A stretch of DNA of 48,831 nucleotides. Source: Bacteroidia bacterium (lineage in GTDB: Bacteria > Bacteroidota > Bacteroidia > CAIKAF01). The stretch covers positions 1-48,831 of the forward strand of contig JAUHWY010000026.1 of the NCBI GenBank assembly GCA_030427255.1, written 5' to 3'. A program made the position numbers and the translations under genes. Shown piece after piece: positions 1-48,831 of the stretch (position 1 is its first letter; each line of letters opens with the position of its first letter). The notes beneath the pieces are model-generated. The model saw only the letters and a program-made list of their open reading frames with translations. It was not told the origin of the DNA and made no database searches.

Positions 1-361
1 AAGTGATGGGCCCTGCTTTTTTAGAAGATTAGAAATTCTATCCGCCCCATGCCTGCGGCCTCCTAAGCCCAACAGGCGGGAGGCTAATTGGTGCCGGGCG
101 TTCCGCAAAGCTCCACACCGGCAACAATGGAGACCATTGATGCGGTGCGTTTTCGCGACAAATTAAGGCGCAGACAAATTGAGAGGCCGGAGTTTACCCA
201 TTGTAAATGAGGACCTTGAAATTTGGCTGCAACGCAAAGTTGCCGCTAGAATAGCATCGCATCAATAGTCTCCAAAAGCCTCCCAAGCCCATTACACTCA
301 GGGGGTCCTCCGTCCGGGCGGGGGGCCATTCTATTAAAATCCTTGAACCTTTCGACCGAAC
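1..361. other. GC-rich intergenic hairpin region
   Basis: No gene is visible. The stretch is GC-rich and carries a short inverted repeat, GGGAGGCT at 78-85 with AGCCTCCC at 277-284. This pair encloses a copy of the 143-bp repeat (130-272). The right edge (about 300-345) holds the motif CGGGGGGCCAT followed by an AT-rich stretch, also seen at the right edge of the hairpin region near 10800. It lies 3' of the minus-strand gene that ends at 362, so it could also take part in ending that transcript. No U-run terminator of standard form is seen. Confidence 0.55.
130..272 (-). repeat. 143-bp inverted-repeat element, copy A
   Basis: This is one of four copies of exactly 143 bp in the window and the only one in reverse orientation. 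It begins GAGACCATTGATGCG and ends CGCATCAATAGTCTC, so the ends form a terminal inverted repeat of about 15 bp with one mismatch. The inside carries two small hairpins conserved in all copies: a GGCAAC/GTTGC stem, and a TTTAC/GTAAA stem whose loop differs from the other copies (AATGG here on the reverse strand, AATTA elsewhere). No open reading frame is conserved. It is either a non-autonomous (MITE-like) repeat or a structured RNA. This is the most diverged copy. Confidence 0.8.
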
Positions 362-892
362 TTATTTGGGAGGCAAGGGAATATCCCAAGGGTCGGTCCA
401 GGTTTTATCGCTTAAGGGGCTTCGGGTGCGTGCGTCAAGCACTTTCCATCGGCCTTTTTCGCGCACCAATATGTAGTGGTTTTGCCGTGCATCCAGGGCA
501 TATAAGCCATCCTGATAGCTAAAGGCAACTACAGGCGCACCAAACCAACTTTTGTTTTCAATAAGTCCAAGCTTTCCCTTGCGCCATCCTAAATAGGCAT
601 AAACGGGGTGGTGCACTTGCACCAAGCTATCAAACATCATGGGCAACACCTCCGGAGGGTCGGCATGTTTATTGAATACTCCCCATTGTTTGCTACGAGA
701 GGATCGGGCAAAAAAGATGCCGCTAAAGGCTCCTGTTTCTCTGTCGGGCAAAGGAATAATGGAATCGGCATCTGCAAGCTTACGCAGGGCTTCACGTTCT
801 TTGGGAAGGGTCATGTCGTGGTCTTGCGCCCTTAAGGTGAAACCCGCCGCCAAAAAAACAAACCAAATGCAGATGTAATAGATGCTGCGCAT
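362..892 (-). CDS. exported WG-repeat-like protein
   Basis: A 176-residue protein with an N-terminal signal peptide (residues 1-22, ending LRAQ). The mature part contains three short segments of the WG beta-repeat type: QWGVFN near residue 69, GKLGLI near 106 and GRWKVLD near 147. These repeats build small beta-structures in exported proteins of Bacteroidota. The protein is shorter than most WG proteins, which carry many repeats. Its function is unknown. It lies downstream of the aminotransferase gene on the same strand, with a 55-bp gap, and could be co-transcribed, but nothing links the functions. The start is chosen because the signal peptide begins there. Confidence 0.75.
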   Translation of the reverse strand: MRSIYYICIWFVFLAAGFTLRAQDHDMTLPKEREALRKLADADSIIPLPDRETGAFSGIFFARSSRSKQWGVFNKHADPPEVLPMMFDSLVQVHHPVYAYLGWRKGKLGLIENKSWFGAPVVAFSYQDGLYALDARQNHYILVREKGRWKVLDARTRSPLSDKTWTDPWDIPLPPK

Positions 893-947
893 GCCAAAAT
901 TCTATGCTTCAAAGTACGGGATTCTGCAATGAAAACAAAGCCCGCCT

Positions 948-2288
948 TTATTTGCGCATTTTGGGCTTGGTATTGAAGTTGTCCACTTTTCTAAATACAG
1001 CCTCCAGAGGCTTTCCTTTAAGTTTGGAAGCAACATCTCCCCCTTCAATGGCTTCTTTCACCAAGGGGAGCACGGCTTCGTAAGCCTTAAGGGTGTATTC
1101 AATGTCTTCGTCGCTGTGGGCTGCCATCATATTGTGGTTGCCCTGCCAAAGCACACCTCGTTTTACCATTTCTTGTTGGAAATAGGCTTTTACTTCCAAA
1201 GCATTACCAGCCGCAGGTAGCAAAGCAACCGTGGTGCGGCAAGGATATCCTTTGCACAAGGTATAGGCTTCCATTCCAAATTTAGACACCAAGGCGTTGT
1301 AGCCATCCATGAGTTTTTGGCCTTTACGCGCCAGGTCTGCCGGAACGTCATGCTTTTCCAGCTCGTCCAAGGTTGCCATGGTAGCTGCCAGAGATAAGGC
1401 TTCGCCGCCAAAAGTGGTAAAGAAAAAGACATCGGTATTGAAATGGTCCATTACGTCTTTTCTTCCCGTCAAGAAGGCAATAGGCATGCCGTTGGCTACT
1501 GCTTTAGAATACACGGCCAAGTCGGGCTTAATGCCAAAATAGGCTTGGGCTCCACCCAAGGCTAACCTAAAGCCGGTCCACATTTCATCAAAGATGAGCA
1601 AGGTGCCGTTTTCTTTGCAAAGGCGGGCAACCTCTTCTAAATAGCCATCCTTTGGCTTATCAAACACAAAAGGCTCCAAAATCACTGCGGCAACGTCTCC
1701 GTCTAAGGCTTCTTTTAAGGAGTCAATGTTGTTGTAATCAAAGGTATTGGTAAGGTCTTTTACGGCTTCGGGAATTCCGGCATCTCGTGTGGTTACGCCA
1801 ATATACCAGTCGTGCCAACCATGATAACCGCAACACAAAACCCGCTCGCGTCCGGTAAAGGCACGCGCAATGCGAATGGCGGCAGAACATACGTCGGCGC
1901 CTGATTTGGAAATACGCACCGACTCGGCATTGGGTATGATTTGTTGTAAGCGCTCCACTACCGTGTATTCCAATTCGTGCATAAGCGAAAAGGTAATGCC
2001 GTCTTCCAGCTGGGCACGAATGGCCTGATCGACCGCAGGCCAAGCATAGCCCAAAGAAAGTGGGCCAATACCTGCATTCCAGTCCAAATATTCGTTGCCG
2101 TCTACATCCCACACTCGGCTTCCCTTTCCCTTTTTGAGGTAAATAGGACAAGCTCCTAGGCTGTATTGGCCTGGGCCTTTGGCTAAGGTTTGGGTTGGAG
2201 GGGCCATGCATTGCAAGGCCTTTTCATAGATTTCGAGTGAGCGGCTAATGTTGGGGTAGTCGTTCTGTAAGGATACGGTATTCGGCAT
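948..2288 (-). CDS. class III aminotransferase, glutamate-1-semialdehyde aminomutase-like
   Basis: A 446-residue PLP-dependent class III aminotransferase of the glutamate-1-semialdehyde 2,1-aminomutase type. Visible features are the substrate-side motif DVDGNEYLDWNAGIGP near residue 60, the PLP-phosphate-binding SGADV near 130, the GYHGWHDW motif near 155, the cofactor-contacting IFDEMWTGFR near 233, and the Schiff-base lysine in YSKAVANGMP near 262. The gene follows a stand-alone transketolase C-terminal half with a 10-bp gap, so they form a two-gene unit. Such aminotransferases beside half-transketolases occur in sugar or surface-glycan pathways, so I do not call it hemL. The fold is certain and the substrate is not known. 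Confidence 0.85.
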   Translation of the reverse strand: MPNTVSLQNDYPNISRSLEIYEKALQCMAPPTQTLAKGPGQYSLGACPIYLKKGKGSRVWDVDGNEYLDWNAGIGPLSLGYAWPAVDQAIRAQLEDGITFSLMHELEYTVVERLQQIIPNAESVRISKSGADVCSAAIRIARAFTGRERVLCCGYHGWHDWYIGVTTRDAGIPEAVKDLTNTFDYNNIDSLKEALDGDVAAVILEPFVFDKPKDGYLEEVARLCKENGTLLIFDEMWTGFRLALGGAQAYFGIKPDLAVYSKAVANGMPIAFLTGRKDVMDHFNTDVFFFTTFGGEALSLAATMATLDELEKHDVPADLARKGQKLMDGYNALVSKFGMEAYTLCKGYPCRTTVALLPAAGNALEVKAYFQQEMVKRGVLWQGNHNMMAAHSDEDIEYTLKAYEAVLPLVKEAIEGGDVASKLKGKPLEAVFRKVDNFNTKPKMRK

Positions 2289-2298
2289 ATGGTAGTTT

Positions 2299-3276
2299 TT
2301 ATTCTACAAAAGGAAGGGTACTGCCTGTTCCCTCGGCGGCATTGCCTAGCGAGGCCAGTACTTGTTCTTTATTAAATGCAATGTTCATTTGCTCTAGGAT
2401 GCGCACAGCCATTTGTGGCCCTGTAAATCCTTCGTAACGTAGCACTTCGGTTAGCAGCCCGGGTTTAAACCAGCGTTGATCCAAGGCTATGGAGTGCACC
2501 GGAGCAGTGCGCTGCTTGTCGAGCAACCATTCGGCAATGATGCTGTAAAGCCCACCGATTTTAAAGTGGTCTTCTACCACAAAAATGGGCACTCCCGAAG
2601 CGGTGATTTCGCTTAAAAACGCTTCATCGATAGGGACCAAACTGCGCATGTTGGCTATGCCCACAGAAAGCCCCTGCGATTCGAGCAGGTCTTTGGTTTT
2701 GAGTACCTCTTCGAGCAGCATGCCATGCACCAAAATCCAAAGATCTTTACCCTCTTGCAAACGCTCGGCTTTGCCGATTTCAAAGGGCAGGTGTGCAATG
2801 ACTCCGGGACGGGTATTTACTCTAAGGTAAGCAGGTTGTGGGCTGTCCCAGATGGTTTCTAACATGCCTACCATGTCTTCGTTGTCGGCGGGGCTAAACA
2901 CCTGCATGCCGGGAATGCCGCGCATGAGACCAATGTCTTCTATGGCTTGGTGGGTAGGTCCGTTGCCATCGGACAGCAGGCCGGGTACAAAACTCGAAAG
3001 CTTAACCGGAAGTCCCGGAATGCCAATGTCGGTGCGTATGAATTCAAAGGCCCGCATGGTTAAAAAAGAACCCAAGGCATGTACAATGGGGCGTCTACCA
3101 CGGAGGGCAAGGCCTGCCGAGGCACCAATCATGGTTTGTTCCGTAATGCCGGTGTCTATGAGCCTATCGCCTAAAATGGGAGGCAAGCTCCGGATGAGTG
3201 CACGGTTCTCGGCGGTCATTACTACCACCTCTTCGTTGGCCAGTGCGTAATCGCGTATGCGTTCTTCGTAAGTCAT
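2299..3276 (-). CDS. transketolase, C-terminal subunit (stand-alone)
   Basis: A 325-residue protein corresponding to the pyrimidine-binding and C-terminal domains of transketolase. The catalytic glutamate sits in DTGITEQ near residue 46, followed by the alternating G/A-rich helix ASAGLALRG, and the C-terminal swivel domain includes FVVEDH near 238. The pyrophosphate-binding N-terminal half (GDG motif) is normally encoded next to it in split transketolases, but none is present in this window. Upstream lies a divergent lipoprotein gene and downstream the aminotransferase. The complementary subunit must be encoded elsewhere, or the protein has a different partner. The start ATG at 3276 fits the family N-terminus. 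Confidence 0.85.
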   Translation of the reverse strand: MTYEERIRDYALANEEVVVMTAENRALIRSLPPILGDRLIDTGITEQTMIGASAGLALRGRRPIVHALGSFLTMRAFEFIRTDIGIPGLPVKLSSFVPGLLSDGNGPTHQAIEDIGLMRGIPGMQVFSPADNEDMVGMLETIWDSPQPAYLRVNTRPGVIAHLPFEIGKAERLQEGKDLWILVHGMLLEEVLKTKDLLESQGLSVGIANMRSLVPIDEAFLSEITASGVPIFVVEDHFKIGGLYSIIAEWLLDKQRTAPVHSIALDQRWFKPGLLTEVLRYEGFTGPQMAVRILEQMNIAFNKEQVLASLGNAAEGTGSTLPFVE

Positions 3277-3361
3277 GCCTTTTGGAGTCTGCTGCGAAGG
3301 TACAAAAAGGGAAAGACCCTACACATCGAAACCCTCCCGACCAATTATAGGAAAGACGCCG

Positions 3362-3390
3362 TTGGCTTTGGCACGGAATTGGTTACTTTG
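3362..3390 (+). promoter_or_regulatory. putative Bacteroidota-type promoter
   Basis: A -33 element TTGG (3362-3365) and a -7 element TTACTTTG (3383-3390, one mismatch to TAnnTTTG) are separated by 17 bp. They lie just upstream of the ATG at 3407, predicting a very short leader. It would drive the lipoprotein gene. Pattern match only. Confidence 0.35.
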
Positions 3391-3406
3391 CATTTAAAAT
3401 ACAGGT

Positions 3407-4627
3407 ATGCTGCGCTTTTCTACTTTACATACTTCCGTTTTTGCCCGTTTTTCTTTTGGGGCAAGCGTGCTCCCTTGGCTTTTTTTAACCTTAGCCCTTC
3501 AGAGCTGCATGACGGCTTCCAAGGCTTTTGAGCAAGGACGCTACGATCAAGCCATTCAATTGGCGGCGGCAAAGCTTCATAAAAGACCAAGCGACGTTAA
3601 GCATATGCAAATCATGGCCTCCGCCTTTCGAATGGCCAATGAGGCCGACTTTTCTCGTATTCGAACCTTGGAATTGAGCGATTCTCCCACCGCCTGGGAG
3701 AATATCCACAACATATACCGACAGCTGGAAAGCCGTCAAGCCATTGTAAAAAGGGCTTTAGATCAGGGCTCCAGGCTTTTGCCCTCCGACCAGTTTACTT
3801 TTAGGGACTATTCGGCAGATTTGGCAGACTCTAAAAATCGTGCCGTAGAAGACTTGTATGTGGCGGCCCAAGAACTTTTGGCCAAAGCCAACCGCTTTGA
3901 TGCACGTACGGCATACGATAAGCTGCAACGTGTGCAACGCTTAAATCCGGGCTACAAAGACTCAGAAAATTTATTGCGCAGAGCAAAGGCCGCAGGAGTA
4001 ACAAGGATTATGGTAACTCTGCAGCCCGCCGAAGGGCTTTCCGTTCCGGTAGCTTTTGAAGAAGAGGTGCGGCGGATTGACTTGAATGCCTTAAATACCC
4101 AATGGGTAGAGTTTACGCAAGTAGAAATTATGAACGAACCCAACCATTATTATATGGAGGTAAGGTTTGACCAATTTGTGGTTTCTCCGGAGCAAATTCG
4201 GGAGCGCAATTACGAAGAAAAGGCACGAGTAGAAGACGGTTGGGAGTACAAAAAGAACGCCGATGGATCTATTGCCCGAGATACCTCAGGCAACCGCATT
4301 AAGGTTACCGTGTTTAGAGAGGTTAAAGTCAGGGTGCGTTTGTACCAACAAATCAAAACGGCTTCTGCGCTGGGCAGCATACAAATGGCCGATGGCAGCA
4401 GTGGAGAAATCTTAGCACAGCGGAAGTTTTCGGGCTCAGCAGAGTTTTTGAACGAATGGGGATCGGCTCGGGGCGACAACAGAGCCTTATCCAAGCAAAG
4501 CCGCAGGGCCATGAATGGAAGGCGCTTGGCCTTTCCTACGGATGCAGCGCTGATGCAACAAGCGGCACCTCAGTTTAGAGCTCAAATGTTTAGTCAAATC
4601 CAGGCATTACGAAGCTTGGCCAAATAA
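3407..4627 (+). CDS. TPR-like lipoprotein of unknown function
   Basis: A 406-residue protein with a long hydrophobic signal region and a lipobox LQSC (cysteine at residue 34), so it is predicted to be a lipoprotein. Residues about 35-190 are alpha-helical and start with a TPR-like motif (AFEQGRYDQAIQLAAAKL). The rest is beta-rich with charged segments, including EEKARVEDGWEYKKN near residue 270. The C-terminus contains RAQMFSQIQALRSLAK. I do not recognise a named family. It is monocistronic, divergent from the transketolase unit and convergent with the TetR gene. The intergenic region after it holds a hairpin element. Confidence 0.8.
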   Translation: MLRFSTLHTSVFARFSFGASVLPWLFLTLALQSCMTASKAFEQGRYDQAIQLAAAKLHKRPSDVKHMQIMASAFRMANEADFSRIRTLELSDSPTAWENIHNIYRQLESRQAIVKRALDQGSRLLPSDQFTFRDYSADLADSKNRAVEDLYVAAQELLAKANRFDARTAYDKLQRVQRLNPGYKDSENLLRRAKAAGVTRIMVTLQPAEGLSVPVAFEEEVRRIDLNALNTQWVEFTQVEIMNEPNHYYMEVRFDQFVVSPEQIRERNYEEKARVEDGWEYKKNADGSIARDTSGNRIKVTVFREVKVRVRLYQQIKTASALGSIQMADGSSGEILAQRKFSGSAEFLNEWGSARGDNRALSKQSRRAMNGRRLAFPTDAALMQQAAPQFRAQMFSQIQALRSLAK

Positions 4628-4656
4628 AGGGTCTCGGTTTGGACCGAAATATTTTA

Positions 4657-4812
4657 TTGGAAGACGGGGCAGGGGGCGCACGGAAAGCCCGGAGCCCCAA
4701 GCCTTAGGGCAAAAGGAGCTGAAGCGGCTTGGAAAGCCCCTGCAAGCCCTATTTGCCCTTAGGCTTGGGGTGAGGACTTGGAGGAAGCACCCGGGAGCCC
4801 CCCAAAAAAAAC
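4657..4812 (+). repeat. GC-rich hairpin element H1
   Basis: Member of a five-copy family sharing the edges TTGGAAGACG...GGAAAGCCCGGAG on the left and GAGGACTTGGAGG...GCAC, then CCCC and an A-run, on the right. In this copy the central stem is a 19-nt arm at 4695-4713 and a 19-nt arm at 4752-4770 with a single T-T mismatch, enclosing a 38-nt loop. It lies between convergent genes. The A-run (about 4803-4811) would be a T-run 5' of the hairpin on the minus strand, so this is not a conventional terminator for the upstream plus-strand gene. Confidence 0.75.
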
Positions 4813-4829
4813 CCTTGGAAATTTTGAGC

Positions 4830-4857
4830 AAAAAAAAGACCCGACAAGTGCCGGGTC
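4830..4857 (-). terminator. rho-independent terminator of the TetR gene
   Basis: Read on the minus strand, GACCCG (4857-4852) pairs with CGGGTC (4843-4838) around an 8-nt loop, and eight T residues follow (4837-4830). It lies about 70 bp past the stop codon of the TetR gene, so it should end that transcript. Confidence 0.75.
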
Positions 4858-4873
4858 CAGGGTGTTAATTAAA

Positions 4874-4920
4874 GAACGAAGGAGAAAGAACGAAAAGAAC
4901 GAAAAGAACGTTTAAGAACG
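4874..4920. repeat. short GAACG tandem repeat
   Basis: GAACG occurs at 4874, 4888, 4897, 4906 and 4916, that is, at intervals of 14, 9, 9 and 10 bp with A-rich spacers. The block lies between the TetR stop codon and its terminator, so it would be in the 3' untranslated RNA as CGUUC repeats. Confidence 0.6.
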
Positions 4921-4928
4921 GGTCGCCA

Positions 4929-5591
4929 TTAGGCGTCTTGATTTGAGGCTACCGCAGAGGCTAAGGTTTGGCCTGCGCGGATAACAGCCGTTGGTTCTTG
5001 AAAGATGCCTTGGGCTTTCATGGTGAAATAACCCATAAAGGCTTCTTGCATGCTTAAGTTGCATGCTTTTAGCTCATTAGAATTGGTAAGGGAGCGTAAA
5101 AATGCCCGGTCGGCCAACACAATTACTTTGGGGTTTTGCGGCTTTAAATGCCCATCGCGCATGCCTTCCAGGTAAAATTGTTCCAACCATTCCAAAGAGA
5201 ACTTTTTGAAAGAGTCGATGGACTCCCAAAGTTCGGGGTGCGCTTGTTGCACGTCTTCCAGAAAACGTCCGGAAATGTGCTGCAATGCGCGGCCTACGAT
5301 TTCGAGGGCATGGATGTAGCGGTCGTGAAAGGGCTTGCCAAACTCAAACAATGCGTCTTTGAATTGAGCGATTTCGGCGAGTTTGGTTTCGATAATTTCG
5401 GAAACCAACATTTCGCGAGAGCTGAAATATTTGTAAAAAGTGGCTTTGCTGACGCCCACCGTGTGGATTACCTCGTCCATGCCCATGTGACGGAATCCTT
5501 GACTCAAAAACATGGGGGCTAGGGTTTCAAGCCACTCTTGCTTTACCTTAGAGTCGTCTCTTCTAATTTTTTTAACTGGTCTTCTTCCCAT
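4929..5591 (-). CDS. TetR family transcriptional regulator
   Basis: A 220-residue one-component regulator. The N-terminal helix-turn-helix region includes GMDEVIHTVGVSKATFYKYF (residues about 36-55), the typical TetR DNA-recognition segment, and a divergent C-terminal ligand domain follows. I start at the ATG at 5591 (MGRRPVKK), because the longer frame to 5705 adds 38 residues unlike any TetR N-terminus and would overlap the alkB coding region. It is divergent from the AlkB-type hydroxylase gene with a 96-bp shared control region, so it most likely represses or controls that gene, perhaps in response to hydrocarbon or fatty-acyl ligands. The ligand is inferred from the neighbour only. Confidence 0.88.
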   Translation of the reverse strand: MGRRPVKKIRRDDSKVKQEWLETLAPMFLSQGFRHMGMDEVIHTVGVSKATFYKYFSSREMLVSEIIETKLAEIAQFKDALFEFGKPFHDRYIHALEIVGRALQHISGRFLEDVQQAHPELWESIDSFKKFSLEWLEQFYLEGMRDGHLKPQNPKVIVLADRAFLRSLTNSNELKACNLSMQEAFMGYFTMKAQGIFQEPTAVIRAGQTLASAVASNQDA

Positions 5592-5635
5592 AATGCTAAA
5601 AAGTAGTTTGCCTGGTTGCGGTTTAAAAAGAACGA

Positions 5636-5667
5636 TTTGCAACGAAAGGCATTTGCTTTGTATCTTT
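5636..5667 (+). promoter_or_regulatory. putative promoter of the AlkB-type gene
   Basis: TTTG (5636-5639) as -33 and TATCTTT (5661-5667; the following base is C, so one mismatch to TAnnTTTG) as -7, separated by 21 bp, precede the ATG at 5688. The position inside the divergent TetR/alkB intergenic region fits. I found no clear operator palindrome here. Confidence 0.4.
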
Positions 5668-5687
5668 CTGTTATAAAGACAAGGCTC

Positions 5688-6749
5688 ATGCCAAAGACGC
5701 TGCACTATTTTCCCGGTTTTTTTTTCCCTTTGCTGCTTTTTGTTTCTATTTATTTGAAAAGCAGTTGGTTATGGTCTGTTCCTTTGGCGGGTTTTTTGTT
5801 TATTCCTATAATGGAACACCTCATGCCGCGCGCCAGAACGAATCCAAAGCCGTCGGAAGAACCGGTTTTGAGACAAAACAAAGCCTTTGATTTTTTATTG
5901 TATGCCAATGTGCCGCTGGTCTATCTTTTGATTTTTTTAACAGCAAGGCATTTTATGGATTCTGAACTCCCTTGGTATTTGGCCTTGGGTTGGCTCATAA
6001 GCTTAGGCATGGTATTGGGCGTGAACGGGATTAATGTGGCCCATGAGCTGGGGCACAGGAAAGAAAGCATGCATCATTTTTTGGCCATAATCCTATTGCT
6101 TCCTTCGTTTTACAATCATTTTTTTATTGAACACAACCATGGCCACCATAGGTGGGTTTCTACCGACCGCGATCCGGCTTCTGCGCGGTTCAATGAACCT
6201 CTGTACCTTTTTTGGTTTCGGTCTATGGTTGGAACGTGGTTTTCGGCTTGGCGTATAGAGGCCCAACTGCTTCAAAAGCGTGGAAAGTCGAGCTTTTCTT
6301 TGCACAACCGAATGCTGCATTATATGGTATTGCAATTGGCTTATGTATTGTTTTTGTATTTGGTGTTTGGGCCTGTGCCTGCTGCCGCCTTAGTTTTTGC
6401 GGGGTTGGTGGGCATTTTAATGCTGGAAACGGTAAATTATATAGAACACTATGGGCTGCGCCGAAAGGAAACGGCCCCAGGGCGCTACGAACCCGTGCAG
6501 CCTTGGCACAGTTGGAACAGCGACCATGCCTTAGGTCGATTTGTTTTGTTTGAACTGCCCAGGCATTCAGACCATCATTACCGTGCCTCACGTAAATACC
6601 AAATATTACGTCACCGGGAAGATGCCCCGGCCTTGCCTTTGGGTTACCCCGGTTCTATGCTGTTGGCTATGCTTCCACCCTTGTGGTTTAGTCTAATGAA
6701 CCCACGGGTAAAAGCTCTTGAATTGGAACATCAACAGCCGCAAGCGTAG
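5688..6749 (+). CDS. alkB: AlkB-type alkane 1-monooxygenase (membrane di-iron)
   Basis: A 353-residue integral-membrane di-iron hydroxylase. All four histidine boxes of the AlkB family are visible: HELGHR, EHNHGHH, NYIEHYG and RHSDHH. Hydrophobic membrane segments precede and separate them. The enzyme oxidises the terminal carbon of alkanes using rubredoxin-delivered electrons. No rubredoxin gene is in the window, so electron partners are elsewhere. I start at the ATG at 5688 (MPKTLHYFPG), which leaves a shared promoter region with the divergent TetR gene; the upstream ATG at 5616 adds 24 polar residues that do not fit. The length is near the family's usual 370-400. Other fatty-acid hydroxylases share the boxes, but NYxEHYG favours AlkB. 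Confidence 0.88.
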   Translation: MPKTLHYFPGFFFPLLLFVSIYLKSSWLWSVPLAGFLFIPIMEHLMPRARTNPKPSEEPVLRQNKAFDFLLYANVPLVYLLIFLTARHFMDSELPWYLALGWLISLGMVLGVNGINVAHELGHRKESMHHFLAIILLLPSFYNHFFIEHNHGHHRWVSTDRDPASARFNEPLYLFWFRSMVGTWFSAWRIEAQLLQKRGKSSFSLHNRMLHYMVLQLAYVLFLYLVFGPVPAAALVFAGLVGILMLETVNYIEHYGLRRKETAPGRYEPVQPWHSWNSDHALGRFVLFELPRHSDHHYRASRKYQILRHREDAPALPLGYPGSMLLAMLPPLWFSLMNPRVKALELEHQQPQA

Positions 6750-6780
6750 CAAGAAGAAAGGCACAAGGCATAGACCTTGA

Positions 6781-6809
6781 TTGGGTTAAAGCTTCTGTGC
6801 TTACCTTAG
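6781..6809 (+). promoter_or_regulatory. putative promoter of the sugar-kinase/ppx unit
   Basis: TTGG (6781-6784) and TACCTTAG (6802-6809, one mismatch to TAnnTTTG) are spaced 17 bp apart. The -7 element ends only 4 bp before the ATG at 6814, which would make the transcript nearly leaderless. Pattern match only. Confidence 0.3.
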
Positions 6810-6813
6810 AGCT

Positions 6814-7653
6814 ATGAAACGCTTACTTGCCGAGGCGGGCTCAACCAAAACCCAGTGGGCGGCCACAGGCCTTCCTTTGGTTTCAGGGCCGGGAATGAAT
6901 CCCGGAATTCAATCTACCGAAGCGTTGATGGAGGCTTTGCCGGACTCCTTAAAAGGGTATATGCCCGAAGCCTTCTACTTTTTTGGTGCAGGATGTTCCT
7001 CTCCTCAAGCCGAAGAACGCATTCGAAAGGTGGTAAAACATTGGTTTCCTGAAGTGCAAACGGTGGTGGTGGGGCACGATATTTTGGCAGCGGCCCTGGC
7101 CTGCTGTGGAAATCAAGCGGGGATTGTGGGCATTTTAGGAACCGGAGCCAACAGCGCTTGCTTTGATGGTGAGCGCATCGTAGATAGTATTGCCGCTCCC
7201 GGTTATGTTTTTGCTGATGAGGGGGGAGGCACCTGGTTGGGCAAACATTTTCTTTTGGATTTTATGCGGGCAAAGCTTCCCGAAGCCTTGCACAGAGCTG
7301 CGCAGGAGCGATTTCCTGATTTGTCCGAAGCCTGGATTGTGGACCAAACCTACCGAAAACCCCGGCCCAACGCTTTTTTGGCAAGCTTTGTTCCCTTTTT
7401 GGCGGAGCAATTGGAGGGTAGCGATTATGTACAAAACCTGATAGATGAAGGTATGGACGCCTTTTTTAAAGCCCATATCTTACCTTATACGGACCATCAG
7501 AAACTGCCGATTCATGCCGTGGGCAGCATAGCTTTTGTATTTTCGGCAGCGTTTTGGGCTTGTGCCAAAAAGCATGGATGTGTGCCGGGGAAAATCATTC
7601 AGCGCCCCATCGATGCCTTGGCCAAGCATTATTCCATTGGCATAGAAGCATAA
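6814..7653 (+). CDS. BadF/BadG-type ATPase, probable N-acetylglucosamine kinase
   Basis: A 279-residue member of the BadF/BadG/BcrA/BcrD branch of the ASKHA ATPases. The phosphate-1 loop is EAGSTKTQWA at residues 7-16, and the phosphate-2 loop is GILGTGANSA near 108, followed by DEGGGTWLGKHFL near 134. That last motif is typical of GlcNAc kinases, which feed cell-wall amino sugar back to GlcNAc-6-phosphate. The gene is two bases upstream of the Ppx/GppA gene and on the same strand, so the two are co-transcribed. The sugar specificity is inferred from family membership; other amino sugars are possible. Confidence 0.82.
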   Translation: MKRLLAEAGSTKTQWAATGLPLVSGPGMNPGIQSTEALMEALPDSLKGYMPEAFYFFGAGCSSPQAEERIRKVVKHWFPEVQTVVVGHDILAAALACCGNQAGIVGILGTGANSACFDGERIVDSIAAPGYVFADEGGGTWLGKHFLLDFMRAKLPEALHRAAQERFPDLSEAWIVDQTYRKPRPNAFLASFVPFLAEQLEGSDYVQNLIDEGMDAFFKAHILPYTDHQKLPIHAVGSIAFVFSAAFWACAKKHGCVPGKIIQRPIDALAKHYSIGIEA

Positions 7654-7655
7654 TT

Positions 7656-8561
7656 ATGCAAGAACTCCCTAAAAAAATTGCAGCCATTGACATCGGATCT
7701 AACGCTGTCCGATTACTTATCTACCATATTTACCCCAACATGCAGGGGGAATTGATTTTTAAAAAGTTTGCGCTTACCCGCGTTCCCTTGCGTTTGGGCG
7801 CAGATGTTTTTGCCGAAGGCCGTATATCCAAGACCAAAGCCCAATTGTTGGGAAAAACCATGCTGGCCTTTAAAAACTTATTGGAAGTGCATGGCATAGA
7901 AGATTGGAGGGCCTGTGCTACTTCCGCCATGCGTGAAGCTGAAAATCGGGAAGAAGTAAGGGCAGAAGTGTGGAAGACTTCGGGGGTAGACATAAATATT
8001 ATAGAGGGTGAAGAAGAAGCCGACCTTATTTTTGAAACCCATATTGCAGACAAACTAGACCCTTCTGCGGCTTATTTATATATGGATGTAGGAGGCGGCT
8101 CCACGGAATTGACCCTGTTTAGCAGAGGGAACAAACAGTTTAGCAAGAGTTTTAAGTTAGGAACGGTTCGTTTACTGCATGGCAAAGTAGGGGAGTCGGA
8201 GTGGCAGTCTATGAAGGAATGCTTGGAAGACCTACATGGGAGCTTTGATGCCATGCAAGGCATTGGCAGCGGGGGCAACATCATTAAAATTAAAAAAATG
8301 ACCGGCATTCCCGAGTCCAAACCCATGAGCCAAAGCCGCTTGCAAAGCATGTATAAGGGCTTGTCGGCCATGAGTTATGATGAGCGGATTCGAAGTTTGA
8401 ATTTAAATCCGGACCGTGCCGATGTGATTTTACCTGCCGCTCAGATTTTTCTGTTTATGTGCAAACATGCTCAAATTAAGCAGATTTGGGTGCCCAAAAC
8501 CGGCTTGTCCGACGGTATTATCCGCAGCATTTACGCACAAAGCTTGCAAAAAGGGGCTTAA
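7656..8561 (+). CDS. Ppx/GppA family phosphatase
   Basis: A 301-residue single-module Ppx/GppA protein. Motifs: AAIDIGSNAVRLLIY at the N-terminus (phosphate-1), YMDVGGGSTELTLF near residue 140 (phosphate-2), and GTVRLLHGK near 168. Family members hydrolyse polyphosphate or pppGpp. The short form without the HD-like C-terminal domain is common in Bacteroidota. I start at the ATG at 7656, two bases after the sugar-kinase stop; an upstream in-frame ATG at 7554 would overlap the kinase gene and lacks family similarity. The stop codon overlaps the stop of the convergent DUF1801 gene by four bases (8558-8561), leaving no room for a separate terminator. Confidence 0.87.
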   Translation: MQELPKKIAAIDIGSNAVRLLIYHIYPNMQGELIFKKFALTRVPLRLGADVFAEGRISKTKAQLLGKTMLAFKNLLEVHGIEDWRACATSAMREAENREEVRAEVWKTSGVDINIIEGEEEADLIFETHIADKLDPSAAYLYMDVGGGSTELTLFSRGNKQFSKSFKLGTVRLLHGKVGESEWQSMKECLEDLHGSFDAMQGIGSGGNIIKIKKMTGIPESKPMSQSRLQSMYKGLSAMSYDERIRSLNLNPDRADVILPAAQIFLFMCKHAQIKQIWVPKTGLSDGIIRSIYAQSLQKGA

Positions 8562-9025
8562 GTTTTGTCCTGTTTTCTGGCGTTTTTTACGGATCCTTCG
8601 TATAGGGCAATCCATTCTTCGACCGACATTTTTTGAGCGAGCTCGCCGAGCAGCTCAAAGGGAATGTGTTCTTCTTTTTTGAACCGAATGCAGGCTTTTC
8701 CCATGTCTAATTTCACCGGCATACGCTTTTTGCATTCCTCTTGAAACCAAGCCAACAGCTCAGGCTGCGCATACAAGCCCATGTGATACACCGCAAAGTG
8801 ACTCTTTTGCGCGGCAAGGTGTATAAAAGGCAGTGGCTCTTTGGGATTGCAGTGGTATCCCTCAGGGAATCGGCTGTGGGGCACCACAAAGGCCGGCATA
8901 TTGTATTGCTTTTGGGCTTCAAACCCCTTGGGAATATGCTTGGCAATGCTGGTGTACAGTTTTTCGAAGGTGCCTCTTCTTTCTGTAGGGAGTTTGTTCA
9001 GGTATTCTTGCACATGGTCGGTCAT
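8558..9025 (-). CDS. DUF1801 family protein
   Basis: A 155-residue cytosolic protein of the DUF1801/YdhG type, a small alpha/beta fold. Family hallmarks are PEGYHCNP..PLPFIHLAAQKSHFAVYHMG around residues 58-87 and DMGKACIRFKK near 112. The biochemical role of the family is unresolved. The gene is convergent with the Ppx/GppA gene and shares four bases with its end. Upstream lies a 296-bp intergenic region that carries the 36-bp palindromic tandem repeat. Confidence 0.82.
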   Translation of the reverse strand: MTDHVQEYLNKLPTERRGTFEKLYTSIAKHIPKGFEAQKQYNMPAFVVPHSRFPEGYHCNPKEPLPFIHLAAQKSHFAVYHMGLYAQPELLAWFQEECKKRMPVKLDMGKACIRFKKEEHIPFELLGELAQKMSVEEWIALYEGSVKNARKQDKT

Positions 9026-9192
9026 AATCGTTCATTTGGCAAATGGCATATACCTAAAGATAAAACATTTGGAATTTTATTTACATGGGTATTTATGGGG
9101 GCGGGGCTTTGACCTTGATTGCGCTAGGGTTAAATTGCCGGCAAACGCTCGGCTTAAGCCCCTCTATCTCATGGTTGAGCGCTTAGGGTCAT

Positions 9193-9310
9193 CCCGTCTT
9201 TACTTCGTTATTGGGAGACGGAAGGCATTCCGTCTTTACCGCGTCAGCAAGAGACGGAAGGCATTCCGTCTTTACCGCGTCAGCAAGAGACGGAAGGCAT
9301 TCCGTCTTTA
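9193..9310. repeat. 36-bp palindromic tandem repeat (three copies)
   Basis: The perfect palindromic hairpin GACGGAAGGCATTCCGTC (18 nt; stem GACGGAA/TTCCGTC) occurs at 9217-9234, 9253-9270 and 9289-9306. The period is exactly 36 bp and the identical spacer is TTTACCGCGTCAGCAAGA. A decayed half-unit precedes it (from 9193). There are no unique spacers, so it is not a CRISPR array. It sits in the intergenic region between two minus-strand genes, closer to the 3' end of the FkbM gene. RNA from either strand would form three identical hairpins. Confidence 0.88.
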
Positions 9311-9321
9311 CTAATCTTTTA

Positions 9322-9957
9322 TCACAGCCAATTCAAATTAATATTCCGAATCCCCTGTTCCCGAATCAAAGCCCTCACCTTGTCGGTTTTAACCTTTTGT
9401 CCCGGAATTTTGCTGTCGTGGGTTTCCACCAAGGTTTGTTTGACCTTATGATGCAAGCCTTTGGCAATAAACTTCTCCAACAACTCGCATTCCGCACCCT
9501 CGATGTCAATTTTTAGCAAATCGACCGGTCGATCCAAGCCTTCAATGAATTCGGTGAGGTCAATAATCTCCACTTCCACCGATTTTCCTTTGAGTACATT
9601 GCCTTTTTCGGCTAGAATAGATGATCCAAAAGCCCAAAAGGCCTCGTCCCCGGAGGAGGTACCCTCATGAAAATAAAGTTCGGTGCGGGTATGTTTGTCC
9701 CATACGCCTTTGGGGTGCAGATGCACTTTTGGGTTTTCTCCTACCCGTTTTTTGAGTACTTCAAAAGCAAAGGGATTGGGCTCAAAGGCATGAACTTCGG
9801 CGCCTGTTGCGGCTAACTTTGTGGTAATGTCCCCCACATTGGCTCCGCAATCAATAACCAGCGAACCGGAGTGCAAACCTTTGAGGTAACGACCAAACAT
9901 AAGGCGGGTCAGAATCTTTTGAACCAGATTTTTTAGTTGTTGTATTTGCTTTTTCAT
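9322..9957 (-). CDS. FkbM family SAM-dependent methyltransferase
   Basis: A 211-residue methyltransferase of the FkbM type. The SAM-binding motif I is VIDCGANVGDIT near residue 34, the acidic residue of motif II is in AEVHAFEPNPFAFEVL near 53, and LKIDIEGAECELLEKF near 147 is the FkbM signature. Such enzymes methylate hydroxyl groups of sugars or lipids and often work on surface glycans. The gene is two bases downstream of the LAB_N membrane-protein gene, so they form an operon and may act on the same envelope lipid or glycan. That link is an inference from context. The substrate is unknown. Confidence 0.86.
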   Translation of the reverse strand: MKKQIQQLKNLVQKILTRLMFGRYLKGLHSGSLVIDCGANVGDITTKLAATGAEVHAFEPNPFAFEVLKKRVGENPKVHLHPKGVWDKHTRTELYFHEGTSSGDEAFWAFGSSILAEKGNVLKGKSVEVEIIDLTEFIEGLDRPVDLLKIDIEGAECELLEKFIAKGLHHKVKQTLVETHDSKIPGQKVKTDKVRALIREQGIRNINLNWL

Positions 9958-9959
9958 GG

Positions 9960-10589
9960 TTAAGAAGCGGTTTTTTGGGCCAAATGGAGGCGAATGTTGC
10001 GTAGGTATAGAAAAATGCCCAGGCTATGCGAAGCCAGCAGCACCGGGTCTTTTCTAAACAGGGCATAAGCTAAAATCATTAGGGAGCCACAGGCGCTGAT
10101 GAGCCAAAAGCCCAGCGGAAGCTCCGAGTTTTTTTTTCGCTCCGACACCATCCATTGAAACACAAAGCGAAAGGTAAAGACCACCTGCGCCAACAGTCCC
10201 CACCAGAGCCAAAAGCCCGGAATGTCTTCGTTTTGAAGCAATTGTTCCCAAAGGATTTGCGGTTGCCAGGCCACCCAGGCAATCACCGCCACAGGCAATG
10301 CCAAAAACAGCAAACGAAGCAGCAGCGGCATGGACCGCCAAGCCCCCTTGAACTGTAAATTTCGGACGTACACGGCGTAGGTAAGCAGCTGTCCCGCAGC
10401 AATGGCCAAATCGTTGCGCAGCATACCGTAGGTAAACATGAGCACCGCCGCCAACAGGCTAAACTGCCAATACAAAATAGGCGAAACCACTTTGCCTGCC
10501 CGCTCGGACTGAAACCACTGCACCAGCGTCCGGCTGAAAAACAGCAGCTGCGCGGCAAAGCCCAAAGCATAAATCAGCCAGTGCGACAT
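9960..10589 (-). CDS. membrane protein with two LAB_N (lipid A biosynthesis N-terminal) domains
   Basis: A 209-residue integral-membrane protein made of two tandem copies of the LAB_N domain. Copy one is marked by FFSRTLVQWFQSERAGK then PILYWQFSLLAA (residues about 17-50). Copy two is marked by FTFRFVFQWMVSERKKNS then PLGFWLISACGS (about 127-165). Each has about three membrane segments. The domain occurs in front of some lipid-modifying glycosyltransferases and in SWEET/PQ-loop-like proteins. I start at the ATG at 10589 (MSHWLIYALG), because the longer frame to 10631 enters the neighbouring GC-rich hairpin region. It forms an operon with the FkbM gene two bases downstream. Confidence 0.83.
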   Translation of the reverse strand: MSHWLIYALGFAAQLLFFSRTLVQWFQSERAGKVVSPILYWQFSLLAAVLMFTYGMLRNDLAIAAGQLLTYAVYVRNLQFKGAWRSMPLLLRLLFLALPVAVIAWVAWQPQILWEQLLQNEDIPGFWLWWGLLAQVVFTFRFVFQWMVSERKKNSELPLGFWLISACGSLMILAYALFRKDPVLLASHSLGIFLYLRNIRLHLAQKTAS

Positions 10590-10635
10590 GGGGCAAAGAT
10601 AAGCCTTGTAGGCTTGGCCAAGGCCAAGCAATTAT

Positions 10636-10815
10636 TTGGGCCCCGGCTCCGTTTGCAAAGCATCGTCCCTGTCCGTCCTCTTTGCGGCCCTGCCAAAGCA
10701 AAGCCCAGGCTGCCGGGGCTGCGGGGTCCCCTAAATATTGGGGCCTCCTCGCTCCACGGCAGCCTAAGGCTTTGCTCCGGCAGGGGCCTCCAAACGGCCG
10801 GGGGGCCATATTCTA
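10636..10815. repeat. long GC-rich interrupted hairpin
   Basis: Three consecutive stem blocks pair in order. GGCCCTGCC (10686-10694) pairs with GGCAGGGGCC (10779-10788); AGCAAAGCC (about 10697) pairs with GGCTTTGCT (about 10768); GGCTGCC (about 10708) pairs with GGCAGCC (about 10758). Together they give a stem of about 25 pairs with small internal loops, over a loop that contains a CCCC/GGGG hairpin. The right edge has CGGGGGGCCATATTCTA, like the right edge near 335. It lies between two minus-strand genes. No coding sequence is credible here. Confidence 0.65.
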
Positions 10816-10850
10816 AAGTCCCTTTACCTTAAGCTTTAGACCATTGCCTC

Positions 10851-11111
10851 TTATTCCGCACAGAGGCATTCTTCACAAGCTGCTTTACTTTCAAAACCTT
10901 TAGCATCGCAGCCGGAGTAAGAAATTTCCGTGCATTGGTTTTGATTGGTATCGTAAAACCAGCGGCTAAAATAGGCTTGGCAGGCTTGGTCGACCGGCAC
11001 CGTTTCCTTGCATACCGGATCTTCGTTATTGCAATCGTCGCTGCAGCTGCTGAGCCAGGGCGAAAGGGTAAAAGCAAGCATTAAGGCTTGAAAAGTTCTT
11101 TTTTTCAACAT
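10851..11111 (-). CDS. small lipoprotein with Kunitz/BPTI-like domain
   Basis: An 86-residue lipoprotein. The signal starts MLKKRTFQAL and ends at a lipobox LSSC. The mature part has nine cysteines including the lipidated one. From VCKETV onward the spacing is C-x9-C-x15-C-x7-C-x10-C, then CLC. Kunitz domains have C-x8-C-x15-C-x7-C-x12-C-x3-C, and the stretch RWFYDTNQNQC..YSGC is the Kunitz core. The last loop is two residues short, so the call is 'Kunitz-like'. Kunitz domains inhibit serine proteases. I use the ATG at 11111, which gives a normal signal peptide; an ATG at 11123 is also possible. The gene follows the DinB gene closely on the same strand. Confidence 0.75.
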   Translation of the reverse strand: MLKKRTFQALMLAFTLSPWLSSCSDDCNNEDPVCKETVPVDQACQAYFSRWFYDTNQNQCTEISYSGCDAKGFESKAACEECLCAE

Positions 11112-11124
11112 TTGGCTATACATT

Positions 11125-11625
11125 TTATCCTTGGGCGTCTGCCGTGGGACCATACACCGAAGGCAAGGGCACATCGAGCATACGCAGGTACACCCCCAAT
11201 TGCGCGCGGTGGTGGTATTGGTGGTTAAACACCCAGGTCCTAATGCATGCCCCTTTAGGAATGGTGAAGAATACCATATCTCCGTGACGCATGGTCCACA
11301 TTTCTTCCAAGGTTTCTATAGGACAGGTCTTTAACACTTCCACGGCATCGGCCGAGTTTTGATCAAAGAACGCCAACAGCGCTTCGGTATTGTTGAATTC
11401 CGGGGTTTTGTAGGTGCTGGTAGCAAAATCCAGTTCGTCTTGGAATAAGGTAATTCTCATCCAAGAAGGAATTTCGGCGACGTGTGCGGCCAGTTTGCCC
11501 AGGCTAAAGGACTTTTCGTGAGGTTTCCAGTCGGCTTTTTCTAAGGGAACTGCGGCTAAATAGGCACGCGTTGCTTTAGCTTCTTGTTCCCATTCGGCTA
11601 AAAAGGAGTGTAGTGTAGGATGCAT
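11125..11625 (-). CDS. DinB family protein
   Basis: A 166-residue four-helix-bundle protein of the DinB/YfiT type. Metal-ligand histidines are expected in LAAHVAEIPSWM near residue 46 and in WVFNHQYHHRAQLGVYLR near 132-149, both visible. Members are thiol-dependent S-transferases or have unknown roles. The length is normal. It is the first gene of a likely two-gene unit with the Kunitz-like lipoprotein. Upstream (11626-11757) is AT-rich and holds no gene. Confidence 0.85.
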   Translation of the reverse strand: MHPTLHSFLAEWEQEAKATRAYLAAVPLEKADWKPHEKSFSLGKLAAHVAEIPSWMRITLFQDELDFATSTYKTPEFNNTEALLAFFDQNSADAVEVLKTCPIETLEEMWTMRHGDMVFFTIPKGACIRTWVFNHQYHHRAQLGVYLRMLDVPLPSVYGPTADAQG

Positions 11626-11757
11626 AGTTTTTATTTTTAAAGCAAAATGTACGCAGGTTTTTTGAAGGATGTTTGTTATCTTATGATTATCAATAATATA
11701 AGGATTGTTGTTTAGGGTGAGGAGGTGTGGAAATGGAGTATGGTTTTTTGGGGAATT

Positions 11758-12900
11758 TTACCAAGGCTTTAGGGAATACAGTTTATAGAGTTGCTTGCTC
11801 AATAAAGGTTCAGGAGTAGCTTTAATTGCGCAAATCAACATTTTTTTTCCTAGTCTATGGTGGGCGAGCTTCCCAAAGCGCCAAGAGGTGTTTACCACAT
11901 AATCTACTTTTTTTCGCCTCATGTTTTCGAAGTCCTGAAATGCCTCTAACGGATTTTTTTCATGAAGCCCCAAACATTGGGAAATAAAATAGGCATCTTC
12001 AATTCCTTGGCAGGCACCTTGGCCCATATTTGGGGTGGTAGCATGTGCTGCATCACCAATTATGCACACTCGCTCAGAGTGCCATTTGGGCAGTCTTTTA
12101 AGGTCTTGCAAAAGGCTTTGGTGAATTTTGTGGGCCGGGCTAGCCTCTAGGATTTTAGAAATTAAGGGGTTGAACAAAGAAAATTTTTGGAGGAGCATAC
12201 TCTTCAACAAATCTGGTTCAAGCCGGGGCATTTGACTCCCGCAGGCTACAGCAAACCAATACACCTCTTTTGGGCCTATGGGAGAAAAGCCAAAGCGCAG
12301 GTTTTTGCCCCAAGCCTCTTTGCTAATGGATTGATATTCAGTCGGCAATTCCATTTCAGCCACTCCCCTCCAGCACATTTGATTAGCGCTTCTTAGCGTA
12401 GCCTTGGGAAACAGGTTCCGGCGCAAAGAGGAGTGGATGCCATCGGCTCCCAGAAGGACATCGCAAACAGCTTCTCCACGGCTCATTTTTACGAGTATTT
12501 TAGAGTTTGTTTGCTTATGGCTTACATACCCATTGCTGGTTTGAAACGGGATGCTACTGCCTAAGGCAGCTACCAGCAGAGACTGTAGCCGTGCTCTATG
12601 AATGGCCACGGTTTGATTTCCTTCCTCGTCTTGTACTACCTTTTCTTTAATGGCTTTGTATGGACGCAGCATCATATCGGTAATTTCCATGCGTCGGAGT
12701 TCTATTCCTTTCCTTTTTACTTCTTCTTTTAATCCCAACCAATCCAACACCCTTAATGCATTCGGCTGCAGCCAAATGCCTGCTCCTACGGGCTTAAGTG
12801 TCTCCTCTTTTTCGAAAATCTGAACAGAGTGACCCTCTTTTTTAAGAGCGAGTGCGGTGCATAAGCCGGTAATACCACCGCCTACAATAGCAATTTCCAT
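11758..12900 (-). CDS. FAD-dependent monooxygenase
   Basis: A 380-residue class A flavoprotein monooxygenase (UbiH/PHBH type). Motifs are the Rossmann GxGxxG as IAIVGGGITGLCTALALKK at residues 3-21, the DG motif CDVLLGADGIHSSLRR near 150, and the second FAD motif GDAAHATTPNMGQGACQGIEDA near 275. Such enzymes hydroxylate or epoxidise aromatic or isoprenoid substrates using NAD(P)H and oxygen. The tetracycline-inactivating TetX enzymes belong to the same superfamily, but TetX-specific residues are not evident, so I do not call it a resistance gene. It is divergent from a TetR gene and its promoter is covered by a twin operator, so it is very likely substrate-inducible. Confidence 0.86.
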   Translation of the reverse strand: MEIAIVGGGITGLCTALALKKEGHSVQIFEKEETLKPVGAGIWLQPNALRVLDWLGLKEEVKRKGIELRRMEITDMMLRPYKAIKEKVVQDEEGNQTVAIHRARLQSLLVAALGSSIPFQTSNGYVSHKQTNSKILVKMSRGEAVCDVLLGADGIHSSLRRNLFPKATLRSANQMCWRGVAEMELPTEYQSISKEAWGKNLRFGFSPIGPKEVYWFAVACGSQMPRLEPDLLKSMLLQKFSLFNPLISKILEASPAHKIHQSLLQDLKRLPKWHSERVCIIGDAAHATTPNMGQGACQGIEDAYFISQCLGLHEKNPLEAFQDFENMRRKKVDYVVNTSWRFGKLAHHRLGKKMLICAIKATPEPLLSKQLYKLYSLKPW

Positions 12901-12914
12901 AAATTGTATTAGTT

Positions 12915-12951
12915 TAGTTCAAATGTACTAAAAAATAGTTCGGTCGTACTA
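12915..12951. promoter_or_regulatory. twin TetR operator
   Basis: Two copies of TAGTTC-N4-GTACTA lie at 12915-12930 and 12936-12951. Each is a near-perfect dyad (TAGTWC/GWACTA), and the centres are exactly 21 bp apart, two helical turns. Copy one covers the -7 element and copy two reaches the -33 element of the minus-strand monooxygenase promoter. The arrangement fits two TetR dimers binding on the same face of the DNA. Confidence 0.7.
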
Positions 12952-12953
12952 AA
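12920..12953 (-). promoter_or_regulatory. promoter of the FAD monooxygenase
   Basis: Read on the minus strand, TACATTTG (12927-12920) matches TAnnTTTG exactly, and TTTA (12953-12950) is a possible -33 element 22 bp upstream. The ATG of the monooxygenase follows at 12900. Confidence 0.5.
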
Positions 12954-13565
12954 TTGAAATCTACCCAAAAAAAAATATTGGATGCCGCCAAGGTGCTTTT
13001 TAATAGCAAAGGCATTGAAGGGACAGGATTAAGACAAATTGCAGAGCATCTGAATATTAGCCCTGGGAATTTAACCTACCATTTTCCCAACAAACACTTA
13101 TTGGTGGAAGCGCTATACTTTGATTTAGTAAAGCAAATGGACGGTCAAATAGAAAGCTATGCCCAAGCCCATGGGCTTCTTCCTCAGCTTTATCATGCAA
13201 CCAGAGTAAGCATGGAGCTTTTTTTTGATTATAGATTTCTTCTTCGTGAAATGCATATGATTTTTAGGGAGAGCACCTTAGTTAAATCGCATTATATAGA
13301 GCTTCAAGCAAAAAGAAAAGCACAGTTTTTAGCCATTTTTGAAGCAATGAATGGAGAGGGCCTTTTAAGACCGGAGTATTTTAAGGGCGAGTATGCCAAC
13401 CTGTATGAGCGGATGCAGATATTGGGGGACGGCTGGCTATTAGCCTGCGATTTATTTATGGAGCAACATACAAGGCCGGTGCATTATTATCACCAACTAT
13501 TGTTTGAAACCCTATTTCCCTATTTTACGGTAAAGGGAAGGGCTGTTTACGAAACTTTAGACTAA
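12954..13565 (+). CDS. TetR family transcriptional regulator
   Basis: A 203-residue TetR protein. The N-terminal helix-turn-helix covers ILDAAKVLFNSKGIEGTGLR, then IAEHLNISPGNLTYHFPNK at residues about 28-46. The start is unusual: no ATG lies upstream in frame, and the frame opens with TTG AAA TCT ACC (12954), giving MKSTQKKILDAAK, a normal TetR N-terminus. The C-terminal domain is long and aromatic-rich. The gene is divergent from the FAD monooxygenase with only 53 bp between the start codons, and the twin operator fills that space, so autoregulation and control of the monooxygenase are both expected. Confidence 0.88.
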   Translation: MKSTQKKILDAAKVLFNSKGIEGTGLRQIAEHLNISPGNLTYHFPNKHLLVEALYFDLVKQMDGQIESYAQAHGLLPQLYHATRVSMELFFDYRFLLREMHMIFRESTLVKSHYIELQAKRKAQFLAIFEAMNGEGLLRPEYFKGEYANLYERMQILGDGWLLACDLFMEQHTRPVHYYHQLLFETLFPYFTVKGRAVYETLD

Positions 13566-13676
13566 TGCTTGTTAGCTTGTAGCCCTAGAGCCGCTCTCTT
13601 TTTCACCATGCAGAAAGTAAGCGTAAGTAAGGGTGTTTTAGAGACGGTAAAGCACAAATGCAGTAGCTAAAGGAAT

Positions 13677-14159
13677 CGAAACCATTGACCCGCTGCTGTT
13701 CCGGCGGCTATTTTGTCCCAATGCGGCACACTCAACAGCATGGCTGTAACAGAAAAGCAAGCCATAAATCATCTGTGCGTGTGGATGCCTTTCTTGTGCC
13801 TAGGCCGGGATAGGTCCAAATTTCAAACCTGTGTTGCATCAAAGGTCTTTCATTGGAAGACGCGCCCCGGGGCGAACGGAAAGCCCGGAGTTTAGGGCCT
13901 TAGGGTAGCGAGACTGTTGATGCGAGTCTATTCTTGCGGCAACTTTGCGTTGCAGCCAAATTTCAAGGTCCTCATTTACAATTAGTAAACTCCGGCCTTT
14001 CAATTTGTCTGCGCCTTAATTTGCCTTGAAAACGCCACGCACCAACGGTCTCGAAGCAAGAGCTGAGGAGGCCCCAGACCCATCTGGGGACCCCGGAAGC
14101 CTTGCTTCCCTTAGGCCCTAAGCGAGGACTTGGAGGGAGCACCGGATTAGGCGCCCAAA
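13677..14159 (+). repeat. 483-bp repeat, copy 1
   Basis: This segment and the one at 20753-21235 are both 483 bp and differ at only about a dozen positions by eye. It consists of an about 175-bp left part found nowhere else in the window, then hairpin element H2 from 13853. H2's stem arms TTAGGGCCTTAGGG (13892-13905) and CCCTTAGGCCCTAA (14108-14121) enclose a 143-bp element and two further small hairpins (CCCCAGA/TCTGGGG and GGAAGC/GCTTCC). A 60-codon frame in the left part is kept in both copies, but I do not regard it as a gene. It lies between convergent genes. Confidence 0.85.
13910..14052 (+). repeat. 143-bp inverted-repeat element, copy B
   Basis: Exactly 143 bp, from GAGACTGTTGATGCG to CGCACCAACGGTCTC. 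It sits in the loop of hairpin element H2. The flanking bases are C and G, extending the inverted repeat by one pair. Confidence 0.85.
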
Positions 14160-14294
14160 AAAAACAAAGGGCTGTTGATGCCTTGCTATGCTGTTGGTTA
14201 ACTTTTTTTGGCTGTGTTCCGGGCAGGAGTGCGCCCCAATAGTTTCTTGTAAAGGCTTCCATGTTTTTGAGATAAATTAGAAGAATACCAGAGG

Positions 14295-15731
14295 TTAGCG
14301 CCATCCGCCTCCCAGAGCTTTATAAAGTCCAATTTGGTAAAGAAGCTTTTCTTTTTGAATATCTATCAGCTCTATTTGGGCGTTCAATGCCTCCTCTTGG
14401 GTTAGCAAGACCTCCACATAATCGGCTTTGGCGTAATAGAACAAGTCGTTGGCCACCTCAATAGATTGTGTAAGCACAGCCACTTCGTTCAATTTTTTTG
14501 AATAACTGGCCTGAGCGTTTTCTATACCGGCCAGCTGGTTCAATACATCGGTACACGCCTGCAATAAGGTTTGTTCGTATTCGTAAAGGGCTTGGATTTG
14601 TTTGGCATTGGCTTGCTTCCATTGTGCCTGCAAGGCTTTCCGATTTACTAAGGGAGCCATTAAACCTCCGGCCGCATTAAAAACCAAGGACTTTGGGTCA
14701 AAAAGAAGGCTTGGGTTAAAGGCCTCAAACCCTAAACCAAAACGTAGGTCGAGCTTTGGGTAAAAAGCCGCTCTTGCCACTTTAATATCTAGTTGGGCCG
14801 CTTTAAGTTCTAGTTCTTTTTGACGGATATCCGGGCGATTTTGCAGCAATTCTGCAGGCACGCCGGGATGTAAGCTGTCGGCCAACAAGTTTAAAGCAAA
14901 TGCAGAGCTTCGAGCCACAGAGTCAGGAAAATTTCCCGTCAATACCCTCAGTTTGTTTTGTGCCTGCGTTCTTTTTTGAAGCAGAGCAAACTGTCGGTTT
15001 TGGGTGTTTAGCCATTGGGCCTCGAACCTGTTGACTGCCAATTGGTTTGCCTTGGCATAGCGCTTAAGTTCCCTTACTTTTTCAAGTGCAAGCCTTTGAA
15101 TAAGCAAGTTTTCGTTTAAAATCAATAGGGATTTGTCCAAAGCCAAAAGCTCTACATATTGAGCGGCGATTTCGGCCACCAATTGGGTTTCGAAGAGGTG
15201 TTGAGCCTCTAATTGGGCAGCGGCTCTAAACTTAGCTGCATCTCGGGCATTCCTTAGTTTTTTCCAAAGGTCAACTTCCCAAGAAGCAGTAGCTCCCAAG
15301 CTTAGGTTAGACATGGGTTCGGGAAAGGCTTTTCCCGGTTCAATGTTGAGGTTTTCTTCCACAGCACCTGCTCTTGTATAGCGCCCCGGCTTTTCTAATC
15401 CGCCTTCGGCACCAAGAGTTAGAAAGGGGAGGTATTCTCCTTTTTTTTCTAGAACCTCACTTTGTCTAATGATACTTTCTTGTTGTAGTATAAGCAGCTC
15501 TCTATTTTGGTGAAGACCGGAATCGATAAGAGCAACCAACAAGGAGTCCTGAAAAACTTTAGACCATTGGATTAGGCTACCGATGCTGTCTTTGGAGTTT
15601 TGGTCACCAAATTGCTTTGGTAGGTTCATCTTAGACGAAGCTGCGGGTATATTAGGGGTTTTGCAATTCCAAAGCATAGCAGCCATCAGGCTTCCCCATA
15701 GTGCCTTAAAAATCAGAGCATTAGTTTTCAT
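14295..15731 (-). CDS. RND efflux outer-membrane channel (TolC/OprM-NodT type)
   Basis: A 478-residue outer-membrane factor. Two repeated helical OEP domains are visible, with the TolC-family markers LQNRPDIRQKELELKAAQLD near residue 300 and ARAAFYPKLDLRFGLG near 325. The N-terminus has a hydrophobic signal with a cysteine in MLWNCK; the -1 asparagine makes the lipobox atypical. The start codon overlaps the stop codon of the RND pump gene by one base (15731), so translation is coupled. It is the last gene of the efflux operon. It forms the trimeric exit duct for the pump. Confidence 0.9.
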   Translation of the reverse strand: MKTNALIFKALWGSLMAAMLWNCKTPNIPAASSKMNLPKQFGDQNSKDSIGSLIQWSKVFQDSLLVALIDSGLHQNRELLILQQESIIRQSEVLEKKGEYLPFLTLGAEGGLEKPGRYTRAGAVEENLNIEPGKAFPEPMSNLSLGATASWEVDLWKKLRNARDAAKFRAAAQLEAQHLFETQLVAEIAAQYVELLALDKSLLILNENLLIQRLALEKVRELKRYAKANQLAVNRFEAQWLNTQNRQFALLQKRTQAQNKLRVLTGNFPDSVARSSAFALNLLADSLHPGVPAELLQNRPDIRQKELELKAAQLDIKVARAAFYPKLDLRFGLGFEAFNPSLLFDPKSLVFNAAGGLMAPLVNRKALQAQWKQANAKQIQALYEYEQTLLQACTDVLNQLAGIENAQASYSKKLNEVAVLTQSIEVANDLFYYAKADYVEVLLTQEEALNAQIELIDIQKEKLLYQIGLYKALGGGWR

Positions 15732-18700
15732 TATTTTTTACGTTTTGCTGCTTTGAGCAGGGTGTTGAGTTTGGAAATCTTTTTGAGTAGGGACGCTTTT
15801 TGAGCTTGTTGATTAAGGAATGCATCGGAAAGGGAAGCTTTGCTTTGGGTGGGTGTAAGTCCTTTTTCTTTAGAAAGCGAGGCAAAGAAAAAATAGAGGC
15901 CGGGTACAATAAACACTCCCATAAGTGTGCCTATGAGCATCCCTCCCATAGCGGAACTACCTATGGTTCTATTTCCAACGGCACCTGCGCCGTGAGCTAT
16001 GACAAGAGGGATTAGGCCGGCAATAAAGGCAAAAGAAGTCATAAGTATGGGCCTAAAGCGCATTTTAGCTCCCTGAATGGCAGCTACATGCACGGCAGTA
16101 CCTTTTTGACGTTCATGTACGGCAAACTCTACAATGAGCACTGCATTTTTTCCCAGCAAGCCAATGAGCATAATCATACCGATTTGGGCATACACATCGT
16201 TGGCAAGTCCCATGATTTTAAGCATTAGGAAGGAGCCGAAAATTCCCAAGGGCAAGGATAAAAGAACGGCCAGCGGTAAAATGAAACTTTCGTATTGTGC
16301 GGCCAAAACCAAATAAACAAACAGTAGGACAATCAAAAAGATATAGATTGCCTCATTGCCGCGCTTGGATTCGTCAAAGGAAAGGTCTTCCCAAGCAATA
16401 TCGTAGCCTTTAGGAAGGCTTTTCTCGGCCACTTCACGAATGGCTTGAATGGCATCTCCGGTGGTAAATCCGGGAGCCGGAAGTCCTCGAATGGCCGCCG
16501 AATTAAACAGGTTGTATCGGGTGATTTCATTTGGTCCTTGGCGTTCCTTTATTTTCATAAAGGAGGAATAGGGCACCATTTCCCCGGCCTCATTTTTAAC
16601 AAAAAGTGCGGTTAGGTCCGAAGGGTATCTTCGGTACTCAGGCGCCGCTTGGGTATAGACCTTAAAAAAGCGACCGAAGCGAATGAACCCTTGTTCGTAC
16701 GTACTTCCGATAAGGATGTTGAGGTTTTCCATAGCCTTGCCAATAGAAACCCCTTTTTGCATGGCCGCCTGATTGTCTATTTCAAGTTCAAATTGAGGGT
16801 AGTTTGCAGCGAAAAAGGTGAATATACCGGTGATTTCCGGGCGTTTTTTAAGATTTGAAATAAAGTCTTTGTTTATTTGGTCAAAGGCTTGATAATCGGT
16901 TTCTCCGGATTTTTCCAACAAACGCAAGGAGAACCCACCTGAAGAACCAAACCCGGGTACAGCAGGGGGTTCAAAAAACTCAACAACGGCTCCAATGGAT
17001 TGGGATTCATGCTCCAACAGTTCCATAATTTCATGAACAGAGAGGTCTCTTTCATCCCAAGGTTTGAGGTTGATTAAGCAGGTTCCGGCATTTGAGCCTC
17101 TTCCTTCGGTCATGATTTCGTAGCCGGCAAGGGAGGTTACTGATTCAACTCCGGGAACTTCTTCTGCAATTTTTTGAAGCTCTTGCGCTACTTGATTGGT
17201 TCGTTCAAGGGTAGAACCCGGTGGCGTTTGAATTATGGCATAAATGGTCCCTTGGTCTTCGCCCGGAACAAATCCGGAGGGGAGCAAATGGTTGGTGTAA
17301 ACCATACCGGCCACAAAAAGGCCTAAAATGCCAAAGGTTAGGAATCTTCGAGTAGTTATGCGATTAAGCACCAATACATAGTTGCCGGTGAGTCGTTCAA
17401 AGGACTTATTGAATGCGTTAATGAACCTGTCGAAAAGCGATTTTTTGGGTTTGCCATGGTGGTTCTTAAGCAAAACAGCACACAACACAGGGGTTAGGGT
17501 TAAGGCCACTAAGCCCGAGATAACAATGGAGCTGGCCATGGTTATGGCAAATTGGCGATAAAAGACCCCAACAGGACCACCTAAGAATGCAATTGGAACA
17601 AAGACCGAAGTCATTACCAAGGTAATGGCAATAATGGCAGAGCTGAGTTCGCCAATAGCCAATTGGGTTGCCTTATATGGAGTAAGATGCGGGTCTTCCT
17701 CCATTTTGGCATGTACGGCCTCCACAACCACAATAGCGTCGTCTACCACTACCCCAATGGCCAAAACCAAGGCAAATAAGGTGATTAAGTTTATGGATAG
17801 GCCAAAAGCACTTAGCACAAAAAAGGCTCCTACAAGAGAAACCGGTACTGCCAAAACGGGTATGAGTGTGGATCGCCAGTCGCCAAGAAAAACGAAAACA
17901 ACCAGAGCCACCAAAAAAAAGGCATCTCGAATGGTGTGCATTACCTGTTCAATAGAAGCATCCAAAAACTTAGAGACGTCGTAACTGTAGGTGTAGTGGA
18001 TGCCTTCAGGAAATTCGGACTCCAAGTCCTTTAGGGTTTGCTTCACCTTTTTAATGACCTCGCTGCCATTGCTGTTTGGAGTTTGTTTTAAAACAATGGA
18101 CGAGGATGGCTTGCCATCGAGGTTGGAGTAAATATCAAAAAATTGACTTCCAAGTTCTACTTCGGCAATGTCTTTGAGTTTAATAATTTGACCTTCTTCG
18201 TTGCTGCGTATTATAATATTTCGGTATTGTTCGGGTTCGTTATATCTGCCCGGATAAGAGAGTACGTATTCGAGCGACTGAGCCTGCTTTCCTGAGCTTT
18301 GTCCCAACCTGCCGGGCCTGGCAATAACGCTTTGTTCGTTCATGGCCTCCAATACTTCTTCGGCCGAAATCATGTAGGCCCTCATGCGGTCTGGTTTTAA
18401 CCAAATGCGCATGGCATAACGTCTAGACCCAAGAATATTTGCTTGAGCAACTCCGGGAATACGTTGTAGTTCAGGAACGATGCGGGTGTATGCATAGTTG
18501 TATAAGAACTTTTCGTCAAAGGAGCTGGCCTTTTCGCTAAACAGGTTTACGTAAAGCAACATGCTTGGTTGAACAGGAGTAATAATGACCCCTTCTTGTT
18601 GAACCAGCAAAGGAAGGTTGGGCATGACCTGGTCTACCCGTGTTTTTACGCGGACAACAGCTTCGTTAGGATCTGTTCCCGGCTCAAAAATTACGCGTAT

Positions 18701-18967
18701 GGTCCCTTCACCTGCACTAGTAGCATCGGAAGCAATGTACCGCATGTCCTGTACTCCATTAATAGAAGTTTCTAGAGGAATAATGGTGGACTTAATCAAT
18801 ACATCCGCACTTGCTCCGGGATATGCCACAAAGATATTTACGGTGGTAGGCGCAATCGAAGGAAATTGAGAAACCGGAAGTTGAATTATGGCTAATAGCC
18901 CAAGGAAAACAATGGTTATGGAAATAACAATCGCAAGCACGGGCCGTTTTAAGATATTCTTAAACAT
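15731..18967 (-). CDS. RND multidrug efflux pump, HAE1 (AcrB) family
   Basis: A 1078-residue inner-membrane transporter with 12 membrane segments and two large periplasmic loops. The proton-relay aspartates are present in AIGVVVDDAIVVVEAV near residue 403. Characteristic stretches include SQFPSIAPTTVNI near 32, FLGGPVGVFYRQFA near 463 and GLLGKNAVLIVEFA near 940. The length and motifs match drug/hydrophobe exporters and not the metal (CusA) branch, which has the methionine pairs. The C-terminus ends in a lysine-rich tail. It is the middle gene of the three-gene efflux operon, 27 bp after the adaptor gene. Confidence 0.94.
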   Translation of the reverse strand: MFKNILKRPVLAIVISITIVFLGLLAIIQLPVSQFPSIAPTTVNIFVAYPGASADVLIKSTIIPLETSINGVQDMRYIASDATSAGEGTIRVIFEPGTDPNEAVVRVKTRVDQVMPNLPLLVQQEGVIITPVQPSMLLYVNLFSEKASSFDEKFLYNYAYTRIVPELQRIPGVAQANILGSRRYAMRIWLKPDRMRAYMISAEEVLEAMNEQSVIARPGRLGQSSGKQAQSLEYVLSYPGRYNEPEQYRNIIIRSNEEGQIIKLKDIAEVELGSQFFDIYSNLDGKPSSSIVLKQTPNSNGSEVIKKVKQTLKDLESEFPEGIHYTYSYDVSKFLDASIEQVMHTIRDAFFLVALVVFVFLGDWRSTLIPVLAVPVSLVGAFFVLSAFGLSINLITLFALVLAIGVVVDDAIVVVEAVHAKMEEDPHLTPYKATQLAIGELSSAIIAITLVMTSVFVPIAFLGGPVGVFYRQFAITMASSIVISGLVALTLTPVLCAVLLKNHHGKPKKSLFDRFINAFNKSFERLTGNYVLVLNRITTRRFLTFGILGLFVAGMVYTNHLLPSGFVPGEDQGTIYAIIQTPPGSTLERTNQVAQELQKIAEEVPGVESVTSLAGYEIMTEGRGSNAGTCLINLKPWDERDLSVHEIMELLEHESQSIGAVVEFFEPPAVPGFGSSGGFSLRLLEKSGETDYQAFDQINKDFISNLKKRPEITGIFTFFAANYPQFELEIDNQAAMQKGVSIGKAMENLNILIGSTYEQGFIRFGRFFKVYTQAAPEYRRYPSDLTALFVKNEAGEMVPYSSFMKIKERQGPNEITRYNLFNSAAIRGLPAPGFTTGDAIQAIREVAEKSLPKGYDIAWEDLSFDESKRGNEAIYIFLIVLLFVYLVLAAQYESFILPLAVLLSLPLGIFGSFLMLKIMGLANDVYAQIGMIMLIGLLGKNAVLIVEFAVHERQKGTAVHVAAIQGAKMRFRPILMTSFAFIAGLIPLVIAHGAGAVGNRTIGSSAMGGMLIGTLMGVFIVPGLYFFFASLSKEKGLTPTQSKASLSDAFLNQQAQKASLLKKISKLNTLLKAAKRKK

Positions 18968-18994
18968 GACTTTGTAAGTTTTTGTAAATGCGTA

Positions 18995-20071
18995 CTATTC
19001 GGCGTGTAAGTCTAGGTGATGCAGCACGCTGTCCGGATTGACCTTTTCAAATAGAATGTTGTCCCCAGACTCAACCTTGCGCAGGCCTTCCAATAGAATG
19101 TTGGTGTTGGGCGAGAGTCCCTTTATGAGGTATACATGGTTTAGTTCTCCCAATATTTGAACCTCCTTCGGGCTTACTAAACCCTTGCTGTCAACCGCAT
19201 AAACAAACTTTTTCTCTAGAATTTCAAAGGTTGTTTTTTGTGGAATCATCAAAGCATTTGAATACACTTTTGGCCATAGAATGGTACCGGTTTGTCCGTG
19301 CCTTAAAATGCGTTCCGGATTTGGAAAAGTAGCTCTAAAGGGAATGTTTCCGGTAGTATTGTCAAAATCTGAGATAATGGTTTCAATGACACCTTCTTCG
19401 CTAAATTCGGAGCCATTTGCCAAGCGTAAATGCAAATGGTCCAATGAACCTTTTTCGCCAAGTGCATAGTTGAGGTATTCAGCCTCAGGAATATTAAAGT
19501 ATACCCACATTTTACTGTTGTCCGAAAGGGTGGTAAGCAGTTCTCCTTCGTCTAAAAGGCTGCCTAATCGAACGTCCTGAAACTTGCCTACAATTCCATC
19601 GAAGGGAGCTCTAATTTGGGTGAAGGACAAGTGGGTTTGGGCCAGGCTGAGCTCTGCTTTTGCTTTTTGCAGTCTAGCTTTGGTTAGGGCAACTTCGTTT
19701 TGAGACACCACGTCCTTTTGGGCAAGCGCTTGGGCATTTTCATATTCAATTTGAGCAAAGGCTACTTCTGCTTCTGCCTTTTGCACCTCATTTTGATAAA
19801 TGGTTGGCTGAATTTGAAAAAGAAGTTGCCCTTTTTTAACAAATTGCCCCTCATCCACTAAAATTTCTTGGAGATAGCCTTTTTCAAGGGCCCTGAGTTC
19901 AATGTGCTGAAAAGCATGTATTTGACAAACATATTCGTTAAAAAGGGTAGTGTCTTTTTGTATAGCTGAGGTTACTTTGAATTCAGCCGTTTGTTCGTGT
20001 TTTTTTTCATGGGGGCTGCAGCTACCTAGGAGAGCAACCATTCCAATGGCCAAGCCATATTTTTTGATCAT
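18995..20071 (-). CDS. RND periplasmic adaptor (membrane fusion protein), lipoprotein
   Basis: A 358-residue membrane fusion protein. A signal peptide ends at lipobox LGSC (cysteine near residue 18), so it is anchored by lipid. The lipoyl/barrel-sandwich half-motifs are LRALEKGYLQEILVDEGQFVKKGQLLFQI (about 58-86) and the return half IRAPFDGIVGKFQDVRLGSLL near 152, with an alpha-helical hairpin between. It couples the inner-membrane pump to the outer-membrane channel. It is the first gene of the efflux operon, and no regulator gene lies beside it. A 173-bp gap separates it from the small unknown gene upstream. Confidence 0.92.
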   Translation of the reverse strand: MIKKYGLAIGMVALLGSCSPHEKKHEQTAEFKVTSAIQKDTTLFNEYVCQIHAFQHIELRALEKGYLQEILVDEGQFVKKGQLLFQIQPTIYQNEVQKAEAEVAFAQIEYENAQALAQKDVVSQNEVALTKARLQKAKAELSLAQTHLSFTQIRAPFDGIVGKFQDVRLGSLLDEGELLTTLSDNSKMWVYFNIPEAEYLNYALGEKGSLDHLHLRLANGSEFSEEGVIETIISDFDNTTGNIPFRATFPNPERILRHGQTGTILWPKVYSNALMIPQKTTFEILEKKFVYAVDSKGLVSPKEVQILGELNHVYLIKGLSPNTNILLEGLRKVESGDNILFEKVNPDSVLHHLDLHAE

Positions 20072-20244
20072 AATAAAAGAGTTAAATCCATAAGGAATGC
20101 ACAGACATGAGATGCCTATTGGGAAACCATAAGGTCTATGGGGCAGAGAGGAGCCAAAGCAAGGCCGTAAAATGAATTAGAGCTACTGAGTGTAAACGCA
20201 GAAAAAAGCTCTAATCTCTAAATAGGGGTGCTAAGAGGGACTCC

Positions 20245-20652
20245 TTAGGATTCAAGAAAGTGGTATTTCCACTGCTTAAAAAGCAAAAAAAGCGGGGGGC
20301 TTTTCTTGTGCGTGAGCAGCCACTTTTTATGTGACTTTAGGGATTCTTGCTTTGGGTTAAAAGACTGGCAACACGTAGCCAAAAGGTGGGCTTGACTTGC
20401 TTCTTCAGAGTCCTCGGAGTCAAACTCGAGAGCTTCTTGGCCCTCAAAAGCCCAAGGATTTACTGTAAAGGAGCTATGATGCGTTGTTTTGGAACGTAGG
20501 TGCGTATCTTCACTCAAGCGTTTAGGGCTGTTCCCTACTACCCAAAAACTCAGGAATTGTAGGGTGAAGGAAAGCAAAACAAGCGACAAAAAGCTCCAAG
20601 AAGCCCTGTGCTTTAATTCTTTTTTCCGAGCCAAAAATGCATAGCGCATCAT
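20245..20652 (-). CDS. small single-pass membrane or exported protein of unknown function
   Basis: A protein of 135 residues if started at the ATG at 20652 (MMRYAFLARKK); the frame continues 12 codons further upstream. One hydrophobic segment (SFLSLVLLSFTLQFLSFWVV) follows a basic N-terminus. The rest is polar, with an acidic patch EFDSEDSEEASQ, a CC pair in LLATCCQSFNP, and a basic C-terminus. Similar small proteins sit upstream of RND operons in this phylum, but I recognise no family. The sequence CAAATGTA at 20657-20664 is a TAnnTTTG box on the minus strand very close to the start, which would mean a nearly leaderless transcript. Confidence 0.55.
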   Translation of the reverse strand: MMRYAFLARKKELKHRASWSFLSLVLLSFTLQFLSFWVVGNSPKRLSEDTHLRSKTTHHSSFTVNPWAFEGQEALEFDSEDSEEASQAHLLATCCQSFNPKQESLKSHKKWLLTHKKSPPLFLLFKQWKYHFLES

Positions 20653-20752
20653 TAAGCAAATGTAGTGTGCCGGTTTGTTACTTTGCACGAATGGACTCTA
20701 AAATTTTGTTAGAAACTGCTTTTTGAAGGAAATAAGACGTTTTTGACTTAAA

Positions 20753-21235
20753 CGAAACCATTGACCCGCTGCTGTTCCGGCGGCTATTTTGTCCCAATGC
20801 GGCACGCGCAACAGCATGGCTGTAACAGAAAAGCAAGCCATAAATCATCTGTGCGTGTGGATGCCTTTCTTGGGCCTAGGGCCGGATAGGTCCAAATTTC
20901 TAACCTGTGTTGCATCAAAGGTCTTTCATTGGAAGACGCGCCCCGGGGCGATTGGAAAGCCCGGAGTTTAGGGCCTTAGGGTAGCGAGACTGTTGATGCG
21001 AGTCTATTCTTGCGGCAACTTTGCGTTGCAGCCAAATTTTAAGGTCCTCATTTACAATTAGTAAACTCCGGCCTTTCAATTTGTCTGCGCCTTAATTTGC
21101 CTTGAAAACACCACGCATCAACGGTCTCGCAGCAAGAGCTGAGGAGGCCCCAGATCCATCTGGGGACCCCGGAAGCCTTGCTTCCCTTAGGCCCTAAGCG
21201 AGGACTTGGAGGGAGCACCGGATTAGGCGCCCAAA
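20753..21235 (+). repeat. 483-bp repeat, copy 2
   Basis: The second copy of the segment at 13677-14159, with the same length and orientation and differing at roughly a dozen positions. It contains hairpin element H3 (from 20929) with stem arms at 20968-20981 and 21184-21197 around a 143-bp element. It lies between the 3' end of murI and the small unknown gene. The two copies flank the RND operon as direct repeats about 7 kb apart, so recombination between them would delete the operon. Confidence 0.87.
20986..21128 (+). repeat. 143-bp inverted-repeat element, copy C
   Basis: Exactly 143 bp, from GAGACTGTTGATGCG to CGCATCAACGGTCTC, flanked by C and G. It sits in the loop of hairpin H3 inside the second 483-bp repeat. 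Confidence 0.85.
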
Positions 21236-21239
21236 TACC

Positions 21240-22034
21240 TTAAGTGCCCGGATGTATGTTGTGTTGCTTTACCTCCAGGTTTTCGCCAAACATAAGCTGG
21301 GCGGCTTGGGCAAAGGCCGGCGTCCACTCCGACACGAGGCACTCCATTTGGCTTTGTCCTTCGAGTGCCGGGAGGCGGTTTTGGAGTTCCAAGGCTAGGA
21401 TTTCGGCCGGATCCACGATTTGTGTGTGTTCGGGCAGCTGGGCACGGATTTCCTTTTTGAGTAAGGGATAGTGGGTGCAGGCAAGGACCAAGGCGTCGAC
21501 TTCTTGCAAGGCCGGCTGCTTGAGGTAATGGGCCACCATGGCGCTGCGCAGTTGCGGGTCCTCAATGCCTTCTTCGGCAAAGGGCGCCAGCAATGGGGTG
21601 GCCAGCGCTTTGACCTTAATTTGAGGAAACTGATTTTGAAGCAATTGGGTGTAAATGCCGGAGCGGATGGTGGCTCGTGTGCCAATAACGCCAATGGTTC
21701 CCTTGGGCCAGGTGTTTCCTAGATGTTGAACCACAGGTCGGATTACGTCAAGGGTTGGTTTCTCCGGGTCGATGGCACGCACTGCATCGTAGGCATAGGC
21801 ACTGGCGGAGTTGCAGGCAATGAGCAGCAAGTCGGCGCCGCGGCTGAGCAGGTAGCGTCCAATGGTGCGGCTATAGGTTTGCAGGGTTTCGGGTCCTTTA
21901 TCGCCGTAGGGCAAATGCAGGGTGTCGCCGTAATAAAGCATGTTTATTTGGGGCAGACGCTGACGAATGGCATGCGCTACGGTGAGTCCGCCCACGCCGG
22001 AGTCGAACATGCCCAAACGAATGGGCTTATTCAT
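21240..22034 (-). CDS. murI: glutamate racemase
   Basis: A 264-residue enzyme that converts L- to D-glutamate for peptidoglycan. Visible are GMFDSGVGGLTV at residues 8-19 (catalytic aspartate and substrate loop), YYGDTLHLPYGDKGPE near 36, the first catalytic cysteine in LLLIACNSASA near 73, and the second in ALVLACTHYPLL near 186. I start at the ATG at 22034. The longer frame to 22283 runs inside ompH and has low-complexity sequence. The start overlaps the end of ompH by eight bases (ATGAATAA), so the two are translationally coupled at the end of the envelope operon. Confidence 0.94.
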   Translation of the reverse strand: MNKPIRLGMFDSGVGGLTVAHAIRQRLPQINMLYYGDTLHLPYGDKGPETLQTYSRTIGRYLLSRGADLLLIACNSASAYAYDAVRAIDPEKPTLDVIRPVVQHLGNTWPKGTIGVIGTRATIRSGIYTQLLQNQFPQIKVKALATPLLAPFAEEGIEDPQLRSAMVAHYLKQPALQEVDALVLACTHYPLLKKEIRAQLPEHTQIVDPAEILALELQNRLPALEGQSQMECLVSEWTPAFAQAAQLMFGENLEVKQHNIHPGT

Positions 22035-22590
22035 CGGAATCTTCCTCGGGCAACTCTTCTTCTTCGTCGGAAAGCGTTCCGGGCTCATAACCCATTTCGC
22101 GGATGACATCGTCGGAGATGTCGTAGCGGTCGTTGGAGTATATGACGGTGGTGGTACCGGCTTTGTCAAAGACCATGGCGTAGCCTTTGTTGTCCGAGAT
22201 TTCTTTAATGGCGCTGTATACCTTGTCTTGAATGGGGCGAATGAGTTCTTCTTGCTTGGTAAAGAGGTCGCCGTCTTTTCCAAAGCGCTTTTTTTGCAAC
22301 TCTTTTACTTCTTTTTCCTTTTGAATGATTTCGTTTTCGCGTTGGATGCGCATTTCCTCGCTGAGCAGGATTTTTTCGACCTGATAGTCGCGGTACATTT
22401 TATCGACTTCGGCGAGTTTGGCTTCGATTTCTTCTTGCCACTTTACGGAGAGCTCGTCCAGCTGTTTGCGGGCAGAGGCGTATTCAGGCAAGTTGGCCAA
22501 GACATAATCGGTGTCGACGTAAGCAAAGCGCTGCGCTTGCGCAAATTGGCTAAAAGAAAAGAGGACAAGAAGCAACGATAAAAAGCGCAT
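22027..22590 (-). CDS. ompH: OmpH/Skp family periplasmic chaperone
   Basis: A 187-residue protein with a signal peptide (MRFLSLLLVLFSF...AQAQ) and a long alpha-helical coiled-coil body typical of Skp (residues about 45-125, rich in K, E and Q). The C-terminal tail is strongly acidic (EEEELPEEDSDE). Skp escorts unfolded outer-membrane proteins across the periplasm to BamA, whose gene is directly upstream. Many Bacteroidota have two ompH genes in tandem here; this window has one. I start at the ATG at 22590 because the signal peptide begins there. Confidence 0.9.
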   Translation of the reverse strand: MRFLSLLLVLFSFSQFAQAQRFAYVDTDYVLANLPEYASARKQLDELSVKWQEEIEAKLAEVDKMYRDYQVEKILLSEEMRIQRENEIIQKEKEVKELQKKRFGKDGDLFTKQEELIRPIQDKVYSAIKEISDNKGYAMVFDKAGTTTVIYSNDRYDISDDVIREMGYEPGTLSDEEEELPEEDSDE

Positions 22591-22633
22591 GGGCTTAAGT
22601 TTTATCTGATTTTGTACAAAAATAAGGCCAGAA

Positions 22634-25288
22634 TTAGAACTGTTGGCCAATCATGAAGTGAAACTGGCCTCCGGGGATTTCACGCGCGGGACCAATGGGG
22701 TCGAGTCCCCAGCCGTAATCGACACCGAGCAAACCAAACATGGGCAAAAAGAAACGTGCTCCAATGCCCACGGCCCGGTTGATTTGAAAGGGCGTGTATT
22801 CGTCGAAGGTGAGCCAAGCATTTCCGGCTTCTGCAAAGGCATGCACCCAGATTTTTGCCTGAGGGTTTGGGGAGAGCAAGAAGCGCAGTTCGGCGGTGTG
22901 TTTGTTGTAAATGGTGCCACCTACAGCACCCGTAGATGTTCCATTGGAGCCGGGAGTAAGGGAGAGGTTGGGATAACCCCGTTGGGCAATGATTTCGCGT
23001 CCGTCTACGTTGAAACCGGTGAGGCCGTCGCCACCCAAAAAGAAGCGCTCGAAGGGGGTAATACCAACGGCGGCATTGTATTGGCCTAGAAAGCCGAACT
23101 CGGTGCGCAACATGAGTACCAGTTTGGCGTCGCGGTCACCGGCACGTTTGTCGAGCGGGATAAACCATTTGCCTTGGAATTTCCATTTGTGGTATTCCAA
23201 AAACTCAAAACGCTCTTCGTCGGATATGGTATTGTAGTCTTTGTTGTTGAACAAACTCCAGGGTGGGGTGAGCTGGGCATTCAGGCGAAATTCCGAACCG
23301 GAGGTGGGGAAAATCATATCGTTGGTGGAGTTGCGTACCAAGCCTACATTAATGTTGATGTTGTTGGAAACCCCGGAAAACCTATCTGCACTTCCGGAGA
23401 TAAGCTGGTAGTCGCGTGCGTCGTAGCGCATGTAGGTGATTCCTCCCATGATTTGGAAGTAGTCGTCCGGCCAGCGCAATTGCTTGCCCACGGTAACGCC
23501 TACGGAGGTGGTAGAAAGCCTGCTGGAGCTGTCGGTAAGGCCGAAGGCAAAGGTGGAGTGGTTCACAAAGAATCCTAGAGAAATGGGCTTGTATCCTCCT
23601 AAGTAGGGTTCGTTAAAGTTAAAGTTATAGGCTTGGAACTGAGGTCCGGTAGATTGTGCGCGGATGGACAAGGTTTGTCCGTCGCCATTGGGCAGGGGCG
23701 ACCAAGTGCTTGGGCGAAGCAAGTTCCTCAAGCTAAAGTTTCGGAAGCTTAGCCCTAAGGTTCCTACCACCTGTCCGGCTCCCCAGCCGCCCGAAAGTTC
23801 GATTTGGTCGGAGGGCTGTTCTTCCATGATAATTTCCAGGTCCACGTTTCCGCTTACAGGGTCAGGAATGGGTCGAATTTCTAGGGTTTGAGGGTTTATG
23901 ATGCCCAATTGAGAAAGGGCTTGTTGGGTTCTTATTACGTCGGAGCGGCGGAATAGATCGCCGGGTTTGGATCGAACTTCCCTTAGAATAACGCGGTCGT
24001 TGGTTTTGGTATTTCCGGTGAGGATAATGCGGCGGATATAGGCTTGTTTTCCTTCGGAGATGCGTATTTCGAGGTCGATGGAGTCGCCTTCCACCAACAT
24101 TTCCACGGGTTGTATTTGAAAATAGAGGTATCCGTCGTTTTGGTAAAGCGAGCTGATGTCTAGGGCATCTGGATCCATGTTGAGCCGCTTTTGCAGCCTT
24201 TCTTGGTCATACACATCGCCTTTTTCAATGCCGAGCAGGGTGTCGAGCATTCCGGAGGTATATTTTTGATTGCCCGACCAGCTGATGTCCCGAAAGAAGT
24301 ATTGGTTGCCTTCTTCGATGAGGAACTCGGCAAAGATTTCGTTGTCCTTCATGTACACGGTATCGTGCAAGAATCGGGCGTCGCGGTAGCCTTTGGAGTT
24401 ATAGAGGGCAATGACCTGGTCGCGGGCCATTTCCCATTCGTATTCGTTGTATTGCGACTTGGTAAAAATATTGATTCGGTTGGCGTTGCGCAGGTATTCG
24501 GCGGTGGCTTTAAAAAAGCCGTCGGTGAGGACCACAGAATCAACCTTAGAAAACTTGGGTTGCCCACCCAAAAAGCGCAAAAAGTCTTTATGCATGTCTA
24601 TGCGCGACTTTTCGACAATGGCCTCTTTAAGTGCTTTGCGTATTTTGGAAGTGGGCATCATGCGGTTGCCCTGAATATCGATTCCTGCGACTTTTACTTT
24701 TTGACCGCGCTGCACGTCGATTTGGAGGTTTACAAAATTGGGCGGCATGGTGGAGTCGGAGGAGGTGCTGAAGTCTATGGTCGGGTTTAAGAAGCCCTTA
24801 TCGGCGAGGTAGTCTTTAATGCGGTACTCGGTCACCTTCATGAGGTATTCTGTGAGGACTTCTCCTCGGTACCATTTGATGAGGTCGGTGATGTCGTCGC
24901 GTTCTCCTTTTTTAATGCCGGTAATGATGGGTTTAAGGAGTCTGGGTCGCTCTTTTACTTGCAGGGTAAGGGCCACATGGCCCGGGCGGGTTTCTCTTGC
25001 CAAAAGCTTAATGTCGGCAAAGACCTTTTCGTTCCATAGTTTTTTAAGTGCGCGGCTGGTTTCCTCGCCGGGGAGGGATATTTTTTGACCGGTTCTAAGT
25101 CCGGAAAGGAGAACCACGTATTTATCGTCGATTGCTTCGGAGGAGGAGCTTACCTCAATAGTGTCTATAACCACATCTCTGGGCAGGGCATAATCGACCG
25201 AAAAGCTTCCATTGTTTTGGGCATGAAGGGAAGCTAGGCTGCCGAGGGCAGTGGAGAGCAGAAGAATATAAAAAAAGCGTAGAAGCAT
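22634..25288 (-). CDS. bamA: outer-membrane protein assembly factor BamA
   Basis: An 884-residue Omp85 protein. A signal peptide (residues 1-23, ending LHAQ) is followed by POTRA domains to about residue 480, for instance KVAGIDIQGNRMMPTSKIRKA and AYIRRIILTGNTKTNDRVIL. A C-terminal 16-strand barrel follows, with the Omp85 signature near FFLGGDGLTGFNVDGRE (about 748). It ends in FMIGQQF, a normal barrel C-terminus with terminal phenylalanine. It inserts barrels into the outer membrane. The start overlaps the stop of uppS by one base, and ompH follows after 43 bp. Confidence 0.96.
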   Translation of the reverse strand: MLLRFFYILLLSTALGSLASLHAQNNGSFSVDYALPRDVVIDTIEVSSSSEAIDDKYVVLLSGLRTGQKISLPGEETSRALKKLWNEKVFADIKLLARETRPGHVALTLQVKERPRLLKPIITGIKKGERDDITDLIKWYRGEVLTEYLMKVTEYRIKDYLADKGFLNPTIDFSTSSDSTMPPNFVNLQIDVQRGQKVKVAGIDIQGNRMMPTSKIRKALKEAIVEKSRIDMHKDFLRFLGGQPKFSKVDSVVLTDGFFKATAEYLRNANRINIFTKSQYNEYEWEMARDQVIALYNSKGYRDARFLHDTVYMKDNEIFAEFLIEEGNQYFFRDISWSGNQKYTSGMLDTLLGIEKGDVYDQERLQKRLNMDPDALDISSLYQNDGYLYFQIQPVEMLVEGDSIDLEIRISEGKQAYIRRIILTGNTKTNDRVILREVRSKPGDLFRRSDVIRTQQALSQLGIINPQTLEIRPIPDPVSGNVDLEIIMEEQPSDQIELSGGWGAGQVVGTLGLSFRNFSLRNLLRPSTWSPLPNGDGQTLSIRAQSTGPQFQAYNFNFNEPYLGGYKPISLGFFVNHSTFAFGLTDSSSRLSTTSVGVTVGKQLRWPDDYFQIMGGITYMRYDARDYQLISGSADRFSGVSNNININVGLVRNSTNDMIFPTSGSEFRLNAQLTPPWSLFNNKDYNTISDEERFEFLEYHKWKFQGKWFIPLDKRAGDRDAKLVLMLRTEFGFLGQYNAAVGITPFERFFLGGDGLTGFNVDGREIIAQRGYPNLSLTPGSNGTSTGAVGGTIYNKHTAELRFLLSPNPQAKIWVHAFAEAGNAWLTFDEYTPFQINRAVGIGARFFLPMFGLLGVDYGWGLDPIGPAREIPGGQFHFMIGQQF

Positions 25289-26040
25289 TAGTGCACAAGC
25301 ATTTGATCGCTAACAAGTCCGAAGCGTCGTTCTCTTTGTTGGTAGTTTACGATAGCTTCAAAGAGGTCTTCGCGTGTGAAATCGGGCCACAGTTTGGGCG
25401 TAAAATAAAGTTCGCTGTAAGCAATTTGCCAAAGCAGGTAATTGCTGATGCGCAATTCTCCGCTGGTTCGAATAAGGAGTTCGGGATCCGGGTATTGGGC
25501 CGTGCAAAGTTCCGCCTGGAAAAGCGCTTCGGAAATTTCGTCGGGTTTAATCAGGCCTTGGGCCACTTTGTCGGCCAATTGGCGTGTGGCATGCAAGATT
25601 TCCCAACGAGCGCTGTAAGAAAGCGCCAAAATTAGGTGCATTCCTGTGTTTTGGCTGGTTTCGTCAATGGATTTTTGAAGTTGAAGGCGGGCTTTTTCCG
25701 GCAACTGGTCTAGGTTTCCAATGGCCTGAAGCCGAATGTTGTTTTGGTTTAGGGTGGGCGTTTCTTTATGTATAGACTTTACCAACAGCTCCATTAGGGC
25801 TTTGATTTCGGCAGCCGGCCTTTTCCAATTTTCGGTAGAAAAGGTATACATGGTTAAGAACTTAACTCCAATTTCGGAGGCGCCTTCTACGGTTTCGCGT
25901 ACGGCTTTAACCCCAATTTTATGGCCAAAGGTCCGCAGTCGGCCTTGCTTTTTAGCCCAGCGGCCGTTGCCGTCCATAATTATGGCAATGTGCTCGGGCA
26001 CTCTTTTTTTATCTATTTGCGCTTTGAAATCCATAGCCAT
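25288..26040 (-). CDS. uppS: isoprenyl transferase (undecaprenyl diphosphate synthase)
   Basis: A 250-residue cis-prenyltransferase that makes undecaprenyl diphosphate, the lipid carrier for wall and surface glycans. Motifs are IAIIMDGNGRWAKKQG at residues about 18-33 (catalytic aspartate), LTMYTFSTENWKRP near 62, and the C-terminal signature LIRTSGELRISNYLLWQ near 194. The start ATG overlaps the stop of the DUF6089 gene (TAATG) and the stop overlaps the bamA start, so the genes are coupled. The length is normal. Confidence 0.96.
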   Translation of the reverse strand: MAMDFKAQIDKKRVPEHIAIIMDGNGRWAKKQGRLRTFGHKIGVKAVRETVEGASEIGVKFLTMYTFSTENWKRPAAEIKALMELLVKSIHKETPTLNQNNIRLQAIGNLDQLPEKARLQLQKSIDETSQNTGMHLILALSYSARWEILHATRQLADKVAQGLIKPDEISEALFQAELCTAQYPDPELLIRTSGELRISNYLLWQIAYSELYFTPKLWPDFTREDLFEAIVNYQQRERRFGLVSDQMLVH

Positions 26041-26906
26041 TAACGTCGGGCCTTCCGCCAGCCTACGCCACTGTAACAGATGTTGGGGTCATTGAATTTA
26101 TAGACCAAAGATACGTGGAAAAAGCCATACCAGTCTAAGTCGTTGGGGGTACCTCTTTGATAAAAGGTGTTAGGCATGGGGCCATTGTAGTCCGAAATGG
26201 ACTGGTCTGAAAGTTCGGCGGCCACTTGGCCGGAAATGAGGGTGATTTCGCCCAAATCGCCATAGGTGGTGCTTACGTCGTCCAAGTAGTCGGTAAAGGT
26301 CATCCGCATTTGGTATTCGGTCATAAGGGTCCAGCGGTCGTTGAGCATGAATTTGAAGCCCAGCCCAAAGGGAATGGCAAAGCTCCACGTTGGATATTCT
26401 TCTCGGTCGGGAAAGGTAGGCGTGGTCTGCCCTTCGGTTTGTAATGCCGAAAGAGGAATGAGTTCTCCGTTGTAATTGGCTTGAGGCGAAAACATAAATC
26501 CTGCAAATCCTAAGGAAAGAAAGGGCGTCCAGTTGCGGCCTGAATTTCTTCCCGGTTTAAACGGAAAGAAATTGAACTCTCCAATAAGGTTTAATTCATA
26601 GATGTCGCTTTCAAAATGAAGGTTGCGTGTGGCTTGAAAATCGTAAACCCCTAAGGAGTCGGCAGCGCTAATGCGGCCGTAAAGCAAACCGGCCCTTAGG
26701 CTCCAATGCCAGTCAAAATTCCGGCGGTAAAAGGCATGACCGCCCGGGTGGGGTGAGCGCCAGTGCACGGTAGGATTCACATCACCCACATAATACGTGA
26801 GCCCGGGGCCAATGCCAAATTCATGGGTTTGGCCCAGCAGCGAATGGCTTAAAAAAAAGTAGGCCGCCCATCCGAAGCAGCCTTTAAGCATGGTATTCAC
26901 GCGCAT
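26040..26906 (-). CDS. DUF6089 family outer-membrane beta-barrel protein (copy b)
   Basis: A 288-residue protein with a signal peptide and alternating beta-strand pattern of an 8-10 strand barrel. It has the family opening EFGIGPGLTYYVGDVNP near residue 30 and FTDYLDDVSTTYGDLG near 215. The order nadK - DUF6089 - uppS - bamA is widespread in Bacteroidota, and a role in envelope assembly is suspected from that context only. It is a tandem paralogue of the gene at 26966-27910: both keep the GVGF/GLGFKF segment and the TDYxDDVSxTY motif. The coding end overlaps the uppS start. Confidence 0.8.
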   Translation of the reverse strand: MRVNTMLKGCFGWAAYFFLSHSLLGQTHEFGIGPGLTYYVGDVNPTVHWRSPHPGGHAFYRRNFDWHWSLRAGLLYGRISAADSLGVYDFQATRNLHFESDIYELNLIGEFNFFPFKPGRNSGRNWTPFLSLGFAGFMFSPQANYNGELIPLSALQTEGQTTPTFPDREEYPTWSFAIPFGLGFKFMLNDRWTLMTEYQMRMTFTDYLDDVSTTYGDLGEITLISGQVAAELSDQSISDYNGPMPNTFYQRGTPNDLDWYGFFHVSLVYKFNDPNICYSGVGWRKARR

Positions 26907-26965
26907 AGACTATCTCGGATAAACGGCCAACTCCTCAAAAAATTGTCCGTTAGCCGTGCTTTAAT

Positions 26966-27910
26966 TTATTTCGGATACTTTGGCTTAGAATTGTCGAAAA
27001 TACCTAGGTTCCAGCACAAGTTAAACTGAAGGTACATGTACACATCGTTGTCTTGTGGGTTGCCGCGCTGCTGACCTACACCAAAGGTTGGGGTCTCGCC
27101 GGGGAACTCAGGATCGGTATAGTAGGCCTGAGTGTAATACGACAATTCGGCGGCAATGGGATCTTCGAAAAACGACGGATTCACGTAAGTTGAAGAAACA
27201 TCGTCCATATAATCGGTAAAGGAACGACGGTACGACAGCTCTACGTTAAGGTTAATGTCATCGGTAATGCGGAAAGCAAAACCAACACCTAAAGGTAATG
27301 CTACTTGTACGCGGCTGTATGGGTCACGGGTTGGCAATACAAACTGGCCTTCGGTGCCCAAGGGCTGTAGGCTATAAGAAATGCCGTTTGAAGGAGCAAC
27401 GGCGGTGGGGTCAAACCAAAAACCGCTAATACCGGTGAATACATAACCTAATACCGGACGACCGCTGCGGCCACGAACGCCTCTACGACGGTAGCGCCCT
27501 TTTTGTGGCAAATCGGGTAAAAAGTAAAATTCCGCCTGAAGTCCCCAGTCCATTACATGGCTTCGGAAATTCAAATTACGGTCGTTTCTCGCCGGATCTT
27601 CGGTCCAAGCATCGTTACCGGTAACCCAGCCATAATTCAAAAAGACTTTGGTACCTACCCAACGGTGCCATTGGTAGCGTGCTCCAATTTGAAAATTGGG
27701 GCGAAGTGCTTCCCATTCCCAGTCGGCAAGAAAGGAACGGCCGATGTCGTTGGCACCGCCCAAATCACCTAAGAAGTTCATCATACCTACTCCCGTTACA
27801 ATTTGTAGGTTGTCAAGCCAATTTACTTGACTTTTATATCGACGGGATTGGCCGGTAAGTGAGGCACTTCCAAAGCCTATGAGTAATACAAAAAGCAAAA
27901 GGCGCTTCAT
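26966..27910 (-). CDS. DUF6089 family outer-membrane beta-barrel protein (copy a)
   Basis: A 314-residue barrel protein with signal peptide (residues 1-20). Family features are IVTGVGMMNFLGDLGGANDIG near residue 37 and RRSFTDYMDDVSSTYVNPS near 228. It contains a basic Arg/Gly loop (KGRYRRRGVRGRSG near 142) that the second copy replaces with GRNSGRN. It begins the envelope operon: a good promoter lies upstream and no same-strand gene is close. The two copies are clearly diverged, so the duplication is old. Confidence 0.8.
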   Translation of the reverse strand: MKRLLLFVLLIGFGSASLTGQSRRYKSQVNWLDNLQIVTGVGMMNFLGDLGGANDIGRSFLADWEWEALRPNFQIGARYQWHRWVGTKVFLNYGWVTGNDAWTEDPARNDRNLNFRSHVMDWGLQAEFYFLPDLPQKGRYRRRGVRGRSGRPVLGYVFTGISGFWFDPTAVAPSNGISYSLQPLGTEGQFVLPTRDPYSRVQVALPLGVGFAFRITDDINLNVELSYRRSFTDYMDDVSSTYVNPSFFEDPIAAELSYYTQAYYTDPEFPGETPTFGVGQQRGNPQDNDVYMYLQFNLCWNLGIFDNSKPKYPK

Positions 27911-27954
27911 GGTGTAATGAATTAGCAGGTGTCTTTTTAACCCGGGTTTGGGCT

Positions 27955-27980
27955 CAAAAGTAAGACTTTTTTTCCAACAA
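27955..27980 (-). promoter_or_regulatory. putative promoter of the bamA operon
   Basis: On the minus strand TACTTTTG (27962-27955) matches TAnnTTTG exactly, with TTG (27980-27978) 15 bp upstream as a possible -33 element. The ATG of the first barrel gene is at 27910, giving a leader of about 40 nt. Confidence 0.45.
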
Positions 27981-27991
27981 TCGATGAACAG

Positions 27992-28867
27992 TTAATTTCT
28001 TGCATCTTTTCCCCATAAAAGTTTGTTCCTCAGCGTGTCTAAGTAATGTACCGAAGGTAATTGGATAAATTGAATCGCAAAGGGAGCGCGCTTTATGCTG
28101 AGGGCTGTGCCTTCGTTTAAAGAATAGCTCCTACTGTCCAAGGAAACCAAGAATTCTTTGTTTCTGGAATAGGCCTCCAAACGTATGGTGGCATGGTCCG
28201 GAATTACAAAAGGACGTTGGGTTAGGTTGTGCGGGGCAATGGGCGTAAGCGTAATGGTAGGGCAGGCCGGATGTACAATGGGGCCACCACAGCTTAAACC
28301 ATAACCGGTAGATCCGGTGGGTGTGGAAATGATGAGTCCATCGGCGCGATAGGTGTTGAAAAACTCTTCGTTTAGGTAACACCGAATCTCAACCATAGAA
28401 GCGGTGTCTTTTTTCATTACGGTAATCTCATTCAAAGCATAGGCCTGTTCTCCAAGTCCTTTGCCGGCTACCTCAGCCATAAGCAAGCTCCTTTTTTCTA
28501 AGCTGTAGGCACGCTTGGCAAGTGCCGTTAAGGCTTCCTTGAATACTTCTCTGGAAATGGGCGACAAAAACCCCAACCGGCCCAAATTAAAGCCAAGCAT
28601 GGGTATACCGCTGGAACCAACCACCAGCATGGCTTCCAACATGGTGCCGTCGCCTCCCAAACTTATGAGGGCGTCCGCATCCTGAGGCACATTACTTTTT
28701 TCAAAGGTATCTACCTCAAGCTCCAAACCATACACCCTATTCAAGTAGGCTTTATAGGGGCCAAACATTAGGGCCGTGGCGTTGTGCTTTCGCAGCCAAT
28801 CCAGCAGCTCCGGAAGTAAATTGCGATGCTCCGGCTGAACAATGCGTCCAAAGAGTAAAATTTTCAT
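27992..28867 (-). CDS. nadK: NAD kinase
   Basis: A 291-residue ATP-NAD kinase making NADP. The catalytic GGDGT motif is in LISLGGDGTMLEAM near residue 70, followed by GFNLGRLGFLSPI near 97. The NE motif is in YALNEITVMKK near 146, and the glycine-rich TPTGSTGYGLSCGGPIVHP near 183. It lies upstream of the DUF6089/bamA operon with an 81-bp gap holding the operon's own promoter. The length is normal. Confidence 0.95.
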   Translation of the reverse strand: MKILLFGRIVQPEHRNLLPELLDWLRKHNATALMFGPYKAYLNRVYGLELEVDTFEKSNVPQDADALISLGGDGTMLEAMLVVGSSGIPMLGFNLGRLGFLSPISREVFKEALTALAKRAYSLEKRSLLMAEVAGKGLGEQAYALNEITVMKKDTASMVEIRCYLNEEFFNTYRADGLIISTPTGSTGYGLSCGGPIVHPACPTITLTPIAPHNLTQRPFVIPDHATIRLEAYSRNKEFLVSLDSRSYSLNEGTALSIKRAPFAIQFIQLPSVHYLDTLRNKLLWGKDARN

Positions 28868-28911
28868 GGCGCAAATTTTGGCTCAAGATAACCATTGCAG
28901 CGGCAAGAACA

Positions 28912-29553
28912 TTATTGACCAATACGCACGGGAGGACCCAAAAACTTAGGCTGGGTGCCCCAAAGCAAATCCAGGGTCATTTTAAACCTGGCCAGCTTTT
29001 CGCGCAACCACATTCTAGGGCTCATGGCTACCGATTGAGCATCAAAACTTTCGGCATCCATGCCTAAGTGCCGGGCAATATGCACGGCTCGTGCCGTATG
29101 AAAGCCTTGGCTTACAATCAAAAACCTTTGTTGACCAAAAACCGCACGGCACCGCACTACCGAATCCAAGGTCCTAAACCCGGCATAGTCCAGATATATG
29201 CGCTCGGCAGGAATGCCCCTGGCCACCAAATCGCGTTTCATGGTCATGGGTTCATTATAGTACACGCTTCCATTGTCGCCGCTGAGCAGCAAATATTTTA
29301 CCTTTCCCGACTTGTACAGGGCCTCTGCTGCCTCTAGTCGATATTGGTAGTACAGGTTTATTCTGCCGTTGCCAAGGTTTCGGCCGGTGCCAAGCACCAA
29401 TGCCACTTCAAAATTCCCGGTTTGGTCTAAGCTTTGGTGACGAAAAGAAGCATACCTGTACCTTACCCAAGCATCTGAGGCAAGAATCAAAAGCCCAAGA
29501 ACCAAGCCCAAGAAGCCCGTCCATTTCATCAAGCGCAGCACCCGCCGTTTCAT
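28912..29553 (-). CDS. SanA/YdcF-like DUF218 membrane protein
   Basis: A 213-residue protein with one N-terminal membrane anchor (residues about 12-30) and a DUF218 domain. Visible are VALVLGTGRNLGNGRIN near residue 50, YRLEAAEALYKSGKVKYLLLSGDNGS near 71, NEPMTMKRDLVARGIPAERIYLDYAG near 101, and LIVSQGFHTARA near 145. SanA/ElyC relatives affect envelope integrity and vancomycin exclusion. It is transcribed in the same direction as nadK, 44 bp upstream. Function is inferred from the family. Confidence 0.85.
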   Translation of the reverse strand: MKRRVLRLMKWTGFLGLVLGLLILASDAWVRYRYASFRHQSLDQTGNFEVALVLGTGRNLGNGRINLYYQYRLEAAEALYKSGKVKYLLLSGDNGSVYYNEPMTMKRDLVARGIPAERIYLDYAGFRTLDSVVRCRAVFGQQRFLIVSQGFHTARAVHIARHLGMDAESFDAQSVAMSPRMWLREKLARFKMTLDLLWGTQPKFLGPPVRIGQ

Positions 29554-29770
29554 TCAGTTAAGATACTCCAAAAATTGTACCGTCTCTTGTTTAGCCATGG
29601 TTTCGCAGGTCTTAGCGCATTGGCTTAAGCTTTTGTTTATGCTCTCGGAATTCCGGTTTTGGCGGTGGGTGTTGAAAATAGTGGGCTTTGAAGGCCGGGG
29701 GCCAAAACTAAGAGAGGCGTTTAGTAGAAAAAGTTTATTTACTAAATTCAAATCCACAATTCATTGACCT

Positions 29771-30259
29771 ATGCATAGGCTGTGTTTCTTTTTTCTCCCT
29801 TTCGTTTTGAGCTTATCGCTCTCCGCTCAATACAGCTTAAAAGCTCAAAAAAGGCTGCTTCCAAAGGAGGTGAGAAAAGCCAAGTTGTATTTTGGCATGA
29901 GCCAAGATGCCTTTTTGCTGCGATTGCCCCAAGCGGTTTTGGACGAAAACGAGGCCATAAGCAACCCTTTCCGTAAGGTGTATTTGGTGGAGGGTTTTTC
30001 AAAATCCATCTCCAAAATGGTGGTTTACTTAAACAATGAATCTCCCTTTCCTTTGTATGAGTTCATACTCATAATGGACAGCCCGGAATCGGCCGGGAAG
30101 TTGGGCGAAAAGCTTTTTGGGAAGCCCAATGCCGCCAATGGAGAGTGGCGTGTGCCTCCGGGAAAACACGGGAATTTTTTGATTGGAGCTTGGGTATACC
30201 AAAAGAAACTGGTGCTTGCTGCTGCGCTTCCGGGTTCGGAGTGGGAAACAGAGCTGTAA
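29771..30259 (+). CDS. small exported protein of unknown function
   Basis: A 162-residue protein with signal peptide (residues 1-19, ending LSAQ). The mature part is alpha/beta-like and rich in charged residues (KRLLPKEVRKAKLYFGM), with no cysteines. I recognise no family; the shape recalls small Bacteroidota periplasmic proteins. It is monocistronic, divergent from the SanA-like gene and convergent with manC. A GC-rich hairpin element follows directly. Confidence 0.65.
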   Translation: MHRLCFFFLPFVLSLSLSAQYSLKAQKRLLPKEVRKAKLYFGMSQDAFLLRLPQAVLDENEAISNPFRKVYLVEGFSKSISKMVVYLNNESPFPLYEFILIMDSPESAGKLGEKLFGKPNAANGEWRVPPGKHGNFLIGAWVYQKKLVLAAALPGSEWETEL

Positions 30260-30286
30260 GAGGACCCTATGGGCAGAAGGCTCTGT

Positions 30287-30459
30287 TTGGAAGAAGATTT
30301 ACCTGCGCCCCGGCGGACTTGGAAAGCCCGGAGGAGGGAGCCCACATCGGGCTTGGCGGGCGGAGGTCCCGAGCCAACGGGACCCACGTACCGCTTAGCC
30401 CGATGCGGGCTGCCAACGAGGACTTGAAAAGGGAGACGGATTAGGCGCCCCAAAAAAAG
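30287..30459 (+). repeat. GC-rich hairpin element H4
   Basis: Family member with the left edge TTGGAAGA then GGAAAGCCCGGAG and the right edge GAGGACTTG...GGATTAGGCGCCCC plus an A-run. The stem arms are CCCACATCGGGCT (30341-30353) and AGCCCGATGCGGG (30397-30409) with one mismatch. The loop holds a TCCCG/CGGGA mini-hairpin. The stem sequence is unrelated to that of H1 or H2 while the edges are conserved. It lies between convergent genes. Confidence 0.75.
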
Positions 30460-30565
30460 ACACCCAAAAATTTACAAAGGAGGCCACCAAAAGCCTTGTT
30501 TTTGCTGCATCTAAATTTCGAAAGAGCCCCCCCTGCCGCTGCGGTTAGGGCAAACTGTTTGGGCT

Positions 30566-31657
30566 TTAAAGAAACTGGTCGCCCCATTTCATGCGCACCT
30601 CATTCACAATGTTTTTAACCTTTTGCTCATCGCGGATATGACTTATGAGCAATACGCCATCGCGTTCGGCCACAATGAGGTCGCGAACGCCCTGCAATAC
30701 CACCAGCTTGTCGTTGGGCATGTGTACCATGCAGCCTTCGGTATCTTCCGCTAAAATGCGATCGCCCACCAGTCTATTCCCGGTTCCTTGGTTTTGAGAA
30801 ACTTGAAGCAGCGAGCCCCATGTACCTAAGTCGCTCCAACCCAGGTCGGCCTCAATCACATAAACGACTTCGGCCTTTTCCATTACTGCATAGTCCACGG
30901 AGTTGTTTTTTACCATGGAATAGGCTTTGCGAAGCCCGGCAGAGGAAGCCTCGCCTTCGGGTTCTTTGGCCCAGTCTTCAAATATTTGGGCATCTTCGGG
31001 TTGGTGGGTTTTGTAGGCGTTTAAGAACAGGTCCACCGGCCAAATAAAATTGCCTGAATTCCACAGGAACTCTCCGCTGTTTAAAAAGGTTTTGGCAAGC
31101 TCTTCGTTGGGTTTTTCGGTAAAGGTTTTTACGCGAAACATTTGTGGTGTGCCGGGTTGTTCTCCATCTTTTTGTATGTAGCCATAGCCGGTGTCGGGTC
31201 TGCTTGGTTTTATGCCAAGGGTGACCATGGCGTGGGCCGTTTCGGCAAATCCATAGGCCAGGTTCAGGGTTTCGCTAAAGGCTTCTTCGCGGGTAATGAG
31301 GTGGTCGGCGGCAAAAACGCCCATGGTGGCTTTGGGCTGCCGCTTGGCAATTACCTGCGCGGCGTAAGCAATGCAGGGCGCCGTGTTTTTTCGCATGGGC
31401 TCCATCAGCAGGTTTGCTCCATGAAGTTGAGGCAATTGCTCTTTCACCAAATGGCCATAATCTTCGTGGGTAACCACCAAAATATGAGAAGCCTCAAATT
31501 GATGCTGAAGTCGTCGCCAAGTAGCTTGCAGCAAGGACTCTCCGGTGCCTAAGACGTCAATAAATTGTTTGGGGTAATTTTTTCTGGAAAGTGGCCAAAA
31601 GCGAGATCCAATCCCTCCGGCCATAATGACGGCATATCGTGCACCCATAATCGACAT
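30566..31657 (-). CDS. manC: mannose-1-phosphate guanylyltransferase
   Basis: A 363-residue single-domain GDP-mannose pyrophosphorylase. The signature AVIMAGGIGSRFWPLSRKNY (residues 9-28), immediately followed by PKQF, and the FTEKP motif near 178 are both present. The C-terminal isomerase domain of bifunctional ManC/AlgA proteins is absent, so it only makes GDP-mannose. That product supplies mannose, fucose or other deoxysugars for surface glycans. The start could be the ATG at 31657 or the one at 31648 (MGARYAV). Confidence 0.93.
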   Translation of the reverse strand: MSIMGARYAVIMAGGIGSRFWPLSRKNYPKQFIDVLGTGESLLQATWRRLQHQFEASHILVVTHEDYGHLVKEQLPQLHGANLLMEPMRKNTAPCIAYAAQVIAKRQPKATMGVFAADHLITREEAFSETLNLAYGFAETAHAMVTLGIKPSRPDTGYGYIQKDGEQPGTPQMFRVKTFTEKPNEELAKTFLNSGEFLWNSGNFIWPVDLFLNAYKTHQPEDAQIFEDWAKEPEGEASSAGLRKAYSMVKNNSVDYAVMEKAEVVYVIEADLGWSDLGTWGSLLQVSQNQGTGNRLVGDRILAEDTEGCMVHMPNDKLVVLQGVRDLIVAERDGVLLISHIRDEQKVKNIVNEVRMKWGDQFL

Positions 31658-31994
31658 TTAATAAGTACAAACATACAACGCCAAACAAGGGTTTCCAATC
31701 CCAAGTCTTTTATGGCGTGGCTTAGGGTAGATTTGGCTGCCGGCCGGGCTATCCCCGCTAGCTTTTGTGCCCAAGGCTGGCAGGCCATCCGGCTCCGGGA
31801 GTTCGCTGCGCTCCACTTCCTCGCTCGGTGGCCTGCCGCCCCGGGCCCAAAAGGCTAGCCGGCTCTATCCCTGGCAGGTGCTCCGTAGCAAAAACCAGGC
31901 TGACTTAATGTTGTGCAATCCTCTATCCGAGCTTTGACAAAGCATTAAGCCCATAGAATGGGTGAGCACTTTCCCCGATTTGCAGCTACACATT
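31658..31994. repeat. intergenic region with long interrupted hairpin
   Basis: No gene is seen. The main structure has arms GCTAGCTTTTGTGCCC (31757-31772) and GGGCCCAAAAGGCTAGC (31843-31859). An inner stem CAGGCC/GGCCTG and a GC-rich loop (TTCGCTGCGCTCCACTTC) are nested inside. It lacks the conserved edges of the H1-H5 family but has the same 'long stem, inner hairpin' plan. It lies between the start of manC and the end of the gingipain-like gene. Confidence 0.6.
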
Positions 31995-34163
31995 CTAGTC
32001 GGTTTCGGGCCTAAATATTACTTTTTGGGGAGCCATGCCCTCTGCCCTAAGCAAGTAAATGCCGGGGGCCAAGCCTTTTGGCGCTATACATCCTGCGTTT
32101 TGGGGGGCGGTTCCTTCCCAAAGCGTTCGGCCTTGAAGGTCTTGCAGGCGTAGCTTTTGCCCCACCTTAAGGGCTTCGTTGCAAATGCGTTGTTCAAAGG
32201 GGTTGGGATACCAAGGGCTCGTGCTTTTTTCTGCATCCGCAATGCCCACAGGCAGTTGAAGTACCAAAGTGTCTAGTTTTCCAACGCAGCCTTGAGCATC
32301 GGTTACTTGCCAAAAATAGGTGCCTGGGCAAAGTCCGCTTGTGGTTGTATCGGTTTGGTTGGTGGCCCGGGTCCATACAAAGGTGTAAGGGGCTGTTCCT
32401 CCCTGTGCCGACCATTGGAGGTGGTAGGGGCAGTTGCCGCTCATGTCTTGCCAAACGGAATCAATCTGCGCCGAAGGAAAGTCTACATCAATACTGTCTA
32501 TCCATCCTTCGCCGGGAAAAAAGACGGTGCCGCTTCCGGTTTCTTTAGCATATAGCGGGCGCACCAATAGCTGATATTGTCCCGGCTGAGGGAGAAGCGC
32601 CAAGGCCTGTCCTCCCCCATAAGGATAGGTACCCAGTTCCACGTAGGCGCCCTGCCCTGTGCGCACAGCCACCTGAACGCTGTGTGGTGGGTTTTGCATG
32701 CCTACGGACCAAAGTAGAGAAAGGCTGTCACAACTTACCGTGGCTTGTGCCGGCCCCATCCCGCCAAAATGATGGAGCCTTAGGCTAGGATCTCCCATTA
32801 AAGCCATGTGTACACCACGCAGGCCGGCAGGATTTCCGTAAGAAAAGTCGGGCGCATTGGCACTTACTCTAAAGGCTTCTCCAATCGTTTCGCCCCCACC
32901 CATATAGTGCATGTATACGTAAGGCCGTCCCGACCAAATATTGGTAAGACCAAGGCCCTTGGATGCCAAAGGCGCGCGCAAAAAGGCGTTGTTGTTGTCC
33001 CAGTCGCCAAAATAGCTTCCAAACAGCATGTTAAACACAATGGCCAAACTGTCCGAAGCAAAACCATTGCTGTTGCCGACCCCTCCGGCTGAGGTGTAAG
33101 TTCCTGCACCACAACCATAAGCCCAAAGGGCGCCATTGGCTTGCCCGGTTCCAAAAAAATCGGCTTCCAAAATGCTTTGTGGGCCAAAAAGCGCATCAAA
33201 TCCTCGCCAAGCCGGAGCCGAAAAGCCCTCATTAAAGCTTTGGAAATTATCGTCTATTACTCCCTGTTCCGGAAGCGTAACCATGCCTTTCCTAAAGCGG
33301 TGGTTTTTTTCGAAGTATTGCAGCAAAAGAGCGTTCCTGTCCCCAAAGGCAGGCATTTGTTCAAAGTCAATTCGGCCTAGCGCCAAATCCAACTGGGCAG
33401 GAAATACGCTTTGGTCAAATTTGCCATCTCCGGGTACGTTGTGGTTGCGCGAGGAAGAGCCGCTAGTGTTTTGCACGCTTTGGTCGGTCCAAGTACCAAA
33501 TAACTCAGCATAATAATTGTCGGCCGGCCAGGCGCCCTGGTGATCGTTATGCCCATCCGGAGCTATGTTGCCGCTGTAGGGAACAGGTACATGACCAACC
33601 AAGCAGAGGTGACTAAGGTCAGGAAACTGCTGGTATAGGGCTTGAATAGATTGTCTAATGAGCGGTATAGAGTCTCCGGGTTGGGTATACATCCTATGTA
33701 CAATCCAGCCTTCGGCTTCTAAGTCGCTTTGCCAACGATTGATGGAACTTTGAAGCAGGTTAAAATCCAAGCTGCTATCGATAAGCGTTAGGAGTCTTCC
33801 GGGCAATTCGGGGGTAGCCTCCACAGAGACCCGCGCCATGCTGCTGGGATTGAGGCTGTTTCCTGTAGCCACCAACACGTAATCAATAAGCTCACCGATT
33901 TGGGCTTGCGTGTCGAGAAAGGTAGTATCCGAAGGGGTTAAAGTGGCAATGGCCGGTCCATAGGTAGGCTGTTGGGCGAGCTTTTTTCGAAGGCTATAGC
34001 CCGTTATATTTCCGGGTGGAGCGGTCCAATTTAGGCGAACTCCCCCGCCTGGCTCTTGTTGTGCACTTAGCCGAATACTTCTTTGTTCGCCAAAGCTTTG
34101 TCCAAGTAAGGAGGGTGCTGTAAAAATCAGGCAAAAAGAAAGGATTGGGTAAAGCAATTTCAT
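31995..34163 (-). CDS. T9SS-exported gingipain-like (C25-type) protein
   Basis: A 722-residue surface protein. In order: signal peptide (1-19), a fibronectin-like domain (about 25-110), a C25/gingipain-like domain (about 115-465), an Ig-like stretch, a SprB-type repeat ending TDAQGC (about 575-635), and a T9SS type A sorting domain (about 645-722, starting PNPFEQ). Gingipain-fold landmarks are GHVPVPYSG, WPADNYYAELFG and LMGDPSLRLHH. At the expected GHG histidine site the protein reads YGCGAGTY, and at the expected cysteine site MLFGSYFGDWD, so the usual His-Cys dyad seems absent. I start at the ATG at 34163, where the signal peptide begins. Confidence 0.75.
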   Translation of the reverse strand: MKLLYPILSFCLIFTAPSLLGQSFGEQRSIRLSAQQEPGGGVRLNWTAPPGNITGYSLRKKLAQQPTYGPAIATLTPSDTTFLDTQAQIGELIDYVLVATGNSLNPSSMARVSVEATPELPGRLLTLIDSSLDFNLLQSSINRWQSDLEAEGWIVHRMYTQPGDSIPLIRQSIQALYQQFPDLSHLCLVGHVPVPYSGNIAPDGHNDHQGAWPADNYYAELFGTWTDQSVQNTSGSSSRNHNVPGDGKFDQSVFPAQLDLALGRIDFEQMPAFGDRNALLLQYFEKNHRFRKGMVTLPEQGVIDDNFQSFNEGFSAPAWRGFDALFGPQSILEADFFGTGQANGALWAYGCGAGTYTSAGGVGNSNGFASDSLAIVFNMLFGSYFGDWDNNNAFLRAPLASKGLGLTNIWSGRPYVYMHYMGGGETIGEAFRVSANAPDFSYGNPAGLRGVHMALMGDPSLRLHHFGGMGPAQATVSCDSLSLLWSVGMQNPPHSVQVAVRTGQGAYVELGTYPYGGGQALALLPQPGQYQLLVRPLYAKETGSGTVFFPGEGWIDSIDVDFPSAQIDSVWQDMSGNCPYHLQWSAQGGTAPYTFVWTRATNQTDTTTSGLCPGTYFWQVTDAQGCVGKLDTLVLQLPVGIADAEKSTSPWYPNPFEQRICNEALKVGQKLRLQDLQGRTLWEGTAPQNAGCIAPKGLAPGIYLLRAEGMAPQKVIFRPETD

Positions 34164-34270
34164 AAGAGGTAAATTAAGGGAAACCGGGTTTGGATGCAGT
34201 TTTTTGTGAGGCATTTCGGTCGCAAACTATAAATATACAAGCTTTTGCACTTTAAGCCAAGGCCCTAAGT

Positions 34271-35068
34271 TTATGTTGTAGCTGTTCCGCAGGACGGGCA
34301 AAAGGCGGCCTTGGGGGGTAACTTTGTTTGGCATGCCTTACACTTTTTCGGGGCTTCTTGCTTCCAACCTTGTTTGGTCATTTCTGCGGAAACGATGCCG
34401 GTTGGCACCGCCAAAATCGAATAGCCGATGAGCATAATAAAAGAAGCCAACGTTTTTCCTAAGGGGGTAATGGGCACCATGTCGCCATACCCAACGGTGG
34501 TAATGGTTATAATGGCCCAATAAATGCTTTTGGGAATGCTGTCGAAACCATGTTCCGGGCCTTCCACCACATACATAATGGTGCCAAGTAAGATTACCAA
34601 AACCAATACCCCGCTCATAAAAAGCATGATTTTGTAAGCACTGCCACGTAATGCTCTAAACATGGTTTGGCTTTCGCTTAGGTAACGCGCGAGTTTGAGA
34701 ATTCTAAATACTCTAAGTAACCGAAGCGACCTTACCACACCCAAATAATGACTGCTGGCCAAAAACAGACTGAGATAGGCGGGCAACAAGGCCAGCAAGT
34801 CTACCACTCCCCAAAAACTAAACACATAGCGCCTTGGTTTTGGACTTACGTAAATCCTAAGCACATATTCTAAGGAGAAAATGCAGGTAAAGAACCATTC
34901 CAGGCTGTTGAGTAAAGGCCCCGCCTCGGTTTGTATGGCCGGTACACTGTCCAGCATAAACACGAGCACACTGCACAAAATACTAACCAAAAGGACCAAA
35001 TCGAAGCCCCTGCCGGCGGGGGTGTCGGTGCCAAAAATGATGCGGTGGAGCTTTTCTTTATGGTTCAT
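34271..35068 (-). CDS. voltage-gated potassium channel
   Basis: A 265-residue six-transmembrane cation channel. The voltage-sensor S4 helix is RSLRLLRVFRILKLARYL near residue 113, with arginines every third position. The selectivity filter TTVGYGDMVP is near 191. A C-terminal zinc ribbon follows, with two cysteine pairs CKACQ and CPSCG (about 242-262). Voltage-gated bacterial channels of this size normally lack a zinc ribbon. The gene is divergent from the glycine-rich trio. Confidence 0.88.
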   Translation of the reverse strand: MNHKEKLHRIIFGTDTPAGRGFDLVLLVSILCSVLVFMLDSVPAIQTEAGPLLNSLEWFFTCIFSLEYVLRIYVSPKPRRYVFSFWGVVDLLALLPAYLSLFLASSHYLGVVRSLRLLRVFRILKLARYLSESQTMFRALRGSAYKIMLFMSGVLVLVILLGTIMYVVEGPEHGFDSIPKSIYWAIITITTVGYGDMVPITPLGKTLASFIMLIGYSILAVPTGIVSAEMTKQGWKQEAPKKCKACQTKLPPKAAFCPSCGTATT

Positions 35069-35163
35069 CCTAATTTGCCCTTTATGAAAGGAATGTACTT
35101 TATTTTTCCTTTAAATATAGGCTTTCTCAAAGGTAATAAACAGAGTTTAACCCTTATAGGTCG

Positions 35164-35171
35164 TATCTTTG
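35164..35171 (+). promoter_or_regulatory. -7 element upstream of the glycine-rich genes
   Basis: TATCTTTG matches TAnnTTTG exactly and lies 25 bp before the ATG at 35197. A convincing -33 element was not found. Confidence 0.4.
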
Positions 35172-35196
35172 AAAGGCATTCTAAAGCATACCAACC

Positions 35197-36885
35197 ATGC
35201 GTTCTATTTCTATTCTAGTGTTTTCCATCGGTTTAGTCCTTGGGCTTTCTGCACATGCTCAAGGAGTAAACATAGGCAGCAATACTCCACCAAATCCAAA
35301 CGCAACTCTTGAGGTAAGTGGTACCAATGGAGGTCTGTTGTTGCCACGACTCAGTACTTCGGAGCGAAATGCCTTGCAAAACCCGCCGGAAGGTCTTCAA
35401 ATTTATAATACCACCAATAAATGTGTGGAAGTTTGGTTCCCCTCGGGTTGGAAGGCAACGGGCTGCGATTGCAACTCCGCTCCACCTACGCCAAACCAAA
35501 TTCAAGGCCCTGCTTTGGTCTGTCCCGGCGATGCCCTTGTTTCTTTTTCGGTTCCACAAGTGCAGGGAGCGGTGCAATACCAGTGGGTTATCGACAATCA
35601 AGATACCTTAGTTGGCAATAATGGAGGGGATACCATTGCGGTGAATTTTTCAAGCCAGCAGGGCAACCGAACCATAAGCGTAACGGCCAGTAATTCTTGT
35701 GGTGTTTCTTCGGCTTCTACCTTTCAGGTGCAGGTAGCCAATCCGGTGGCGGCTTTTACGGTGAACCCTTCTTCGCCAAACATCAATAATGCGGCACAGT
35801 TCAATGCCACAACCGCCAATGCAACCTTTGCTTGGACTTTTCAAAACGGTACGCCGGCCTCGTCGGTAAGCCAAAACCCTCAGGTTACCTGGTCACAAGT
35901 CGGTCAGGTGCAGGTTCGCTTGATTGCTACTAGTCCGGCAGGCTGTGTAGATACTTTGGACAGCCTCATAAATGTAATCAATTGCCAACCGGCCAGCTTT
36001 AGCTTTAACAATTGTGGAAAAACAGGCAATACAGGGCCTAGCCAAAGCCAATGCAATAGTACCTATGGAACCGGAGTGGTATCGGTAAGTAATGGCATAC
36101 AGACTTGGGTGGTGCCCACCTCGGGTACTTACCGAATACGCGCCGAAGGAGCCAGAGGAGGAATTCCAAATGGGGTAAGCCAAGGAAACAGAGGCCCTGG
36201 AGCTATTATTGAAGCCGATGTTACCCTTAATGCCGGCGATCAAGTACGCATGGTTGTGGGGCAAGAGGCCAATCAAAACACTTCCGGGAACTCCGCAAAT
36301 GGCGGTGGCCGCGGTGGCGGCGGTACCTTTGTTTGGATTTCGGGTCAACCTCAACCTTTGGTAGTTGCCGGCGGCGGTGGCGGCGGCTCCATTACAAACA
36401 CTACGGGAAGTTCGGTTTTTTTACCCGGAAAAGGAGGCAATACCGGCACTTCGGGATTGCCGGCTTACAACAATGACCCTATTTTTGGCACCAATGGAGG
36501 CGATGCCCAATCGGGTTGGGGCGGCAAAGGCTGGAACAGCATGTCCGGCTCTGGTAACTTTAATGGCATCATAGGAAGCCACGGATCCGTTGCTGGCTTT
36601 GGTGGCGGCGGTGATAACCGCGATGGAAGCCATGCCGGCGGCGGCGGCGGCGGCTATTCCGGCGGCGGCGGTGGAAACTACGGCCCCAATACCGGCTCAG
36701 GCAACTCCGATGGAAGAAATGGCGGAGGCGGTGGTGGCTCTTACGTGGTTTCCACAGCTTCTAATGTGGCGACTTCCAATGGCCAGTACAACAACAGCAG
36801 CAGTTTCAACGGCTCGCCAGTTCAAAATCTAAACAGCTATAATGCCGGACAAGGTTCCGTAACCATAACCCGAGTTTGTCCATAA
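35197..36885 (+). CDS. exported glycine-rich (ALK-type) protein, paralogue 1
   Basis: A 562-residue protein. Signal peptide (1-21); an N-terminal module of the Bacteroidota fibre-like type (about 22-92) with LLLPRLSTSERNALQNPPEG and ending in a cysteine-rich KATGCDC; two PKD/Ig-like domains (about 100-265); then a glycine-rich domain (about 270-562) opening NCGKTGNTGPSQSQCNSTYG and WVVPTSGTYRI. The latter matches the glycine-rich domain of animal ALK/LTK receptors. The C-terminal half has G-runs such as GGGGGGSI. It ends SVTITRVCP with no T9SS sorting domain. It is 12 bp upstream of paralogue 2, in one operon. The role is unknown; an extracellular adhesive or fibre-like role is a guess. Confidence 0.82.
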   Translation: MRSISILVFSIGLVLGLSAHAQGVNIGSNTPPNPNATLEVSGTNGGLLLPRLSTSERNALQNPPEGLQIYNTTNKCVEVWFPSGWKATGCDCNSAPPTPNQIQGPALVCPGDALVSFSVPQVQGAVQYQWVIDNQDTLVGNNGGDTIAVNFSSQQGNRTISVTASNSCGVSSASTFQVQVANPVAAFTVNPSSPNINNAAQFNATTANATFAWTFQNGTPASSVSQNPQVTWSQVGQVQVRLIATSPAGCVDTLDSLINVINCQPASFSFNNCGKTGNTGPSQSQCNSTYGTGVVSVSNGIQTWVVPTSGTYRIRAEGARGGIPNGVSQGNRGPGAIIEADVTLNAGDQVRMVVGQEANQNTSGNSANGGGRGGGGTFVWISGQPQPLVVAGGGGGGSITNTTGSSVFLPGKGGNTGTSGLPAYNNDPIFGTNGGDAQSGWGGKGWNSMSGSGNFNGIIGSHGSVAGFGGGGDNRDGSHAGGGGGGYSGGGGGNYGPNTGSGNSDGRNGGGGGGSYVVSTASNVATSNGQYNNSSSFNGSPVQNLNSYNAGQGSVTITRVCP

Positions 36886-36897
36886 ATCGATACTATT

Positions 36898-38556
36898 ATG
36901 CGTCTTTTCGCACTTTTTGTTCTTTTGTTCACCAGCCTGATTTTGCAAAGCCAAGGCGTAACCATTGGGTCAACTAACCCTCCGGACCCTACGGCCGTAT
37001 TGGATCTTCAATCTACCAACCGGGGATTACTTTTGCCTAGGCTTAGCACAGCCCAACGCAATGCCATTCAAAACCCTGCGGAAGGTCTGCATATTTACAA
37101 TACCACCAACAAGTGCGTAGAGGTTTGGTTTCCGTCGGGCTGGAAAGCCACCGGATGCGACTGCAGCTCTGCCCCACCTGCTCCGGGTCAAATTCAAGGA
37201 CCGGCTTTGGTTTGTCCGGGCGATACGGTGGTTACTTTTTCAATTGCTCCAGTGCAAGGGGCGGTTCAATACCAATGGGTGATAGATAATCAAGATACCC
37301 TGGTTGGCTCAAACGGAGGGGACAGCATTCAAGTAAACTTCAGCAGCATTCAAGGGACGAGGAACATAAGCGTAACTGCCGGGAACTCCTGCGGGATATC
37401 GCCCTCTTCCTCTTTTTCGGTTCAGGTAGCAAGCCCTAGTGCTGCGTTTACCATGAATCCCAGCAGTCCGGTTACAAACAATCCGACACAGTTCAATGCA
37501 ACCACTCCTAATGCCACGTTTGCCTGGACATTCCAGAATGGAACCCCTGCCTCCTCGGTTAGCAGCAGTCCTTCGGTAACTTGGACACAAACCGGTCAGG
37601 TGCAGGTTCGGTTAATTGCCACAAGTCCTGCCGGCTGTAGAGATACGCTTGATAGTTTAATACAGGTGGTTAATTGCCAAGCAAACACCTGGCAGTTTAC
37701 CACTTGCGGTGCAACAGGCCGTTTGGGCCCAAGCCAAAGCCAATGCAACAGCAGTTATGGCCCTGGAGTAGTAAATGTTTCCGGAGGCATTCAAGAGTGG
37801 ACTGTGCCTGCTTCAGGTACTTACCAAATAACGGCGGCAGGTGCTCAGGGAGGTCAAGGTGCCGGAAGGCCGGGAGGTTTAGGGGCAATAATGCAAGGCG
37901 ATTTTATTTTAAGTGCCGGTGATGTTTTGCGCATTTTGGTTGGTCAACAGGCCCCCAACAGGGGTGGAGGAGGTTCTAATAGTTCCGGAGCCGGCAGTGG
38001 GGGATCTTTTGTGGTTCTTCAGTCCGGCAATGTGCCGCTTATTGTAGCCGGCGGAGGGGGAGGAGCCGGTGGCAATCAGGATGGATTGCACGGCAGTAGT
38101 GGTCTAAATGGCACCAGCTCCGGAAGTAGCTCAGGACTAGGAGGAATTAACGGAGGCGGCGGGGGAGCCGGAACGGGAGGTTCTGCGGGTACGCAATCTC
38201 AACCCGGAGGAAATGGTTCGTCTTGCTCTTATGGTGCAGGCGGAGGCGGATTTTACACCAAAGGCGGAGAGAACTGCAGCGGTTCTGCACCGAATATTGC
38301 CGGACAGAGCTTCTTATCCGGAGGTTTAGGCGGCGTCGCAGATGCAGGTCGCGGAGGCGTCGAAGGTGGATTTGGTGGCGGAGCCGGTGTCGGGCACCGA
38401 GCCTCTGCTGGTGGCGGTTGGTCCGGTGGGGGTGGCGATGGCCAAAGTTCCGGCGGCGGCGGTGGAGGATCCTTCAATTCAGGAACAAACCCATCCAACA
38501 GCTCCGGTGCCAATTCCGGCCAAGGCTACGTAACCATTACAAGAATTTGTCCTTAA
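36898..38556 (+). CDS. exported glycine-rich (ALK-type) protein, paralogue 2
   Basis: A 552-residue paralogue with the same order: signal peptide, fibre-like N-module (LLLPRLSTAQRNAIQNPAEG), two PKD/Ig-like domains, and a glycine-rich domain opening TCGATGRLGPSQSQCNSSYG and WTVPASGTYQI. The N-terminal two thirds are the closest to paralogue 1 (CVEVWFPSGWKATGCDC is identical). The glycine-rich part differs most, with serine- and asparagine-rich loops. It ends YVTITRICP without a sorting domain. It is 12 bp after paralogue 1 and 9 bp before paralogue 3. Confidence 0.82.
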   Translation: MRLFALFVLLFTSLILQSQGVTIGSTNPPDPTAVLDLQSTNRGLLLPRLSTAQRNAIQNPAEGLHIYNTTNKCVEVWFPSGWKATGCDCSSAPPAPGQIQGPALVCPGDTVVTFSIAPVQGAVQYQWVIDNQDTLVGSNGGDSIQVNFSSIQGTRNISVTAGNSCGISPSSSFSVQVASPSAAFTMNPSSPVTNNPTQFNATTPNATFAWTFQNGTPASSVSSSPSVTWTQTGQVQVRLIATSPAGCRDTLDSLIQVVNCQANTWQFTTCGATGRLGPSQSQCNSSYGPGVVNVSGGIQEWTVPASGTYQITAAGAQGGQGAGRPGGLGAIMQGDFILSAGDVLRILVGQQAPNRGGGGSNSSGAGSGGSFVVLQSGNVPLIVAGGGGGAGGNQDGLHGSSGLNGTSSGSSSGLGGINGGGGGAGTGGSAGTQSQPGGNGSSCSYGAGGGGFYTKGGENCSGSAPNIAGQSFLSGGLGGVADAGRGGVEGGFGGGAGVGHRASAGGGWSGGGGDGQSSGGGGGGSFNSGTNPSNSSGANSGQGYVTITRICP

Positions 38557-38565
38557 AACGATTGC

Positions 38566-40212
38566 ATGATGAAACGTCTTATTTTTTTATTGGGTATGGT
38601 TTGCCTGCTTGGGCAAAGCGCAACCGCACAAGGGGTAACTATTGGCAGCAACAACCCTCCAGACCCCTCTGCGGTATTGGATATGCAATCCAGTCAGTCG
38701 GGGGTTTTGATTCCGCGCCTAAGCAATCAACAGCGCAACGGAATTGCCAACCCGGCGGTTGGTCTACAGATTTACAACACAGATACCGAGTGTTTTGAAG
38801 CCTATTTCCCAACAGGTTGGAAAGCAACTTCTTGCGATTGCAATCAGGCGCCTCCGGCCCCCGCACAAATCAATGGGCCCAGTCAAGTGTGTCCGGGAGA
38901 CGCATTGGTGCTTTTTGTGGTACCTTCTGTTCAAGGAGCAGCTTCCTACCAGTGGACGATAGACAATCAAGACACTTTGGTTGGAAATGCCACAGGGGAC
39001 TCCATTTTAGTGAATTTTTCCAACAGTCCGGGCATTCGAAATATTAGTGTAGTGGCGGTTAACAGTTGCGGCAGCTCAAATGCAATAAACCTATCGGTAG
39101 ATGTGAGTAACCCTTCGGCTGCTTTTACGTATAGCCCCAGCAGCCCCAGCGTCAATAATGCCGTACAGTTTCAAGCAACTCAGGCAAATTTAACCTACCA
39201 ATGGACTTTTCAGAATGGAACTCCGGGCTCCTCGGTTTCTCAGACCCCATCCGTTACCTGGACACAGGCGGCTACCGTAAATGTTCAATTGGTGGTAACC
39301 AATCAAAACGGGTGCACCGACACTAACCAGCAATCCGTAACCATAAGCACTTGTGCGCCCACCCAATGGCAGTTTACTACTTGCGGGCAAACCGGAAGAA
39401 CAGGACCCAGTCAAAGCCAATGCAACAATACTTACGGCAGTGGAGTAGTTTCGGTTTCCGGTGGAATTCAGACGTGGACGGTGCCTGCAACGGGGAACTA
39501 TACTATTGAAGCAGCCGGCGCTCAGGGAGGCCCCGGAGGTCGGGGAGCTGTTGTTCGCGGGGTATTTTCTTTGACCGCAGGTCAACCCATTAAAATTTTG
39601 GTTGGCCAACAAGGCGGCGCAGGTTCCGGAGACGGTGGGGGTGGAGGAAGTTTTGTAACCCAGTCGAACAATACCCCTATAATTATTGCCGGAGGTGGTG
39701 GCGGACGAACAAACTATGGTGTTTCTGATGGTACAACCAACACCTGCGGAAGAACAGGTGATGGGGGATCACCCGGATCTGGCGGTTGCAATGGCAATGG
39801 TGGAAACGGGGCACAAAGTACCGGGAATTCCGGTGGCGGCGGCTTGTTGACCAATGGTACGCAGGGAACGTATAGTTCTACCCCGGGTTTGGCCTTTGTA
39901 AATGGCGGTGCAGGTGGAGCCGGCTCCAATAATCCAAACGTTGGTTTTGGTGGTTTTGGCGGCGGCGGCGGTGGAAACGACGGCGGGCACTCCGGCGGCG
40001 GCGGCGGTTATTCGGGCGGTGGCGGCTCGGGTAATGGCGGTTCGGGTTCCGGCGGTGGCGGTGGCTCCTTTATTGCTAGTGGAGCGAGCAATGTAGCCAC
40101 AGGAAATGGGCAGTATGCCAACAGCAGCAGCTTTGGTGGCCAACCCATTCAAAACTTGAACACCGTAAATACCGGGGATGGGTATGTAACCATTACCCGG
40201 ATTTGTCCTTAA
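38566..40212 (+). CDS. exported glycine-rich (ALK-type) protein, paralogue 3
   Basis: A 548-residue third paralogue. The N-module is more diverged (VLIPRLSNQQRNGIANPAVG, ending KATSCDC). The Ig-like domains are conserved, and the glycine-rich domain opens TCGQTGRTGPSQSQCNNTYG and WTVPATGNYTI. The C-terminal tail is again YVTITRICP. It ends the operon. No clear terminator follows; instead a 1.2-kb gene-free region full of small palindromes begins. An ATG three bases downstream (MKRL) could be the real start. Confidence 0.82.
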   Translation: MMKRLIFLLGMVCLLGQSATAQGVTIGSNNPPDPSAVLDMQSSQSGVLIPRLSNQQRNGIANPAVGLQIYNTDTECFEAYFPTGWKATSCDCNQAPPAPAQINGPSQVCPGDALVLFVVPSVQGAASYQWTIDNQDTLVGNATGDSILVNFSNSPGIRNISVVAVNSCGSSNAINLSVDVSNPSAAFTYSPSSPSVNNAVQFQATQANLTYQWTFQNGTPGSSVSQTPSVTWTQAATVNVQLVVTNQNGCTDTNQQSVTISTCAPTQWQFTTCGQTGRTGPSQSQCNNTYGSGVVSVSGGIQTWTVPATGNYTIEAAGAQGGPGGRGAVVRGVFSLTAGQPIKILVGQQGGAGSGDGGGGGSFVTQSNNTPIIIAGGGGGRTNYGVSDGTTNTCGRTGDGGSPGSGGCNGNGGNGAQSTGNSGGGGLLTNGTQGTYSSTPGLAFVNGGAGGAGSNNPNVGFGGFGGGGGGNDGGHSGGGGGYSGGGGSGNGGSGSGGGGGSFIASGASNVATGNGQYANSSSFGGQPIQNLNTVNTGDGYVTITRICP

Positions 40213-40434
40213 TAAAGGATTGAGGTTTTTATTCAAATTTTGGCCTTAGCGTAATATGTGACGAGGAACTGAGCTCTTTTGGCGTCCCTTCCAAAGGAGG
40301 CGGCCTCTATTTTGTCTTGAAAGCCCCTTAGTCTAGGGTTTTTGAAGCAAAAATTTATTTTAAATTGACCAAGGACGCGGCATTACCACCTTGGGTTAAT
40401 TTAATGGCTGCATTTCTCCCATTGGTACGTAAAT

Positions 40435-40970
40435 CGTTCGGCTTGGAACGCCATTCGTTCGGCTTGGAACGGAAACCCTTCGGCTTGGAAGAAAAACCGT
40501 GCAGCACGGAACGAGACTGTTGATGCGATGCTATTCTGGCGGCAACTTTGCGTTGCAGTCAAATCTCAAGGTCCTCATTTACAATTAGTAAACTCCGGCC
40601 TTTCTATTTGCCTGCGCCTTAATTTGCCTTGAAAACGCAACGCATCAACAGTCTCGGAAGGAAATCGTTCAAGCTCGAATGAGGATGCATTTGACTTAGC
40701 ACCGGTTTGGCTCGGTTTGGAACGGGAATGGTTCGGCCTCGAACGGTTTTTGTTCGGGCTCAAATGCATCCCTATTTGCGGCTGAACGCTTAGCGTTCAA
40801 GGCTAAATGCACGGCGTTCCAAGCTGAATGCTTAGCATGCAAGGCTAAATGCTTTCCGTTCGACTGTAAATGATTGGGTGTTTAAGGCTGAACGCAGGGT
40901 GTTCCACGCTGAATCGTTGGTGTTCCTCTTTTTATGCTTGGCGTTCCAAAGGGCATGGTTCTCATTCCAC
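40435..40970. repeat. array of degenerate mini-palindromes, period about 21 bp
   Basis: Small imperfect hairpins recur at a strikingly regular spacing. The first block has CGTTCGGCTTGGAACG at 40435 and 40456, then variants at 40477 and 40498. After the inserted 143-bp element it resumes at 40666. The second block has AACGCTTAGCGTT at 40785, ATGCACGGCGTT near 40807, ATGCTTAGCAT near 40828, then units near 40849, 40869, 40891, 40912, 40934 and 40955. Spacers are variants of AAGGCTAA/CAAGCTGA. Stem sequences change in both arms together (AACGC/GCGTT, ATGC/GCAT), which suggests selection for pairing or for a dyad site. Between about 40687 and 40785 the phase is less regular. Confidence 0.75.
40513..40655 (+). 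repeat. 143-bp inverted-repeat element, copy D
   Basis: Exactly 143 bp with a perfect 15-bp terminal inverted repeat, GAGACTGTTGATGCG and CGCATCAACAGTCTC, flanked by C and G. It is not inside an H-type hairpin but interrupts the palindrome array. The flanks next to the extended element read GAA on both sides, a possible 3-bp target duplication. Excising it restores the array spacing to about 20-21 bp. Confidence 0.87.
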
Positions 40971-41170
40971 AGCCCATGATTTTGCTTGTAGGAGGGGTGT
41001 TTTTTTTGCCCGGAGGGGTCGACACAGCCCCTAAAGGCAGCTAAAAGACTCGGACTTGAAGCCTTGGGCAGGGTTTAGGGATGTAGTGGTTGTACGCAGG
41101 CATAATATTCTATGGTCTTTGGCACCATTTCAGGGTTAAAGCTCAGGGTATGGATTCGGTTTCGGAGCTT

Positions 41171-41328
41171 AAGCGCCCCGGGGCGCGGCGGTACCCCGCA
41201 AAGGACAAAGGGCTAGTTTTTTGAGGCTTGGCAACGCGGCGCTTTGCAAGCGCTTGCCAAGCCCAAAAAAACTGCCCTTTGGACTGCGGAGTATAGCCAA
41301 GCACCGGAAAAGGCGCCCCAAAAAAAAA
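41171..41328 (+). repeat. GC-rich hairpin element H5
   Basis: A family member with the longest stem. Arms run 41196-41289 and pair as CCGCA, AAAGGGC, AGTTTTTT and GGCTTGGCAA with their complements, separated by one- to six-nt interruptions. The left side has GCGCCCCGGGGCG, as in H2 and H3, and the right edge is GCACCGGAAAAGGCGCCCC plus nine A residues. The A-run is also the T-run of the minus-strand terminator. Confidence 0.7.
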
Positions 41329-41347
41329 CCGCCCCAAAATGGAGCGG
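41320..41347 (-). terminator. rho-independent terminator of the Calx-beta/Fn3 gene
   Basis: On the minus strand CCGCTCC (41347-41341) pairs with GGGGCGG (41335-41329) through one T-G wobble around a 5-nt loop, followed by nine T residues (41328-41320). It lies 28 bp past the stop of the minus-strand gene. Confidence 0.75.
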
Positions 41348-41374
41348 CTTTTAAGGTTCAGGAACGGGTTAAGC

Positions 41375-43981
41375 TTATTTGTGGAGCAGAATGCGTACGG
41401 CTTTTCCGCTGCTGTGGCGCAGGATATACATTCCGGCTTGCAGGCCTTGAGTGGCCAGTTGTCCTTGAATGTTTTGGCGCAGGGTGCGTCCGGAAATGTC
41501 GTTTAAGGTCCAAAGTCCATCGATTCCATCAATGCGGATGATGTCTCCAACTTTAGCAGGGCTAGGATAGACCCTAAGGTGGTTTTCACCTTGCTGGTTG
41601 ATGCTCAAGTTGGTAGTTGTTTCATCGCCGGTAAGCGCTTGGGTGGTGTAAACCTCCGGATTACAGTCGTATTCAATAACACTAAAGTGGTATGTGGTAT
41701 TGGGCTGCAAATTGGTAACGGTTACCCAGTTTGAGGTGCCATTGTACACCACAAAACCAGAGCCTAAGTCAGTACCGGTAGTGCCAAATGCTGCGTTGGC
41801 AGGATAGTTTGTGCCGTCTTGAGGAAGGTCGGCAACGGCTTGGCCTTCGCGAGCAATGACCAAACGGCTAGAACCATTTCCGTTGGTCCAAGTGACATCC
41901 ATAGAAGTGTTTGCAATGCTGGAGAAGCTTAGCGTTGTGGCAGCTTGTGTAGGTGCCGGGCAAGCAGATGGGGTAGTAAAGCTATGCAGTGCAGGAGTTG
42001 TAGTAAGGTAATCTTCCGGGTTGCAATCGAATTCGAAAATGGCAACATGGTAGGTGGTGTTTGGTTGTAAGTTGCTTACGCTTACTGAATTTCCTGCGGA
42101 TCCGGAGTAAACTACATAAGCGGTTCCTAGTTCAGAACCGGCTGTTCCGAAGCTGGGGTTTGGGGTATAGCCGGTGCCATCTACCGGGAAATCAGCAACC
42201 GCTTGACCTTGTCTAAGGACCACTACGCGGCCGGTTCCATTTCCATTGGTCCAGGTAATGGTGGCCGAGTTGCTGGTAAGGTTAGAAGAGGTTGCGTTGG
42301 AAGCCTGTTGGGTAGGTTCAGGACAAGGCGTTAAAATGGGTGTAAAAACTAGGCTGTCGATGGCCATTCCGTCATCGCTACCTTGAATGTCTTGGTCTCT
42401 CCAGCGAACCCAAATGGTATCACCGCTCAATACAGGTGAGGTAAGGGTAATGGTATCTAAGAATGCTTGACCATTGGCGGGCAGGTTGCCGTCGAGGTTG
42501 GTGCCGGAACCGCCAAATATTGGGGCTGCAAAATCCAAAGCATTGAAAGGAAGCCAAGTTCCGTTGCTTAGGTCGGTAGCGTTGAGGGAGTATTCGAAAT
42601 AAAGAGAATCTCCTCCTGCATTACCTCCGGTGCGCCATTGCTCTCCTTTGTAAGAAACCACCAATTTGTCTATAGTGGAGCCTGTGTTGTTTTGCAAAGC
42701 AGCGCCCAATAGAATGGTGGAGATGGAGCCTGTGGTAAGTGATCCAAAGGCTCTTTCGGCTACGCCGTTGGTGCCAAAGGAGTAAGAGTCGCCTGAGAAT
42801 GAGCTGCCGTCGCCGGCATCGTATAGGGAGTCTCCTGAGCCGGATTCATTTACATAAATACCTCTTGGGTAGGTTCCAAGGCCGGTGCCCACGGTATCCA
42901 TTTGGTCGAAGGTTTCGAGGGCTGTGGGAGTTCCCAAGCTTGCTAAGTCAATGAACTGATCGTTGTCGGTAATGGTAAGTGTGTCGGTAGAAGGGCTGCC
43001 AATGCTTAATCCGGAGGATAAGTTTTGGATTCCTACAATCAATTGTTCGGGTAATTCGTTGAGTGCGTCGTCAGAAACAGTAAGTGTTACCGAACCTGTG
43101 GTTTGTCCATTAGCAATAGAAATGGTGCTGTTGGAAAGGTTGTAATCTCCGGGGGTGATGTTTGAGCCGTATACGTTTAAATCCACAGTTTCGTTTGCGG
43201 TTACGGCGCTGCTAGCGGTGGCAGTGATGGTGATTTGAGAGCCTGCGGCCTCTGAGCCCGTGTTGGAGGAGAAAGAAAGACTAACGGGAATACCGGTATT
43301 TACTGATCCTGCAACCGAAACAGAGTCTACGGCAAAGCTGGGGCGCGAACCACCACCCAAGGAGTCTTTACTAATCCAGCGCAATTGAACCACGGCTTGG
43401 TTGTCGCACTGAGGAGGCAACACAATAGAGAAGTTGGTTGGGTTTAGAGGAGTAGTGCCGCTGGTTTGTCCAACGCCGTTACTGGCATAAGACGTTCCTT
43501 GAACATCGGTAAAGCTACCTGTAGTGCCTACTCTGTATTGCAAACCGGCCGCATTGATGCGCGTATTGTTGGAACCATTGAAGGGGTCCCGAATGACCAT
43601 CATGGTATAGTTAACGGTAATGTTGGACAGGCCGGTGGTGACGATTGCGGTGGCAACGCCATTTGCTGTACCTGAGGAATTTAGCCAACCTATTTTTCCT
43701 AGAAAGTCATATACGCCGTTTCCTGAGGAAGAGGCAGTGCCTCCGGAAACGCTTTGGTCACCACTAGGCGCACCGGTGGTATAAGAAGAGGAGCTTCCTC
43801 CGGGAATAACCCAACCTTGCCATCCTGCGGGGTAGGAGGTTGAACTGCCGTTGTAGGAGCTGAAGTTTTCGCTGTAAGGCAAAGATTGGGGAGTCGGGTT
43901 TGTGGCTTGTGCGGACAATTGCTTTCCAAAGGGAAGGCCAATTAACACAAGGCTCGTAAGAAATAAGTACCTGTTTCGCAT
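41375..43981 (-). CDS. T9SS-exported Calx-beta and fibronectin-type protein
   Basis: An 868-residue surface protein. In order: signal peptide (1-25), a jelly-roll-like domain opening LPYSENFSSYNG (about 33-235), a Calx-beta domain ending DTLTITDND (about 240-342), a second jelly-roll-like domain (about 348-555), two similar Fn3-like repeats, each with LQPNTTYH and FDCNPE/YDCNPE (about 560-790), and a T9SS type A sorting domain (about 800-868, YPSPAKVGD...ILRHSSGKAVRILLHK). Calx-beta modules bind calcium. It is probably an adhesin or large surface protein. Alternatives such as an inactive nuclease-like fold cannot be excluded for the jelly-roll parts. Confidence 0.8.
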   Translation of the reverse strand: MRNRYLFLTSLVLIGLPFGKQLSAQATNPTPQSLPYSENFSSYNGSSTSYPAGWQGWVIPGGSSSSYTTGAPSGDQSVSGGTASSSGNGVYDFLGKIGWLNSSGTANGVATAIVTTGLSNITVNYTMMVIRDPFNGSNNTRINAAGLQYRVGTTGSFTDVQGTSYASNGVGQTSGTTPLNPTNFSIVLPPQCDNQAVVQLRWISKDSLGGGSRPSFAVDSVSVAGSVNTGIPVSLSFSSNTGSEAAGSQITITATASSAVTANETVDLNVYGSNITPGDYNLSNSTISIANGQTTGSVTLTVSDDALNELPEQLIVGIQNLSSGLSIGSPSTDTLTITDNDQFIDLASLGTPTALETFDQMDTVGTGLGTYPRGIYVNESGSGDSLYDAGDGSSFSGDSYSFGTNGVAERAFGSLTTGSISTILLGAALQNNTGSTIDKLVVSYKGEQWRTGGNAGGDSLYFEYSLNATDLSNGTWLPFNALDFAAPIFGGSGTNLDGNLPANGQAFLDTITLTSPVLSGDTIWVRWRDQDIQGSDDGMAIDSLVFTPILTPCPEPTQQASNATSSNLTSNSATITWTNGNGTGRVVVLRQGQAVADFPVDGTGYTPNPSFGTAGSELGTAYVVYSGSAGNSVSVSNLQPNTTYHVAIFEFDCNPEDYLTTTPALHSFTTPSACPAPTQAATTLSFSSIANTSMDVTWTNGNGSSRLVIAREGQAVADLPQDGTNYPANAAFGTTGTDLGSGFVVYNGTSNWVTVTNLQPNTTYHFSVIEYDCNPEVYTTQALTGDETTTNLSINQQGENHLRVYPSPAKVGDIIRIDGIDGLWTLNDISGRTLRQNIQGQLATQGLQAGMYILRHSSGKAVRILLHK

Positions 43982-44000
43982 AAAGCTTCTAGATTTGGGT

Positions 44001-44008
44001 CAAAAGTA
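44001..44008 (-). promoter_or_regulatory. -7 element of the Calx-beta/Fn3 gene
   Basis: On the minus strand TACTTTTG matches TAnnTTTG exactly, 20 bp before the ATG at 43981. No convincing -33 element was found. Confidence 0.4.
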
Positions 44009-44204
44009 ATGAATCTGATGCCTTTTAATGATTAAGCGCAAGTTAAGCATAAGCTATAAGCTGTAAATTAACGGATTTTGTGACAATTACGAAAAGTTTT
44101 CTGTGAACTGGTGTAAGGTTGGGCTTTGTTTGGGAACGCCCTGCATTAGTCCTTTTTAACACAAGAGGCCCCGGAAGGGTTAAGGGTGTGCTTTTTAGGC
44201 TTGA

Positions 44205-44350
44205 TGCCATGATTATTTTTATTTTTTTGATAATCAGAACCTTGAATTAAAATACCGTTTTTCACTTTTCCGGTATCAAGAAGAGTCTCGTGAAAGGATT
44301 GGCTAGGGAAATGACTCTTTTCTGGTAAAGAGACTTTCTTGTTTTTTCAA
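44205..44350 (+). ncRNA. possible structured RNA or regulatory hairpins
   Basis: This lies in a 492-bp gene-free region. Hairpins GATTAT/ATAATC (about 44209-44236) and ATACCG/CGGTAT (about 44252-44279) are followed by three mutually exclusive pairings: AAGAGTC (44281-44287) with GACTCTT (44313-44319), CTCTTT (44315-44320) with AAAGAG (44327-44332), and AGTCTC (44284-44289) with GAGACT (44330-44335). A T-rich stretch follows (44336-44348). This could be a small RNA with terminator-like end. There is no family match, so it remains speculative. Confidence 0.25.
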
Positions 44351-44421
44351 AAGCGAGCCCGGTAGCGGCTCCATACGGCTAACTATTTTTCAAAAAGGCT
44401 TGGGGGCTATCCTCCGATTGC

Positions 44422-44453
44422 TTTAGCCCTTATCGGCAAATGTTATACCTTTG
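44422..44453 (+). promoter_or_regulatory. putative promoter of the coiled-coil gene
   Basis: TTTA (44422-44425) and TACCTTTG (44446-44453, exact TAnnTTTG) are spaced 20 bp apart, 20 bp before the ATG at 44474. Confidence 0.5.
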
Positions 44454-44473
44454 CCACACACGGTATAGCAGGA

Positions 44474-45376
44474 ATGGAAGAAGTTACCAACCCCAAAGAC
44501 AATAAACGTGCGGTCCTGCTCATTGTAAGTTTGCTGCTATTGGCATCGGTAGGGCTTAATATCTACCAATTCCTAGATAACCGCAATCTTAGTTTTGAGC
44601 ATAGGGTTCAAGTCGCCAAGGTGGATACGCTCACCCAACGAAAGCAAGAGCTTGAGCTCCATTACAACGATGCTGTTGAAGAGCTAAACGCCTACCGGGG
44701 GAGGTCAGAACAGCTTGATTCATTGCTGGCAGAAGCCAATCGTGAGCTAGAAGAGCAAAGAAGGCAAATTTCCCGACTGATTGACCAAAACCAAGACTAC
44801 CAAGTATTGCAACAGCGCTTTGCAGAAATGCAAAGGTTAAAGGACGAGTACCTGGCCCGCATTGTAGAGTTGGAAGAAGAAAACCGACGACTTAAGTACG
44901 AAAACACGGAACTTACCGTGGCTCTAAATCAAACGCAAGAAACCAATACGGCTTTGCAAAGCAAGGTGAACATAGCCTCTCAACTGCAATTTGCCTCTGT
45001 ACAAGTGAAGGGCCTTGATGTAAGGTCGGGCGGAAGACAGAAAGAAACTGATAAAGCCCGAAGAACCGATAGACTTAGTATCAGTTTTACACTAGCCGAA
45101 AACCGAGTGGCTCCTCCCGGAGAACGTACCGTATACTTGCGCATGTTTAACCCGGAAGGTTATGTTATGGCCGATGTAGGTACTCAGTTGAAGAAATTCC
45201 GCTCCGAATCCGGAGAAGAACTTCCCTACTCCAAAAGCCTTAAGGTGCAATTTACCGGAGCTGCATTGACCAGGGAAGTGGTTTGGGAACAAGAAGTTTT
45301 TCCGGAAGGGGTGTATAAGGTGGAGCTTTATGTAGATGGAATACTTACAGGTATCCAAAAAATACAGCTTTATTAA
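44474..45376 (+). CDS. single-pass membrane coiled-coil protein of unknown function
   Basis: A 300-residue protein. One membrane segment (residues about 14-32, VLLIVSLLLLASVGLNIYQF) has a short cytoplasmic N-terminus, followed by a long coiled coil (about 50-165, rich in E, Q, L and R). A beta-rich C-terminal domain (about 170-300) includes GERTVYLRMFNPEGYVMADVG and ends VDGILTGIQKIQLY. The family is common in Bacteroidota as a hypothetical protein. It is the first gene of a two-gene unit, with 3 bp to the DUF4296 lipoprotein gene. The coiled coil and periplasmic domain suggest a structural or scaffolding role, but nothing shows which. Confidence 0.8.
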   Translation: MEEVTNPKDNKRAVLLIVSLLLLASVGLNIYQFLDNRNLSFEHRVQVAKVDTLTQRKQELELHYNDAVEELNAYRGRSEQLDSLLAEANRELEEQRRQISRLIDQNQDYQVLQQRFAEMQRLKDEYLARIVELEEENRRLKYENTELTVALNQTQETNTALQSKVNIASQLQFASVQVKGLDVRSGGRQKETDKARRTDRLSISFTLAENRVAPPGERTVYLRMFNPEGYVMADVGTQLKKFRSESGEELPYSKSLKVQFTGAALTREVVWEQEVFPEGVYKVELYVDGILTGIQKIQLY

Positions 45377-45379
45377 TTC

Positions 45380-45739
45380 ATGAGACAGCTTGGCGGATGG
45401 CGCTTTTGGTTTCTTGGTCTCTTCGCATTTTATGCATGTGTTGATTTAGATCGCGACAAGCCCAAGGAGCTTATTGAAAAAGAGCGCATGGCCGGCTTGC
45501 TTGCCGATATCCATTTAGCAGAATCGGCCGCTCGCTTGCAGGCGCTGCCGCCGAAATACTCGAGTGACCCCGATCGATGGTTTGCCGAGATTTTGGAATA
45601 CCATAACACAGACAGCTCAGCGTTTAGGGCTTCCTATTTATGGTATTCGGAGGACCCAAGCCTCATGTTGGAGCTGTATGAAGTGGTTGCCGATTGCCTT
45701 CAAGTAAATGCTGAAGCTCCTGAAGCAACCGAAAATTAA
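45380..45739 (+). CDS. DUF4296 family lipoprotein
   Basis: A 119-residue lipoprotein. The signal ends in FYAC (cysteine at residue 20). The family stretch ELIEKERMAGLLADIHLAES is at about 30-50, followed by helices with LEYHNTDSSAFRASYLWYSED. DUF4296 proteins are small Bacteroidota lipoproteins of unknown function. It follows the coiled-coil gene by 3 bp and its stop codon overlaps that of the convergent acs gene by four bases (45736-45739). Confidence 0.83.
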   Translation: MRQLGGWRFWFLGLFAFYACVDLDRDKPKELIEKERMAGLLADIHLAESAARLQALPPKYSSDPDRWFAEILEYHNTDSSAFRASYLWYSEDPSLMLELYEVVADCLQVNAEAPEATEN

Positions 45740-47655
45740 GGCTTGTTTTGGGAGGCCTCAAGAATGGCTTTAACCACTTCCGGGTCCAACAAGGTGCTGG
45801 TGTCGCCTATGGCCTCCGGCTGTCCTTCGGCAATTTTCCTAAGGATTCTACGCATGATTTTGCCGGACCTGGTTTTGGGAAGCGCCTCCACAAATAAAAT
45901 TTCGTCGGGTTTGGCAATGGGCCCAATCAGCCGGCTTACCGTAGCTAAAATATCTTGCTTAATGAGTGCGGGGTCTTCCGGTGTTCCATTTAGAATTACA
46001 AAGGCATAAATTCCCTGTCCTTTGATTTCATGGGGATAACCAACAACGGCACTTTCTACCACGTCGGTAAATTGATTTATGGCATTTTCCAGTTCAGCGG
46101 TGCCAATTCTATGGCCGGAAACGTTCAGGACATCGTCAACTCGACCGGTAATTTTATAATAGCCATCGGAATCTCGTTCGCAGCCGTCTCCCGTAAAGTA
46201 GTTGCCGGGATAGGCCGAAAAATACGTGTTTTTGCAGCGCTCGTGATCGCCCCAAGTGGTACGGAGCATGCCCGGCCAAGGAGCTTTTATGCACAGGTTT
46301 CCCGAGCTTTTAAGTGCATGGAGCTCTTCTCCTTTTTCATTGAACAACGCCGGAACAATACCGGGAAGGGGCAACGTAGCCTTACCCGGTTTTTCCGGAA
46401 TAATGCCCGGAATCGGACAAATCATGATGCCGCCGGTTTCCGTTTGCCACCAAGTGTCGGCAATGGGCAAGCGCCCTCCTCCAACTTCGTCTTTATACCA
46501 CTGCCAAGCAGTTTCGTTGATGGGTTCACCCACGGATCCTAAAACCCTGAGGCTCGACAAGTCGTTTTCCGAAGGTCGGTAAGGGCTGCCCATTAGGGAG
46601 CGAATGGCCGTAGGCGCGGTATAAAACAACTGCACGCGGTGTTTCTCCACAATCTGCCAAAAGCGGCGCGCATCGGGCCAAGTGGGAACTCCCTCAAACA
46701 TGAGGCTGGTAGCACCTGCGCTTAGCGGACCATACAAGATGTAGGAGTGCCCGGTAATCCAACCAATATCGGCCGTGCAAAAGTGCACATCGCCGGGTTT
46801 AAACTGAAAGGCATTTACAAAGGTATAATTGGCCCAAACCATGTATCCGGCCGTAGTGTGCACCACCCCTTTGGGTTTGCCTGTGGAACCCGACGTGTAA
46901 AGAATAAACAATGGATCTTCGGCTTCCATGACTTCGGCATAGCCTAGCTCCGCTCTTTTTTCTTTGGCTTTTTCAAATGCGTCTTTCCACCAAAAGTCTC
47001 GATCTTTTATCATGGATACGGCTGTGCGACTGCGGGTCAATACCAGTACCTTCTTTACCGAAGGACAGTGGTCTAGGGCATCGTCTACCGTAGACTTCAT
47101 AAGAATGGTTTTGCTGCCTCTAAACGCTCCGTCGGAGCAAATAACCAAATTGCATTGGGCGTCATTGATTCGGTCGGCAATGGATTGCGCTGAAAACCCG
47201 CCAAAAACCACGGAATGAATGGCACCTACCCGGGCACAGGCCAATACGGCAATGGCAAGCTCCGGCACCATCGGTAAATAAATGCAGATCCGGTCGCCCT
47301 TTTTAATTCCATGCATACGCAACATGGCCGCCGCGGTTTCTACTTCTTGGTGCAGCTCTCGGTAGCTCAAGCTGCGGACCGCTTCCGATGGGTCGTTGGG
47401 CTCCCAAACCAAAGCTGCCTGATCGCCTATGGAATCCAGGTGCCTGTCCAAACAGTTTTCGGTGATGTTGAGCTGGGCGCCCTCAAACCAACGAATGCGC
47501 GGTGCTTCAAAGTTCCATTCCAACACCTTGTTCCAAGGCTTTTTCCACTGAAAATGGGCAGCAATTTCTGACCAAAAGACTTCAGGTTGGTCTTTAGCTT
47601 TATTCCATTGGGCCTTGTAGGCCTCCAAGCTTGTAATCTGATAGGGTATAGCCAT
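45736..47655 (-). CDS. acs: acetyl-CoA synthetase
   Basis: A 639-residue AMP-forming enzyme that turns acetate, CoA and ATP into acetyl-CoA. Core motifs: the P-loop-like YTSGSTGKPKGVVHT near residue 252, DTWWQTETGG near 400, and the catalytic lysine in the C-terminal TRSGKIMRRILRK near 601. That lysine is the usual site of acetylation control. The length is close to the usual 640-655. The N-terminal linker is short but intact. It lies 35 bp upstream of gatA's end on the same strand, with no obvious terminator between them. Confidence 0.96.
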   Translation of the reverse strand: MAIPYQITSLEAYKAQWNKAKDQPEVFWSEIAAHFQWKKPWNKVLEWNFEAPRIRWFEGAQLNITENCLDRHLDSIGDQAALVWEPNDPSEAVRSLSYRELHQEVETAAAMLRMHGIKKGDRICIYLPMVPELAIAVLACARVGAIHSVVFGGFSAQSIADRINDAQCNLVICSDGAFRGSKTILMKSTVDDALDHCPSVKKVLVLTRSRTAVSMIKDRDFWWKDAFEKAKEKRAELGYAEVMEAEDPLFILYTSGSTGKPKGVVHTTAGYMVWANYTFVNAFQFKPGDVHFCTADIGWITGHSYILYGPLSAGATSLMFEGVPTWPDARRFWQIVEKHRVQLFYTAPTAIRSLMGSPYRPSENDLSSLRVLGSVGEPINETAWQWYKDEVGGGRLPIADTWWQTETGGIMICPIPGIIPEKPGKATLPLPGIVPALFNEKGEELHALKSSGNLCIKAPWPGMLRTTWGDHERCKNTYFSAYPGNYFTGDGCERDSDGYYKITGRVDDVLNVSGHRIGTAELENAINQFTDVVESAVVGYPHEIKGQGIYAFVILNGTPEDPALIKQDILATVSRLIGPIAKPDEILFVEALPKTRSGKIMRRILRKIAEGQPEAIGDTSTLLDPEVVKAILEASQNKP

Positions 47656-47690
47656 ACCACAAAATACGGCTTAACCTCCTTTCTCCAAAA

Positions 47691-48831
47691 TTAGCTGAGT
47701 GCCTTGGCCCAAGCAAAGAGCTTGTGGTCCTGCATACGGGGAGCCATAAGTTGCACACCTACCGGAAGCGTTCCTTTGCCGGGTATGGGAGTACTCATGG
47801 CCGGGTTTCCCGATAAATTAGCCTGCACGGTGAGCAAATCTTCCAAATACATTTGAATGGGATCTTTGCTGGTATCGTTTATTTTAAACGGAAGGTTGGG
47901 GCTTGTTGGGCTGAGCACCACATCGCAAGCCTCAAAAAAGGAGTCTGTGGCCTGCTGAATCAAACGCCGTACCTGCATGCCTTTTTTGTAATAGGCGTCG
48001 TAGTATCCTACGCTCAAAACAAAAGTGCCGGTCATAATGCGCCGTTTTACCTCGGCTCCAAAACCCTCACTTCGACTTAAACTGTAGGTTTCTTCCAAGC
48101 TTTTGGCATTGGGACTTCGGTAGCCGTAATGCACGCCGTCAAATCGGCTGAGGTTGCTGCTGGCCTCGGCGGTAGAAATGACGTAGTAGGTAGGTACCAA
48201 AACGTCCAAATAAGGAAAGTCTAAGGGTACCAGCTCATGTCCTTTGGCTTGCAAACCTTGTATGTATGCGTCAAAAGCTTCTCGAACTTCGGGATGCATG
48301 CCCTCCATTTCCATAACCTGTTTCAAGACCCCAATTCGGAGGGGACCCTCTGCGTTGGTTGAGGCCGGATCCAGCACCGGTTGCTCGCTGCTGGTCATGT
48401 CCATAGGGTCCGGTCCGGCCATAAATTTCCATACCAGGGCAGCGTCTTCTACCGTTTGGCAAAGCGGACCGGCTTGGTCTAAGGAGGAGCCATAGGCAAT
48501 AAGTCCATAGCGCGAAACCCTGCCATAGCTAGGTTTCATGCCCACCACGCCACAAAAAGCAGCGGGTTGGCGAATAGAGCCTCCGGTGTCGGTACCCAAA
48601 GCCACCGTGCACAAGCCGGCAGCCACAGCAGCTGCAGAACCGCCCGAGCTTCCTCCCGGCACACGCTCAGGGTCCAATGGGTTTTTAACCGGGCCATAAT
48701 GCGACGTGATATTGGCACTTCCCATGGCAAATTCATCGCAATTGAGGCGACCAATAACCAAAGCCCCGGCATCGATCAACCGCTGCAAGCAGGTGGCCGT
48801 GTAGAGGGATTCAAAGCCTTCTAAAATTTTA
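47691..48831 (-). CDS. gatA: Asp-tRNA(Asn)/Glu-tRNA(Gln) amidotransferase subunit A (partial)
   Basis: Amidase-signature protein, cut at its 5' end by the window; 379 residues are visible and about 100 are missing. Motifs are GRLNCDEFAMGSANITSHYG, the serine-rich GGSSGGSAAAVAAG (nucleophile region), and the catalytic serine region ALGTDTGGSIRQPAAFCG. The catalytic lysine of the Ser-Ser-Lys triad should lie in the missing N-terminal part. The enzyme makes glutamine or asparagine on misacylated tRNA together with GatB and GatC. The frame is open to the edge (48830). Confidence 0.93.
   Translation of the reverse strand, partial: KILEGFESLYTATCLQRLIDAGALVIGRLNCDEFAMGSANITSHYGPVKNPLDPERVPGGSSGGSAAAVAAGLCTVALGTDTGGSIRQPAAFCGVVGMKPSYGRVSRYGLIAYGSSLDQAGPLCQTVEDAALVWKFMAGPDPMDMTSSEQPVLDPASTNAEGPLRIGVLKQVMEMEGMHPEVREAFDAYIQGLQAKGHELVPLDFPYLDVLVPTYYVISTAEASSNLSRFDGVHYGYRSPNAKSLEETYSLSRSEGFGAEVKRRIMTGTFVLSVGYYDAYYKKGMQVRRLIQQATDSFFEACDVVLSPTSPNLPFKINDTSKDPIQMYLEDLLTVQANLSGNPAMSTPIPGKGTLPVGVQLMAPRMQDHKLFAWAKALS

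Follow-up and report, generated by a model that had tools for sequence, protein, structure and literature searches.

A single-locus noncoding 21-bp tandem array in a Bacteroidia bacterium and its sister species: a putative row of phased protein-binding half-sites

The window analysed here is a stretch of 48,831 nucleotides from one contig of a 3.2-Mb Bacteroidia genome assembly. A degenerate tandem array (40425–40967) is located within an intergenic region of 1162 bp, between two convergent genes (Table 1). The upstream gene encodes a glycine-rich protein with PKD domains. The downstream gene encodes a multidomain protein of 868 amino acids, the C-terminal tail of which resembles a T9SS sorting domain by eye, and its product is 92% identical to the orthologue in the sister species G004. 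This sister species is represented by the metagenome-assembled genome (MAG) of Flavobacteriales bacterium isolate M30B58 and is the only close relative in the set of genomes searched. The stretch beside the array (41161–41374) is 91–92% identical in G004 and includes a 27-bp inverted repeat (41208–41234/41254–41280). Short pieces of this stretch recur elsewhere in both genomes, and it is possibly a terminator or a member of a small repeat family.

Table 1. Coordinates of the array, the inserted element and the neighbouring genes (window positions)
Feature	Position	Strand	Description
Upstream neighbour, PKD-domain and glycine-rich protein	38566..40212	+	ORF; Pfam PKD_6, PKD
Unit starts left of the element	40425, 40446, 40467, 40488, 40509		Unit 40509 is cut by the element
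Left part of array	40425..40512	.	Units 40425, 40446, 40467, 40488 and first bases of unit 40509; linker mostly GGCTTG; orthologous in G004
Left target-site duplicate	40508..40512	.	GGAAC
MITE-like element	40513..40655	.	143 bp, inserted in unit 5, not part of the array proper; inverted ends GAGACTGTTGATGCG / CGCATCAACAGTCTC
Right target-site duplicate	40656..40660	.	GGAAG; one mismatch to GGAAC
Middle part of array	40661..40783	.	Rest of unit 5 and units 40677, 40699, 40720, 40741, 40762; most degenerate
Unit starts right of the element	40677, 40699, 40720, 40741, 40762, 40784, 40805, 40826, 40847, 40869, 40890, 40911, 40932, 40953
Right part of array	40784..40967	.	Units 40784, 40805, 40826, 40847, 40869, 40890, 40911, 40932, 40953; linker mostly in opposite orientation, AAGGCT/CAAGCT
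Downstream neighbour, 868-aa multidomain protein	41375..43981	-	ORF; Pfam Calx-beta-like, fn3/purple acid phosphatase N-terminal-like

An earlier note on this region had described about 18 mini-palindromes recurring every 21–22 bp with an inserted element among them, and both observations hold: 19 degenerate units are present once the MITE-like element is removed. Counted without the element and its target duplication, 14 of the 18 steps between units measure 21 bp, three measure 22 bp and one measures 20 bp. The mean step is 21.1 bp in the window and 21.2 bp in G004, which is about two turns of B-DNA. Autocorrelation of the joined array gives an identity of 0.55 at lag 21, against a best-lag average of 0.31 and a maximum of 0.36 in 1000 dinucleotide shuffles (all lags 5–89). 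By part, the lag-21 identity is 0.75 on the left, 0.48 in the middle and 0.58 on the right, with echoes at lags 42 and 63–64. The linker between boxes switches orientation from the left part to the right part (Table 1). Stops are present in all six frames, with 2–6 per frame, in the window array as well as in the G004 array, and the array is noncoding.

The element that interrupts the fifth unit belongs to a dispersed family with 49 matches in the same genome and 62 in G004 (fragments included), amounting to dozens of copies, three of which lie elsewhere in the window (130–272, 13909–14053, 20985–21129). Other copies carry the 5-bp target duplications AAATA, ATTAA and GATCT. The family was not found in the other members of the genus that were searched. 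Its ends resemble GAGACTGTTGCA, given in PMC4596501 as the ends of the Porphyromonas gingivalis elements ISPg4 and MITEPgRS. The element interrupts the array and is missing from the orthologous array in G004, and is therefore younger than the array.

The consensus of the unit is GAAYG-N5-CGTTC-N6, which consists of two inverted 5-bp boxes separated by a centre of five positions and followed by a linker of six. Information content at the box positions is 0.90 bit in the window and 1.02 bit in G004, compared with 0.19 and 0.25 bit for the centre and 0.26 and 0.20 bit for the linker. The column profile has dyad symmetry, the observed score being reached by none of 5000 column permutations in either species. 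The variance of column conservation is 13.4 in the window and 6.1 in G004, exceeding the highest values in simulated uniform decay (8.6 and 5.0 respectively), although this simulation is supportive only since it ignores the relatedness among units. The earlier note also held that the two arms change together from unit to unit, and this did not stand. In the window array, the arms of one unit are complementary at 66% of positions and arms drawn from two different units at 60% (p=0.036); the corresponding values in G004 are 65% and 64% (p=0.52). What the arms show is conservation of a single consensus rather than joint variation, and the pair of units quoted for the claim (AACGC TTA GCGTT and ATGC TTA GCAT) is an exception.

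A DNA search of 40 relatives located an orthologous array in G004 alone, at the identical intergenic place. No 21-bp array was found at the homologous gene loci of four other species of the genus. The two orthologous arrays differ by whole units, namely one 42-bp block of two units and one block of about four units, so that units have been gained or lost. Among 11 orthologous unit pairs, 12 of 110 box positions differ, along with 10 of 55 centre positions and 18 of 66 linker positions. Divergence is thus 11% in the boxes and 27% in the linkers, and it is 31% in the adjoining flank (40969–41160, 69% identical). The boxes diverge less than the rest of the unit (p=0.015) and less than the flank (p=6.5e-5), in a test that is partly circular because the boxes were defined on the very units compared and that rests on few ortholog pairs; linker and flank do not differ (p=0.64). 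The boxes are specially conserved relative to their surroundings, with the same circularity. The complete array is not, since its identity of about 80% lies under the 88% that the two species average across their other intergenic regions. In the two neighbouring genes, identity at four-fold sites is 56–60%.

The array sequence is single-copy in its own genome and likewise unique in the genome of G004. Across the 3.2-Mb genome there are two perfect boxes, both of which lie within the array, and thus neither a regulon nor a candidate protein emerges. An operator of a regulon is ruled out on the same ground, and the two other perfect boxes of G004 are isolated and outside arrays. A two-unit pattern was searched first against 295 class genomes and then against 395. 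Beyond the species pair, the matches were isolated or apparently coding, and no further array with the GAAYG-N5-CGTTC box was recognised in the 395 genomes. Viral contigs gave eight matches, mostly duplications of two or three units, plus one 21-bp array in an IMG/VR phage-like contig (L222:4854–5063). The units of the latter are like GAACGATAATCATTCGCACCC with a similar box, and it adjoins terminase-like and NlpC-like genes. The viral matches, this array included, are probably convergent.

Other noncoding arrays were identified within the class. Genome G280, from another family, contains in the 130 kb read (L072, L073, L107–L112) about 20 intergenic noncoding arrays whose periods are 21, 42, 63 or 84 and whose units are unrelated to one another, and almost no other long noncoding period. 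Dyad symmetry is significant in six of 19 G280 arrays tested, where about one is expected. One 21-bp array of G280 carries a similar box (GGAACG-N5-CGTTCC or CGATTC), plausibly a chance likeness among its many arrays. Across about 1 Mb taken from roughly 60 further class members, noncoding arrays had mixed periods. The genome under study was sampled over some 0.85 Mb, about a quarter of its length, and 21 bp is not a dominant period there; one other clear noncoding 21-bp array was found (C50, L083:1264–1384) in addition to heptamer arrays. C50 also contains a period-42 array (L083:2807–3158) whose units are unrelated to those of the period-21 array. Dispersed 7-bp tandem arrays of the ATGAATG type (L014:984–1110, L143:3086–3235, L091:11086–11194) often adjoin GACGGGA..TCCCGTC inverted repeats.

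A targeted literature search (PMC8161180, PMC6749651, PMC4596501) located a repeat class to compare with the array. Subirana and Messeguer (PMC8161180, where an earlier survey is also cited) report on bacterial tandem repeats that are noncoding, constant in size and variable in sequence, measuring 20–21 or 52 nt in Bacillus and 20–23 nt in many groups. The repeat length equals two helix turns, and the authors suggest a polymerising DNA-binding protein or small RNAs for repeats whose function is unexplained. The defining features are a repeat length of 20–23 nt, at least 4 repeats and at least 60% of repeats of one length (±1). With 19 units, steps of 20–22 bp throughout and no frame free of stops in either species, the array fits this described but unexplained class by size and noncoding nature, and the statement in the earlier note that no known repeat class names it is wrong at the class level. 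Likenesses extend to the two-turn length and to a sequence private to the species pair. Unlike the described repeats, the array has a significant dyad, conserved boxes with free spacers and one conserved place, and 21-bp arrays are not abundant in its genome; palindromes are not mentioned in PMC8161180. Another feature of the class, the occurrence within one genome of multiple arrays that share a size but differ in sequence, is strongly developed in G280, which represents a very rich case, and is less clear in the genome under study, given the one other clear noncoding 21-bp array in the quarter sampled.

BrickBuilt, a minisatellite MITE of Porphyromonas gingivalis, is dispersed in 19 copies and has a leader, a tail and terminal inverted repeats (PMC4596501). 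It shares with the array an intergenic location in Bacteroidota, tandem units (23 nt in BrickBuilt) with conserved and non-conserved positions, and predicted long stem loops. The array is nonetheless not BrickBuilt-like, since it is single-copy and was found to have no leader, tail or terminal inverted repeats of its own; the terminal inverted repeats present belong to the MITE, which here is a later insertion and not the carrier. A CRISPR array is ruled out by the repeat structure, as the units are degenerate and contiguous, with no spacers. Phased operator or iteron-type protein-binding arrays consist of repeated dyad half-sites in helical phase. The array resembles these in both respects, but no cognate protein and no replication or partition gene was identified for it, and its genome contains no further sites.

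Three other accounts of the array were weighed. The earlier note had offered a hairpin-forming RNA as one of its two interpretations, in which the array is transcribed and the inverted boxes fold into repeated hairpins or one long imperfect hairpin. Structure prediction at first sight favours this: in each species, and for either strand, the predicted fold energy of the complete array is better than that of dinucleotide-shuffled sequences (z about -4.9 and -5.3). One giant hairpin, which these scores suggested, was ruled out by the unit-permutation control, in which units in random order gave energies equal to or lower than the native order. Taken separately, neither the left nor the right part has a fold energy better than that of its shuffles. 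The signal therefore comes from the self-complementary units and not from an arrangement built for folding, and the compensatory arm changes and dependence on native order expected of a structured RNA of repeated hairpins were not found. With no Rfam family at or near the gathering score for the array and no promoter-like signal beyond chance, a transcribed RNA is improbable. Less probable still is that the array is what is left of a gene encoding a heptapeptide-repeat protein (21 bp being seven codons). Short open stretches do give heptads such as SFGLERH-SFGLERK, but every frame is interrupted in both species, the reading frame changes at steps of 20 and 22 bp, and conservation tracks the dyad symmetry rather than codon position, which largely refutes this account.

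A functionless satellite is a serious possibility. In this account, slippage or unequal recombination would have multiplied a 21-bp sequence with a palindromic core, and the copies would have been decaying since, with occasional gain or loss of units. The whole-unit differences between the species are consistent with such a history, as are the uniqueness of the array in both genomes, the fact that it was recognised nowhere else in the 395 genomes searched, its identity below the intergenic average and the existence of comparable tandem arrays without known function (PMC8161180). Uniform decay, on the other hand, yields neither boxes of 0.9 bit beside spacers of 0.2 bit nor the observed variance, and the lower divergence of the boxes than of linker and flank also argues against it.

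Of the several readings, phased protein binding appears best supported by these sequence comparisons, with a decaying neutral satellite close behind. The array, which is old, noncoding and confined to a single locus, would then be a tandem row of phased half-sites for a putative oligomerising DNA-binding protein, a reading to which we assign a probability of roughly 0.45. This was the other interpretation in the earlier note, and it agrees with the two-turn spacing, the dyad, the conserved boxes between free spacers, the slow change of the boxes relative to the flank and the shared position in G004. Each unit can be described as two 5-bp half-sites in inverted orientation, GAAYG and CGTTC, with five free bases between them and about six before the next pair. 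The half-sites alternate in orientation every 10–11 bp, placing all of them on nearly one helix face over about 380 bp. We infer that the array may work as double-stranded DNA, offering a row of sites to an oligomerising protein that would coat or bend the stretch between the two convergent genes. As a guess, the resulting filament could be structural or could block read-through. Counting against the phased binding array are its occurrence in two species only, its identity of about 80% compared with the 88% intergenic average, and the lack of a regulon.

The constant 20–23-nt size of noncoding bacterial satellites is a standing puzzle. It is conceivable, though rather doubtful, that some of them are phased dyad arrays for a putative oligomerising DNA-coating protein that would read the two-turn spacing while the sequence drifts between lineages, with this array and the dyad arrays of G280 as examples. 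The present array is ordinary within its class and unusual in what it reveals. Being old and decayed, it displays the positions that have been kept, a pair of inverted 5-bp boxes spaced by half a unit and separated by free bases, and it may thus turn the vague idea of a spacing-dependent protein into a concrete probe with defined mutants.
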